From the NCBI RefSeq assembly GCF_029962835.1, contig NC_080574.1:28246001-28310000 (forward strand): a stretch of DNA of 64,000 nt, given 5' to 3'. Shown piece by piece: positions 1 to 64,000 of the stretch. The position numbers and the translations under genes were made by a program. The notes under the pieces were generated by a model. That model was not told the origin of the DNA. It ran no database searches and saw nothing but the letters and a program-made list of their open reading frames with translations. The DNA is from Magnolia sinica (Eukaryota; Streptophyta; Magnoliopsida; Magnoliales; Magnoliaceae). Within the stretch, counting starts at the first letter, position 1; every line of letters starts with the position of its first letter.

Positions 1-3000
1 ACATGTTGGCTAACTACATGCAGAGCTAAAAAATTGTCACTTGCTGCCCAACCATGGTGTATATGTGAAATCCACTACTATCACTGGGTGCATCACCCCA
101 TTTTAGTTATAGGGCCCAATTAAAAATTAGCTAGTCCTTGATTCAAGTGTACCACACCATTAGAAACAATATATGAGGCAACATTCACCTTCCAAATCGT
201 TTCCTTCATGCAGCTCACTTGAATCACAAATGGGCAAATATTTTGTCCCGGTGCTTAAATTTTAATTTAGCATCTAACAGTTGGAGTAGATTTCATATGA
301 TTATCATAGTAGGCCTAAAATATTCAAGGGCGGATTTCTTTTTTTGTTCTTCCAATTGTTTCCCTTTATATGGCCCACTAAAATTATAGACTCGGCTAAT
401 TTTTTTAGCCTTATAGTTAAAATGGGGTGACATACCTAGCGATCATGGTAGAATTCACTTAAAATGTCATAATAAAACATAACAGTAAGTCCCACTAATT
501 CTTGAAGTGAAATCAATGTCAAATGAAATTCATGATGATCAGTGATGAATTCGTGTCCTCACCTGATGAATTCAAAATGGCTGAATGGGTGCCTTACAGG
601 CTGCCAATGCAAAATTCATACGCTGCCAAACAACCCCTTGTATGCCATTCAACCCAATCATAAGCTGAGCCCCACTAGGGATGGAGGGAAAAACCAAATG
701 CCATCATGATCGAAAACTTCCGTGGACGACAAAATGTTTTCAATGATACAAAGTTATTTATTAAAGTTGGACTATTCACTATGTTTCATCTTAACCGTCC
801 ATATATGTCTAATGATCATCTACGTATACCATAACTTAAAAACACTGTACTACGGTAGAGTATGTGTTTCCCTTGGGTGGGGAAAATGTTAAAAATCTCG
901 TGGCCCAAATATGAATCTAGTCCTCTCGTCAGGTGGGCTGCATATGCTCGAGAGAAGTGGGGATGACAATGGTTTTAATTCAACTTACTTTCATGGCCCA
1001 CAACAACAGTGGACCCTTCTTGATTTTTGTCTAGTGTGTGACACGGTATGGCAGACCTGATCAATGGCCCGGATTCTCATACTTCTGCCATTTTCTCTTG
1101 CATGTTGAGAGTCGATCCGTTCTTACATCTCTACCTGCAAATCCACCAAGCATTTCTTAATGTGATGTCCAAAATATGGATGGTTTAAAAGTTACCAAGT
1201 TCCTCTAGCATGATGGATGACTTATCTTTCACAGGCATGCCACAGAACGTCTCAATTTTCTGTTTCTATAAGTGAGACGTAGAGTTCAGTGATCTAAATC
1301 TCTAGCAGTGTTCTTCTCACTTTATATGAGCATGCACAGAAACACCCTGATGCAAAGTAAATAAGTCATCATCTTCATTTTTAGGTGTTTGTTTAAATAA
1401 TAATTATAGCTTGTAAATCAATAGTTAAATGCTTAGTCCGTCAAATAAATTGTAATCATTACATTTTTACCTTATAAAAATTACTTTTTCACCATGATGT
1501 TTGAAGAATAAATAATCATTATCCACAATTATAAGAGTAAATAATCATCATTCATATATGTCATTCATAATTGTAATTCAAAAATCAAACAAGCTGTAAG
1601 GGCCTTTTGTTTTGCAAGATTTTTTTAAAAATATAAAGTAACTTTTTAATCATTAATATTGTACCACCATCAAAGTAAACAAAGGAGAAGGTGGTTGAAT
1701 AAGTAAAATAAATTATAATCATTATATTTTTATTTAATTATTGTACAAAATTTTATGTGTAACGTTAATTTATTTTAATAATGATTTGACATTAAAATAA
1801 TATAAAATTTTCATTAGTATAATTTTATCATGACTAAATTAAACAATATAAGGCTATACATTTTGTATTCTCCATTTAATGGTTGAAGCTTTTTCATTTG
1901 GAAGAATTCTTACTATACAATATCATCATCCACAGTGGCCCATCGTATCAATGGTTTTATCAATGAATGATTGGCCCCAATAATGAAAGCCCACACGTGC
2001 CGCACAAACATCAGGTGTACAATGAATGTTGTCCAAATTCCTCTGCTAAATAATAAGGCAGTTCTTTCATCAGCTGTGCAATGAATGTTGGGTGTAGGTC
2101 AATTTTCCGCCGACTTCCAATCTCTATTCACTTATGTCGCAACAGAGGAGGAGAGCAGTAGGTTGGCCTGATTTGACAAGGCCAAGCAAGATGACCCGAC
2201 CAAATGTACGGCTAGATCTTGTACTGTCTAAGTTCATCAGGGGTTGTGATACATAAGAAGGTCCGTATGGGACTGCAATCCTCACCAACACGTTGTATAA
2301 TCTGTTGAGATTTGTGGCTTTTTGAAAATAATCAAATATTTTAAAATTTTGGGATTTTGTAGCCAAAATGGTCTTTTGAGAATATCAAATAAAAAAAAAT
2401 GTGGTATGTGCTTTTGTCCTAGAAAATGAAAGGAAGAAAACTATGGTTTATATGAGGATGTTTGTGTAGTATTTTTACTTGGAACTTTGGATATTGTAAT
2501 GCTCGGGTTGCGTGTTCCATGCATGCTCAGGATTGGGTGTGGGCAATGTGGTTGTAGTAACGCTAGTTGATGCATTTTGCACTTCGCAAGGGTTACTCCC
2601 TCGCGACCTTATGCGAACCATCTCGAGATGAGTGGTTTATTAAAAGCCTAGGTACGATGGGTCTAAAATGAGTCAGGGCTTTATAGGCAACTGAGAACAG
2701 TAAGAGCTCCTTGCCCCACCACTATAATATTTGTTTGATATGCATTCCATCCATAAGTTGCCCAACTGGTATTTGTGAAAGATTTCTGAAATCAGGATGA
2801 ATCAAAACTCACGGTGGCCACGCCCGAAGGAAGAGTGAGAATTGAGATACTCACCATGGAAATATATCCGGGCCACCATCTTGTTCATATGCCGTTGCCA
2901 TCCCACTTATTAATCATGCGAGCGCACAAGGATAAAGAGCCGTACCAAAAATCAGACTGATAAAAAAAAATCAGATGGGTCACACCGTGTAAATTTAGAG

Positions 3001-4385
3001 GAGTTTTAGGCATGATCAGATGGTGTGTCCCACTTGAGCTGTCATTTTTCAAGGTAAAAATAAGGTGCCCCAAATGACAAGCGGAATGGAATTCACACGC
3101 ACATCACGCTGGGTCCCGTGGTGCTTGGGTGCTCACACGTGTCCCACAACACACGTTGAGGACTCTTATCCAGTGCGGAAACCCAGTTGGGGCAATTTGA
3201 TGTTTGTAAGAAATTGTCTGTCCATCCACTTTGCTGGATCATGTCAGAACAAGATCTCAAAAAGGAGCAAGGTCAAAATTCAAGTAGACCACCAGACATT
3301 AAACAGTTGGAATTTGTTATATAACATGCTATGGATATATTCTCTATGTAAAAGAAATAAAAATAAATGAAAAAAGTGAATAAAAGTAATAGTTTATCAA
3401 ATCAGGCTCGATCTAACCCACGTGGGGAGTAGGCATATGTAATTCGAAGAGATTCATTCAAAATATGAAGACATTGTTATTTGTAGTATTAACTGTAAAA
3501 TAATTACAACTTTTGATTTAAGCATGACCTACTATCTTTTATGTAATGGTGGTTTTAAGGTCAACTGACCTGCATAGCAAGTTGCGGACATTACGAGAAA
3601 TGCATGTATAAATGGTTAAAGTTGTGATTTTAGAATTTTTTTTAATTTTTTGATTTATTTTTCTGTATTTCCTTACTTTTATAGTTTTAGAATTTTCTTC
3701 TTTTTAGAAATTGTTTTTAATACCGTAGGAATGCTCTAGAAACTTTATCTGAATTTTTTATTTTTGGCAAATTAGTCCAAAAATAACTTCTGAATTCAGA
3801 TTTTGAGTCATATATATAATTGATGTAATGATATTTTTTTAGATATTATTTAATAAATATCCAAACTTTTTCTCTTGTTTTCTTATGAACTTGAGAATTT
3901 CCAATGAGGTTTTAATTACTTGAGGAGGACGTTCTTATTGCATACTTTACTCTACATTAGCATTAAATACAGTTAGGATTGAATGCTAACCATTGAGACA
4001 TTTGATTGTGGGGCGTAGAAATTTCAGAGTTCCACTATGGGATCATGGGTTCGAGTAGTCGTTATCGTGTGAGTACCAGTACGAGTGTGAGTTTAACAAA
4101 AAAAAATGTTCACCTCAGTGGGAATGATTGGATGTTACATAAATACTATGGTAGACCTGAGAAGGTTTTCAACAGTAGTCATTTCACTCTCCACATTTAT
4201 AGTTGTGTGGTCCACTTGAGTTTGATCTGCCTCATTTGGGCACATGAACTGGCAAAGCCGCTGGGTTAGGCTAGGTGGATTTCTGACCCATCTAAGTTCC
4301 GAAACACAGGGACTCCCAGCGGTGGGGTCTCAAGCAATCTGTGTCCGTACGTACAGTGCACATGGCATGTACCTTGGGACGGGGA
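1..4385. other. AT-rich intergenic DNA without a recognisable gene
   Basis: No open frame here is longer than about 100 codons and none shows a known domain or believable splice-joined exons. About 1380-1860 is very AT-rich and holds loose repeats of 'aataattat' type. Scattered 'gtggccca' and 'ccatcc' words suggest worn remains of the small inverted-repeat elements that are clear further on. I see no promoter, RNA gene or tandem array that I would defend. Confidence 0.6.
4006..4110 (+). repeat. Possible worn SINE
   Basis: The segment holds a pol III B-box-like 'gggttcgagtag' near 4047 and ends in an A-rich tail (about 4099-4107), as a tRNA-derived SINE would. It resembles the clearer SINE copies at 8780, 49169 and 58878 only in layout. 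No target duplication was found. It could equally be chance. Confidence 0.25.
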
Positions 4386-4895
4386 TTGCGTCCTACCCCC
4401 GCCCGGATGTTAATCCGTCCGGGTAGGGCTCTGTGGAATCCACCATGATGTAATTATTTTTTTCATGCGGTTAAATGCTTTTATCAAATCATTTTAAGAT
4501 ATAAATAAAAAAATGAGGCAGGTCTAAGGCTTAAGTGGACTACAAAGTGGGGGCTGAACATACACCATTAATAACTTTGAGGGAGTTGGAGAAGTTTCAG
4601 ATCAAGCGAATATTTGTGTTTTCACTTCATCCACGTCTGCATGACCTTGTTATTAGGTTGGATGGTAAAAAAAAATCACGTTGGCCCTTATAAAGATTTC
4701 AATGGTGGGTGTCATCCTTTGGTGGGGTCCATTAGAGTTACGGATCTGCTTCATTTTTATGGTCATACTTTAAAATAATCCGAAAAAAGCGTTGAACAGC
4801 ATGGATATAATAATTACGGCAAGGTGGATCCCACACACCCTGCCCGGATGGATTAGCGTGCGGGCGGGGCTAGGACGCTATCAGCCTCCTGTACC
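4386..4895. mobile_element. GGCCCACC-type inverted-repeat DNA element (copy 1)
   Basis: The left end reads 'gattgcgtcctacccccgcc', followed by 'ggtagggctctgtgg' and 'ccaccatgatgta'. The right end carries the inverse: 'aaggtggatccc', 'cctgcccggatgg' and 'ggggctaggacgc'. The middle contains the family landmarks 'aagtggac' and 'cggatctgcttcattttta'. The element has no coding capacity, so it is a MITE or fold-back element. Its ends form GC-rich hairpins. The superfamily is unknown because no clear target duplication was seen. Confidence 0.6.
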
Positions 4896-5012
4896 TTGGG
4901 GGAGCGGATAAGGTGCAGCTAGCCATCCTGCCCAGACGGATTAGCGTGCGGGTGGGGGTAGGACGCAATCCGCGTCCTGTACCTCGGGGGAGCGGATAAG
5001 GTGCAGCTAGCC
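4839..5012 (+). repeat. Two tandem copies of an 88-bp element end
   Basis: The unit starting 'cctgcccggatgg' at 4839 is repeated at 4927 as 'cctgcccagacgg'. Both copies run through 'ggagcggataaggtgcagct'. The unit is the right terminus of the preceding inverted-repeat element plus a short flank, so the terminus itself has been duplicated in tandem. Confidence 0.75.
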
Positions 5013-5028
5013 TCTGCGGTCCTGACAG

Positions 5029-5475
5029 TGGGCCCACCCTGATGTATAGTTTGTATATCAACGCCATCCACCATTTTTTTTTTAAAGTTCATTTTAGGCA
5101 TAATTCAAAAAAATAAAGAGATCCAAATTTCAAGTGGACCACCTCATAGGAAAGAGTGGTGATTGAACGTCCACAATTAAAAACTTCCAAGGGCCCACTG
5201 AAATGCTCATTGTAATGTTTATTTGACATCCGACCTGTCTATAAGGTCACGGACTTAGATGGAAAAAAACAAAAAAACAAAAACTAATATGGCTTGATAG
5301 AAAACTTTTGTGGCCTCCAAGAAATTTTTAGCGGTCAATCACCACTGTTCTATGTGATGTGGTCCACTTGAAATTTGGATCTGCTTCAATTTTGAATTTA
5401 TCCCCAAATGACCTGGAAAAACGTATGGACGGCTTGGTAGGATATACAAACTATGCGTCAAGGTGGGTTCACAGT
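5029..5475. mobile_element. GGCCCACC-type inverted-repeat DNA element (copy 2)
   Basis: The left end is 'agtgggcccaccctgatgta' followed by 'caacgccatccacc'. The right end is the inverse, 'gtatggacggctt' then 'atgcgtcaaggtgggttcac'. Inside are the family blocks 'aagtggaccacc', 'gtggtgattgaacg' and 'gtggtccacttgaaatttgg'. It is about 450 bp, non-coding and close to palindromic over its whole length. It sits directly against copy 1 and copy 3. Confidence 0.65.
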
Positions 5476-5530
5476 CAAGGCCACACCGTGTTTGGTTAGG
5501 CGGGGCGCACCTAATCTACTCGAGTAGGTG

Positions 5531-5965
5531 TTATCCCATGTGGGGCCACCTTGATGAACGGATTGTATATCCACGCCATCCATCCGTTTTTTCAGATCAT
5601 TCTAGGATGTGATCTGAAACAATAAGCATATTCAAATCTTAGCTGGACCACACTGCTAGAAACAGTGGTGAATGTCCATTAAAATATTTTTATAGACCAC
5701 AAGTTTTAGATCAAGCTGATCTTTGTATTTTCCATTGATTCGGGTCCATTTGACTGATTGGATGAAAAATAAACATTACAGTAGGCCTAATAATTTATTT
5801 ATTTTTATAGTGAGCGTTCAATCACAACTCTTTCCTTCCATGTGGTCCATCTGAGAATTTGATTTGTTTGATTTTCGAGGACTTCCTAAAATTGCCTGGG
5901 AAAACGGATGGGTGGCATGGATATACAGAACATCATCAACATGGGCCCCACGGTAAGGGTAACAC
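5531..5965. mobile_element. GGCCCACC-type inverted-repeat DNA element (copy 3)
   Basis: The left arm runs 'gtggggccaccttgatga', 'ccacgccatccatccg' and 'cagatcattctagg'. The right arm runs 'cctaaaattgcctggg', 'cggatgggtggcatgg' and 'atgggccccac'. It is about 435 bp, non-coding, and has the same internal order as copies 2 and 4-8. Confidence 0.65.
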
Positions 5966-6067
5966 CTAATCCGCTCCCATGATTTGGGACGAAAATCTCC
6001 TACAAACGACGCGGATTAGGTGGTGTTTTCACCACCCACCACCTCAGTTTATACGTGTTGAGTGCTG

Positions 6068-6235
6068 TGGGGCCCAACTTGATGTATGCCTTTTAAATCA
6101 CTGTTTCCTGTGGTATGGCCTGCCTGAGATTTGGCTCTGCATCATTTTCAGGATCATACCCTAGTACAAGCCGAAAAAGCGGATGGACGGCGTGGATGTA
6201 AGGCACGTACATACGGTGGGCCCAACAGTCAGGGA
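6068..6235. mobile_element. Internally deleted GGCCCACC-type element
   Basis: Both termini are present, 'gtggggcccaacttgatgta' on the left and 'gtacatacggtgggcccaac' on the right, but only about 170 bp separate them. The central part found in the 430-450 bp copies is missing. This is the usual route from a longer to a shorter MITE. Confidence 0.55.
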
Positions 6236-7026
6236 TCTACCCACCTTAGTGGATCCCCGGATCCACCGAAGCTGCGCCAATTTAAGCAAAAGAGGCAACC
6301 AGCAACCAACGGTACAAATTCAACAAACAAACAAACAAATAAATGCCATTAATCAGGGGTCCCGATTGTCTAAACAACATGAACTTCGAATGCATGATCA
6401 ACCTTACGGTGGGTCCCACTACACGGCTAGAGCTGATGGGGACATGCCGCGTGGAAAGCTAGGGCTGATGGAGACGCTGGTTGGGTATTTGGGGGGCAGA
6501 TGATTCTCGTATTAACTCCGCCCTTACCCGCACTCCGCCAAACGGTCCACACCTGGATAGACTTTTCATGGTCCAATGCCAGTGCACACCACACGTGGCA
6601 CATTTGTTTCTCCATCCAACCGCACAAATGGTGGGGGATACCCGATCAGTGATGATCGAAATACCAAAGTAGCCGATGATCTTGTGTCCTGTCTGATTGG
6701 TGGCCTCAAACTTTGAAGTTTAAAATGAAAATGCCTTGTTCAAATTCAACCAAAAATTAGTCAGATCCAATCCGTCCATAGGGTGTGCCACCACATTTTC
6801 ACCGTAGATCCTAGAAATTCCAAGAGTTACGTGGCCCTCACTGTAAGCAACGGTGTAAAATCATGTCTAAAACTTCTAAATTCACAAGGTGTGGCCCACA
6901 TATGTCTTGTAATGTTCTATTTTCAGGGCGTCGCTCTATGTTGGAGCAGCGCGAGTGTTGCAGCCAATTCACCGAGCGGATTGCATGGTGACCCCAACAG
7001 CAAGGATATTCTTGTTGATTGGGCTC
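6236..7026. other. Gene-free spacer with family fragments
   Basis: This stretch has 'ggtgggtccc' near 6411, 'ccaatccgtccatagg' near 6767 and 'aaggtgtggcccacat' near 6886, which look like fragments of related inverted-repeat elements. Short open frames here (60-106 codons) carry no recognisable domain and overlap on both strands, as expected for palindromic DNA. Confidence 0.5.
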
Positions 7027-7640
7027 TCTGGGGCCCACAGTAGTGTATGTGTTTTATTCACACCGTCTATCCATTTTGGATAGCTTATTTTAGGACATGA
7101 GCCTCAAAATGGAAGAATATGCAATTCTCAAGTAGAGCACACCGTAAGGAAAAGTGGGAATAATGACGTCCACGGTTGAATGCCTTTCGCATAGCTTCCG
7201 GCCGCCTAGGCTAGGTGGGACCCACTGAGATGTTTGTTAGAAATCAATCCTGTCCATCCACTTTTTCCGATCATGTTATCACACGGGCTCAAAAATGACA
7301 AAAATCCAAAACTCGAGTGGACCTCATGAAAGATGATTGAATGTCCACCCTTGAAACATTCGTGGGGCCACAGAAGTTTTGGATCAGAATAATATTTACG
7401 TTTTCAGTTGATCCCAGTTGGAATGACCTTACTAACAATATGGATGACAATATAAATATCACGGTGGACTCCAAGGAGGTTTCAATGGTAGGCATTTACC
7501 TACCTACCTTTTCCTTTCGTGAGGCCACTTGATTTTTGGATTTACGTAATTTTTGGGCCCATGTTCTAACATGATCTGAAAAAAACGTATGGACCACTTG
7601 GATGTAAGGTACATATATCACGGTGGGCCCCACCTAGCTT
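7027..7640. mobile_element. Long GGCCCACC-type inverted-repeat element (copy 4)
   Basis: The left end is 'ctggggcccacagtagtgta', with 'caccgtctatcc' inside it. The right end is 'acatatatcacggtgggccc'. At about 610 bp it is longer than its neighbours because a second left-arm-like block ('ggtgggacccactgagatgt', 'gtccatccactttttccga') sits near 7214-7290. That suggests an element inserted in, or fused with, another of the same family. Confidence 0.6.
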
Positions 7641-8758
7641 TCCTATGCAGGAAGTACCTGCCAAAGGCTTTTACAGGATATCCGCGTCCTTCGCAAGGAT
7701 GTTTGGATGAAAGAATAACGACGTTTTAACTTTTAAATCATCCCGTCCGACCGGAATCCACAGACCCATTTTTATTACTTTTATAGTATCCGAACGGTGC
7801 ACTTTTTCTGGTACCGCTTATTAAAATACAGAAACAGGTGTACTTATAAAATCAAAATGTTTGTTTGGGTCTTCGAAAACGGAAGGTTCAAGACAACAGC
7901 GCATGGCTCAAGAAATTTGTATTTTTTGTAATAAACAACGAAAATGCTCTCAACGAACCCACATGCCACTGAAAACTGTGGATCCGGACCATACATCCAG
8001 CGAACCGAACATGGATGGTCCATGAGTAAAAACCCAGCCAAAATAGTTATTTTAAGACATTCACTGTGTCCTTTCTATGTACGGACAGCTATAAAGCGTC
8101 ATGGTTGGAATTAGGATGAAAATATGAGTCCTGTTAGTGTTCGTTTGCATGCGTGGACAACTTGCTTAAGACAAGGACGTCCATATTTGTCTGGACGCGG
8201 ACTTCCGTGTATTGCATGTGGCTTTGTGGACGACTGTATAAGGATGTCATTGTGTCGCATTAAAAGACGACCTTAATTAGCAATTCGGGATACATATGAC
8301 AAAAAACAGCATGACAAAAGTTTTAGGTTTTATTTGGTGTAATTGGTGTAAAATATGATTAAAATATCAGTCATAAAATTTTTAAAAGTTGTTAAATAAT
8401 CTAAGATTCATTCAATTTGGAATAAAAAAGGAATCTTTACTAAAAAAAAATCTTTTTAAATATTAATTTTATTATAAAATGCCTTTAAATTTTATATTTA
8501 CTAAATCATTCTTCCTTCTCTATAATTGAAGGCTAAAAAATGTTTTTACACCTGCTTGTTCTCATCCATCCCCTCGCGTGGAAATGGGTTAAAACTAAAT
8601 TGACTTCCATGCCAATCTTTTTCTGTGCAGTGAGTTTCATAAGAACTTCCAAATGAGTGGGAGACACTGTACCATGTTTGGGAAATCTACTTTGACCATC
8701 AGTTGTGTGATTCATTTTTTTTTATTCCGGTCTCTAAAATTAACTCCATTTATGATTC
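7641..8758. other. Gene-free AT-rich spacer
   Basis: No coding frame above 65 codons, no RNA gene and no clear element were found. Near 7651 and 15620 the same short block occurs ('ggaagtacctgc' / 'ggaacttcctgc', then 'aaggctt', then 'ggatatccgcgtcc' / 'ggaaatccgcgtcc'). It therefore seems to be an outer part of the GGCCCACC family rather than unique sequence. Confidence 0.5.
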
Positions 8759-8779
8759 AAGTGGACTATACAATCAATT

Positions 8780-8927
8780 GGGTCCTAGATCTTGCTCTGG
8801 TGGTAGACTCTTAGGAGTTTCAACACCTGGTCAAGGGTTCGAGCACCCATAGGTGAGGAAAACCCACTACGGCATGAGTGTGCGGCGGTGTGTGTGCATG
8901 TGTGGTTTTTTTTTATTTAAATTTTTT
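8780..8927 (+). mobile_element. tRNA-derived SINE, copy 1
   Basis: The body has a pol III A-box-like 'ctctggtggtagactc' and a B box 'gggttcgagcaccc'. It then continues 'ataggtgaggaaaacccac' and ends in a T/A-rich tail. A target duplication flanks it: 'aagtggactatacaat' at 8759-8774 recurs at 8928-8943 without mismatch. It shares its body with the copies at 49169 and 58878. It has no coding capacity and depends on a LINE for movement. Confidence 0.85.
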
Positions 8928-8945
8928 AAGTGGACTATACAATTG

Positions 8946-10147
8946 GAAATAATGTATTAGCCCTTGAATTGACTCACCTGAACCACGAACAGTCTTGACT
9001 TTTGAGTCCTATGTCCAAATGCTTTTGTGGCATATAATGGTTAAAGTGGATTTCACGTTACCATTATTGTTGGCATTATAAAAAATCAACTGAAGTCATC
9101 TCTCCCAATCATTTTCCTTGATGTGGCCTTTTGGAATCACCCTTCAGCATGATTTTTTGGAATTGGGCGTAACGTTGAATTACATAGCTAATGTTAGAGT
9201 GAATTTCACTTACACGTTATGTGTGGGCTCGGGTGTGTGTCCCATAAATTTTTTTTTTTTTTTTTAATACATGGAGTGAGAAATATGGTGGAACACTTAA
9301 AGAAGGACCTTGGCCAATTTGTGGTCAGAAAATTAGGCCGATGTGTGATTCAAATGATTGACACCAAGGAAACAATTAGGAGAGAGACGTCCATTGTTAC
9401 GACCAACATTTTGGGTACTGAGTGAGTATTTTGGACTCAAGACTTGCGTCGTGACTTGTACCCTAAATGTACATAATCCACTTAATACATTTGCATAGAG
9501 TTAAAATTTTGATTTTATTATCATGAAGTCTAAGTTACATTTAGACATACTTATCATCCATGTATTGAAAAGTAAGATCCATTCCGGTTATTTTTTAATA
9601 ATTCAACTAAGGATTTACCCATTCCGAGTCTTATTCAAATAAATGATAAGCAATCAATCCAACAATTAATAAAATCTTAAGATTATCAAATGAAAACTAA
9701 AAATGATTATAGTTGGTTCAAAATAGATAATTCTTCCTCTAATAGGTAAACGCCACGTGTCCCGTGAATCCTTCTTTAGTTCAACCATGTCCTCCTGTTC
9801 TTGAGCCAAAGGTTCAGCCTTGGTCACATCCGTACCGATTTCCATCAATATAGGGAAAGTTGGCCAGGCCTAGTGAGAATTCCTAATGTAATTCATCGTA
9901 TCAAAGTTAAAATAAAACAACAAGCAACCATATAACAAAATAGATGCAGAATGTGAATGTTATACAAATGTGTAAATACGTGAATACATCAAGTAAGAAA
10001 TCGTCTACTTTCTTGAGTTGAAAACCCATCAACTTGCATTTGTCCTTTGGTAGGCTTTTACCACTTTGTAAGCATGGGCAAGACCTACATCTGCTCATTG
10101 AGTAGACTTTTACTAATATAGTGGGCATCCGATAACGATTCTACTAG
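8946..10147. other. Gene-free spacer
   Basis: No supported gene. There is a poly-T run near 9249-9266. The short frames present (for example a 68-codon one starting at 9219) show no domain. Nothing else stands out. Confidence 0.5.
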
Positions 10148-10876
10148 GTATATGATGTAGAGCGGGTCGCGGACAGTTTCATGGCCAAGATGGATCAGAA
10201 AAGGCCCGGTCGACGACATAAGTGATCCGGACCATCGGACCTTAGATCGGGCGTATCTCGCAATCCGGAATGAGTTAGCTGACGTAAAATATATGATTTT
10301 GGGGTAGAACGAGCTACTTTAGCCAACCAACCCCGCTCTGCCGGGCCGGATTTGCAAAATACCTCTGGATCGACGGTCGTTTCCCTGTTTTAATTTCGTT
10401 TTTACTATAAATAGTAAGTTTTAGTTTGATTATAACTCTTCATCCGTTGGGCTTTAGGAATTGCGTCCAACGTGAAAAGAGCTTAGAATAATTAGGGGAA
10501 CGGTTTGGTGAAGCCAAATAGGACACTTACTATTTTTGGCCGAAAACCTTGCGCACTAGTAGACATCACGACCGTCTATAAATAGTAAGTTTACTATTTA
10601 TAGTAAGTCGCGGATTCTAGGAGTTTGAGTTGTAGTTTGATTATGATTTCTTTCCCATTGCTTGATACCCTTATTTAAAGGGTTGTGAACTCGATTTTAA
10701 TGAATTATTCATCAATCAATTTCGAATTTATCAGAATTTATTTCTATTTTCTGCTTTCTTTCCTCGTGGATTCGAGAAGTCTCTGTGAGGAGTCCAGAGA
10801 AGTTCCGTGGATTCGGAATAATTATCCTCTTGAGGAAGACGGTGCTCGACCTCACGTCCTCCCCTGCGTCAGTATA
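10148..10876 (+). mobile_element. Solo LTR, family 1, copy A (with GTATA target duplication)
   Basis: The LTR proper is 10153-10871 (719 bp). It starts 'tgatgtagagcgggtc' and ends '...ctcccctgcgtca', so it has the TG...CA ends of an LTR. The 5-bp direct repeat GTATA lies immediately outside at 10148-10152 and 10872-10876, proving a single insertion followed by LTR-LTR recombination. A 'ctataaatagtaag' motif occurs twice inside and may be its old promoter. There is no internal retrotransposon sequence. The superfamily cannot be told from the LTR alone. A related copy is at 52014-52747. Confidence 0.85.
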
Positions 10877-13646
10877 CCATGGAAGGAGATTCCCTAGGAA
10901 TTTACGCACGTATTATGCATACAAAAGATGGATGCACAATTATAACAACGCAGTTATGAATCATGAATTGTATAGATAATTTTATTTCTCATATTATAAT
11001 CGATGCCATTTCATGCGATCCAATAACATTAGTATTGCAAATCAATTCATAATTTTCATTAGTATAACAAATCAAATAATGAGTTACATCAACACAACAA
11101 TAAGATCATGAATTCAAACATTATTACCTTTATATTAATACAACAATTAAGTCATGAATTCGATTAAATCAAATAAGAAAACATGACAATAACATCATAG
11201 TAAGCATACAACATATCAGGCAACCAAACTACTTTAATTTAATAGAGGGAAAATGTTAGCATCACTTACCTATATCCAATGAGATGATTCCGTAGAATGT
11301 GTGTATTAGATCAAATTAGAACTCTATATTAATCATATAAATAAAATCAAATATTGAACATACTAATCAACATGGTGGGGCCCACCTTTGATTGACCAAT
11401 CTCTTACTATGGAGTCTATAAGAAGGATTACTTGTTGTCAAACTTAAATTTTCTTTGAACCCAACCCTAATTATAAGATTTACACTCATCACTACTAATA
11501 TGGGGCCCACTTAGTCACATCAAAGTGACTTTCAACAACTCATAAATGGTTAAGGTATGTGAATTTACATGGATTACAGGTTTACTAGTCTAAATATTAA
11601 GATTCAAAACTAAATAGATCTATCCAAGTATTTGTCGATCGGATAGACAACACTATTGATCAAATCGATCGTGTTGTTAATTGATTGACTCTGATCGATG
11701 GTTTATCAATTGAATCAAGGCTCAATCAAAGGTCTTTCAATTGAATCGAAAAACTTCCAAACTTCTTGCATCTTTCAATTGAGTCGACACCAATTGTTGA
11801 TCGATTGAAAATGCTTTGGAATTAATAAAAATTTGACGAACCAAATTAGAAAATTGGGGATCTTCTTAGTTTAATGATTTAGGGATATATTATGTCTAAT
11901 GAATGGATCTAAACCTTAGATTATGTCTAACAAATGGATCTAAACTGATCATTGACCTTCTCTTGATCAATTACAAGGTATGATCAGCGATCAACTCGAT
12001 CTGAATTATCCATGGATTATTTTATAAAAACCATGTAATTTGTAATAATCAACATCATTTGATCAGTGCGGCCTACTAGATGGTCATATCAATCATCAAA
12101 TCTTGGACGTCAACGTAGTTAGATACTCAAAATTTGATAAACGGTCCAAATTAGATTGGATCTCAACCATCCGATGATCCATTACAATAGATCATTACAT
12201 AATTTATCGTATAAAGTTACCTTAGATGGATGTGGCTCGTCCAATGGTCGGATCAATTTAAATTTTAGGATTCTAAAAGATTTAAATCTTAGAAATTCAC
12301 AATCTATGATTCAGGTGCGCCACACTAAGGGAAACAAATGGGAGACAGACATCCACAATTGATTTTTTATGGGGCACACAATGATGATTACTTGAATAAT
12401 TAGATGCCACAAAAAAATTAGTCCTGAGCCCAAAAGTGATGACAATCCGTGATTTAGGTGGGTCACATTGAGGAAACAATTTAAAGGGTGGGTATCACGC
12501 TACACACTGTTTTCAATAGTATGGTCTACCTAAATAAATTACAGAGAAGGCTGATCTTTAAAACTTATACCTAAAATTAGGTCTCATGTCTCATGGTAGG
12601 TGATGGATGAGATTTTGAAAACATATCACGTTAGGACCCGCGTAGCGCCCGGGAATGCATAATTCGCTTCCGCACGGGGCGGGGTTTTGTCGGGTTCGTA
12701 AAGTCTTTATGGTGGTAAATTAGATTTCTCACTTACTACCCGTACGGTATAAGAATGTTTTGATACACGTGTGCAAGATTCCGAGCCATGTGAGTGGGAC
12801 CTAAAATACCAGCGCGTTCCATCTTGAAATCAATGCCTGTAACATTGAGTACTTTTCAGTACTTTCAGCTGTTAGTTTGCAATATAGAAATGCAGGAGAG
12901 CATTTACTTGAAACGGAGCTGTCTTAGCTCCTGAATCGCTTCATCCACAGTTCTACACCATCCTTTTTACAGCTCAGTATTCAACTTTTTGGACAGCCTT
13001 CTACAGATGGACAGTCTTACACTAAACCTTGCACCCAAACAACTTATGGACATAAAAATCCAAGTTTTAAACTAAGTATACCTACATTAAAAACAAAAAC
13101 AAAAAAAAAAAAAACTAACTCGTGCGTTTATTTTTAAACAAGTTCCCAAAGAGTTTCAGAACCAATTTCGACAGTTAATAGATAACAATTTTGATTTGGT
13201 GAAAGTAGACCAAGGTATCAAAAATAGCATGTTGTTGACCTTAATGATAGTAACCATTACATATTATGGTGCTTTTGCATACACACACACACACACAAAC
13301 GCTCACCTGTGAACCGGTTCGTACGTACTACATACAAATTTTTTTGAGAACCCATCATACGTGATTTCGATACAAAATCTGAACCGTTCATGTGAAGCAG
13401 CACCTCGTGAAACATCCCGCGACCAAGTTTTACTTTGATCTAAAACTCTGATAGTCCATGAAAAATGAAAACAGTTTTCTCCCTTGATTTGCATTTCTCT
13501 TTGCTATGGCCCACCAGAATTTTAGATCAGGGTGAGAATTTGTCACATAAGGTTTCATGGAATTCTGCATCACGTGGACCGTTCAGATTAGACACCCATG
13601 ACACGTGTGCAAAGGTGCGCATGTGTGTAGGTGCGCAGGGGAGCAT

Positions 13647-13677
<31 letters not shown>

Positions 13678-14699
13678 GCCAAAAACGGCCATTATAGAGC
13701 TGATATATTAAAAAAATAATAATAATAAATAAATAAATAAATAAAATGACCACTACGGCCGTATGGTTACGGCAAATAGCTCTAGTATAATGCAACAGGA
13801 AGTAGCTCTAGCATAGACCACTCCTTAACATATCATTTCCCCAATAGCCATTACAATCAAATAACCAAAGAAAACCATAGTTTATAGGACTTATCAATAC
13901 CTAATCACCACCATCTATGAAAAACATCAGCTACTCTCCGCATACCCAATATATTATTGCATTTTTTATGTCACTTAAGCCAACATCTAACCACGGCTAC
14001 TACGCCGCGAACATACCGTCCATAGGTTAGGTCCAATATTATCCTATTAATCTTTTATTATTTCTTTATAATGAATAATTTCATACATTAACACACTTTT
14101 TACTGTAAACTCAGTTATATAGAACATAGTGCTAATAATGCAAAAGTGGAATCACGTGGGACTAAGTTAAAATACCTTATCGATTTCAAAATTCAGGCGC
14201 GGATGGTTTTCTCTCTTTTCTTATCTCCACTTGATCACTTGCTTTTCTTTTAGTGGAAGGTCATTGTTTTAGGGCAACTAGAGTTCCTTTAGGGACCCAC
14301 ATAGGCTCTAGAGTGCGTCATGAAAGTGCACCCTTGTGGGTCGGTTGGTCCATGCTTTGGGTACAAGCACCGTGCATCCATTATTAGAAAAGGCCATAGC
14401 TGTGGCCCACCTCATCAGCGATCATGAATCCCCCTCCACACCAAAAATCACTCAGAAGTGACATTGATTTTTTATAAGCTATGTTTGAAGATTCTCGGCG
14501 AACTATAAAGATTCTGGACTTTGGATTGTCGGCTTGCGAAAGCAGGATGTGGTTCGTCCGAGTCTTGAGTTTGACTCAGCTGAGTCCGTTTTGGTTTGGT
14601 ACAATGAGCTTTTATTGAAAATAGGGGGTGACTCGATACGACTCGCTCCATGTTACTAAACTGTTTCAGGTTATATCCCCACCGGATGGGATTGCGTTC
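10877..14699. other. Gene-free spacer with microsatellites
   Basis: No supported gene. Several hundred bases near 11630-12000 repeat the word 'atcgat' or 'ttgatcga' in varied form. 'gtggggcccacc' occurs alone near 11373. Near 13651-13677 there is a (TA)n tract and near 13713-13745 an AAT/AAAT tract. Short frames overlap on both strands and have no domain. Confidence 0.5.
13651..13745. repeat. (TA)n and (AATA)n microsatellites
   Basis: An uninterrupted TA tract of about 27 bp is followed, after a short spacer, by AAT and AAAT repeats. These are simple-sequence repeats with no sign of function. Confidence 0.9.
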
Positions 14700-15165
14700 T
14701 GCCCTGAAAGCTAATCCGTCTAGCTAGGACTCTGTGGGGCCCACTTTGATGTATTGGTTTTATCCACGCCGTCCATATATTTTTCCAGATTATTTCAGGG
14801 AATGGGCACAAAAATGATGCAGATCCAGGGCTCAAGTGGACCACACAGTGGATATTGAATTCCGACCATTAAAAACTTCTTGGGAGCCACAGAAGTTTTG
14901 GATCAAGCTGAAATTTGTGTTTTACCTTCATCCAGGTCTATATGACCTTATTAACAGGTTGGATGGAAAGTAAACATCACGGTGGCCACTAGGAATGTTT
15001 TAACTGTGGGTGTCATTATCACGGCTGCTTCCTGGTGTGGTCCACTCGAGATTTGGATCTGCGTAATTTTTTAGACCATATCATAAAATGATCTGAAAAA
15101 ATAGATGGACGGCGGGGATAAACCCTCTACATCACGGTGAGCCCCACAGAGCCCTGCCTAGAGGG
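14700..15165. mobile_element. GGCCCACC-type inverted-repeat element (copy 5, best preserved)
   Basis: The left end runs 'taatccgtctagctagg', 'actctgtggggcccac', 'tttgatgta', 'ccacgccgtccatat' and 'ccagattatttcaggg'. The right end is the inverse: 'cataaaatgatctg', 'agatggacggcgg', 'ctacatcacggtgagcc' and 'ccacagagccctgcctaga'. Inverted similarity reaches well past the GGCCCAC core into the flank. It therefore shows best that the true element is larger than the core and has two-part ends. It is non-coding. Confidence 0.7.
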
Positions 15166-15220
15166 AATTCGGACTGCCACTGAGTTACTGGATAAGCTTC
15201 CATCGCACTGAGTAAACTCT

Positions 15221-15640
15221 GTTGGCCCACCGTGAATGTATGTGGCTTATCCACTCCGTCCATCCGTTTTTCCGTATCATTTTAATGGTTGAACCAAAAT
15301 TTAAGCATATCAAAAGCTAAAGTGGACCATACCACATTAAACAGTGGGATATAATGATTTCCACCGTTGAAACCTTCCTAGGGCCCACTGTGATGTTTAT
15401 TTGTCATCCAAACTTTTCATAAGATCAAAAAGAGATGGATGAAGGAAAAACACAAATATCAGCTTGATCCAAACTTCTGTAGCCCCCATGAGTTTTTCAA
15501 TGGTAGATCGTTCAATTCACACAGTTTCCTGTGGTGTGGTTCACTTGAGATTTTGATAAACTTTACTTTTTTATCTCAAGCCTTAAAATTATCTTATAAA
15601 ATGGATTGACAGATTGCGCAGGAACTTCCTGCGAAAGGCT
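15221..15640. mobile_element. GGCCCACC-type inverted-repeat element (copy 6)
   Basis: It starts 'tgttggcccaccgtgaatgt' with 'ccactccgtccatccg' and runs through 'aaagtggaccat', 'gggcccactgtgatg' and 'ggtgtggttcacttgag'. The right arm decays after 'aaaatggattgaca'. It then passes into the 'cttcctgcgaaaggcttccg' block that is also seen near 7651. Confidence 0.55.
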
Positions 15641-15852
15641 TCCGCAGGAAATCCGCGTCCGGCAGGACGCAATCTGCTTCCATCTCCACCTACCGTATTT
15701 AATTTCTACATGATATCATTCAAATTTTCCCTTTACATCCGACTAGTCGGCAGGAAATGATATTCTCATGCATGCACTGTATGTGAAGTTCGGCAAACAT
15801 CCCGCTCTCACCAGCCCCGCTTCTCTCATATGCCCACACCATACCAGATCAC

Positions 15853-16268
15853 TGCGGTGCTAACCTTGATGTATGTTCCTTACATCCACGCCGTCCATTA
15901 GTTTTTACAGCTCATTTTGGGGCATGATACAAAAAATGAAGTAGATCGAAATCTCAGTTGGACCATACCAAAGGAAACTGTGGTGATTGACAATTTAAAA
16001 CTTTTTATGAACTACAAAACTAGATAAAGCTGATATTTGTGTGGTCCCGTCATCTAGGTCTTTGTAACCTTATCAACGGGTTGGATGGCAAATAAACATT
16101 CTGTTGGCCCCCAGGAAGTTTTTAATGGTGAGTATTCAATCACCACTATTTCCAATAGTGTGGTCCACCTGAGATTTCGATCTGTTTCGGTTTTTTTGCA
16201 TCATGCCTAAAATTAGATGGATGGACAGAATGGATGTAAGTCACATACATCACGGTGGCCCCACAGTC
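15853..16268. mobile_element. GGCCCACC-type inverted-repeat element (copy 7)
   Basis: The left end is 'gtgctaaccttgatgtatgt' with 'catccacgccgtccat' and 'cagctcattttgggg'. The right end is 'gatggatggacag', 'catacatcacggtgg' and 'ccccacag'. The centre has 'cagttggaccatacc' and 'gtggtccacctgagatttcg'. It is about 415 bp and non-coding. Confidence 0.6.
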
Positions 16269-16802
16269 ACAGAAGCCGCGTCCCAACCATAAAGAGACAT
16301 GGCATGAAAATCAGCCCAATCCCTCATCAGGAAGGCCACACCAGTATTCTAGTCAAACCAACAGCTGTCCATTGATTTTGAGGGTGTGGCTGCTCGATGA
16401 GTGGACCAGCTCCTTTTGCATGGCTAGAATATCCTACATGGATAACACCACGTGGAATAGACGGAATACGTGTGAAAAGATGACGCAGGTTCTCCTGAAT
16501 GTGATATAGTTTAAAATCTCGCTGACTCGACCCAGAACTCACTCAACTGAGTCAAGTGGACTCAAATGGATTTCGTTTCAACTCACTAAGAAACTCATTT
16601 CCCTTGTGCTTGCATTTATGGGTTGAGTCCTATGATTAGTTTTGTACAACTTAAAAAAATGGTTTCCACTCTTTAAGGATACACTTTATTTGAAGGAGTT
16701 GTACAACAATTCAAACCATCCACATCAATGGCCGGTGCACTAGAACTGAAAATTTCCACTAAAAATATAATATAATCACGAGCAGAGTAGGTGCGGCCCT
16801 TA

Positions 16803-17228
16803 TCACGGGGCCCACCATGATGCATGTATTCTAAATCTACGTTGTCCACCTGTTTTTCCAAATCATTTTAGAGAACGAAACTAAAAATGAAGCAGATCTA
16901 AATCTTAGGTGGACTATACCATAGGAAAGAGTGGGGATTGACCATTAATAGCTTATAATAGGCTACAAAAGTTTTGGATCAACCTGATATTTGTTTTTTT
17001 TATTTTTTATTTTTCATCCAGATTTATGTGACCTTATAAATAGGTCGGGTGGCAAATAAACATTACGATGAGCCCTAGAAAGTTTTTAATGGTAGGACGT
17101 TCAATCACCACTATTCTTTTGGTATAGTCCACCTGAAATTTGGATCTACTTTATTTTTTTGCTAATATTCTAGAGTGATCTGGAAAAATGGATGGTCAGT
17201 GTGGACATAGAATACATGGTGGGATGCA
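16803..17228. mobile_element. GGCCCACC-type inverted-repeat element (copy 8)
   Basis: The left end is 'cacggggcccaccatgatgc', with 'ctacgttgtccacctg' and 'ccaaatcattttagag'. The right end is 'agagtgatctggaaaaatgg' then 'acatggtgggatgc'. It is about 425 bp and non-coding, with the same internal order as the others. Confidence 0.6.
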
Positions 17229-20200
17229 TTACCCTGGCGAGGGTGGGGCTACACCTAATGGGCTCCTGATATTTGGACAACATGCAGGTAGATTCTAAAT
17301 GCGGATATGAAAACTCTTTAAAAATCTGTCAACATAGGAAATAGTAAAAATATCAAAGGTCGATAGTCAATATAAATTATCTATTTTTTAAGTTGATTTT
17401 CAGAGAAACGTTGGAAGTTAGATGGCCCACAAGAAGAGAAGTCCCTAAAAATGTTTATAGAATTTGAAAAGATATCAAAAGGGTTTCATTTTTTAAAACA
17501 AAAGGCATAATCATGGCCATCGATTTCCACTTCTTTTGGAAAAACAAATGAAAATCACCGTACTCATCTCCACGTTCTAACAAGATTTGTTAGGATTGCT
17601 TGATCAATGGGACCTACAATTTAAATGGTCTGGATAAGTGCCTATGTGAGAAGGATGAGTCACCACCAATGTAGACTAGCCCTTGAATTTAAATACCAGT
17701 TTCATGGGGCGAATTAGGTTGCATTGACATATCATACAAATGGGCAGAGATGCATAACTAACAATGTTAGAAAAGGCTTTAATACTCTAGCAGACTGAGA
17801 TGGATGATACACAAGCTCTTAAAAATTACTTGAAAATTGCATACATGACCTACACGTTATTCAAATTTAACCGTGAAAATTATGTGTAACAGTATGGATT
17901 TATAATGAAAAAAAAAAAAAACTATGCCTTTTTTATTAACTGACTATCAGATTTATTGGATAGTTAAAATGAAAAATATCAAAAGGTCTTATTTCAACAA
18001 ACAAGCATCAGCCAATCAGAGCTTAGGATTGTTCAACCAATCTGATTTTTGTGGTGTAACTTGGCGACAATCTGTCTTACAATTTAGTCTGTTTAATTCC
18101 AGCTAATATATGCTACGTGCACCATTTATAAGCGGATGAGTATCGAGAGTAGTGCACAACCAGAGTATCATATAACCTCCCATCCATAAATCATGGCAGA
18201 TAGATATCTTTTTGACTTGTAGTGACATATGGAGATTTTTTTTACTTTGATTAGTATAAGGATTTCAGATAAGGTAGATACAGTGTCTGTGTGAGAGAGA
18301 GAGAGATGGTCCCACGTATGGATGCCAGTCAAGAAGATAAGAATATTTAAATTCAATTCTAATCTTGGTCTTGTAATTTTATTATTTTATAATGATGATT
18401 ACAGGAAGAGAACCGGTGGGATGTCTTCTCAATGAAATCTTTATTATTAGAGCACCATAAAGCTTGCCTCCTTTACCAGGACCAAATAGCTCAAACCACC
18501 CTATTAAATTATTATTATTTTTTTAAATAGTGGTGACCCTTCAACCGTACACATGGCATAGTCGCATAGCAATCCAGACCGTCGATCGAGCTTGATCTAA
18601 TCATACATGGTGCAGAACCCAAAAATAAAAAACACTCAAGAGGATGATTGTAACCATCTGATTTTTCCCTTCTACTTTGGACACTCACTTTTAACATTTC
18701 ATCTATCCATTTGGGAGCCATCGATTGGATGGTTATGATTGGTTGACCAGTATGATTTAGATATATGCTCCATGGATGGTCTGGATAGATGTACAGGTGG
18801 TATGTGGGGAGGATGAATCAGCACCATTTTTTAAATTGTTGGTGGGAAAAAAGTGTCTCAGCCTCTAAAATATTTACTAGAAAACTGCCTGCATAATTAT
18901 CTTTGTTGTCTTCCACTATAGAAATTCAAACAATAGATTCTCTTTTAGCTGTTTCTTTTATGTTACCCCACCCTTTTCAAATTAAACAACGTATTCTAGC
19001 CCTAGACTGCTATGTTAGTTAAGCACCAATTTGAAAATATGGAGACTCTTCCTCCTCACATGTGGCACTGATGTAAGCAATCCTAACCATCCAATTAATG
19101 GCTACCAATGGATGCCTAAATGTGGAATGGCGAGTGGTTCGAATTCGAAGTGAAAATATCAGATGGTTAATATTATCTTATCCATGTGATTATTCTGTTA
19201 TGCTCCATCCACAGTTTGGTTAGCAATTTCAACAGTCCGGATTGCCATAGAATTGTGCCATGTCTCTGATTGAAGAGTCACCACCATTCTTGTTCAATGC
19301 TTTGAAACTAACATGGGATTCTACCATACTCCTTTTGTAGGAGAGACATCACAAAAGGAGAATGGAAAAAGGTACAAAGAAAAGTTAGTGAGGCTTCTTA
19401 GAATGTTTCCTGTCATTCAATGTCCTTGTGTTTCATCTCCAATTACCATTGGAGGATCTCTTTCCCTCCTACTCTTTCAAACTAGAGGCTTAGCTATTTT
19501 CCATAGTATTGAAATGGCCTAATAAGCTGATTAACATGTAAATTGCCACTAAATGGGGAGCTGAATATACCATAGTTTTGAAACTCAACAACCCAACTCA
19601 AAATTCGGCTGAGTCAACTAAACTCGATGAGATTTCAATCCTAGTCACTAGGAAACTCTTTCCTATTCGCGACATTGCAAAGGAGAGAGCAAGAACCTCT
19701 AACTAGCAATCTAAACTCAGTGTTCACTTTGGCAATTTCATCACTTTAAATAACTATTTTTTATATCGAGTATGAGTCTTCAAGTTGGGTTTTCTTGTTT
19801 TTGAATTATTGAAAGTAAAAAATAAAATAAATAAATAAAGTAAACACAATGGCTGATTGAAAAATCCATATATAACCATGCAAGTCAATAACCGTATCTT
19901 TAATACAACACTAGTACAGCAGCAATGGGTGAATGTGAATGTAGATCTGAGTAATACAATCTATGAGGTGTCTCTTTGATCTGCCATAAATAAATCAGAC
20001 TTATCTATATAGACTTGAGGTTTGATCAATCACCTACTCATGTACCTTGAACTTTAGCTATGAAGTGAACCATGCCATTATTCTACAATTAGTATATTTT
20101 CTTAATTAGCTGGACTGCTCGATCAACCACCTCTTGGATGGGCCACAAATAAGTGTAATTTTCTATGGACTAATCTCAATATTGGTACCAGTTCATTGTC

Positions 20201-21650
20201 TTCAGACCAAACTGCATTAAAAAGGTGTTGGAAACAATCAATGCAATTATTGTCTATGGTCTCCTCAAAAGGTGGGTCATTGATTGAGTGGCCTGGGGAT
20301 CAATAAGGAAATTTGTTAATTTTAAAATAAGTAAACAACTAAACTATTGTTGCATTCAAAAGTGAATAGTTGATGAAACCTTAAGGATGTGCAGATAGTT
20401 TCAATTCCTGTGCCATAGCCGATCCAAGAAGTGACATGTCGATTGGACAATTTTGACAGATAAGCATGCTTACCTATTAATATGCATGGTTAATGTTAAG
20501 AAAACCCATAATATAAGGAAGAGAGTTACTCAGATATAACTCACTAGACCACTAATTCACGGTCTAGATACCACGTTATTACTAACACATCATGGGTGTA
20601 TGACATCAACCTGTCCAAAAGGTTGGCTCCACTTACCTAGCGAGAAAATCAGGCTGGCCCACTCATTAGTGGGCCACGTATACTTCGGATAGCTGATAGG
20701 AAGAAAGCAAAATTTGGAGGAATCATGGTTATGAATCTAACCCATTTAAGACCACCAAAAAAAAAAAAAAGAGGTTTAAGGTATGATTCAGTTTTTCTGC
20801 CTTTTCCACTCTAAATCAGCTTTCAGTTTGTTTCAGATTCTGCTTGAAAGACCAAAAGACCTGAAATGCATTGAATACAGATTTGGCAAGAAATAACAGT
20901 GCAGGGGATGTCCATGTAACCAAATATGCAGATAGTAATTACCTGATCTAACCAGAAATAATGTCTTCTTGCCGACGTTTTACCCCATAATGCAAATTTT
21001 ATCATGGAAAATGAGAAAAAAGAAAACATAATGTTGATCATAGACTGCATATGAGAGGAATTTTCATCTATCAATTCAAATTTGAAATGGAGAAACAACG
21101 GCAACTCGCTATGGGCAGTTCTTCAATCGAGTAGCATCAACTTTTTGCACGAAATGTGAAGTGAAGCGGCAACAGATTCGGGTGCTAGAGCAGGGAAGCG
21201 TTTGTTTTAAAACGTTAACAAGTATAAACAGCTAGGAAGAGGGAGCGAGTGTGTGAGCAGAAGATCAATTCAAAGCAGGAGCGGCACCTAGTTAGAAGGA
21301 TCATGCAACTAAGTCATCAACCGCTGGTTGGTTGATTGCTTACCATCTCCAAGTGGCCCACCCAACACAATTCCACAAGTAGGTCCTTCCCAAGGATCTG
21401 CTAAGTATGGTCTAGAGCTATTACTTAATTCAATTATGAGATTGCAATCCTTAAACTGGGGTGTGTGCTGGCTTTCATGTGTTATTGGGTGCAGAAACTT
21501 ATGCTGTTGCAGCTCCAGAAATCCACATATTACCAGACATAGACCATAACTAGAATAAGAAAGAATTGGTATGAGCTCATTAATAGCTACTGCAGACCTA
21601 AATGATCTATCGTGTATAATGAATAATAGATCTCATCAATTGAAACCCGC
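17229..21650. other. Gene-free stretch with weak element remains
   Basis: No supported gene. About 18510-18840 looks like a worn inverted-repeat element: 'ttttttaaatagtggtga' on the left is matched by 'caccattttttaaattg' on the right, around a centre rich in 'ggatggt'. About 19565-19670 resembles one end of the ACCATAGTT element at 40364. A poly-A run lies at 20757-20770 and a short (GA)n tract near 18292-18306. A 93-codon minus-strand frame at 20823-21104 has no domain. Confidence 0.45.
18515..18840. mobile_element. Possible worn inverted-repeat element
   Basis: The outer 20-25 bases at each end are roughly inverse to one another ('taaatagtggtgac' against the inverse of 'atcagcaccattttttaaa'). 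The interior has the low-complexity 'ggatggtt' words common to MITEs here. There is no clean target duplication and no coding frame with a domain. Confidence 0.35.
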
Positions 21651-21651
21651 T

Positions 21652-21657
21652 TTTATT
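21652..21657 (-). promoter_or_regulatory. Possible polyadenylation signal
   Basis: On the minus strand this reads AATAAA. It lies about 135 bases downstream of the stop codon proposed for the exon at 21791-21946. The motif is common in AT-rich DNA, so it adds only weak support for that gene. Confidence 0.3.
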
Positions 21658-21790
21658 AATCCAAATCCAAACAAATGAAGGCATCAAAACCCAACCAGCC
21701 TTGGCCTCAACCAAGAACTGCCATAAACAACTGATTGCCAGAAACTACAACTACAAAATAATCGAATTCCTCTTTGCACATCGAATTCCA

Positions 21791-21946
21791 CTATGGCCTT
21801 GCAAATAATCCATGCATTGATGAGAAATCAAACTCGGTGGTGAGACAGGTAGGTGCACCTGAAACACCCATATGGGAACAAAGGAGAACTCCTTGAGCAT
21901 GGCGTGGAGGTGGTGATTGGTATTCTGCCAGATGAGTTGATAGGTT
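21791..21946 (-). CDS. Putative last exon of an unrecognised gene
   Basis: On the minus strand a strong acceptor (pyrimidine run then 'tttcag') precedes an open stretch of 51 codons and a TAG stop. It opens NLSTHLAEYQSPPPRHAQG and ends DFSSMHGLFARP. Read in phase 0 it continues directly from the exon-like segment at 22643-22693, whose donor is also phase 0. An AATAAA follows about 135 bases after the stop. I do not recognise the protein and see no domain or motif. The upstream exons may lie across the retrotransposon block that begins at 22819. It could also be a chance open frame beside a chance splice signal. Confidence 0.35.
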   Translation of the reverse strand, partial: NLSTHLAEYQSPPPRHAQGVLLCSHMGVSGAPTCLTTEFDFSSMHGLFARP

Positions 21947-22642
21947 CTGAAAATCAAATAAAAAAATTTCAATATCATATTAAACACAATTATAGAATTG
22001 GAGATGTTATTTCTATGCAGTAGGTGTAGCATGAAGTTGCTAACAACTCTCATTGGTAGACAGGTGGCAAGTGAGTTCAAAGATAAAACTTTGACTGAGG
22101 AGTTTAAATGATTACTCGCCCCTTTTATTGGCATGCTAAAGAAAAAGGAGAAGGTTTGCTAATTCCACATGTATGTAGGAGCTCCGCACATGACCACGTG
22201 CAAATATGAAACACGTGTGGGATCTGAGCTTTTTGTAACGTTGGAAATAATGCTAAGATCTTCTACCCAGATGATAAGAGCTGCAACATACCAAAAATTG
22301 ATGGGTAAAACCTTTTTTGTATGCCACACCCAATGTATCAAATCAAAAGTTGCATACCAGAGTCAAAGATATTATTCCCAGATACAAAACAGATACATTG
22401 TATGGTTTTTACAGTTAATGTGCAAGTAGGATTCGGACACTAAGTAGGATACGTGACCAGAATAGAAGACCAAAGAATACAAGGATTGGAAAATTTCAAC
22501 TAATAACCAGGTTTATGATCAGGAGAACCAGATGCAAATGTACTTGAGAACATACTAAACAATTATAGCTAAACAAAGCAAAATCTTATCCTCATGCAAT
22601 AGAAATATCCTCATGCAATATAAAAAGAAAGCTGAATATACC

Positions 22643-22693
22643 TTGAAGTTGTTTGCTGCTATGCTGCTGGTAGTAGGATCGATGTTTTCCTCC
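22643..22693 (-). CDS. Putative 51-base internal exon of an unrecognised gene
   Basis: On the minus strand 'ctctatttcag' is followed by 51 open bases encoding EENIDPTTSSIAANNFK and then a donor 'aag|gtatat'. The length is a multiple of three and it joins in phase to the exon at 21791-21946. The copia insertion lies only about 125 bases upstream, so if this gene is real the element sits in its intron or upstream part. The function is unknown. Confidence 0.35.
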
Positions 22694-22823
22694 TGAAATA
22701 GAGTAAAATGCATGATTTATTGTTACTCTTGCCGCAAGCAAAGTCCATCCATTTCATTGGCAAAGAAAATAACTCAGTTTGATTAATGGCAGTAGTAATA
22801 AGTACAGGTTTGCTAGACCTACT

Positions 22824-23258
22824 TGTTAAAATTGGGACACCAAAATCACTATGGGTTTACTCACTTTTATGAGCCTATATGAACCATGTTTCACATGCTA
22901 ACAAGGCCCAAGTGTTAGTGGACCCTTGGAGGGATACTTTTGAGATTTCCCTCTTGAAAGGGTGGCTTTTAGGGTAAGTTATGTTATGGTTAAGAGAGAG
23001 TTATGATTGTTTTGTTGTTTTTTGGTGTTTTGAGAGCCTCCAAGGGAAGAGAGCTAAGGTTTTTTGTTGTAAGTTCTCTCCATCACTGTAATCTTCTCTT
23101 AATAGTAGATTGATCGTCACTTTATGTTGTTGTGTTTTTCCCACTAGTGTTTTCCACGTAAAAATCGTGTGTCCTTTGTGTGGTTGCTTGGATTTTTCAT
23201 TTTCTCTTGTTTGTTTTAATCTATATTAAGGTGTTTCCATAGGGCCGGTTCTCCAAAA
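22824..23258 (+). repeat. 5' LTR of the copia element
   Basis: 435 bp, starting TGTTAAAATT and ending at the CCGGTTCTCC block. Its partner is at 39014-39447. It is directly preceded by the CTACT target duplication. Confidence 0.92.
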
Positions 23259-23260
23259 AG

Positions 23261-23272
23261 TGGTATCAGAGC
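23261..23272 (+). other. Primer binding site of the copia element
   Basis: 'tggtatcagagc' begins two bases after the 5' LTR. This is the standard plant copia primer binding site, complementary to the 3' end of initiator tRNA-Met. Confidence 0.9.
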
Positions 23273-23288
23273 AACGCTGGGTGGTAGT

Positions 23289-23757
23289 TTGGCTATGGTA
23301 GAGATACTTTGGACATCAAGACCGTTATCGCAGCCCTTTAATCGAAGCAGTTGCGATAACAGAGCAGCGGTGAAGGTACCTCTACGAATGCGTCGTTTGC
23401 TCGGGGATGACTGTCTGAGTGAGAGAAGGGAAAACCGCGATCGAAATCCAAGTCAAAAGGCAAAGGAAAATTGAAGTGTTGGAATTGTCAAAGGATGAGA
23501 CATTTAATAAATGATTGTCAATTTCTTAAAGCCCGGAAGGATGAAAAGTTAGATGATTCGGCAAAGAAAGCTAATTTAGTTGAATTTGACGAATGCTCGG
23601 ATGGTTGTGATGTATTGTCAGTGACCAAGATCGGGAATTTCTATCAGGAATGGATCTTGGATATGGGGGCATCATACCATATGTGTCATCATCGGAGTTG
23701 GTTTACCACATATAGTGAGTATAATGGTGGGTTGGTTCTTATGGCAATGATCATGCC
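23289..23757 (+). pseudogene. Copia gag and protease remains
   Basis: This part holds a gag remnant with a CCHC-type zinc knuckle near 23474-23515 and the start of an aspartic-protease-like region near 23650. It stops where the gypsy element has inserted. It is a fossil with several breaks. Confidence 0.8.
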
Positions 23758-24673
23758 TATGTACCCTATTTCTGGCTGTTCTGGAAAAGCCAATGGAGGG
23801 CGACATGTGGCATTGTATGAGAATTAAGTGTATGAAAAGATTTTCTAAGATATGTCGAGCACCTTTTGCGGAATCATAGCTGGCATAAATCCAATACTAC
23901 ACGTCATTGGATGGTTGACGAAGTAACGTGACCGAGCTATCCAAAAGTTTAACAAGCGGAGAGAGAAACACGATCGAGAAGTCCAAGGTGCAGAACGCGG
24001 TCGAAAGAAGAGGAATGGTTAGAGGAACACGAAGAGATAGAAGGATCTAGAAGACCAACGTGGCAACGATTCAACTACCATAACTGATGAAATAAAGAGG
24101 AAAAACACTTAAATGAAGGCTATAAGAGAGATCTATAGGTAGCAGAGGAAATCAACAGAGAATCGACAATCCAACACACAATCAAATCAAAACAAATCTA
24201 TCTTTTATCTCAATTTATCCTATAAAGATAATCCAATAGTGGTAATTCTTAGCTATAGTTTTTAGTTATAATCCAAATCTACGCTCATATGCTGGATTTG
24301 TCTTCTATCCAATATCAAACAGTCCTTTCAAGAGACACATTCTTGCAGTCACTCCTAGTAACTGATTGTGAGTTTTTCATATTGTTTGATTGCACTAGTA
24401 TACTAACAAGTCATTTCTTGTGAAAGGCAAAGCGCAACCCACATTTAGAGGAAGAACCTCACCTTCCCATTATCGCCTGATCATTACAAAATTCTGCAAG
24501 TGGTTGAGTAGGCAAGCAGTCTTCTCAGAATCTGGTCATATATGTTCATATTAAACATATCTGCTTATTTCAGCGCTTGGGGTCAAAGTTGATCGGTTTG
24601 AATCGAGCCACTATATCGATTCTGGCACGCCCACACACACCACACGTGACAGAAAACAAACTGAGTGGCAATA
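23758..24673 (+). repeat. 5' LTR of the gypsy element
   Basis: It pairs over its whole length with 33569-34491. Its outer edge abuts ATGCC at 23753-23757. The terminal bases have drifted relative to the 3' copy. The right edge is approximate and is followed by the primer binding site 'ggcatgcccggtgggac'. Confidence 0.85.
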
Positions 24674-24730
24674 ATTTTTGGCATGCCCGGTGGGACACTA
24701 TACTCATAGGTGCATTAATCATGTGAAATC

Positions 24731-26700
24731 ATGAGCTAAAGGGGTGGTCATAATGCTTCCTCAGCTGCTAATGTTGTTGTAGCTAATGAACCAATTGTTG
24801 TTGCTCAAGAGGAAGAGTTACAAGTACAGCAGGTGCCAGAGCAAGGGAATTTACCACCCAATCTGGTGCCTGTTCCACCACCACCAAATCCAGATAGGGC
24901 ATCAACATCTCGGATTGAACCTCTTGAGATTGTGTTGGTAGGGATAGTGGAAGTTCAAAGAGGAATTCAGCGTATTGCAAAATTATCATGTCTTCAAGTT
25001 GAACAGTCATGGAGTTCAGATAGAAGCCTTTAATAGGTGGATGGTTAGCCATGCTAATAGCATAAACTGTCTGATGAATATATTTGCCGAAAGGGCACAT
25101 GTTACGCTTCAGCAACAGGTCGACAATAGTTCTATTGGGAATCTGGCAGCAATACCCCTAGCATAGTTAATGTCACGGGCTCTCCCTCCACGACAAAATA
25201 CACCACCTGTTCATGTCCATGTTCCAGTGCAGGACGTACAAAATTCGCTACCACTTGTGGATTTCAGGCATCTTGAGCGTGAGAATAGGAATTTAATCCA
25301 TGAGGTTAGGAATCAAGGGATACTCGGGGGCAGCCTTTGCCCAAGAATCAATCTTATAATGAGGAGCAATATCAGGTAGGTCCGGAACTACCTCCAATAG
25401 TTGCACAACAACATTGGGATTGTAATCAAATTGTACAACAAGTTCAAGAAATAACAGGCCAAGTTCTCGACCGAACTACTACACCAGTTTATCTTAAGAA
25501 TTATCCTAACTAGATTGACAAGCAATATTGCTGATGAATTATTGTCCGGACTTTACACTATTTACAGGTGATACCGGTCAATCGACCATAGAACATATAG
25601 ATCGTCTGCCATACAGTGTGGGGAATTGGCCAACAATAATTACTATAAATTACAATTATTCGATCATTCACTAATTGGGGTAGCCTTTACTTGGTATTCT
25701 AATCTGTTGCCAAATTCCATACAAATTTGGCTGGAGATGGAAGAGAAGTTTCATGCCCAGTTCTTTTATAAGGACAACGAAATTTCTATGGCTGATCTTG
25801 CACGTTTTCGACAATTGCTAGGAGAATCAGTCGAAAATTATATTGCTCGGTTTAAGAGAGCAAAAAGTCGATGCAAGGTAGTTAACGACAATGCAGAATT
25901 TGTCCAATTGGCCCAAGATGATCTGGAGTTTAAGCTTCGAAAGAAGTTTATCATGACAGAATTTACAAATCTCTATAATCTAACTAAAAATGTATCTCAA
26001 TATGAGACTTTGCTTTAGGAGCCGATGTGACAAAAGAATGCATCATCAGCAAGGACATACTATTATGATCCTAATTATGATGTTGCAGTCGTTGAAGTCT
26101 GTGACTAAACAATCATTTGCCTACTCGGAATTAATTAAAACAGAGGCAACTACACCGTCCAATTAGTAAGTTCAACGGACGTACACCTTTGATATTACTA
26201 GGTTGATGAAATCTTTGATATTATGCTAGCTAGGAAATTTATCCAAGTTCCTGTCAGCCATAAGATATCAACAACTAAGGAATTGAAGAAAAATAATTAT
26301 TGTAAATGGCATGGAACTCGGTCGCATTCCACTAACAAATGTGTTGGTTTTGGGAATGTTATACAAGACAACATCGACCAAGGATTGTTGAATTTAGCTG
26401 AAAAAGTAAAAGAAGTTATACTAATCGATACTGATCCGTTTCCAGCCAATATGGAAATCAATGTGGCCACCATTACTCAGAGGTTGGTTCGGCCACGACA
26501 ACAAATCGACATTGGAGCTAAAAAAGATCAGGTCGAGGAATCGGATGTTGGGAAGAGAATTATGAAGTCTGCACATAGGGTCAAAACTGAAGCGCATCCA
26601 AAGGCGATAAACTTTACTTATCAAAGGCCACACCTATGTGAGCAATGTGCAAGGCCGATCCGACCGAATAGGTGAGCTTATCGAACGAACTATCAAACAG
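24731..26700 (+). pseudogene. Gypsy gag remains
   Basis: The clearest part is 25626-26018, which has the usual retrotransposon gag core (residues such as FTWYSNLLP, then a block ending VENYIARFKRAK). Flanking pieces at 24833-25379 and 26223-26675 are in gag order. It is a fossil with several breaks. Confidence 0.8.
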
Positions 26701-27199
26701 AGCCATCGTTTACTCAAAATACTGAAAAAGATAACTCTTTTTACCAACAAAGAGTTAAACATGCTAGCAATCACCTTCAGTATATTTTGAGACAAAGGAT
26801 GATTAAACATTGGGCTACTCAAGAGGGAGTTTGGAAAAGGCAAAATCATCTAAAGTTCCTAGCGGTCCCAGACGGGATGGCACGTACTCAAAAGCGACAT
26901 TGGCAAATGCAGCAGGCAACTAAAAGAAGATGGTTAGACGTTGTATGGGGTTAACCTTGTATGAAGTCTACACAAATATGATCAAGGCTGACAATTCCAA
27001 AACCAGAAGAAGCGCATATTTCAGTTAGTATAGCCGAACTTCATGTAGAAGTTGAATCAGCCAAGACTGACCGGTATCTCGAAGGTATGGATATTGAAGG
27101 ATCGATTGAATGCTTCATCGACGAATGCTTTTCGGATGATCTTTTGATTGAAGAATTGCTTGTAAAAGCAAAATCATTAGAATAAGCCTCATCTAAACC

Positions 27200-28510
27200 A
27201 AATGAGGAAATGGAGTTGGAAATTACAAATGAAACTAACAAGCAACCGAATTCGGAAACACTTGGGGAACAATGTTCAAGTTCAGTAATACAATTTGGGT
27301 GGTTACCACCAATTGTATTGGATTGCAATATAGTGCTGACACTACCATTGAGTTTCCAAGCTAAACCATCTCAACCAAACAAGATGGAAGGGGACGTAGA
27401 AGAGCTGGGTGCTCCCATAATCATAAAATATGATTCCTTTGACCCTAAGAAGCCAAAAATGTGTCGACCGTTACGGTTGAACCAGGGTCCCCTTCTGAAA
27501 AGATAATTATTCAAAGACCAACTCTTACCATGACCCAACACCTGAAGCCATTGTATATATTCTATACACTTGGAAGGATGTCCAGTCACTAGAGTTTTGG
27601 TCGACAATGGAGTTGTTGTCAACATATTCCCAGCCAGGATGATAGCTAAATTGGGAATGACTCAAGATGACCTAATTCCGACCGAGGTCACGATGAGCAA
27701 TTTTGCTGGAGTCACACAAACACAAAGTGTTTTACCGGTCGAATTAATGGTGGGAACCAAAAAGGTGTTGAACACCTTTTTCGTGGTCGACACTTCGTCA
27801 AACTACAATGCTTTACTCGGAAGAGATTGGATTCATTCGCTTACATGTATTCTGTTATCACTGCATCAATTTGTGATTTTTTTAAATTAAGATAAAGAGT
27901 AGAATTAGTTTTGGTTGATAACAAACCATTCTTAGCGATGTCTAACGCGGCCGTGACTTATTTTTATGAAAATGAGATCAGACCAATATGATTTACATGA
28001 TGGGGCAAGAACGGTAGACCGTCTAGGATCGATGTCAGACTCAACTTAGATAATATTGTATAAGATATAGCAACAATGATACGACTGAACGAAGAGTTGT
28101 CGAAGGCTATAATTCTCTTCCGTGCAACTACAAGCTGTACCATAGAAGAAATCCCATAATAAATCGACCTTCGGTCAAGGCCGATTTCATGTCTAGAATA
28201 CGACAGCTCAAGGAAAGTCCGCGAAAATTTGATAACAGATGCTTTGTTGATATGGCCAAAATAGTAGTACCGGCCAATCAAGTAACTGAAGATGGTATTG
28301 AGTTGAAGGATTTGAAGCAAGCGCCAAAGAAATTAAGACGAAGGATGCCATTTTTCGCAAATGGTCACCCACTTGGGACGGACCATTCACAATAATAAAA
28401 GTCCTCCATGGGGGAGCTTATGTTCTTCGTGACATGTGGGAAAAAATTGTGAAAAACCCTATCAATGGTCAATTTCTGAAAACTTATCATTCCAATTTAT
28501 GGGATGTATG
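27200..28510 (+). pseudogene. Gypsy protease remains and integrase C-terminal end
   Basis: 27570-27890 resembles a retropepsin domain of the gypsy type (VLVDNGVVVNIFPA and a downstream LLGRDW). Only about 300 bases further on, 28190-28510 already resembles the end of integrase (GPFTI...GAYVLRD style block). Reverse transcriptase and RNase H are therefore missing. It is a fossil with several breaks. Confidence 0.75.
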
Positions 28511-28652
28511 GTGAGATCAGGCCAAATGATGGCAGAACTAATTACGAACTATGCATTGAAGACCGAAATCAGTCAAGAGACAGATGTAAATAAGTATTGA
28601 TTTCATTTATAGGCCAAAGGAAAAAAAGACAAATGTGGCTAGGGCCAATTAC

Positions 28653-28654
<2 letters not shown>

Positions 28655-28698
<44 letters not shown>
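28655..28698. repeat. (TA)n microsatellite
   Basis: An uninterrupted TA tract of about 44 bp lies between the end of the plus-strand pol remains and the start of the antisense region. Confidence 0.95.
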
Positions 28699-28700
<2 letters not shown>

Positions 28701-28719
28701 CTTAAGCATAAGCCGCCTT

Positions 28720-29500
28720 CATCTCTTTAAACTCTTTAACAGCACGCTCCCTGATGAGTTCGGTTGTTTCTCTTTGAGCCTTCCAGGATTCCTCACTCTC
28801 CATAACGCGGTAGAGGAAGTGCAGAACTTGGTCAATGCGGCGACCAATTATGTTGGCCTTATGCTCTGCCTCTTTCTTCTGTTCGCTACTCTCTAGCGAC
28901 CAAGCTTGATGGAGATCAAGCTGAGATTTGATGAAGTTCAGAAGAGTAAGTATAGTCTAAGCACTTACCCAGGGTAGAGGCACTCGGTCTCCTAAAGGTC
29001 ATCATCAACCTCCTTGCGCTAAACCTAAAAGGTTCTCAACATCACCTTGTTAAAGTGATATTGTCGGGTCCAATGCAGGCGATTATACCAAGTCCAGTCG
29101 CATTGGTCAGTGAGTATGTTTGTTTCCCTATGAATGGCAGCACACTCATTTACATGAGCATCTAAGATTTCAAGGTCCTTTTTAGCAATGAAATAGGCAT
29201 TGCCAATGCATTGGAGGTTAGTCAGAGCATCCAGGAGTTCTTTCAGAGGCATATCATTCTCCGCGATGGTCTGGAATTCGTGAACGAAGTAGTAAATTTG
29301 GAACTTTAGAGTGGAATGTGCAAATGAATCAATCTCGAGGAAAAGGATTTCCCTCATGAAGGTTTGAGCACGATCGAGATGAGACATAGGTACGGTAGCC
29401 ATGATAAGAGAAAGCAAGAGCTTTTGAAGATTAGAAGTAAGAAAGCTTGGGTGTATTGTATAGCGGAGAAAGCACTAAGGACTCCTTTATATAGGCACTC
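28720..29500 (-). pseudogene. Antisense gene 1 inside the gypsy element, unrecognised
   Basis: On the minus strand a TATATAAA box at 29487-29494 lies about 85 bases upstream of an ATG at 29402. A 126-codon frame follows to 29025. Further down, 28720-28930 reads as a charged, glutamate- and lysine-rich helix-forming segment. Its own promoter-like sequence and its place outside gag-pol suggest an extra gene carried by the element. The product is not recognised. It belongs to a fossil element and may itself be broken. Confidence 0.45.
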
Positions 29501-29683
29501 AGAGTGGATAATCACGCCTGAAGATTAGGCGTTGTAATGGTTGAAGTGCCCCATTAATGGCATGAAGCGTTCCCTAGGAAGAGGGAACAAACAAGCGCAC
29601 AACTTCTCATGTATGTGCCATGTCATCAATACAGTTATGCCTTGTACGCATAAGAGAGAAAAAAAAAAAAAAAAAGCCAAGTA

Positions 29684-32600
29684 CTAGAGGTAATACAAGC
29701 ACAAAAGGGAAGAAAACATTTTGGCCGATTGTATTAAATAGAAAGGAGGTACAAACTGGCAGCAAACAGACGTAAAGCAATTAAAATTCGAAGGAAAAAA
29801 AAAAGAAGAAGAAGAAGAAGAAGAGGTAATTGCTTCTTCAAGCTTCAACTGCCTAGTTTCTTGTCGATGAAGAGCAATTCTGGTTTTAGCTTCTGAGCGT
29901 GCTATTTGATCAATCAGTGGAGTATGCTCTTGCATGTAGGTGCCCAATTTATTGATTTTAACCTTTTGACCATGTCTGCGCTCGGTCAAAGATTTTTCTT
30001 CTTTCAACGCTTTCGGTTTGTCCTCCATTGTCGAGATTGAGCCTTCAGATTGATAAGAGTCGCATTTGTCTCTTTCAGGTTACTATATACAACAGAAAGT
30101 TGTTCTCTAGCAGTTGTGATTTCGGTCATTCTAAGGGAGACGGTTGAATGCTCAAATTGAAGTTTATCAACTGCAACAACTGTATTTTAGTGCTCATAAA
30201 TCAAATTCAGAAATTCATAGAGTACAAGCATTTTGGCCGACAAAGACTCATAACACCAACTGAGAGTTTGGTAACAACGAATGAGAATGTTAAGTCTCTC
30301 GATCAATCACGACGAAATGATGTCAGTGACATCGGAGTGAATGAGAACTCATAATTCCTCCTGAAGTTGTTTCTCTGATGAAGGCGCAAGAGATTCGACC
30401 ACTAGAATATCACGAGAGAAGGCTTGGTCAAAAGAGGATAAAATGTCTTCCATGGGAAGAAATTCCTCAGACGAAGAAGGTAGGGTATGAGAAGTATCGG
30501 CCAATGCAGCCAAAGAAGCAGAGACATCGACCGCAGGGATCTTTGTAGGTATAGCTCGATCAGGAGAGACTTCAGTTGGTTTGGGATGCTTCTCTTCTAA
30601 TATTTTTGCTTCGTCCAAAAGAGCCACCCTGTGTTCATAGACTGGGATAGGGTCTGCTCGATCGGTCAGTTCTAGGAATGGAACAAGTTGAATGGAAGAT
30701 ATAAGAATTGCAAAAGAGGAGGTTGTAGGCGCGACCGATTCCACAAGTCCCCAATCCAGATCAGGTGTGAGCGACGAAGTTATAGAGTGTAAAAGGAGAT
30801 TGAAGGACTCCATGGGCTGATATATTATTACCTCCTCTTGAGTTTGACTTTCTAGTCGACGAATGTTGCTCGCGGTCTCTTCTGAATCGAAAGCTTCAAG
30901 TCTTTCTGCAAGAGATTGAGCAGCATTGACCAAAGTACCTGGGATAGATGTCTCGGCTTGACGAGATGGCACAGAAACAAGTCTTTCAAAGGTTGAGAGC
31001 TCTCTAGTTACAGTAAAAAAGAATGGAGAAAGTAAAAAAAGTATTGGATTGCAAAATAATTTAAAAGAAAAGAATATGAACAACATCCACTTAAATCTAA
31101 CCGAATGGCAATAGTGGTAAATCGGTCGGCCACTGGTGAAATTTTGGTCGGATCGACGACCAAAGTCAAAGCTCGGTTGGAACATGGAAAAGGAGGAGGA
31201 TTAGGACGATATGGCTTGAGAAATTGATCAAAAGGAAGATTGGGATCATTTAATATTTCCTTTTCTCTTTGCCACTTATTAAAAGCCCTATTGAAATAAG
31301 CATCTTTGTGTCTCTTATATGCCTCTTTCATCTCCCAAGAATAGCCTTGGCCAAAGAAGAAACGCCTAGAGCAGATCGACCAGAAGTTGCAAGACATGTA
31401 GAAAGATGAGCTAAAAGAGGTCTGAGCTCAGAAATCTTCAAAATGGTCGAAGGAGCTGTAGATGCTAGGATTAAAGCAGTTGACGAAACCTATTTAACTG
31501 GACATGCAATTGTAGTGTTTCGACGCTTCAGTTCAAGTTGAGTTGGCTCGGACAGTTCTCATTAATGTGAAAGAAGAGGGTTCGACCGTCCTTATTGGGG
31601 CTAGGGACGGGACGGTCGATGTGACCGAAGTCATTTTCTTTTATCGTGTCTTCCTCTGGACAGGAGACAAGGTTGATTGAGGTTTTGTCGATTTTTTGGT
31701 GCCTTTGTTAGTCGTCTTCTTCCTCTCGGCCATAGGTTTTTCTACATTAAATGAAGGAGAAAGTCGACCGATGATCAATTCATGAGACCCAATAATCAAA
31801 GTCTCATAATAATTTTTCCACCAGGAGTGAAGTGAATCTAGTTGTTGACGACAGTTGGTAAAAGGAGGAAGCATGAAAGAAGAGCTCACAGAATCAAACC
31901 CTCTGTGGAGAGTCTGAAATGTGTGACTAAATCGGCAATCGGTCAATGAATTGGAGGTTGATTGTAAGTTCGGTGAATAAATGGAAAATGAATGCCTTGG
32001 GCCAAACCAAATTGACAAGTAAGAAGATGGGTAGTATTGCTCGATTCCAGCCTTGGCACTAACACGTGTGTCTATTGTGCCTCCATATGGAAGGTCTCTG
32101 CAGATCAAATAACTTTTCCAAGCTGCATCTTTGAGGCTTACCATCTCAATATCGGTTGGCTTATATTCTTCTGTGAACCAGGTCGGGCCAAATTCTTCAT
32201 TAGGAATGGTTGGACTAATCAACATTGAAAGAAAGGAAGAAACTCAACACTCGGCAAAGGAATGACTAACCTTGGGGCAGAGGATATTAAAGTGGCCGAA
32301 AGAAGTGAATTCCACATCAATTGGAACGGATTTGACAAAATTTGCCCCAAAATATTCATAACCACATCTGGACAAGCCAAATAGGTCTAGCGGAGTGGTA
32401 AAAACCCTTAGTGGTTGCCTCCAACATACTACAATACAGGAATACAAAGGGAGCAAGAGAAAGTTGGCATCCTTGAGTGAGTGCTTCGGCCAAATGAATG
32501 TATTTCTTAGTAATTTGAAGAGCACTCACACAACAAAAATTGGCAAATCCACATCAGAAGAAAAGTCGTGTGTTCTTATTCATCAACTTCATCCTGAGAT

Positions 32601-33233
32601 TGAAGAGCCATGAAAGTGGAATACGCCTTATTGGTCTTGTCTGCAAGGATGAAGGGATGTTGATCATTCAGAGCAAAGCTCAGATAAACAAGCTCACCAA
32701 AGGGCAAAAGATGGGTGAAGGCACGTACATCCATAATTGTTGGACTTATGGGGCTGCATCCAAAATGGAATGTATCGATCGATCGACTCCAAAAAGTTGA
32801 AACTACTAAGAGGAGGAAGGTATTGACTGGACATTCGTGCAAGGAAAGCTTGATGCATTCATAAATTCTAGCCTGCTTCCATGTTTCGCCATACTGTGCT
32901 TCAACACGAGTATACCATTATGTCCAACCATTCATCAATTTCGTCCATGATCTCGGAGATTTAAAAGCATTGGAAGGGTTTGGGAAATGATTGGATTGAA
33001 TAAGCATAACTTCCTTAGGGCGCTTTGGAAAACATGGTTCGATTTCGCAAAGTTGTTCGTAATTAACAGCGGAATGAAGGTTAGACCGAGTGTCAACAAT
33101 GCTATTTTCGGTTCGATAGGAGTATTAAAGTATTAAAGAGAAGGTCATTGACCACTCCTGAAGAAAGAACATCCAACTCTTTGATGAAAGATTCCAAGTG
33201 GAAGACTAAAATGGAAGAGGAAGATGCGGCCAT
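29684..33233 (-). pseudogene. Antisense gene 2 inside the gypsy element, plant mobile domain-like, broken
   Basis: A run of minus-strand coding remains extends from an ATG at 33233 down to about 29684. The portion near 32576-32842 has the FWSRSIDTFHFGCSPISPT pattern typical of the plant mobile domain (a family related to MAIL1/MAIN proteins and to some transposon genes). 31641-32225 fits the middle of that domain. 30349-31185 is acidic and low in complexity, and 29684-30028 looks like a coiled coil. Extra antisense genes with this domain are known from Tat-lineage gypsy elements. It is a fossil with several breaks. Confidence 0.65.
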
Positions 33234-33568
33234 GATAATTGAGAGAAAATCATACTAGAAATGGACTATAGACACGAGAGAGAAAAGGGTGAAGAAAGTT
33301 AAGAACCAACTTTGAGTTGTATTGACATATCGGCCGTGATACATGTGCATTAACAAAAGGGCAATCATAACTCCATGTACAATACGATTGTATGCAACGT
33401 GTCACATGGACAACCTAGAGGAAAGAGGAAAAGACCATATTTCAGCCTCGATCAGGTAGAATCAATGGGGAGATGATACGTGGACTCACGACCGATTGCA
33501 TTAATTGCATTGGGCGAAACAACATCACTTTCACCTTTTTCCCAAAGGAGAAGCGACGTGGGGGGCAA

Positions 33569-34491
33569 TGTTGTACCCTATTTCTGGCCATTCTGGAAAA
33601 AGCCAATAGGAGGGCGACATGTGGCATTGTATGTGAAATAAGAGGTGTATGAGATGATCTTCTAAGATATGTGGAGTGTTTTTTTACGAAATCATAGCTG
33701 GCATAAATCCAATACTAAACGTCACTGGATGGTCGACGAAGTAACGCAACCTAGCTATCCAAAAGTTTAACGAGCAGAGAGAGAAACACAGCCGAGAAGT
33801 CCAAGATGCAGAACGCAGTCGAAAGAAGAGGAATGGTTAGAGGGACACGAAGAGATAGAAGGATAAAAAAGAACAACATGGCAATGATTCAACTGCCATA
33901 ACTGACAAAATAAAGAGGAGAAATGCTTGAATGAAGGCTACAAGAGAGATCTATAAGTAGTAGAGGAAATCAACAGAGAATCGACAATCCAACACACAAT
34001 CAAATCAAATTAAATTCATCTTTTATCTCAGTTTATCCTATGAGTAGCAATAATCCGGTAATGTAATTCTTAGCTATAGTTTTTAGTTGCAATCCAAATC
34101 TACATTCATACATTAGATTTGTCTTTTATCCAATATGAAGCAGTTATTTCAAGAGACGCATTCTTGCAGTCGCTCCTAATGACCGATTGTGAGTTTTTCA
34201 TTTTGTCTAATTACACTGGTATACTAAAAAGTCCTTTCTTGTGAAAGGCAAAGTGAAACCCACTTTCGGAGGAAGAACCCCACCCTCCAATTATCGCCTG
34301 ATCATTACAAAATTCTGCAAGTGGTTGAGTATGCGACTGATCTTCTCATAATATGGTCATATACATTCATATTGGACGTATCTGTTTATTTCGGTGCTTG
34401 GTGTCAAAGTTGATCGGTTTGAATCGAGCCACTATATGGATTCTAGCATGCCCGCACATACTACATGTGACAGAAAAACTGAGTACCAACA
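33569..34491 (+). repeat. 3' LTR of the gypsy element
   Basis: It begins TGTTGTACCC after a G-rich polypurine tract (33560-33566) and ends in CA next to the ATGCC duplication at 34492-34496. It pairs with 23758-24673. Confidence 0.88.
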
Positions 34492-34496
34492 ATGCC

Positions 34497-36612
34497 TGCA
34501 AGATGATTGGAATTGGTTCGGTTCGCATCAAGATGTTTGACAGGGTGGAGCGTATTCTAATAGATGTGAGGCATGTGCCAAACTTGAAGAAGAATCTGAT
34601 CTCTCTACGAGCTCTAGATGGAATTGATTGTAAGTTTGTCGGTTATGATGGTGTCTCGAAGGTTTCAAAGGGGGCTCTTACAGTAATGAAAACACAACGG
34701 ATTGGTAATCAAATAATATATTTAGTGGAGCTGTAGCATCTGTAGTGGATTCCACGTCGGCACGTTTATGGCATGTGCAACTAGGCTACATGAGCGAACA
34801 GGGTATGAAGGTACTTCTATATCGTAGGTTAATTCCTAGTTTTAAAAGCTTTGATTTGAACGTATGTGAGCATTGCATATATGGGAAACAGTCGATGTTG
34901 CGTTTTAAAGGCAGGAAACATGTCAGTAAATGACAACTTGATTACGTGCATTCTGATGTGTAGGGGTTGTCGCTTGTTGTTTCTGGAGGACCGTCTTACT
35001 TTTATCGACAACTTCTCTAGGAATGTTTAGATTTATATTTTGAAACGTAAATCCGATGTGTTTGCCACTTTCAAGATATGAAGAGCGATAGTTGAAAAAC
35101 AGACAGGGCGAAAAGTGAAAGTTCTGAGAACAGATAATGGCGATGAATTTACTTCAGGAGAATTTGATCAATATTGTAAGAATGTGGGAATAGACAGGCA
35201 CAACATAGTGAGGCATACGCCAGAGCAGAATGATATGGTAGAACGTATGAACCAGACTTGGTTTCGGAGTATGCTGAGCAATTCTGAGTTGGACAGAGCT
35301 TTGGGTTGAAGCTGTTTCTACAACTTGTTATCTGGTGAATAAGTCTCTATCTACGGTTATTGATTGTAAAATTCATAAGTATGGAGTGGTCAGGTAGTTG
35401 ATTACTCGGATTTGAGATTTTTTTGTTGTGATGCTTATTCTCATATACCGTCTATTGAGAGTGATAAGCTAGACCAAAGAACAAAAAGTGCACCTTTATT
35501 TGCTATGGTGATGGGGCGAAATGTTAAAAGTTGTTAGACCATGGTTCATGGAAGATCATTATTAGCTGGAACGTCAAATTTGATGAGGGTTCCTTATTTC
35601 AGAAAGATGAGCAAAAGGAAACGGAAAATTCAGTTGTTGATGTGGAATTAGATAAGCATGAGACACTTGAGAAACCTAAGTCGCAGGTTGAGGTACAGGA
35701 AGAGGTGGAGCCGCCACTTGTCAGGAGAAATCCACCGAGGGATTACAGTTTGCCGTTGAGATATATGAATGACTCTAATGTTGCATTTGCTCTCATTACA
35801 GATGAGGGAGATCTATCTACTTTCCAGGAAGCTTTAGAAGATAAAGATGCAAAAAAGTGGATGGTAGTTATGCATGAAGAGATGAATTCTTTGTATAAAA
35901 AACAAACGTGAGATCTAGTTGAGTTGCTCATTGGGAGAAAAGAGATCGGGTACAAGTGGATATTTCGAAAGAAATTGGTTAGGTACAAGGCTAGATTAGT
36001 AACGAAGGGATATGTTCAAAATGAAGGTGTCGACTTCAATGAGATTTTCGCGCCAGTAGTAAAGCAAGTATCTATCAAATTTGTAGTAAAGAAGGATCTT
36101 GTTTGCAGGTTGAAGAGGTTGTGGAACGGCCTGAAACTGTCACCTAGGCAATGGTATAAGAAGTTTAATTCTTTCATGTTGAACTAGAGTTTTAGTAGAA
36201 GTGAATTTAATCATTGTGTTTATTTTAGAGCAATGAGTGGCAGGGAATTCATCATTCTAGTGTTACATGTTGATGACATGCTTATTGCCAACAATAACAT
36301 GTCTGAAATCAACATGTTGAAGGCTCAGTTATCTACAACGTCTGAAATGAAAGATTTGGGGGCTGCGAAGAGGATTCGTAGCATTCATATACATAGGAAC
36401 AGGGAGAGGAGTAGGCTATGGTTGTCTCAGGAGGAGTATCTTGAGAAGGTTCTAGTCAAGTTCGAATTGAAAAAGGCAAAACTAGTAGCACTCCCTACGC
36501 TACCTACTTTCGGCTTTCTTTAGAATGGTCCTGCATCAGATGAAGAAAAGCAATGTCTCGTGTGCCCTACTCGAGCGCAATTGGAAGTCTTATGTATGTC
36601 ATGGTCTGTACG
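34497..36612 (+). pseudogene. Copia pol remains: protease end, integrase, first part of reverse transcriptase
   Basis: In order: 34500-34740 (end of the protease linker region), 34745-34933 (GAG-pre-integrase with a CEHC zinc block), 35115-35309 (integrase core, LRTDNGDEF), 35531-35911 (linker), and 35924-36187 and 36233-36523 (reverse transcriptase, including a VDDM block near 36280). It is interrupted at 36612 by the Mutator-like element. It is a fossil with many breaks. Confidence 0.88.
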
Positions 36613-37439
36613 CAAGGTGTTCCGTAACAGTATCGGTGGGTGTAATGGTGCCCACTGTTACCGATACAGATACGCCTCGTATCGACTGATACGGGGTGTG
36701 TAACGGTGCAATTTTTTTTTGTCAAAAAACTATGGAAAATATTCATTAAATCCGGAATTTTCTAAATATTCTAAATATGCATTCATTTATAATTTGGAAC
36801 ATGTTTATGATGGTGTAACAGTCTACTCTTTAGTGAGAATGCTATATCGGGTTGTCTGATGGATTTATGAACCTGGCAACCTGGAATTAATTGCAAAGCT
36901 TTTATATTTAGTTTTCTAACTATATAATATCTATATAAATTGACTATAATGAATGTAATACCAAAACATCTTATATTTTCAAGTTTTCCTTTTATTTATA
37001 GTATTAGTGCATTGCATACTTCGTGACTCACGTGCATTTTATTTCAATATATAGAGTATGGAGGCTTTTGTATCCTATTATGTAATTCATACACCTAACA
37101 ATTTGATATCATTTTCCCTCATAAATCTTTAAAAAATTTAAAATTAAATTGAGGTAAATAGTGTTGTCGATTTGGGGCTGGTTTGGGGACCATTTGATAC
37201 CCCAAACTAGCCTCAAATTAATGCAATCTATTGGCACTTATCCCACTAATGGATTGGTGGACATTTATTAGACAGTGAAAAATGAAAAATATCAAATGGT
37301 CTTAATCCAAAAAAACAAGTGTCCGCAAACTAATTGTGAAAATTGTAGGAGTTATTTAATTTTGGGATTGTGACTTAGCAATAATGGTCCCAAAATTTAA
37401 TTGGTTAATGTTGAGTTAACATATACGTCATGTATAAAT

Positions 37440-38012
37440 TTTTAGGGCCATGTACTAGGGTCCACTTGATTATGTATTATATATCCATGTCATCCATCCG
37501 TTTTGGCCACTCATTTAAGGGCATTGTTTAAAAAAAAAAAAAAAAAGATAAATCCAGATCTTAGGTGGACCACTAGTGGGCCAGGCAAGCCACCTCGATG
37601 TATTTGTATATCAATGCCATCAATCTGTTTTGCTAACTCATTTTAAGGCATGGTCCAAAAATTCAGGTATATCTAAATCTTCGGTGGACCACTAGTGAGT
37701 ATCCCTTTAAAAGTGGGGCCCACCTCAATGCATTTGTTGTATATCCATATGGGCCATCCTTTTTGCCAACTTATTTTAGGGCTTAGTCCAAAAAATGAGG
37801 CTAATCCAAATCTTAGGTGAACCACAAAATAAGGATTTAACTCCCACCATTAAAATTTTCTTAAGACATTTTTTTTTTTGCATCAAGCTACTATTTGTGT
37901 TCTCCCTTCATCAAGGTCAAAGTCTATGCGACCTTATCAACAGGTTCGATGGAAAATAAACATTATAGTGGACGGCATGGATATACTACACATGAATCAA
38001 GGTGGGGCCCAT
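37440..38012. mobile_element. GGCCCACC-family pieces inside the Mutator-like element
   Basis: Three left-arm-like blocks follow one another: near 37455 ('ggtccacttgattatg', 'catgtcatccatccg'), near 37587 ('aagccacctcgatg') and near 37713 ('gtggggcccacctcaatgca'). A right arm ('ggacggcatggatatac', 'aaggtggggcccatg') lies near 37970-38012. The repeated left arms suggest either tandem growth of the end or several insertions. Confidence 0.5.
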
Positions 38013-38126
38013 GTAACAAAACAATGCAAGTGCACCATTGAGCGTGCACCGCAGAACATGTTAAAAAAGAAATTTGAAGTGCGTGGCCACACTGTCCATT
38101 CCTTTTTCCGATACCGAAATGAAAAA

Positions 38127-38127
38127 G

Positions 38128-38172
<45 letters not shown>

Positions 38173-38183
38173 AGAAGAAGAAG
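38127..38183. repeat. (GA)n / (GAA)n microsatellite
   Basis: GA repeats of about 40 bp pass into GAA repeats near the right end of the Mutator-like insertion. Confidence 0.9.
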
Positions 38184-38319
38184 GGCCGCACCCGTTACGG
38201 GCACCAAAAAGAGGGGGTGGCCGTTACGACCCCGTGACGCGTAACGATATCAACCGTTACCATTATGTATCGGCCATTACAGCCGAAACGTAACCGATTT
38301 TCAATACCCTGTCTATGCG

Positions 38320-39013
38320 AGACCAAATATTTCACATGCAGTTGGGTGTTGTGAGCATATACATGTCAAATCCCGGCAAGCAACATTGAGAAGCGGTGAA
38401 ATGGTTACTTCGGTATATATATGGTATGACGGACTTGTGCTTCAAAGATTTAGAGGAGAGACTCAAAAGCTATATTGATTCGGATTATGCAGGGAATGTG
38501 GACAATAAAAGGTCTACTTTCGGTTACTCATTTATGCTACCACGTAGAACTATTAGTTGGATGTCTAAGCTTCAATATGGGGTTGCACTTTCCACTACCA
38601 AAGTTGAATAAATGGCGGTGACGGAGGCATTCAAGGAAGCTATTTGGTTGAAAATGGATGATGAATGAGTTGAGGCTTTAGTAGAAAGTCGTGCCTATGC
38701 ATTGTGATAGCGAAAGCGCAATTAATTTGGCGAAGAACTCAATATATCATTCCCAAACTAAGCACATTGATGTTTGTCATCACTTTATCTAGCAGATGCT
38801 AGAAGGATATATTACTCTTGAGAAGATTCACACCAGTGAGAATCCGACGGACCTACTTATGAAGGTCGTTCCTATAGAGAAGTTCAAGTTTTGCTCGACT
38901 TCTCTAGGCTTGGCAAGAAAGGCAAAAAGACAGAGTGTGCATGAAGCGATGATGATAATGCTTAGAAGAAGATTGGCAAGGCAAGGAAGTGATTTTACTA
39001 TCAAGGTAGAGAT
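38320..39013 (+). pseudogene. Copia RNase H remains and 3' tail
   Basis: 38396-38630 carries the RNase H pattern (DSDYAGNVDNKRSTFGY, then a block ending STTKVE). The remainder runs to a purine-rich 'caaggtagagat' directly before the 3' LTR, the expected polypurine tract. It is a fossil with several breaks. Confidence 0.85.
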
Positions 39014-39447
39014 TGTTAAAATTGTGGCACCAAAATCACTATGGGTATTCACTTTTATGAGCCCGTACAACCCATGTTTCACATGCTAATAAGGCCCAAG
39101 TGTTAGTGGACTCTTGGAGGGGTATTTTTGACATTTCCCTCTTGAAATGGTGGCTTTTAAGGTAAGTTATGTTAGGGTTAAGAGAGAGTTACGATTTTTT
39201 TGTTGTTTTTTGGCATTTTAAGAGCCTCCAAGGGGAGAGAACTATGGTTTTTTTGCTGTAAGTTCTCTCCATCCTTATAATCTCCTCCAAATAGTAGATT
39301 GATCGTCGCTTTGTGTCGTGGTTTTTTTCCCGCAGCGGTTTTCCACGTAAAAATCGTGGGTTCTCTATGTAGTTGCTTGGATTTTTCGTTTTCTCCTGTT
39401 CGTTTCAATCCAAATTAAGGTGCTTCTCCAGGGCCGGTTCTCCAACA
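39014..39447 (+). repeat. 3' LTR of the copia element
   Basis: 434 bp, starting TGTTAAAATT and ending CCAACA, directly before the CTACT duplication at 39448-39452. It pairs with 22824-23258. Confidence 0.92.
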
Positions 39448-39455
39448 CTACTTGC

Positions 39456-39720
39456 AGTCAGTGTTCGAAATATCGGTATCGTGTTACATATCACACCCTT
39501 GGGATACGGATACATATCGGTTATTGCATGGGATATATCGGTTGTATCACGTAATGTATCGTTGCTTTTGGAAACATGGGGAAACATTGGGAAATTGGTC
39601 AAATTTTTCAATGAAACTTCAGTGATTGTTAAAAAAGACATCAATATACACTTATAAATCAAAACATTACAAAAAAAACAAGTACGCGTAATTTATTTAT
39701 TTATTTGTATGGAATCCTAA
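39456..39720. mobile_element. End of a Mutator-like element related to the one at 36613
   Basis: Just beyond the copia target duplication the sequence 'cagtgttcgaaatatcgg' and repeated 'tatcggt' words match the terminal style of the 36613-38310 insertion. Only one end can be seen. The copia element appears to have landed beside it. Confidence 0.4.
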
Positions 39721-40363
39721 TCTATGCGTTTTCTAATTGAATTGATGCAAATAAATTCAAAGTCTATTCATATAATTTATAAATGTAAGAAGACATGTGG
39801 AAACAAAAGCAATACATTCAAAAGCAAAAGAAGAATCACTAGATCAGGTTACATACTTGTTTGATTTTATGTTTAGATACAAAGATTGCAACCAATTTGC
39901 GAGAAATTGTGGAATTTTGATTGTTTTAAAAAAAAAAATTTCCGCAACTCGGCCAATCTCCTCCAAATCTCAAAATCGAAGCCCCCAATCTAAAAATTAA
40001 CAATTTGAACATTGTTTGCAGTTATTTAATAAAGACAGCTCATGTGTCAACCTAGCTAATGTGTAGAACCCTGCATAAAGGACTTCATTGTGAAGATGAA
40101 GTGGCACAAAGATCAGGTTCACGGGCTCCCGTTTCACTTGAATGTAGATGATTGGCATGAATTTTTGAATCCATCCATTCTTTTGTAAATGGGCGGCTGG
40201 CCCAATGAGTGGATGGGACTCATTTTGGTGCCAGATCATCTGCATGGCAGGGTCCATCTTATGCATGGCTTAGATGTCCTGCACACATTCCAGGTTGTCA
40301 AGTGCGTCACATGCATGTGGACTACATGTTCCAGAACATAAGCAAAATAAATTCCTTTTGGAT

Positions 40364-40746
40364 ACCATAGTTCGATAACCCAAAAACTCAACCTGACTCA
40401 AATCGACTCAATATTTAATAACCAAACGAGACATGATGAAATTAATAACATATGGAAGGTATGAGTATAAATAACAGCTTCATCTGTCATGAAAACAATG
40501 CATGGCAAGGTGAGACGCATGCTTTGATTTTTTTTTTACTAAAAGTCCATTTGACTCGATGAGTGACTCAGTACGAGTCACGCAAAGTTGTGTAGAGTCA
40601 ATTGGGAAATCGACTCAACGAATCTTGGCAAGTCAGAACCGTGTCTCGCTTGCCAGCAAGTTTCTTAGTGACTTGACACAAATCCCACTAAATCGAGTTG
40701 ACTCAGCTGAGTTTCAAGTCGAGTCACCAAATTTTAGAACTATGGT
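40364..40746. mobile_element. ACCATAGTT inverted-repeat element with GACTC-rich interior
   Basis: The left end 'accatagttcgataacc' is matched in inverse by 'attttagaactatggt' at the right end. The interior is full of 'gactcga' and 'gagtca' words. It is about 383 bp and non-coding. One-ended relatives occur near 19570 and perhaps 14560 and 16520. The target duplication is unclear. Confidence 0.55.
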
Positions 40747-41322
40747 GAATACATGGCCTATATCCTATCTTATATTATCTTCTTCATAAGCAGCGAGTCC
40801 AACAAAGCCTGATTGGTTGATGTTGTACCATTAACAATATGCTACTGTTGCATTAACAACCAGTCATCAATTGATATAAAATGGACATTCTGGCTTTGGT
40901 TTGGACTACAATAAGCATCAGTTGTAAACTGTTTCATGCACAATTGCATTAGCTCTGATGATTCTTCAATGAATAAGAAAATAAAGCAGCAATTTGAGAA
41001 AATGAGCATATGCCTCACTTATGTGTTCTGCATACAAATACCACGAGTCACTGAAATGTTTGAGGAAAGCAGGTCAATCTCAACAGCATTTTAAAGGAGA
41101 CAAAAGATCCAAAACCACCCCACTTTTGAAGGACATACTTCCTATTGCTTTAAAATCATATGAACATCCAAAGAAATACAGAGATGCACCTTTTTCAAGA
41201 GGTTCATGACATCGTCATCCTTCATGTCCTTCATTTCTTCACTGTGGGCTGGTGGGTTGGCTGTGCTATCTCATGAATCTTCAAATGCATCTTCTACCCT
41301 TGACAATGGACAAACTTGTGAT

Positions 41323-41369
41323 TTATTTTACAGGTTCAGCTTTCAGTGAAGAAGCTGCTCCGTCTGCGG
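41323..41369 (-). pseudogene. Apparent former last exon of the ArfGAP gene
   Basis: After a 'cggcag' acceptor, 47 minus-strand bases read in the frame that a phase-1 donor at exon 8 would need, giving SADGAASSLKAEPVK and then TAA. The exon 7 to exon 8 junction has the same form, with FE followed by SAG. The upstream TAG at 41505-41507 means the present reading frame ends before this exon. AATAAA on the minus strand at 41322-41327 overlaps the stop and may now serve as the polyadenylation signal. Confidence 0.45.
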
Positions 41370-41504
41370 CTGCCGATTGCCACTTTAGAGTATGCATTAG
41401 GAAGAAATTCAGCTCTTAGAACTAGTTTGGACAAACAAATAGACCAGAATAATGGAAAATGAGAAGCATCATATGAGGCAGTGTGATGCGGCTGGATGCT
41501 TACA

Positions 41505-42385
41505 CTAGAATTTTGCCCAAGAATTTCCAATTGGAGAAGATGCACTGGTGCCATTCCCATTTGGGATTGATTTTACAGCCACAGCTTCTAGGGATGTGCA
41601 TGGTCCTGCAGCTGCAGATTTCAATGTAACAATATGCACACGTAGGAAGGTGATGGGTTCCAAAATTAAGTTAGACAAGAAATAAGGAAAAAATCATAAT
41701 CACGCGTACATTCAAATCTTGCCCAGTTGTCCAGTGAAGATGATACAGTGACATTCTCTTTTGGGGCTTCCGAAGAAAGCAAGTCGATGAGATCAACAGT
41801 TAAATCAACGTTTGGTATAGGAGTTTTCAATACGGACTCCATTGTCTGTGGTGGATGCCCTGGGGGCAAGAGATTTGGCACCTTCATATCTGAGGAACCC
41901 TGTAAAGGCATGAATCATTTCAGGTAATTGCTTCTAAAAAATCTTTCGAGTTTCAGGTTTCTTATGAGGCATTGAGAGAAATTATTTCCATGATTCAGGG
42001 ACTACTATGACGATTCATGCAATTTTAATTTACCTTTTTGGTGCATGTATTAAATCAAATACACCAACTTAACCTCTTCATCCTTCTGATTATCCATTTT
42101 ATCATTCATAATGTTTGTTTTGGTTTGATAGTCTGCATGACCATATGACGTTTGTTTTTATTTTAGCCAGAATTTGCATAAAATGGTCATGGTTGACATG
42201 ATATATATTGACATAGGTGTTCATATGCTTGTTTTTGTAACAAACAAAAGGATTAAGGTATTTAAATGCTCTTTTTTTTTTTTAAACTAACTGAAGGATT
42301 AAGGTGTTTATACGCTTGGTGTTAAATGGCTACATTGCGCTAATTTTGAGGGCCTATGAGAAGAAGAAAGATGGAAGAGAGAAAC

Positions 42386-42477
<92 letters not shown>

Positions 42478-45400
42478 CGTGTGTGTGTGTGTGTGTGTGA
42501 GATGCTTAGGGTCTTATTACATGGACTTGGGCAACTATCAACCTTTCAACACTCCCCCTCAAGTTAGAGCATCCTAATGAGGCCTAGCTTCGAACAAGGG
42601 CTAACATAATCAAACCTAAGAAAGAAAGAAATTCTTCTTCAATACTTAGAAAGGTATTGCAGTTATGGGGTGCGCACCAGTTGTACCAGTACCACCATAA
42701 GCTTGCAATGATACTGGACAAATGTGGGGCCCACGTGATGTATGAAGGCCATCTAACCATCCACCAGATGCATTAACACATATTACCCCCAGGTGGCAAA
42801 AATAATTGATCAAACATTCAAGCGGGCCATAACACAGAGAATAATGTGAGAGGGGACGCCCACCCTTGATATACAGAAGGGTCCATCTGAATTTCAAAAC
42901 AGCTTGATTTTCAATCTAATCCTTCATCCAGACCACATGAAGAATATGAATGAACTGGAGTTCATATACACAACACAGTGATACCTCCACCCAAAACAAG
43001 GGTGGATATTACCCTTTAACATGCTCCATGTGGTGTGGCCCACTTGATTCAAAGATCAAACTGATTTTTGGGCCTTAGGGCTAACATGCGCTGATGCATA
43101 TGATGGACAGGTTAGATTTTATGCATGCATCATGTGGGCTCCGCATATGCCCAGTACCACTATAGCTTAGAGTGTACCAGAACACCATTGGAGCACACCC
43201 CTTCAGTTGTAAGGTAGGTTGTATTGGATCAGGTAATGGAACTCAAGTCGTTTGATGCAAAATTGTTGTAGAAATACTTTTAAAATAGTAAGAATGCCCA
43301 AAGAGTTTTCTTCTTCCTCAGCATATATGACCATGGAATCCAAACAAAACTAATTAATGATAATCATAATCATAAAAGAGCAGGAAGAGTAACACAAACG
43401 TATGTATGTATGAAAGTGATAAAACTAACCAATGCCCAGTAAGTAATCACTAAAACCATCACATTTACCTGATGAAATTTTGAGTCAGTTCTTGCATTGG
43501 TCACTTGTGGCATGGACATAGTAGGAATCTCTGCCTCAAGAGAGGATTTCCTTGAATGGTTATTAGAATGCCCATTACTGTGCCTACCAGGAATGTCTGC
43601 CTCATGAGAGGATTTCCTTGAATGGTTATTAGAATGCCCATTACTGCGCCTACCAGGAATTTCTGCCTCAAGAGAGGATTTCTTTGAGTGGTTAGAATGC
43701 CCATTACCACCCCAAGCAGGAAGGATTGCCTCAAGAGAGAATTTCCTTGCGTGGTTAGAATGCCCAGTACTGAGCCTACCAAGAATGTCTGCCTCAAGAG
43801 AGGATTTCCTCGAGTGCTTAGAATGCCCAGTACTGCGCCTACCAGGAACGTCTACCTCAAGAGAGGATTTCCTTGAGTGGTTAGAATGCCTAGGAATGTC
43901 TGCCTCAAGAGAGGATTTCCTTGAGTGGTTAGAATGCCCTGACCCTGACTCGTCATTGGAGCTCCACTCTTCTCCTAATTTATGGGGTGACTGCGCTGCT
44001 TTCTTTGGGACCCATCTTTTCTCCTCATACCTGAAAAATATGGTGAGGATGAATATAGCATGGAATATAAAGTTTCCGGCCTTCCATAACTAGTTACAGA
44101 GCCATAAATGAAAGTTTATTGCATCGAGCCCCAGGACATTAGCATTCAGGATCTATAATCTGGATAGGCTAGATAGGGATAACACAAGAGCTTTGTTAAG
44201 TGCACACGTGTGTGCAATGAAGCTTATGTACACACCACACATGTCAGCATGGCGCAATAGATCCGAGGTCCAATCCATCCATGAGAAAGGCACCACTATA
44301 TTGATTTCCCAGCCCAAGAATCAGGTTGATCCACTGCTCAGGTGGGCCACATTTTGCAAAACAGATGTATGGCTATAAAAATTAAAAAAAAACTTGGCTA
44401 GAGTTTTCTAACCCATCCTGTTTCCAGTATGGGACCGACATGCTGAGTGGACCGGATTTATTTTTGGAAAATATGTAGAAGGTTGGACCAACCTTATGGA
44501 TGGATCAAATCTCGCACCACTGCCTGTACATGAGCTCTATGCACACACCTGAGTGCTTAGCAATGCTCGTCTGTGTCTGTTGCAGCAAGCAACATTTAAT
44601 AAATTGAGAATGAAAGTGCAAGATCCTTTCGAGAACATACTTTGCACGGATGAAGCATTCAGTCCCAACTATTTCAGAATTTGGCAGTAGTTCTGCTTCC
44701 CAATAGCTGTTGGACTTCACATTACCCATGGCTACACAGAAGGTGCACAGCTTAAAATTTGATTGCGCCAAGCTAGGAAAGACAGCTTTCTCAAAGTGGA
44801 ATAGAAGCAAATAACATTTTGATTAGTAAAATTCAAGAAAAGAATCAGATGTATTCTTACATTGCATCAAGGCAACCTGCTCTGGCAACCATGTATCTAA
44901 TGTAGCAGACCGGACCTGCATGGTATATTAAGATTGTAATCTATTATTCAAGAAACAGACTATGAAACGGGACAAAAACAGAAAGCAACCACATGAGCGT
45001 TCTTGACTTTCTTGCCATTGAAAAAAAAACTGTCGCTAAAAAATATCATGAATTTCAGTATTTGCAAATTGCCAAAAGACGAATGATGCTCAAATGATAC
45101 ACAAGTTGAAAACGGTTGGCAATAGGTAGACCTCTTTTGGAAACCCTCAAGGGAAAGAGTATACATCAATGGAGGAACATCAAGACTTCCAATGTTTGCA
45201 GTGGCTAGAGAAATGTCAAGATCCAGGGCTAGATAATGGAGATAGATCCACATATTCAGGTGTCCTAGAAAAACTGGGATCCTATTGATCATGTAGTCCT
45301 CCATGAGCCATACCTCCTCTCCTTACAGCTAGCAGTTCAGTAGACCGAATCAATACAGAACCCAGATGACTAATATGCAAGCAAGCACAACCAATGGATT

Positions 45401-48342
45401 TGTCGCCATTGTGAATTAATTATTTCATAGCCCACAAAGCTATAATGAAGGATCTGACGTTTCCAGATCAGATAAAGTCAACACCCTTGGAAATTCTTTT
45501 TGGCAGATAATAAGAAGACCGATCAGAGTAGAAAGAAATAATCTGACTTGTATTGAAAATAATCAATAACAGGCACTGCTTGAACTTTTTAAGGTTCTAC
45601 ACCCATTATATTTCCACACTGGGAATGACTATCCCATTCGTTGATAGTGTAGTGTTGAAAGAACTTAAAGAAGGAGAACATGAGCTAAAGAGTTTATACC
45701 TTGGATATATGCACTCCAAGACTGCGATGTATACCAGAACATTGCATGCAAATAAAGATCCCTAGGTTCACGCTTGCCCATCGTGGGGCCCTGCAGTAAA
45801 GATTTTTATTATTATTTATTTTTAAAGAGAATCAAAAGAGGGGTAATTCCACAGTAATTGACTTGAAACTCCATAGCGATGAAAAGAAACATGAGAAAAC
45901 TGCAGGGGGTGCCAATACAAAATCCCAAAGCTATATGCAGTTGCAGGGACAATCGTTTCAAACATTAGCTTCAAAAAATAATATACGCAGACAAAATACC
46001 CATCTCGTGAAGACTATTAAAACTTCAAAACAGATAAGTTCTTGTTCTATTTTTATCACACCTTTAAGATGAGAAGAAAATAGAGAAATTGGAGAAAATC
46101 ACAAGAACTCTCTAGAACCAAATACTTATTTTATTTTTAAATCTAATCCTAAGGATCAGCCTTCAATGTAAGAAAGAAAAGAAAAAAAGAAAAAAAAAAT
46201 AAAAAATCCAATCGTAACGGTCAGCCTTCAATGTAAAAATTTCCAGCAGTCACGGTGCGTTTGGTTTCACCAAATATCAAGAAATTTCATGATATTTTGC
46301 ACCAAGCTAATTAATCATGAAATTTCATGATCTTTGGTGCAACCAAATGCACTCTAAACCTGCATGTAGAATCAAGATATTTATAACCTTTACAAATCTA
46401 TTCTTGAATCAGACAGGGGTAACACAAATAGTCACCATTCGATCGCTAATCAAACAGATACTGGCATGATTTGTCCATATAAAATACAATACTCGTGGGA
46501 AAAAAAATGTTTCAAAACATGAAATAACAGCTAATATTGAAATTTGCTTTAACCATCCAAACAGGAATGTCAACTGATTTACATACTTGTTACTACAATC
46601 AGCACACACCCTATTTTCTGGCAACCTCATAAGACCCTCCAATATCTGCACACAACAACATTTCAAACCATGAGAGATTATCTGGACTGCCAAACTACAC
46701 TTACCCAGAAATGAAAAAAAAATAAAAAGCTGCAACTAAGCTAAAATGAGGACCAAAGAGAGCTTAACAATCAGAGCTAGTGAAAAGGTGAGGTAAATGC
46801 ATGAAAAGCAGAAATTTTAAAGCTATGTTGTACAGAGTACAAGCATTCTAAAACAGCAGACATGCATTTATACAAGATTTAAGGTACAACCAGCTCAGTC
46901 AGACCTGTCCATTGTATGTTCTAGTAATTCATACAAGCCAAAGTGGTGAACTAATCTGAGCCACTAAATCAACTCTTCCATTTCTGATTCAGTAATCGGG
47001 ACAGGACAACAATCTGTTGATTATATAATCAAAGAAGCTGTGTTTGTTTATAAAGCAGACTCTGGGGGTAGTTCTGCTGAAGCAATCCAACGGATGTTAC
47101 TAGCACAATGAAGAAATCAAATTCAATAAGTGCAGAAATGGAGCTTTGGAATTAAAATTGCAAAATGCAAGCCAACATTGAGAGATCTAGAAACTCATCA
47201 TAGTAGGATGTTGAATCCTACTCTTGCTACTGTGTCCGAGATCCACTCTGTTCATCAGGTGGGCCCCACCATTTATGTGCCATTGCCCAAAAACCAGGCC
47301 AGTCCAGCCATCAGGTGGGTGACATGTGTACATTGGATGTGGACCACTGTCATTTTCTCCAACCCTCCTATTTTTCGTTCCTACATATTGGACCCGATCT
47401 GGACTTTTCATCAGATGGGCCCCACCATTTATGGTGCAAAAACCAGGCTGGTCCACTCAGGTGGGTGACATCTATATATTGGATGTTGACCGCAGTCGTT
47501 TTCTCTAACCTTCTAATTTTTCTTTCCTACAGATTGGACCCGATCTGGACTGTTCATCAGGTAGGCCCCACTGTTTATGTGCTATGGCGCAGAAACCAGG
47601 CCGGTCCATTCATCAGGCGGATGACATGTGTACATCGCAGTGGAACACGGTCATTTCCTCCAACCTTCCTATTTTCATCCGTACACATTGAACCCAATCC
47701 AGGCTGTTCATCAGGTGGACCCCACCATTAATGTGCCATGACCCAAAAACCAGGCCAATCCAGTCATCAGGTGGCTAACACATGTACATAGGATGCGGAC
47801 CACGCTCATTTCACTAACCTTCCATGTTTCTTTCCGTACAAGGTGTACCACCCACCTGATGACTTTTGGGCCATGGCAAAGGCATACTGGGGCCCACCTG
47901 ATGAACAACCAGGATCTTGTAACAAGTTCCACATTGTAAAATCGAAACAGAGAAAACAGAGTTTCAAATTCTAAATGCACCCCATCTATCCATTTCATCC
48001 ATTAAAGAATTCATAAATACTATATAACCCAACAATTAGCTGAAAATATCCAATCTGCCATTGCCAAACACTAGAAATCTTCAAAACTCCTAACAACGCG
48101 AAAAATTCAGTAATTCGGGTTTTCATTGGAAGGTTAGAGAAAAATTCAGTTTTACCAATTCACCAATATCGGAATTTTCATTGGAAAAAGGTCATGAGTG
48201 GCAAATAAATTACGAAAATACCAAAACGATGGAAAAGGTGGTGGGAAGGGATGGGTAAATGAAGGAGAAATGAGGGGTAGAAAATAAGGACCTTGGTGTG
48301 TTTGGCATTGAGCTCTTTGGTGACGTGCGCCTTCTCGTTCAT
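41505..48342 (-). CDS. AGD15-like: ArfGAP domain protein, AGD5/AGD15 type, eight coding exons
   Basis: It activates GTP hydrolysis by ARF GTPases in membrane trafficking (family knowledge). Coding exons on the minus strand, with GT-AG borders and matching phases, are 48342-48292, 46645-46587, 45790-45700, 44915-44861, 44731-44641, 44030-43469, 41899-41710 and 41611-41505 (TAG). They total 1206 bases, about 401 residues. It opens [17 protein letters not shown], the usual start of this subfamily. The zinc finger is C31-X2-C34-X16-C51-X2-C54 and the arginine finger is R59. The ArfGAP domain ends near residue 122 (YEEKRW). Seven repeats of about 21 residues ([15 protein letters not shown]) fill exon 6. 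Exon 7 has a conserved DLIDLL...NWARF block. The TAG replaces an expected glutamine codon after NSWAKF, so the tail may be shortened. It is longer than Arabidopsis AGD15 and shorter than AGD5 (lengths from memory). Homology is very secure. The orthologue choice is less so. Confidence 0.93.
42389..42499. repeat. Compound (GT)n-(GA)n-(GT)n microsatellite in ArfGAP intron 6
   Basis: About 42 bp of GT, then about 44 bp of GA, then about 25 bp of GT. It is long, nearly pure and almost certainly length-variable between individuals. Confidence 0.95.
42667..43201. mobile_element. Inverted-repeat MITE in ArfGAP intron 6
   Basis: The ends are inverse to each other over about 50 bp: 'ggggtgcgcaccagttg' on the left, and the inverse of the right end reads 'ggggtgtgctccaatgg'. 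Inner blocks 'gtggggcccacgtgatgta' and 'tgcatcatgtgggctcc' pair too. The flanks 'tgcagttat' and 'ttcagttgt' may be an aged 8-9 bp target duplication. It is 535 bp and non-coding. Confidence 0.7.
43523..43939 (-). repeat. In-frame coding minisatellite, seven units, in ArfGAP exon 6
   Basis: Seven units of 51-66 bases encode versions of [20 protein letters not shown]. Codons for SRKSSLEA are almost unchanged between units, so the array has spread recently. Each unit has a basic residue pair before serines (RKSS), a common kinase target pattern. Every unit keeps the reading frame. Units 6 and 7 share an extra asparagine. Confidence 0.9.
44197..44559. mobile_element. Inverted-repeat MITE in ArfGAP intron 5
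   Basis: 'taagtgcacacgtgtgtgca' at the left is matched by the inverse of the right end, 'taagcactcaggtgtgtgca'. The match continues through 'agcttatgtaca' / 'agctcatgtaca', about 35 bp in all. It is 363 bp and non-coding. It lies wholly within the intron between exons 5 and 6. Confidence 0.65.
46253..46355. mobile_element. Small inverted-repeat MITE in ArfGAP intron 2
   Basis: About 100 bp forming one hairpin: 'ggtgcgtttggtttcacc' and 'agaaatttcatgatat' on the left pair with 'atcatgaaatttcatgatc' and 'ggtgcaaccaaatgcact' on the right. The 'gcgtttggt' end is typical of short Tourist or hAT-type MITEs. The target duplication is not clear. Confidence 0.6.
47239..47915. mobile_element. Compound MITE of four tandem units with an inverted end, in ArfGAP intron 1
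   Basis: Four direct copies of a unit of about 150 bp begin at 47249, 47405, 47551 and 47705, each with 'gttcatcaggtgggcccc' or a close variant. Each runs through 'aaaaaccaggc', 'catcaggtgggtgacatg' and 'ttggaccc'. After the last copy, 47845-47912 holds the first half of the unit in reverse ('ccacccacctgatgac', 'ggcccacctgatgaac'). The whole therefore has terminal inverted repeats of about 70 bp around a tandem array. No coding. A related single copy lies near 57241-57480. Confidence 0.75.
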
Positions 48343-48473
48343 GGTTGCTTTTTTTTTTTTTCTTCGCTTTCAAGGGTAGTTTCGGAATGGAAGAAAATGG
48401 AGCGAGGAAGGCAAGAAACGACCGATCTTCGCCTTCGCTCGTCCAAAGGAGATGAGAAAGGAATTCCGTTTTC

Positions 48474-48490
48474 GTTTTATATATATATAA
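48474..48490 (-). promoter_or_regulatory. Likely TATA box of the ArfGAP gene
   Basis: On the minus strand this reads 'tttatatatatataaaacg' and lies about 135-150 bases upstream of the ATG at 48342, which would leave a 5' leader of about 100 bases. It overlaps a short TA repeat, so the motif could be chance. Confidence 0.4.
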
Positions 48491-48599
48491 AGAGAGAGAA
48501 AGAGAGGAAAGCGTTGAAAAGTCAGAAGTCCTTCGATTCCGCGCCAAATGGCGGATGTATTTTGCTTTCTGAACACGGATCCAGTACAAAGATCTGTAT

Positions 48600-49168
48600 G
48601 TTAAGGTTAAGCTACAACGCTGTGTGTGGGGCCCGTTATAGTGTATGAATAAAATCCAATCTGTCAATTACCTTTTACTCATCATTTAGGAATAGTATTT
48701 TAAAAAAAAAATTTAATGATGTTCATGTGATGAGCGCCAAATTTTTAATGGATCAGATGAAATATGAAATATGTTGGGCCCCACAAATAATGTAGAGGGT
48801 ATTGAATGGTAAGCGTTCCATCCCAACTGTTCCCTTTGTATGGTCTAGATAAATGTTAGATATGCCAGATTGTGGATCACGGTAAGGAAGTGAAGGGACT
48901 CACGTGATGGACGGATCGGATGTTGCAAAAACTTGATTTTTCTAACGGTCGGCGGAGTGCGCACCCACGAGGTTATGATGTATGTAGATCGACTCAAATC
49001 CAATCGTCCAAAATCTGGACCCGCTGAGGATGGGCCAACGATCAACCTGAGCACGTGAAATCTTGATCATTCGTTTGACGGTCGTCATGTGGACGGTTTA
49101 AAAGAAAGGGATTTTGAAAGTACACAAGAAAAAAGAAGTTTAATATATTATGAAGTAGCCCAATTTTC
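48600..49168. other. Upstream spacer with inverted-repeat element ends
   Basis: 'gtgtggggcccgttatagtg' near 48625 and 'gttgggccccac' near 48772 in opposite order suggest a small GGCCCACC-type element of about 170 bp directly upstream of the ArfGAP promoter. No gene is seen in the rest. Confidence 0.4.
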
Positions 49169-49280
49169 GGGTCCTTGCTCTTGCTCCGGTAGTACACTCC
49201 TAGGAGTTTCAACAACTGGTCAAGGGTTCCCGTACCAATAGGTGGTGAAATTTTTTCTCTCTTTTCTGTTGATTTCATGG
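49169..49280 (+). mobile_element. tRNA-derived SINE, copy 2
   Basis: It starts 'gggtccttgctcttgctccg', has 'cctaggagtttcaac' and a B-box-like 'aagggttcccgta', then 'ataggtggtgaaatt'. It shares its body with the copies at 8780 and 58878. The tail is T-rich and no target duplication was found, so the 3' end may be truncated. Confidence 0.7.
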
Positions 49281-49573
49281 AGCTTTTTTTATATTTTCAA
49301 ATATCTCTCGAGGACCCACCACCACATTTTTCAGCTACATTTCCTAGCATACGTTTATTGCCATCAAATTTTCTAACATATGGGGTACTACCAACAACTT
49401 CTAAAGCCATAAAAAAGTGTTGTTTTTTAGTTCAACAATAGCTCTTATTAAATATCAAAGCCAATGGTATGTGGAAGACATTTTAAATAAAAATTTTATT
49501 TTATTTTTTTTTGTAAAATAGTATTTTCTTATATATGAAAACTAATTTTATAGTGAATGCATGACAACCTCGA

Positions 49574-50323
49574 CCCTTAACTAGACGTGTACATGAGTCG
49601 AGCTTGGCATAGCTCAACTCGGCTCGACCACTTGTTGACCCAACTCAAACTTGGCTCAGCTCAATCCTCAAGCCTGACTAGTCAGCTTGGCTCGATTCGA
49701 TTAGTAGTTCGGGCCAGTTCGAGCCGAGTTCATCTCTGCGGAATTTTCACAAACACATGGACTGTATCTTAAATTCTCACTGTTTGTAAAACAGTGGCAG
49801 CAGTTCTTATAGGTATTTCATCAAACACCTCGTAGGCAACATGAAAATCAAGAAAAAATGGTATTTGTTTCACATACATACCTTCCTTGTCACTAGCCGA
49901 CACTTGGTTGGGTCATTTCATCAAACAGTTGGTTTGGATTTGGGCGAACGAATGGCCGAGAGGATTTGGGCAAACAGATTAGGGTTGGGCAAACGGGTTA
50001 GGATTTGAACGTTGGCCATTGGAGCTAGGGTTGGGTGAACGGGTAAGGATTTTTTTTTATATATATAAAAAAAACCTATATATACTCGACTCAAAAATCA
50101 ATCCGGAGCGATCCGAACCTAACCAAGTCAAGTCGAACTCAATACCGAGTTGAGTCGAGTCGAGCTAGGTCCAACTCAGACTCAACTCAAAATGTTTCGA
50201 GCTCATTAAAATTGGCTCGACTTGGCTTGAACACGGTTTCAATCCGAGTCAAGTCGAGTTTTTCCGAGTCGATCCAAGTGAGCTAACGAGCTAACTTGAC
50301 TCGTGTATACCTCTATCCTTAAC
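49574..50323. mobile_element. hAT-like element with GAGTCGAG-rich arms
   Basis: The element is 49582-50315 (734 bp). The left end 'tagacgtgtacatgagtcga' is matched by the inverse of the right end, 'tagaggtatacacgagtcaa'. It is flanked by the 8-bp repeat 'cccttaac' (49574-49581) and 'tccttaac' (50316-50323), one mismatch apart, as for hAT elements. Both arms are packed with 'cgagtcgag' and 'ggctcgac' words, the likely transposase-binding repeats. No transposase frame, so it is non-autonomous. Confidence 0.75.
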
Positions 50324-51946
50324 ACATGATAACTTTGACATCGATAACCTTGACCCTGACCCTTAACACTACAAGGACATCATCTGTAGGGCCCATTATC
50401 GAGTATGTGTTAAGAGTCGAGATTGTCATGTGTTAAGGGTCTAGTTTGTCATGTGTTAAGGATTGTGGGGCCCACCATGAGACAAGTGTTGAAAATCTAC
50501 TTCGTCCATTGGATTCAAAATTTAATTTAATATCATGAGCCAAATTATAAGTTACATCCAAAAATTGTAGTCCCTAAGAAGTTTTCAATTGTATGTAGGT
50601 TTTCAATCTCACTATTTTCTATGGCAAAAGAATGAGTTACAACCATAAATAAGGTGGATCCCACCACAAGTAAATAGTTAGGAGCGAATGGGCACTGGCT
50701 AGTGCTATTGGTTTTTGTGAGCCATTGTGATATATATAATTTATGCATGCCGTCTATATCTCTTAACCAAAAAATTTAGAGCTTGAGCCCCAAAAGGAAG
50801 CAAATCAAAAGCTTAAATGGACTACACTACAAGAAAACTTCTAAGATCATTCATACACCATTTGTGAAGTCTACCATCGCATGTGTGTAATTCGCTCTAT
50901 TCATTAACTTCGTAATTTCATGAAAGGTCATGGTTGGAAGCATGATCAACATCTACCAGTTACATGGCCTACGTCACAAGAAAATAGTTTATATCGAACG
51001 AATACTGTTATAGTTTATCATGTTTTGTGGCCTACACACAACTTGTCTGCAAGAAGTTAATATCTTCTCATATAAATAAAGGATTATAAAGACAATGAAC
51101 AAATTGGATCTAGATTCTAATGGGCCCAATAACAAATTTCATACATGTTATTTCATTGGAATTGGATAATACATAACTTCTTCTTCACTCAAAATTTATA
51201 CTTCTACTATTCAAAGATAGGGATAATTTGGTCCAAAAAACTTTTAAAAACCTGTCAATAGACTACTCATAATATTTTAGACCTCCTTTCTTTTGGGAGA
51301 TTTTGATACCCCAAGGCTAGTACGGTCAAAATCCCTCAATCATTAGATGCCATTGGATTGGAGGAGCCCTTATCCCAAAATCCCCCCGTTATTCTATGAA
51401 TCTATAACCAGGGATGATATCTAAAATCCGATGGCAGCTCTCTTTCAGTATTCTGCCATACTTTCATTGGCTTTGTCATTAATGCTGTTATTACGAAGCT
51501 TTCTTTCGAATCCTTGTATTCTATTGTCCCATCTGAACATTTTAAAAAGCAATGCAATTCATCTGATATTCTTACTCAGAATTGGTTATTTTTAATTCCA
51601 TGGAGTCAAGACGGCGAAGTTTCAGTTTAAATCATTTGCATAGTGATGTCAAACGAGTCGCCGGCCAGCCACTTGGAGACTATTGCTTCCGTTCTTGGAA
51701 GGTGGAAGTTCCAAAGGCCATATACGAGTTCATTTTGCCGGGACCCACAAGCAAAAATGTACGAATGGTCAGGCCAGTTGCCCACACCGAATAGAGATCT
51801 AACAATCAATATTCTATAGATGAATGTGATGTTGGAGGAGATAAAGAATAGATTTTTGGACGCAAGAGTATTGCAAGTATAATGTGTTTTACACTCACGA
51901 GTACTGCCTGCCAGTAGAATGTTTTTGTATACTTGGAATTATGAAA
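50324..51946. other. Gene-free spacer
   Basis: A short direct repeat of 'catgtgttaagg' type lies near 50330-50465, beside the hAT-like element. 'gtggggcccaccatgag' near 50466 is a lone family end. No coding frame above 70 codons has a domain. Confidence 0.45.
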
Positions 51947-52004
51947 GTGGATATTTGACGTAGAGCAGGTCACGGACAGTTTCATGGTCAAGATGGACTG
52001 GGCT
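51947..52004 (+). repeat. 58-bp duplication across the left edge of solo LTR copy B
   Basis: The block 'gtggatatttgacgtagag...ggactgggct' is a tandem copy of the first 58 bases starting at 52005. It includes 9 bases of flank with the ATATT target site and about 49 bases of LTR start. It arose after, or during, insertion. Confidence 0.75.
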
Positions 52005-52008
52005 GTGG

Positions 52009-52752
52009 ATATTTGATGTAGAGCGGGTCGTGGACAGTTTCATGGCCAAGATGGACCAGAAGAGGCCCGATCGCAAACGGAAGTTATCCAGACCATTAGC
52101 ACTCAAAGCGGATGTATCTCGCAAATCGGAATGAGCTATCGGACGTGCCATATATGATTTTGGGGTAGGACGAGCTACTTTAGCCACCCAATTCTGCTAT
52201 GCCAGGTTGCCCATGCCGAATTTGTGAAATACCATCAGATCGACGGTCGAAATCCCATTTTATTTTCACTTTTACTATTTATAATAAGTTTTAGTTTGAG
52301 TATTTACTATTTATAATAAGTTTTAGTTTGAGTATAACTCTTCATCCTTTGAGCTTTAGGAGTTGTGCCCAACATGAAAAGTGCTTAAAACAATTAGGAA
52401 AACATCATGGTTTGGCCAAATAGGACACTTATTGTTTTTGGCAGAAAACCATGTGCACCAGTGGACATCATGACCTTCTATAAATAGTAAGTTTACTATT
52501 TATAGTAAGTCACAATTTCTAAGAATTTTAGTTGTTGTTTGATTATGAAACTTCTTCCATAGTTTAATATACCTTTCAAAGGGTTGTAAACTCGTTTATT
52601 TCATTCATCAATCAAATTACGAATTTTATAGAATTTATTTCTATTTTGCTTATTTCTTTCTCGAGGCGTTCAGAGAAGTTCCTTGGATTCGGAACAATTA
52701 TCCCCTTAAAGAAGATGGTGCTCGACCTCACGTCCTTCCCCATGTCAATATT
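52009..52752 (+). mobile_element. Solo LTR, family 1, copy B (with ATATT target duplication)
   Basis: The LTR proper is 52014-52747 (734 bp). It starts TGATGTAGAGCGGGTC and ends '...cccatgtca'. The 5-bp repeat ATATT flanks it at 52009-52013 and 52748-52752. It is the same family as 10153-10871, with similarity along the full length, including the 'tgctcgacctcacgtcc' end. A 31-bp direct repeat ('tactatttataataag...') lies near 52273-52335. It is a remnant of one element; no internal part remains. Confidence 0.85.
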
Positions 52753-55529
52753 ATAATGCTTTGAATTGTTGGAATGAAGGATTTCTCTTTTGCCTCCTAC
52801 TATTACATGAACGTCCCTTTTTTATAGACTCTCGATGAAGAATCTACCTAAAAGATTAAATGTACCACAACTTTCTGTAAAGAGCATTAATTACTTAGAA
52901 AACTCAGAAGACACATTCTAGACTAGACAATACTTCTCAAATATTTTTTATTGTCAAATTATATTTTCAACATGTTGACCATCTAAAAGGCAATCTCGAA
53001 GGTTGACATTTTAACTTCACACATCAATGGTCAGAACCACCCTTTCACCGTGATGAGGAGATGGATCTCTCTGATCATCTTCCCATCCCTTCATATGGGC
53101 TCCACGGAACAGACTCATGAGTTTGAGACCGAATAGCAACTTGAACAAAAGGAACTCTCTGCATACAGGTCTTTGTTTGAAATGAAGGCCCTTACTAGAG
53201 GGACTAAAGGGTGTGTCATTCAGTACTTATCTTTTCCAAAATTCACTTGCCATCGCAATCCCTGATTGTATTCACATCTATCCTGGCTCAAGAGCTACAG
53301 GATCACCAGAAGGGCATTAATTCTGACGTTGGTATTTTCCTTCCCACTCCCCCAGCTGAAACCTGAACTGGTATAAACTAAACCCTTTCAAATAGTGCAT
53401 GAGTCATTTATGGACCACAGAAGCTATTCTTTCATGACCACTTACCTCCGATGATATGTTCTGTTTTCATGGCACCTATTCAAACTATCCCAAGCTTCCG
53501 TCGTCACCCTGTTATTAGACCACTATCTATGCATGTACTTTCCACCTTGATTCTTGAATCTTTTGCTTCTTGGCTTCTATGTGCAGATAGAATATGGGCA
53601 CTGCTGTTACAAATATATGTTCTCGTCTGGTTCTTTTTTGTTTTCCTAAGCAGTATGCATTTCGCCCATTTGATCAAGTGCCCTTCAGCTTATTGGGATT
53701 CTTGCCCCCTCTTATGTTCCACGACATGATTTTCATGACAAACAAACAGCACCCTCTTTTGTGTACTTTCTTAACTCATCAGCCCCATCCACCCTGAACC
53801 CCATTTTGAGATTTGCTCCTTTGCAAATGCTCACTTAGTGCTTCTAGGTTAGTATACAACATATGAACTACATGTAATCCATAAATCAAGCTTATTGCCT
53901 TTCGAATATGTAATTATCGTGGGTAGTTTGGAAACTGATTTAAGCTATTCTAATTGCATTAAGCAAATGTTAGTGGCGTTTCAGCACCTAAGATCATAAG
54001 ATTGGTGTGGTTCTTTGTATGTGGCCAAATAGATGAACGGTCCATATCCTGTAAATGTGAGTGCTTGTTAACTAACTTAGACATTGGTGCTCATAGCACC
54101 AGGTCACACACATCAATGCTGGTATGCATGGGACACCCGAGCCATGTATCAGATCAGGTGGAACCAACAGTGTATTTCATTTCAGGCTGGTTAACTGTCA
54201 TGTAGACCATACATTTTCTGAAAAATAAAAAAATAAAAAATGGATGGTCTAGAACAGTTTCAAGTTGCAAATTGTTTTGGTTCATCTGTTGTTTTCATAT
54301 TTGTGGCCTATCTGACAGTCGAACAAACCTAGGTTTTTGGCCAGACAAATGATCTTCACTGGAGGTATGGTATGATAAATGGCTCAGATGGAATACGCAC
54401 ATACAAAGTCAGCTCCAGTGGGGCTATCAAACCTCAGTTACATTGAAATCACTTGAGAAAGGGAGAGAGAGGCACAAAATAAAAAATTAATTAATCAAAC
54501 CATAAACCAGCAATTATTAAAACTCTCAACATAAGTGAAAATCCGAAAGACACGAATATCATGATTGAGCTAAACGAGCTATTAGCTATGATGACCGAAA
54601 TTCAAATCGACCCAAGTTAACTATCCATCTAAAGCTTCCCTCAAAGTGAATTGATCCATGAAAATTTTTGTCATCTCAGGACACGATCATCAAATGTGTA
54701 GAATCCAATCTTGGCATTCCTTCCAAGAAATGGCATGATGGTCCATTCACCAAGGACCATTCAAGCAAAATTGTATCCAATGCAAGCTTTTAGGTCATGT
54801 TATATTGAATAGGTTATTTAGGTCATGCTATATATCTAACATTGGTTATCGTATTCCTTGTTTATCAACACCTAAAATAGAGAATAAAAATAAAAATAGA
54901 ATGTAGCACATCTTGGGAATTGATATTGGTCAATGGAGATATCGTCATTGACACATGTGATACATGTAAGGCACTTGAAAAAATTAATGGTAGCATAGGG
55001 CGCATGAAATATAGACAGTGCAATGTGTGGCCATTGTGTTTCTACATCCACAAGATATCTTCATCCTTATTGGACCTTTTTAGTTAACATAGGCATCACG
55101 CCCTTGCTAACAGTCATATTTTGACTGCAATTACTTATTTTCTTAGTTTCCCATGTATAACTGGATTTAACAACTAGGGCAAGTTAGTCTGCCCAAACAG
55201 CTTGTGACAAACACAACTTTGCTTGCATCCAATGGCCCTTAAAATACAAGAAACACAAGCTCCCCATGCTTCAGCTTCTCCATAGCTTACATGCATGTAG
55301 AGAAGTAAACTAAAATCATTTAAAAAAGAAAAGAAAAAAAAAACAAAAACAAAAAAATCAATTCCAATCTCAAAAGTGATATTTTTTAACCACAGTGATT
55401 ACACTGTGGAAATTGAAATATATTAATTTTTATGGGAATGATACGAATATACAAAGAAAATAGAAAATCTATAGAGATACTCGTCATAACAGAAATAAAA
55501 ATACCCTAATTCCAGCATATTACTCTTAT
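52753..55529. other. Gene-free stretch
   Basis: Two overlapping plus-strand frames at 53451-53797 (92 and 67 codons) are the longest but show no domain or splice support. An A-rich block lies near 55321-55358. A 'ggatggtc'-rich part near 54040-54420 may be a worn MITE. Nothing can be called a gene with confidence. Confidence 0.45.
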
Positions 55530-56297
55530 TGATGCAAAAATCTGGTTCACCCTCTTTAGACCTTCGAGTACCTGCACAGGAAGAAGACAAAGGAGACTCT
55601 AGCTAGAGCAGGGGACCCTCCGATGCCAAAGTCAGGATAAGAATCTGGGTCTTATAGTATTGAGAGGATTTGGGAGAGTTTTGCATACCTTTCACCCTTG
55701 GAGTGTCTCCCATTTATAGGAGAGGGACGATCTTGCCGTACAGGGAGATTTTATTGTAATCTGCTTACGAATGCTTCCCGATCCCGAAATCCTCGAGATC
55801 GGGAATCCTTTCACAAGATTTTCGGAACGGTATTTAAGCTTACACCATTTCTTCCTCGCTCGGCTCGGCCTTAACCGACTCAAGTAACAGACGAGTCTCG
55901 GCTGATTGCAAGGATAAAACTTATCGCCTCCTGTTGGACAGAACAGGACCGGCTTATGGCCGAAGTACTTTCTCAATCCGATAGCCGACATTATAACCAG
56001 CCCAATATGGGTTGGTTTTATAGTCGGTCAGGTGACGTCTAGCGTTCGGGTCTTAATCGACCCTTCTAGAAGTTGTTGCCTCGTTAGCCAAGCTAACTTT
56101 ATGCGTCTTATTTTGCCTATGGCTCCTGACCCTTAAAGTCTCAATCGGGATTCGTTTCCCAGAAATCCGATCTAAATATTTCCTTTAGGCTTTGTCTTGT
56201 CTCAGTCCAATGCGTTGCCTTGAACTCTCAAGCAGTACCTATAAAGTTGGTCCATTCCATAACCGAGTCTCCAGACTTGGTGTTTTTTCCCCCAACA
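55530..56297 (-). mobile_element. Solo LTR candidate, family 2
   Basis: On the minus strand it begins TGTTGGGGGAAAAAACACC and ends '...ttgcatca', about 768 bp with TG...CA ends. It has a richer GC content than its surroundings, as LTRs often do. Flanks 'cttat' and 'acttt' do not form a clean target duplication, so the edges or the single-LTR reading may be off. No internal retrotransposon sequence adjoins it. Confidence 0.5.
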
Positions 56298-57077
56298 ACT
56301 TTAATCTTTCTTATATGATCTATGCAACTAAGTATTTAAAATATTAAAAAAATAATAATTTATTTTTACACACACTCACACATGCAGTACTCGAACCAGG
56401 ACCTCTGTGTTAAAACTCTTTTGAGTCTACCATCGACTAGCTATGGCAATGTCCTTCTAAGTAAAAGCACCATTTTTTCTTTTTCAGCGGTAAATGAAGG
56501 TACAAAATTACAAACCCATTTCAAAGAGAATAAACCAGTTGAGGACAAAAGCTATGATCCACCCAGCAGATAACCTACAACTTATTAATTGAATGCAACA
56601 GTCTACCCTTCCAATAAGTTGGCCCCACAAAGAGAATCACCTAAAGGGAAAATCAGCCACATCTATTCATCTTGTGGACCACACTAGAAAAAACAATGAT
56701 CAGCCATTAATAAATAGAAAAATACAAACAGTGAGTGGATAGGGCTGATTTTTGCACAAGACAATCTTCACGGTGGGATCAACCTGTTGGATGGATTGGA
56801 TGTCTCACACAAATGAAAGGTTAGAAGTTATCCCTAAGGTGGATTGTAACTTGTAGTCCAGCCAGTTGGTTTTGACGCACCTCCATTTCAAATACCCTCT
56901 TGTGAACGGCTTTGGAGGGGACTTCTGCTCCACGGTTTTGAAATAATGGCAAACAAATATATAGTTAAACTAATAAACTGCTATGTTAGTTTACCATCAT
57001 TTGGATGGAATGTGTGACTGCGAAACATTACGGATTACTTAATAATATCATTTTACTTCATAAATGAACATCACCGA

Positions 57078-57149
57078 GTCGTTGTAGTATAGTGGTGAGT
57101 ATTCCCGCCTGTCACGCGGGTGACCCGGGTTCGATCCCCGGCAACGGCG
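57078..57149 (+). tRNA. tRNA-Asp (anticodon GTC)
   Basis: A 72-base cloverleaf. Acceptor arms GTCGTTG (57078-57084) and CAACGGC (57142-57148) pair with one G-T, and G at 57149 is the discriminator base. The anticodon GTC is at 57111-57113, which is position 34-36, in a stem 'cccgc/gcggg'. The T arm is 'ccgggttcgatccccgg', with the B box. The A box is near 57085-57096. No intron and no encoded CCA, as expected in a nuclear gene. A T-run at 57151-57157 acts as the pol III terminator. It looks fully functional. Confidence 0.97.
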
Positions 57150-57150
57150 A

Positions 57151-57157
57151 TTTTTTT
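57151..57157 (+). terminator. RNA polymerase III terminator of tRNA-Asp
   Basis: Seven T residues begin two bases after the discriminator base of the tRNA. Confidence 0.9.
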
Positions 57158-57210
57158 ATTTCTTCATTTTTCCATGTCTGCAACACGGTTTCTTGGTTTT
57201 TTTATTTTAT

Positions 57211-57238
57211 TTTATTATTATTATTATTATTATTATTG
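57211..57238. repeat. (TTA)n microsatellite
   Basis: A run of TTA/ATT repeats of about 28 bp, just downstream of the tRNA gene. Confidence 0.9.
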
Positions 57239-57480
57239 TGGCCACCTATGACAATGACGGACGTGAATCATGGCAGGATGCAGGCCAGATATCCGATGGG
57301 GGCCTAACATGAATATGCCACGTCCCAAAAGGTTAGCCGGTCCACTCCTCACATGGGTAACACTTGTACAACCGGACCATAGGTGATTTTCTTCCAAACC
57401 GTCCTTTGACAATTGGAATGGATCCAGATGTATGGTCCGGTTAGCCCAGATCTCACACATGGACCCCATGTTGGTGCGTA
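57239..57480. mobile_element. Single-unit relative of the compound MITE at 47239
   Basis: 'gatatccgatgggggcctaac', 'atgccacgtcccaaaa', 'ggtccactcctcacatgggt', 'aacacttgtacaaccggacc' and 'gtcctttgacaattggaa' follow the same order as one 150-bp unit of the intron element at 47239-47915. It is diverged and its ends are unclear. Confidence 0.45.
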
Positions 57481-58865
57481 TGCTATGACTCACCTCCTCA
57501 ATCCCTCCCCGCACACAAATGCCACGGCATTTTTCTACACCTTGCAAACGAAGGGTTGTATTTCTCATCCAATGCTACAATGGAGGGGAGAACAAGTGCA
57601 AGAAGAGCAGCCACAGCAGCAACCACAACAAGGATGTTGACGGAACCAGCAGCAGCGAAACTGTATGCTGTGCAAGTCAAGACGATAATGATGGTGAAAT
57701 CAAAGGGTAGCTACCTTTACTGTGTCCTTTTGCAGCCTACTTATATAGAGCCTAGAACTAAGTTTTATATTTTTCTAGGTGCCGTGGAGCTGTAAAGGTA
57801 TAGTTAAAACTAGGGAAATGGCAGGTGCATGCAAGGTCTGGGTTGTTAAGGTCAGGGGCGGTTTGGAAAACACCAACTAGATTTGAAACACGGTTAAGTT
57901 GAGGTTGGGAATTAGCATAACTTGATTTGAATTCAAGTTGAGCAAATTTGGGTTGGGTTGGGAATAATCACATGTTTGGCTGAGGTTGGGGGTGTAGTAC
58001 GAGGAATTCAGGTTGGGCAGTCAGGTCGGGTGCGGGTTAGGTCCTCGTGAGGTTCCCAGCCCAACAAGTTGCGCCCTTGTTCGTGCGGTTTACAGACGAG
58101 GCAACGTGGTACCAGGCTACTCACACACACACACGAAAAGAAGAAATGAAATGACAATTGACCATGTGTTGGTTGAAGGCTTGCACCCAAAAAAAAAAAA
58201 AACCTACGGCATTAGGCAATCTACGGCATCTTAAACCTTTTTGGCGTTCAGCTTAGTTACACCAAATTTCCGCACCCTGACATGGCCAATTAAAAGATGC
58301 CACATGTCGACACCAAATGACCACAACTGACATAAATCTACTCTCACCCGTGAGTAAAATGCACAGGCACGAATCCTTATATCCACCTTTAGGAAAGTAA
58401 ATTACCACATATCACATGGTTATGTTTATCATGCCAATTAATGAAGCAACGTATCCATCATGAATAAAAGAGACTCACCCAAAGAGCTATTACAAATCAG
58501 GATATGATATTCTTAGTGAAGCTGTCTCTCATATTCCATCCAAAATATGAGATCTCCTCAGAGACATTCAGAGAGATTATACCATTTGAGAAGGTTCTGA
58601 AGATTCAAAAATTAGACCAATGTCCAAGTATACCCAGTCATTTCTCAAACTCAAATCGATAGAAATAGACACATTGGTCCAATCAAGTCCCCCACCGCAC
58701 ATCAGTGACAATAAAGAGAATGTGAGAACTAGATCCAATCCGATCCGATAACAAACTAATATCTAGTGTCGAATCTTCTCCAACACTCTAAACCATCACC
58801 TTACGAATGGTTAAACGCAAGAGGTGATTTGATCTAGACCATCCAACACATTCAAGTTAACAAGA
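57481..58865. other. Gene-free spacer
   Basis: Q- and A-rich overlapping frames near 57500-57700 come from a 'cagcag' stretch and have no domain. 57895-58010 repeats 'ggttggg' words. A poly-A run lies at 58189-58202. No gene is supported. Confidence 0.45.
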
Positions 58866-59040
58866 TGGACAATTAACGGGTCCTTACTTTTGCTCGGGTG
58901 GTAGACTCTCGGGAGTTTAAACACTCGGTCAAGGGTTCGAGTACCCATAGGTGGTGAAATTCCACTAAGGAGTAAGTGTGTGGGGTGTGTGTGCGTGCGT
59001 AAACAATAAAAATAAAAATAAAAAAAGGTGGGCAATCAAC
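58866..59040 (+). mobile_element. tRNA-derived SINE, copy 3 (with target duplication)
   Basis: The body is 58878-59028. It has A-box-like 'gctcgggtggtagactc', B box 'gggttcgagtaccc', then 'ataggtggtgaaattccac', and an A-rich 'aataaaaataaaaa' tail. The target duplication is 'tggacaattaac' at 58866-58877 and 'tgggcaatcaac' at 59029-59040, two mismatches in 12. It is the most complete of the three copies. Confidence 0.88.
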
Positions 59041-59576
59041 AAAGACGTTGGGTGGCCATGACCGGCCCAGGTCTAGCCCTTGAGGTTTGCAAATCTTAAT
59101 TTAGTTGTATTTATCAAAGAAACTTTGGTGGTTCCAGACTTGATCTTTAGTCGGCCACGAACATCTCCGCGAAGGGTCAACTACGAAAAGAAAATCGAAG
59201 AAGCTAGCAAGTCTGGATATGAATGAACCCTTTTTTTCCAATGCAAGCTATGAGATCTGGATCAATCAAGAATTTCTACATCCATAACTGCGATGTAAGT
59301 GATAAGGATTCAGGAATAGCAAGGAAACGCAGCAAGAGTTTGCACCGCCTCGACAATCTATAAAAGGAGTAATCGAAGAAAAGCTTGAAGCCCTACACCA
59401 AACACATCAATCTATCTTTTAATTTGTCTTTCAATCTATCTTTCTTAGCATAATCTAGCCTAATTTTATATAGCTACCACATAACAGCTCCTGCAACAGT
59501 ACTTTAGGAGTAGAAGTAAATTTATGCAACTTTAAGTTGTAAGACTGATAATTTAAGTTTTGATTTAGCTAATCAC

Positions 59577-60056
59577 TAAGGGCATGTTTGGACAATTAAG
59601 AGGGATGGGATTAGATGGGATTAAGAGGGTTATTGCACGCCATCCCATCCCGTCTGTTGTTTGGGATGGCGGGATGTCTTTCATCCACTGTGCCCTCGTA
59701 AACACCACCCGTCTCTGAGATGGATACTGCCAATCCTGAGATGCAAGTTTTCACTGCTATGTGGGGCCCACCGAGATATCAGTGAGATATCCACTCCCTC
59801 CATCATTTTCACAGGCCTATATTCAACCATGAACCTGTTTTGAGGCAAATATAAAACAGTGAGTGGGGCACACCACAAGAAGCAGTGGAGATGCAAACAC
59901 ATCCATTTGTGACGGTTCAAACACGCTGCTTTATATCCCATGGGCTATTGCAAACCCATGGGATCAATGGACAAACACTGACACCACCATCATTACCTTA
60001 AAAATCATTCCATCCCTCCTAATCCCATGGGATCGGTCCGGCCAAACACGCCCTAA
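59577..60056. mobile_element. PIF/Harbinger (Tourist-type) MITE with TAA target duplication
   Basis: The element is 59580-60053 (474 bp). The left end 'gggcatgtttggacaatta' is matched by the inverse of the right end, 'gggcgtgtttggccggacc'. 'gggatgggatta' then pairs with 'taatcccatggg'. The trinucleotide TAA flanks both sides (59577-59579 and 60054-60056), the hallmark of PIF/Harbinger insertion. No transposase. Confidence 0.85.
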
Positions 60057-61103
60057 GGTTGTCAGTGAGTCAGGCTTGTGATAGGTCTCAGCCTGAATTT
60101 TGAACTGTTTCGAACTAGGGCGTCGAGCTGGGCCTATTCAAAATTCTGATTTTCCATGCCTAAGCCCAACCCATTGACACCCCTACTAATCACACACACC
60201 TTGATTATTTGTTCCGATAGGCACATTAGGTATTTATCCTTTTCCCTTTTGTTTATTCATTTGATTGTCTCACAACTTATCAATTGTGATGAGCACCATT
60301 TTCAAATATTAATGAAATCAGCAACACTTTACCTTTATTAATTTGTATGTGTATCCTTATTCATTTGAGAAGTATATTGAACTTAAAGTACTGATTAAAG
60401 AACATGTACATTCATAGACTCACGTCTATTGTCACGGGGCAAAAAGAATTCATCCAGAAGGATTAACCTCCTTTCCTTTCACGAATCACCTTAACAGAGC
60501 GCAATATCAGTGGCTGAAAGGGCTCTGGATCCCGGTCCAATCTCCAATCTGCATCTACTTACGCACACATAAATCCAACCCAGGCCCTCGCTCACACATG
60601 TGGCCCAGTTTGATTGAATTGAGTGCAACACAGCTAATGAATGATCTCCGCCTTACATACCGGGCTATCAGACAGCGAACGATCTCTGCCATACAAGCCA
60701 ACCCATAGCCAACTGGCAGGTTCGAAGCAGCAGTCTACATGGTGAGCTTATCAGGCAAGCAACTTCAAGCTTGGGCATGCTTTCAAATTCACACAGGGAG
60801 ATGATCCCAAGACAAGATGGACAGTGGAAAAAGAGAAAATCATCAGCTGACACCAATCAGGGCAAGGTAAGAAAAAGTGACGGTAACATACTCCATTGTA
60901 CATCTCCCTATAACATATTGCCTGTCAATTTCAGCTATTCAATGTGCACCACCCGAGGGAAAAAAAAAAGAAGCTACAAATCCTAATTTGATAGTTTCAT
61001 CATTTTCAGAGAACATGGAAGACGCCCAAATTCCAAATCGCTTGAAATATTTCAAAATTTTTCTCATTAGTCATTACATGTCACAGCCAAAAATGTAAGC
61101 CAA

Positions 61104-61106
<3 letters not shown>
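60057..61106. other. Spacer downstream of the dihydroorotate dehydrogenase exon
   Basis: No gene is supported. A plus-strand open stretch near 60640-60868 ends in a good donor-like 'aag|gtaaga', but nothing else marks it as an exon. Confidence 0.4.

Positions 61107-61141
<35 letters not shown>
61107..61141. repeat. (GA)n microsatellite
   Basis: An uninterrupted GA tract of about 34 bp, likely within or just beyond the 3' end of the dihydroorotate dehydrogenase transcript. Confidence 0.9.
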
Positions 61142-61144
<3 letters not shown>

Positions 61145-61327
61145 TACCCTGATGGTCAGTGCAAAAAAGCCTATCCTATCTTCTTCTTTTAAAATTTGAG
61201 ACCGGAGAAAAGCCTAATCATATCGACTGAAAATAACTAACAACAACAGCCCTGACGTCCTTGCATGGTATGGTTCTTATCTGTAACAGGTGCACTGGGG
61301 CCTCTTTCTCCCACAACAACAGAGAGG

Positions 61328-61402
61328 CTATCTACAATCAGCACCCACAGCTTCTTGGATTGACTTGTAACCATCCCTTTCCAAGCACTCTGCTAGTTCA
61401 GC
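61328..61402 (-). CDS. PYRD: Dihydroorotate dehydrogenase (quinone), mitochondrial: last exon
   Basis: The enzyme oxidises dihydroorotate to orotate in de novo pyrimidine synthesis and passes electrons to ubiquinone in the inner mitochondrial membrane (family knowledge). On the minus strand, acceptor 'tttgtacag' is followed by 24 codons, AELAECLERDGYKSIQEAVG then ADCR, and a TAG stop. This fits the C-terminal helix of class 2 dihydroorotate dehydrogenases, which usually ends in GADHR. The exon starts in phase 0. The preceding exon, which should encode the YTGFAYGGPALIPQIK region, is not found between here and the right edge. The last intron would therefore exceed 2.5 kb and contain a LINE fragment. 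It could instead be an isolated duplicated exon. Confidence 0.75.
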   Translation of the reverse strand, partial: AELAECLERDGYKSIQEAVGADCR

Positions 61403-61441
61403 CTGTACAAATAGACAGCATGATCACACTTTTAAGGCCCT

Positions 61442-62590
61442 AGAAAGCAAATGCCAAAGCACCGCATCAATGAAAATGGCACCTCATGACATCAGCAGAC
61501 ACATTTGTCTTATGGAACAAAATTCACAACCATAGGTTTCCATTTGAGTCCCAAAATTGCAATTACCAAAAACAATTGAAGAAATGCAAGGATTAAACAG
61601 TTGAAGTTGAAGGAATGAGCTATGTTTTGCCATCTCGTTAGGCTAAGCCTGCTTGTGTTATTCCCTTGTTGCTTGTAATTGGCACTACGAGACCCTTGGT
61701 TTTCTTTGATTGCAACTGGCCTTAGGCCCATCCAGGATGGTAATATAATCTCGACTTATCTTCCACATACATAAATATATGCATGCATACATATACTAGA
61801 GAAAACTCGTTGATTGTAATCAACCTATATAGTCTATTAGATAGCGCTTGATTGTAGCCAACCTATGTTATGGGTCTATTACATCACACGTGTGGGGATT
61901 TTATGCTCTCATTGCTGGTCCCCAGCCTCAATAAAGGAGGATTGCGTCAGGTTGGCAGCCAGCATCAAACTTATGGCAAGACTTCGAACATGAATCCGAA
62001 TAATAATATGATGATGACTACATACACTAGAAAAATATGTACTTGATGTCTGGAAATAACACCCATAGATGCAAAAGGGGCAAAAAGAAAAAGACCATGT
62101 GCAGCATCTTGTATGGATACAAGTCCATGTACTTAAGTAACCTTTCAATAGTTATAATCTTAGACGTGTGCATGTGTGCGTGTGAAGAAAATCGTCAAAT
62201 TACCAGAATACTAGAATTACAAGGAATGCATTGGCTCACACTAAGTGATGTTGCGTGTTTGTACATAGTGCCTATGAGATGATTGGAGTTGGTTTGAGCC
62301 TTTGCAGTCTCCATGAACTCCGAAGTACTTCTAAGAGACATAATTATCATTGTGACAGCCTTTATCCCAGCAATTTCAGTTCAGCATTTAAATCGTATAT
62401 TGGCAGAAGCTTTTCAATTAGCTGCCCCCCAGACATTGACTCTCTTAACAGGCTCTGGAACCAACCATGGACAGGGTTAATATTGCCAACACCATCAGAC
62501 CCAGTACTAACCCTCAGCCACCTAATCTATGCACAACCCAAAGCACAAGAGAGCAAATAAGGGATCAATGACACCAAAACACAAATGAAA
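61442..62590. other. Probable intron sequence
   Basis: If the exon at 61328-61402 belongs to a complete gene, this is its last intron. No coding exon of that enzyme and no clear mobile element is seen. A 54-codon open stretch at 62362-62526 on the minus strand has an acceptor-like start but no known similarity. Confidence 0.4.
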
Positions 62591-62599
62591 AATAAATAG

Positions 62600-62975
62600 G
62601 TACCATGGTACTTTTCCTCCGTTCATCTGGCATTTTCTTCAATTTTACAATATTGTTGAACAGCTTTTCTGCATTGAAAGGCAACGGAACTTTATTAAAA
62701 CCGCTGGGCAAACAATCAATGGGAAAAACCTTTACGATTGTTGAACAACTTTGTCAACTAAAATAACCCATCATCTCCCATACACTTCCAAACCTCTACT
62801 GATATACCATCTGATCCAAGAGCCTTCTTGTTTTCATCTTTCTCAAAGCTTCTTTCACTTCGGATATCCAAATCCTATGAAAGTGTCTATGGTCTCGAAT
62901 GTTATTCGAGTTTATGGTTCCTTCTATCCCTATGCTCTCAGAGTGGTGGTCAGTTCTAAGTGATAAACAAGTAAA
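62600..62975 (-). mobile_element. LINE reverse-transcriptase fragment
   Basis: On the minus strand the pieces WISEVKEALRKMK (near 62860), then KLFNNIVKLKKMPDERRKST (62604-62665) and VPIY match in order the start of the plant L1-type reverse transcriptase domain (usual form: EVKEALKKMK...GPDGI...WLTKLFN...MPDEWR.S.LVPIYKNKGD). The normal GPDG motif is altered and there are stops and frame changes between the pieces. It is a short dead fragment lacking both ends. It lies in the presumed last intron of the dihydroorotate dehydrogenase gene. Confidence 0.75.
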
Positions 62976-62979
62976 AGGG

Positions 62980-64000
62980 TCTTATCCTATTGTTTGAAAT
63001 GGTCAGTTACATGAATAACCCACATTCAATGAGATCATAAAACATTTTAATCACCCATTCAATAGAGATTTCCAAAAAATATCGCGATGCTGGACAACGT
63101 CCCATCACCATAGGGTCAAGAACAGTCCCTTGAGCAATACAATTGAAGTGGATTGTACATACACATCATTGTGGGCCCCGTAAAATCTCAAGGATGGGCA
63201 TCCCCCTACCAAGTGCTTCCCTTGTTGTGGCCCACATGAATCACGAATATGCCTGGTCTTTAAGCCCTACATGTAAAATGTGGTCATGCACCAGATGGTC
63301 GGACTGAATTTTGGAAGGGAAAATAAATATTTAAATCGGTGTGTCCCACCAGAGAGGTGCACCCCTTTACTACCACATAAACACCTTTCGGTGTGGTTAG
63401 CAGTATATAGGGTTTTGCTAACGTCCCCAGAGCTTTTATTTTATATGTGGAATGCCCAATCATCATTCGGGAACATTCATTCACTAGTACCATAGGGAGA
63501 AAGCCATGTTGCAAGAATCACACTGCCGGATGATCTTAACCCTATGAATGAGGCCCATTTGTTCTAACCATCTGTTTTTCATGAGCCATAGATAGCATCA
63601 ATAGAATCAACAAACCAAAGTACAGGAATCATATGCAATAAAAAGTGGGATCGATCAATTAGATGGTTTAAGATGATGATTGGACCTATTTTGTTTCTCT
63701 GCTCAATCTCGACTGTCCATTTTTCATGCTATTGATCGGATGCTTAAGATCATCCGTGTTGGCATGATTTTTGAACCATGGCTTATCCCTAATTGTATGC
63801 AAGAACGGATGGTCCGGATTGATGATTGGGCATCCCACATGCCACTTACAAGCTTTGGGGACGTTGCTTTTATACATATATAATTAGAAAAGCGATATAT
63901 ATAGTGTGTGCATGTGTGTGTGAATCAATTATTGAAAGACAAATACGATGGAATACGATAAAGTCCTTTAGTTCCCGGCAATTGGATTTTTCTTTTTCTT
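62980..64000. other. Gene-free right end with MITE-like pieces
   Basis: 'cattgtgggccccgtaaaat' near 63170 and 'tgtgtcccaccagagagg' near 63340 resemble GGCCCACC-type ends. 63540-63850 is rich in 'ggatggt' and 'catccg' words like the element at 18515. No exon of the neighbouring gene was recognised. Confidence 0.4.

What the first reader, a model, noticed from the sequence alone, without database searches (positions are those of the whole stretch)
43523..43939. Recently expanded in-frame RKSS repeat domain in an ArfGAP
Exon 6 of the AGD15-like gene has seven near-identical units of about 21 residues ([15 protein letters not shown]). Units differ by few codon changes, every one keeps the frame, and the frame is fixed by splice phase on both sides. 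I know of no such repeat in Arabidopsis AGD5 or AGD15, so this may be a lineage-specific tail with multiple phosphorylation or adaptor-binding sites. Copy number probably varies.
Basis: partly seen in the sequence, partly recalled or inferred. Interest (0 to 1): 0.72.

Follow-up and report, generated by a model that had tools for sequence, protein, structure and literature searches.

The report
Seven-unit coding repeat in magnolia ArfGAP
A magnolia gene for a vesicle-traffic protein carries a seven-copy repeat of about 21 residues in a probably floppy linker that its sister gene lacks; the repeat is real and read in frame, but most likely an ordinary lengthening with no proven function.

Summary
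On the minus strand, exon 6 (44030-43469) of an intact eight-exon ArfGAP gene carries seven in-frame units (48, 63, 63, 63, 63, 66 and 51 nt). Splice phase fixes the frame on both sides. The assembly is almost certainly Magnolia sinica: its contig C1 equals that paper's longest scaffold. The same genome holds an AGD5 paralogue with identical exon 2-5 lengths, whose exon 6 has 214 nt, not 562, and no array. The ArfGAP domain is strongly conserved between the two (91 of 107 residues).

The units show no comparable constraint. Of 25 differences from consensus, 22 lie in replacement codons, and unit 4 holds 10 of the 25. A weak excess of conservation in the unit's core does not clearly survive leaving unit 4 out. 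'Recent' is only partly right, because units are 76-96% identical. Copy-number variation and the AGD15 label are untested.

Best reading: a coding minisatellite that grew in a tolerant linker and offers up to seven basophilic Ser sites. A multisite phospho-switch is possible but unproven. Modest interest.

The parts
48292..48342 (-). exon 1 of the ArfGAP gene (start codon at 48342)
   Evidence: splice borders and open frame
46587..46645 (-). exon 2 (59 nt)
   Evidence: same length as exon 2 of the AGD5 paralogue
45700..45790 (-). exon 3 (91 nt), second half of the zinc finger and the Arg after it
44861..44915 (-). exon 4 (55 nt)
44641..44731 (-). exon 5 (91 nt), last but one part of the ArfGAP domain
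43469..44030 (-). exon 6 (562 nt; 214 nt in the AGD5 paralogue), end of the ArfGAP domain and linker with the repeat array
43889..43936 (-). repeat unit 1 (48 nt, short linker)
43826..43888 (-). repeat unit 2 (63 nt)
43763..43825 (-). repeat unit 3 (63 nt)
43700..43762 (-). repeat unit 4 (63 nt, eroded; 10 of 25 changes)
   Evidence: counted by hand from the table
43637..43699 (-). repeat unit 5 (63 nt, KKSS)
43571..43636 (-). repeat unit 6 (66 nt, extra Asn codon)
43520..43570 (-). repeat unit 7 (51 nt, extra Asn codon, linker cut)
41710..41899 (-). exon 7 ([12 protein letters not shown] segment, related to AGD5 VDYATDLFNMLS)
41505..41611 (-). exon 8 with stop codon; the AGD5 Gln-rich tail was not found downstream

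Best explanation
It is a coding minisatellite in the linker of an apparently working ArfGAP of the AGD5 family. After the gene split from AGD5, a segment of about 16-21 residues in exon 6 was copied in tandem, in steps of 48, 63 and 66 nt, by unequal exchange or slippage (timing and mechanism inferred). Only copies in multiples of three survived, because exons 7 and 8 lie downstream in frame (inferred). The array makes a long, Ser/His-rich, net-basic and probably disordered tether between the catalytic ArfGAP domain and the C-terminal segment. The units drift with little constraint on single residues. Each still offers an Arg/Lys-Lys-x-Ser site, so a basophilic kinase may phosphorylate several (inferred). 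The default is that the array mainly adds length and is tolerated rather than selected.
For: Intact eight-exon frame, splice phases fixed. ArfGAP domain over the Pfam cut-off, 138.6 against 28.7 bits, with CX2CX16CX2CX4R present. Against the AGD5 paralogue, 91 of 107 domain residues are identical and dN is 0.09, while dS was returned as -1, which I read as saturation: the protein is selected. Exon 2-5 lengths are the same in both genes (59, 91, 55, 91), exon 6 is 562 against 214 nt. Between units, 22 of 25 differences from consensus are in replacement codons and mean pN/pS is 1.43; a neutral simulation gives 17.1 of 23 replacements on average, 21 seen, P 0.04 for so many. The array lies on the disordered side of the charge-hydropathy line. 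Perfect tracts of 41 nt (66-nt offset) and 34 nt (48-nt offset) fit tandem duplication. The search for the array in the 1.84-Gb assembly found only this place (E up to 0.001, 10 candidates scored).
Against: Codons 1-12 of the unit carry fewer changes than expected (7 against 13.2, P 0.008) and RKSSLE 3 against 7.0 (P 0.048), which hints at selection on the core. With unit 4 left out the core effect has P 0.12. All seven units keep [RK]K.S. The excess of replacements (P 0.04) could also mean positive selection. No expression or protein data were available, and no AlphaFold model could be obtained.
Confidence: 0.6

Rival explanations
1. Multisite phospho-switch: the seven R/K-K-x-S sites are substrates of a basophilic kinase (CDPK, SnRK or AGC type; kinase logic recalled). 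Phosphorylation turns the net-basic tether acidic, and so graded kinase activity tunes membrane or adaptor contact of the ArfGAP.
For: [RK]K.S kept in 7 of 7 units and net charge +9 over 139 residues. The core is less variable than the linker. Arabidopsis AGD5 is phosphorylated at T206 in peptide MESAATPVER, 17.2-fold up at 5 min and 16.4-fold at 15 min after cellotriose against water in wild-type roots (PMC9563578, passages); exon 7 here has MESVLKTP (correspondence by eye). Tobacco AGD5 is among the chilling-responsive phosphoproteins (PMC11170286, passage). A maize ArfGAP of another type (with C2 domain) is phosphorylated by KNR6 (PMC8533723, passages).
Against: The published AGD5 site is followed by Pro and lies outside the repeat. 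Core constraint is weak without unit 4 (P 0.12). Replacements dominate between units. RKSS-like matches in seven copies follow automatically once one exists.
Confidence: 0.22
2. Adaptor-binding or multivalent scaffold: the repeated LEADIP-type acidic-hydrophobic piece is a short linear motif repeated for avidity to a coat or adaptor protein.
For: Repetition gives avidity by itself; [DE][IL]P occurs four times in the array. ArfGAP tails commonly bind coats (recalled).
Against: The ADIP part lies in the more variable half of the unit (A to V, D to E or I, I to V or L, P to L). Pfam finds nothing in exon 6 and no solved chain matches it at E up to 1. No motif library was searched.
Confidence: 0.1
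3. Not translated as drawn: exon 6 is skipped or alternatively spliced, or the copy number is an assembly artefact.
For: No RNA data were available here. The gene model rests on sequence and homology.
Against: Exon 6 carries the conserved YEEKRWVP end of the domain, shared with AGD5, and its splice phases match exons 5 and 7. The units are mutually distinct, and long reads were used for the assembly (PMC10999834, passages).
Confidence: 0.05

Closest known systems
   Same: 91 of 107 aligned domain residues; exon 2-5 lengths; splice phases of exon 6; related exon 7 (local score 86 against a mean of 27 for shuffles); similar first bases of exon 8
   Different: Exon 6 is 214 nt without array; AGD5 goes on into a Gln-rich tail that was not found here
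SMAP1-type ArfGAP (PDB 2crr, 2iqj)
   Same: Best solved relatives of the ArfGAP domain, E 6e-35 and 8e-32
   Different: The match ends near the end of the domain (query residue 127 or 125); no solved chain matches exon 6
Coding minisatellites / protein tandem repeats in disordered linkers (general class, recalled; review PMC4585158 seen in listing and start of abstract only)
   Same: Tandem, in-frame, low-complexity, within one exon, with unit drift
   Different: Host protein. The paper searches on AGD5, AGD15 and ARF-GAP did not ask for repeats by name, so they do not show that none is in print

Membership tests
ArfGAP domain proteins (PF01412) | Pfam ArfGap match over the curated cut-off | tested here: met
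   138.6 bits against cut-off 28.7, residues 17-124
ArfGAP domain proteins (PF01412) | CX2CX16CX2CX4R zinc finger with the Arg after it (pattern recalled) | tested here: met
   CADC...CMQCSGIHR from residue 31
ArfGAP domain proteins (PF01412) | GAP activity on Arf | not testable with these tools
   needs an enzyme assay
AGD5 family of plant ArfGAPs | Domain sequence and exon structure shared with AGD5 | tested here: met
   91 of 107 residues; exons 2-5 of 59, 91, 55, 91 nt in both; exon 1 of the paralogue not located
AGD5 family of plant ArfGAPs | Gln-rich C-terminal tail of AGD5 | tested here: not met
AGD15 orthologue | Closer to AtAGD15 than to AtAGD5 in a tree | not tested
Multisite phosphorylation scaffold | Sites phosphorylated and conserved across species | not testable with these tools
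   no phosphoproteome or orthologues; between units the site pattern is kept in 7 of 7

The most novel reading that the evidence does not exclude
A magnolia lineage turned a short linker of an Arf-regulating enzyme into a tunable phospho-rheostat: seven basophilic sites whose number changes by unequal exchange and whose charge state sets how long Arf-GTP persists at the trans-Golgi network.
Probability: 0.08. Interest if true: 0.5.

Novelty: new variant of a known kind. Interest (0 to 1): 0.22.

Why it matters
If the units are functional it would be a natural copy-number series of a regulatory linker in a membrane-traffic enzyme, with a repeat-free paralogue in the same genome as control. If not, it is a clear small example of coding-minisatellite growth tolerated in a linker while the neighbouring catalytic domain stays conserved.

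Tried and rejected
Unit derived from a single copy still seen in AGD5: the collapsed one-unit exon 6 can be aligned end to end with AGD5 exon 6 (forced global alignment), but the unit alone does not score above its shuffles (score 22, mean 20.1, P 0.31; the seven individual units gave P 0.15-0.70). So homology of the unit to AGD5 is positional at most.

Purifying selection on the unit: pN/pS 1.43 in the coding frame, with lower values in all five other frames (0.63, 0.64, 0.81, 1.24 and 1.33). No frame-specific constraint was seen.

Relatives of the array elsewhere: none in viral contigs (8 pattern matches, none confirmed), prokaryote genomes (33 pattern matches, none confirmed), plasmids or solved structures. 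These are not collections of plant genomes, so the result says nothing about other plants.

Histidine-rich pH or metal sensing: considered (16 His in 139 residues) and set aside, because an ArfGAP acts on the cytosolic face (recalled). Not tested.

Full report
What is there. The minus strand of 48342-41505 carries an intact eight-exon gene. All seven introns have GT..AG borders and the joined frame is 401 residues plus stop. Residues 17-124 match the Pfam ArfGap family at 138.6 bits, the zinc finger pattern with its following Arg is present, and the best solved relatives are SMAP-type ArfGAPs. Exon 6 (44030-43469) begins with the end of the domain (YEEKRWVP) and then holds seven repeat units from 43936 to 43520, with lengths 48, 63, 63, 63, 63, 66 and 51 nt. 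Tandem Repeats Finder reports the same array.

Where it comes from. The assembly has 1,838,573,281 bases in 127 contigs, and its contig C1 is 141,926,363 bases long. The Magnolia sinica paper (PMC10999834, passages seen) gives 1,839,595,854 bp, 130 scaffolds and a longest scaffold of exactly 141,926,363 bp. The window is therefore almost certainly from Magnolia sinica, in a lightly edited deposit of that assembly (inference).

The paralogue as control. A search of the genome with the ArfGap family gave 22 matches, exon pieces counted one by one and the window gene among them (a lower bound, as the tool says). By tblastn of the window protein on these loci, a multi-exon locus on C1 is the nearest relative with all of exons 2-5. 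Exons 2-8 were placed there with borders that fit, and exons 2-5 have the lengths of the window gene (59, 91, 55, 91 nt). Its exon 6 is 214 nt against 562. Its exon 1 was not located; only about 1 kb upstream of exon 2 was fetched, and the start pattern looked for was not in it. Over exons 2-5 and the start of exon 6, 91 of 107 residues are identical, dN is 0.09 and dS was returned as -1, which I read as saturation. The two genes are thus old duplicates whose catalytic domain is strongly conserved. Exon 7 is also related (local score 86; shuffles mean 27, none of 2000 as high). The window gene stops in exon 8, and no AGD5-like tail was found downstream. Exons 7-8 as a query find this gene plus a weak match (E 0.26) at the AGD5 locus (E up to 1). 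The search for the array found this one place (E up to 0.001).

How the units have evolved. Pairwise identity is 76-96%. Of 25 base differences from consensus, 3 are synonymous and 22 lie in replacement codons. Unit 4 carries 10 of the 25 (counted by hand from the table). Units 6 and 7 share an inserted Asn codon and a silent CAC-to-CAT change; units 2 and 3 share a Thr. These shared marks and the perfect tracts of 41 nt at 66-nt offset and 34 nt at 48-nt offset fit stepwise tandem duplication. After counting the two shared changes once each, 21 of 23 are replacements, against 17.1 expected from random mutation of the consensus (P 0.04 for 21 or more). No stop is expected in 68% of simulations. 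So the open frame within the array and its residue changes give no sign of residue-level constraint; a slight excess of replacements leaves room for positive selection. The one hint of constraint is that codons 1-12 (the [11 protein letters not shown] part) carry 7 changes against 13.2 expected (P 0.008), and RKSSLE 3 against 7.0 (P 0.048). This split was chosen after seeing the data, ignores the tree of the units, and weakens to P 0.12 for codons 1-12 without unit 4 (RKSSLE alone was not retested).

What it probably does. The array is 22% Ser (30 of 139) and 12% His (16 of 139), with net charge +9, and falls on the disordered side of the charge-hydropathy line, unlike the ArfGAP domain and the C-terminal segment, which both fall on the folded side. 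A structure prediction could not be obtained. The most likely reading is a tolerated lengthening of a flexible tether. A phospho-switch is the main rival: AGD5 of Arabidopsis is phosphorylated at T206 (MESAATPVER), 17.2-fold up at 5 min and 16.4-fold at 15 min after cellotriose against water in wild-type roots (PMC9563578, passages), and exon 7 here has MESVLKTP (correspondence by eye). That site is followed by Pro and lies outside the repeat, so it supports 'this part of the protein can be phosphorylated', not 'RKSS is'. AGD5 acts as an ArfGAP at the trans-Golgi network (PMC4140167, passages); carrying this over to the window gene is inference.

What could not be tested. No plant sequences beyond this genome were searchable, so lineage specificity is shown only against the AGD5 paralogue, not against other species. 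Copy-number variation needs reads. AGD15 orthology needs a tree; in the library searched, 3 papers hold 'AGD15' together with 'Arabidopsis', each once.

Verdict. Its claims of recency, variability and functional phosphorylation go beyond the evidence.

Noticed in passing
L026-L030 (C1:22.82 Mb, C3:7.45 Mb, C3:21.43 Mb, C1:79.37 Mb, C13:81.96 Mb): Five dispersed copies of a piece of the AGD5 gene (up to about 1.5 kb with exons 2-3; one copy only 0.6 kb with exon 3; 88-95% identical to the gene). All five end at the same AGD5 base, three of five start at the same base, and several pairs of copies share further flank beyond the AGD5 piece: looks like a gene fragment captured once by a mobile element and multiplied (element not identified).
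   Followed up: partly
47240-47840: 154-bp tandem array of 3.9 copies in intron 1 of the same gene.
   Followed up: no
42388-42475: Adjacent perfect TG and GA microsatellites in intron 6, possible markers for typing the locus.
   Followed up: no
35912-39089: Fragments on the + strand that read like a decayed Ty1/copia polymerase (by eye, family name recalled).
   Followed up: no
43501-43851: A second frame of the array is open for 116 codons on the same strand; a repeat whose period is a multiple of three keeps any stop-free frame open.
   Followed up: partly
4839-5012: Two-copy 88-bp tandem repeat, G+C-rich.
   Followed up: no
57078-57149: tRNA-Asp (gtc) gene on the + strand.
   Followed up: no
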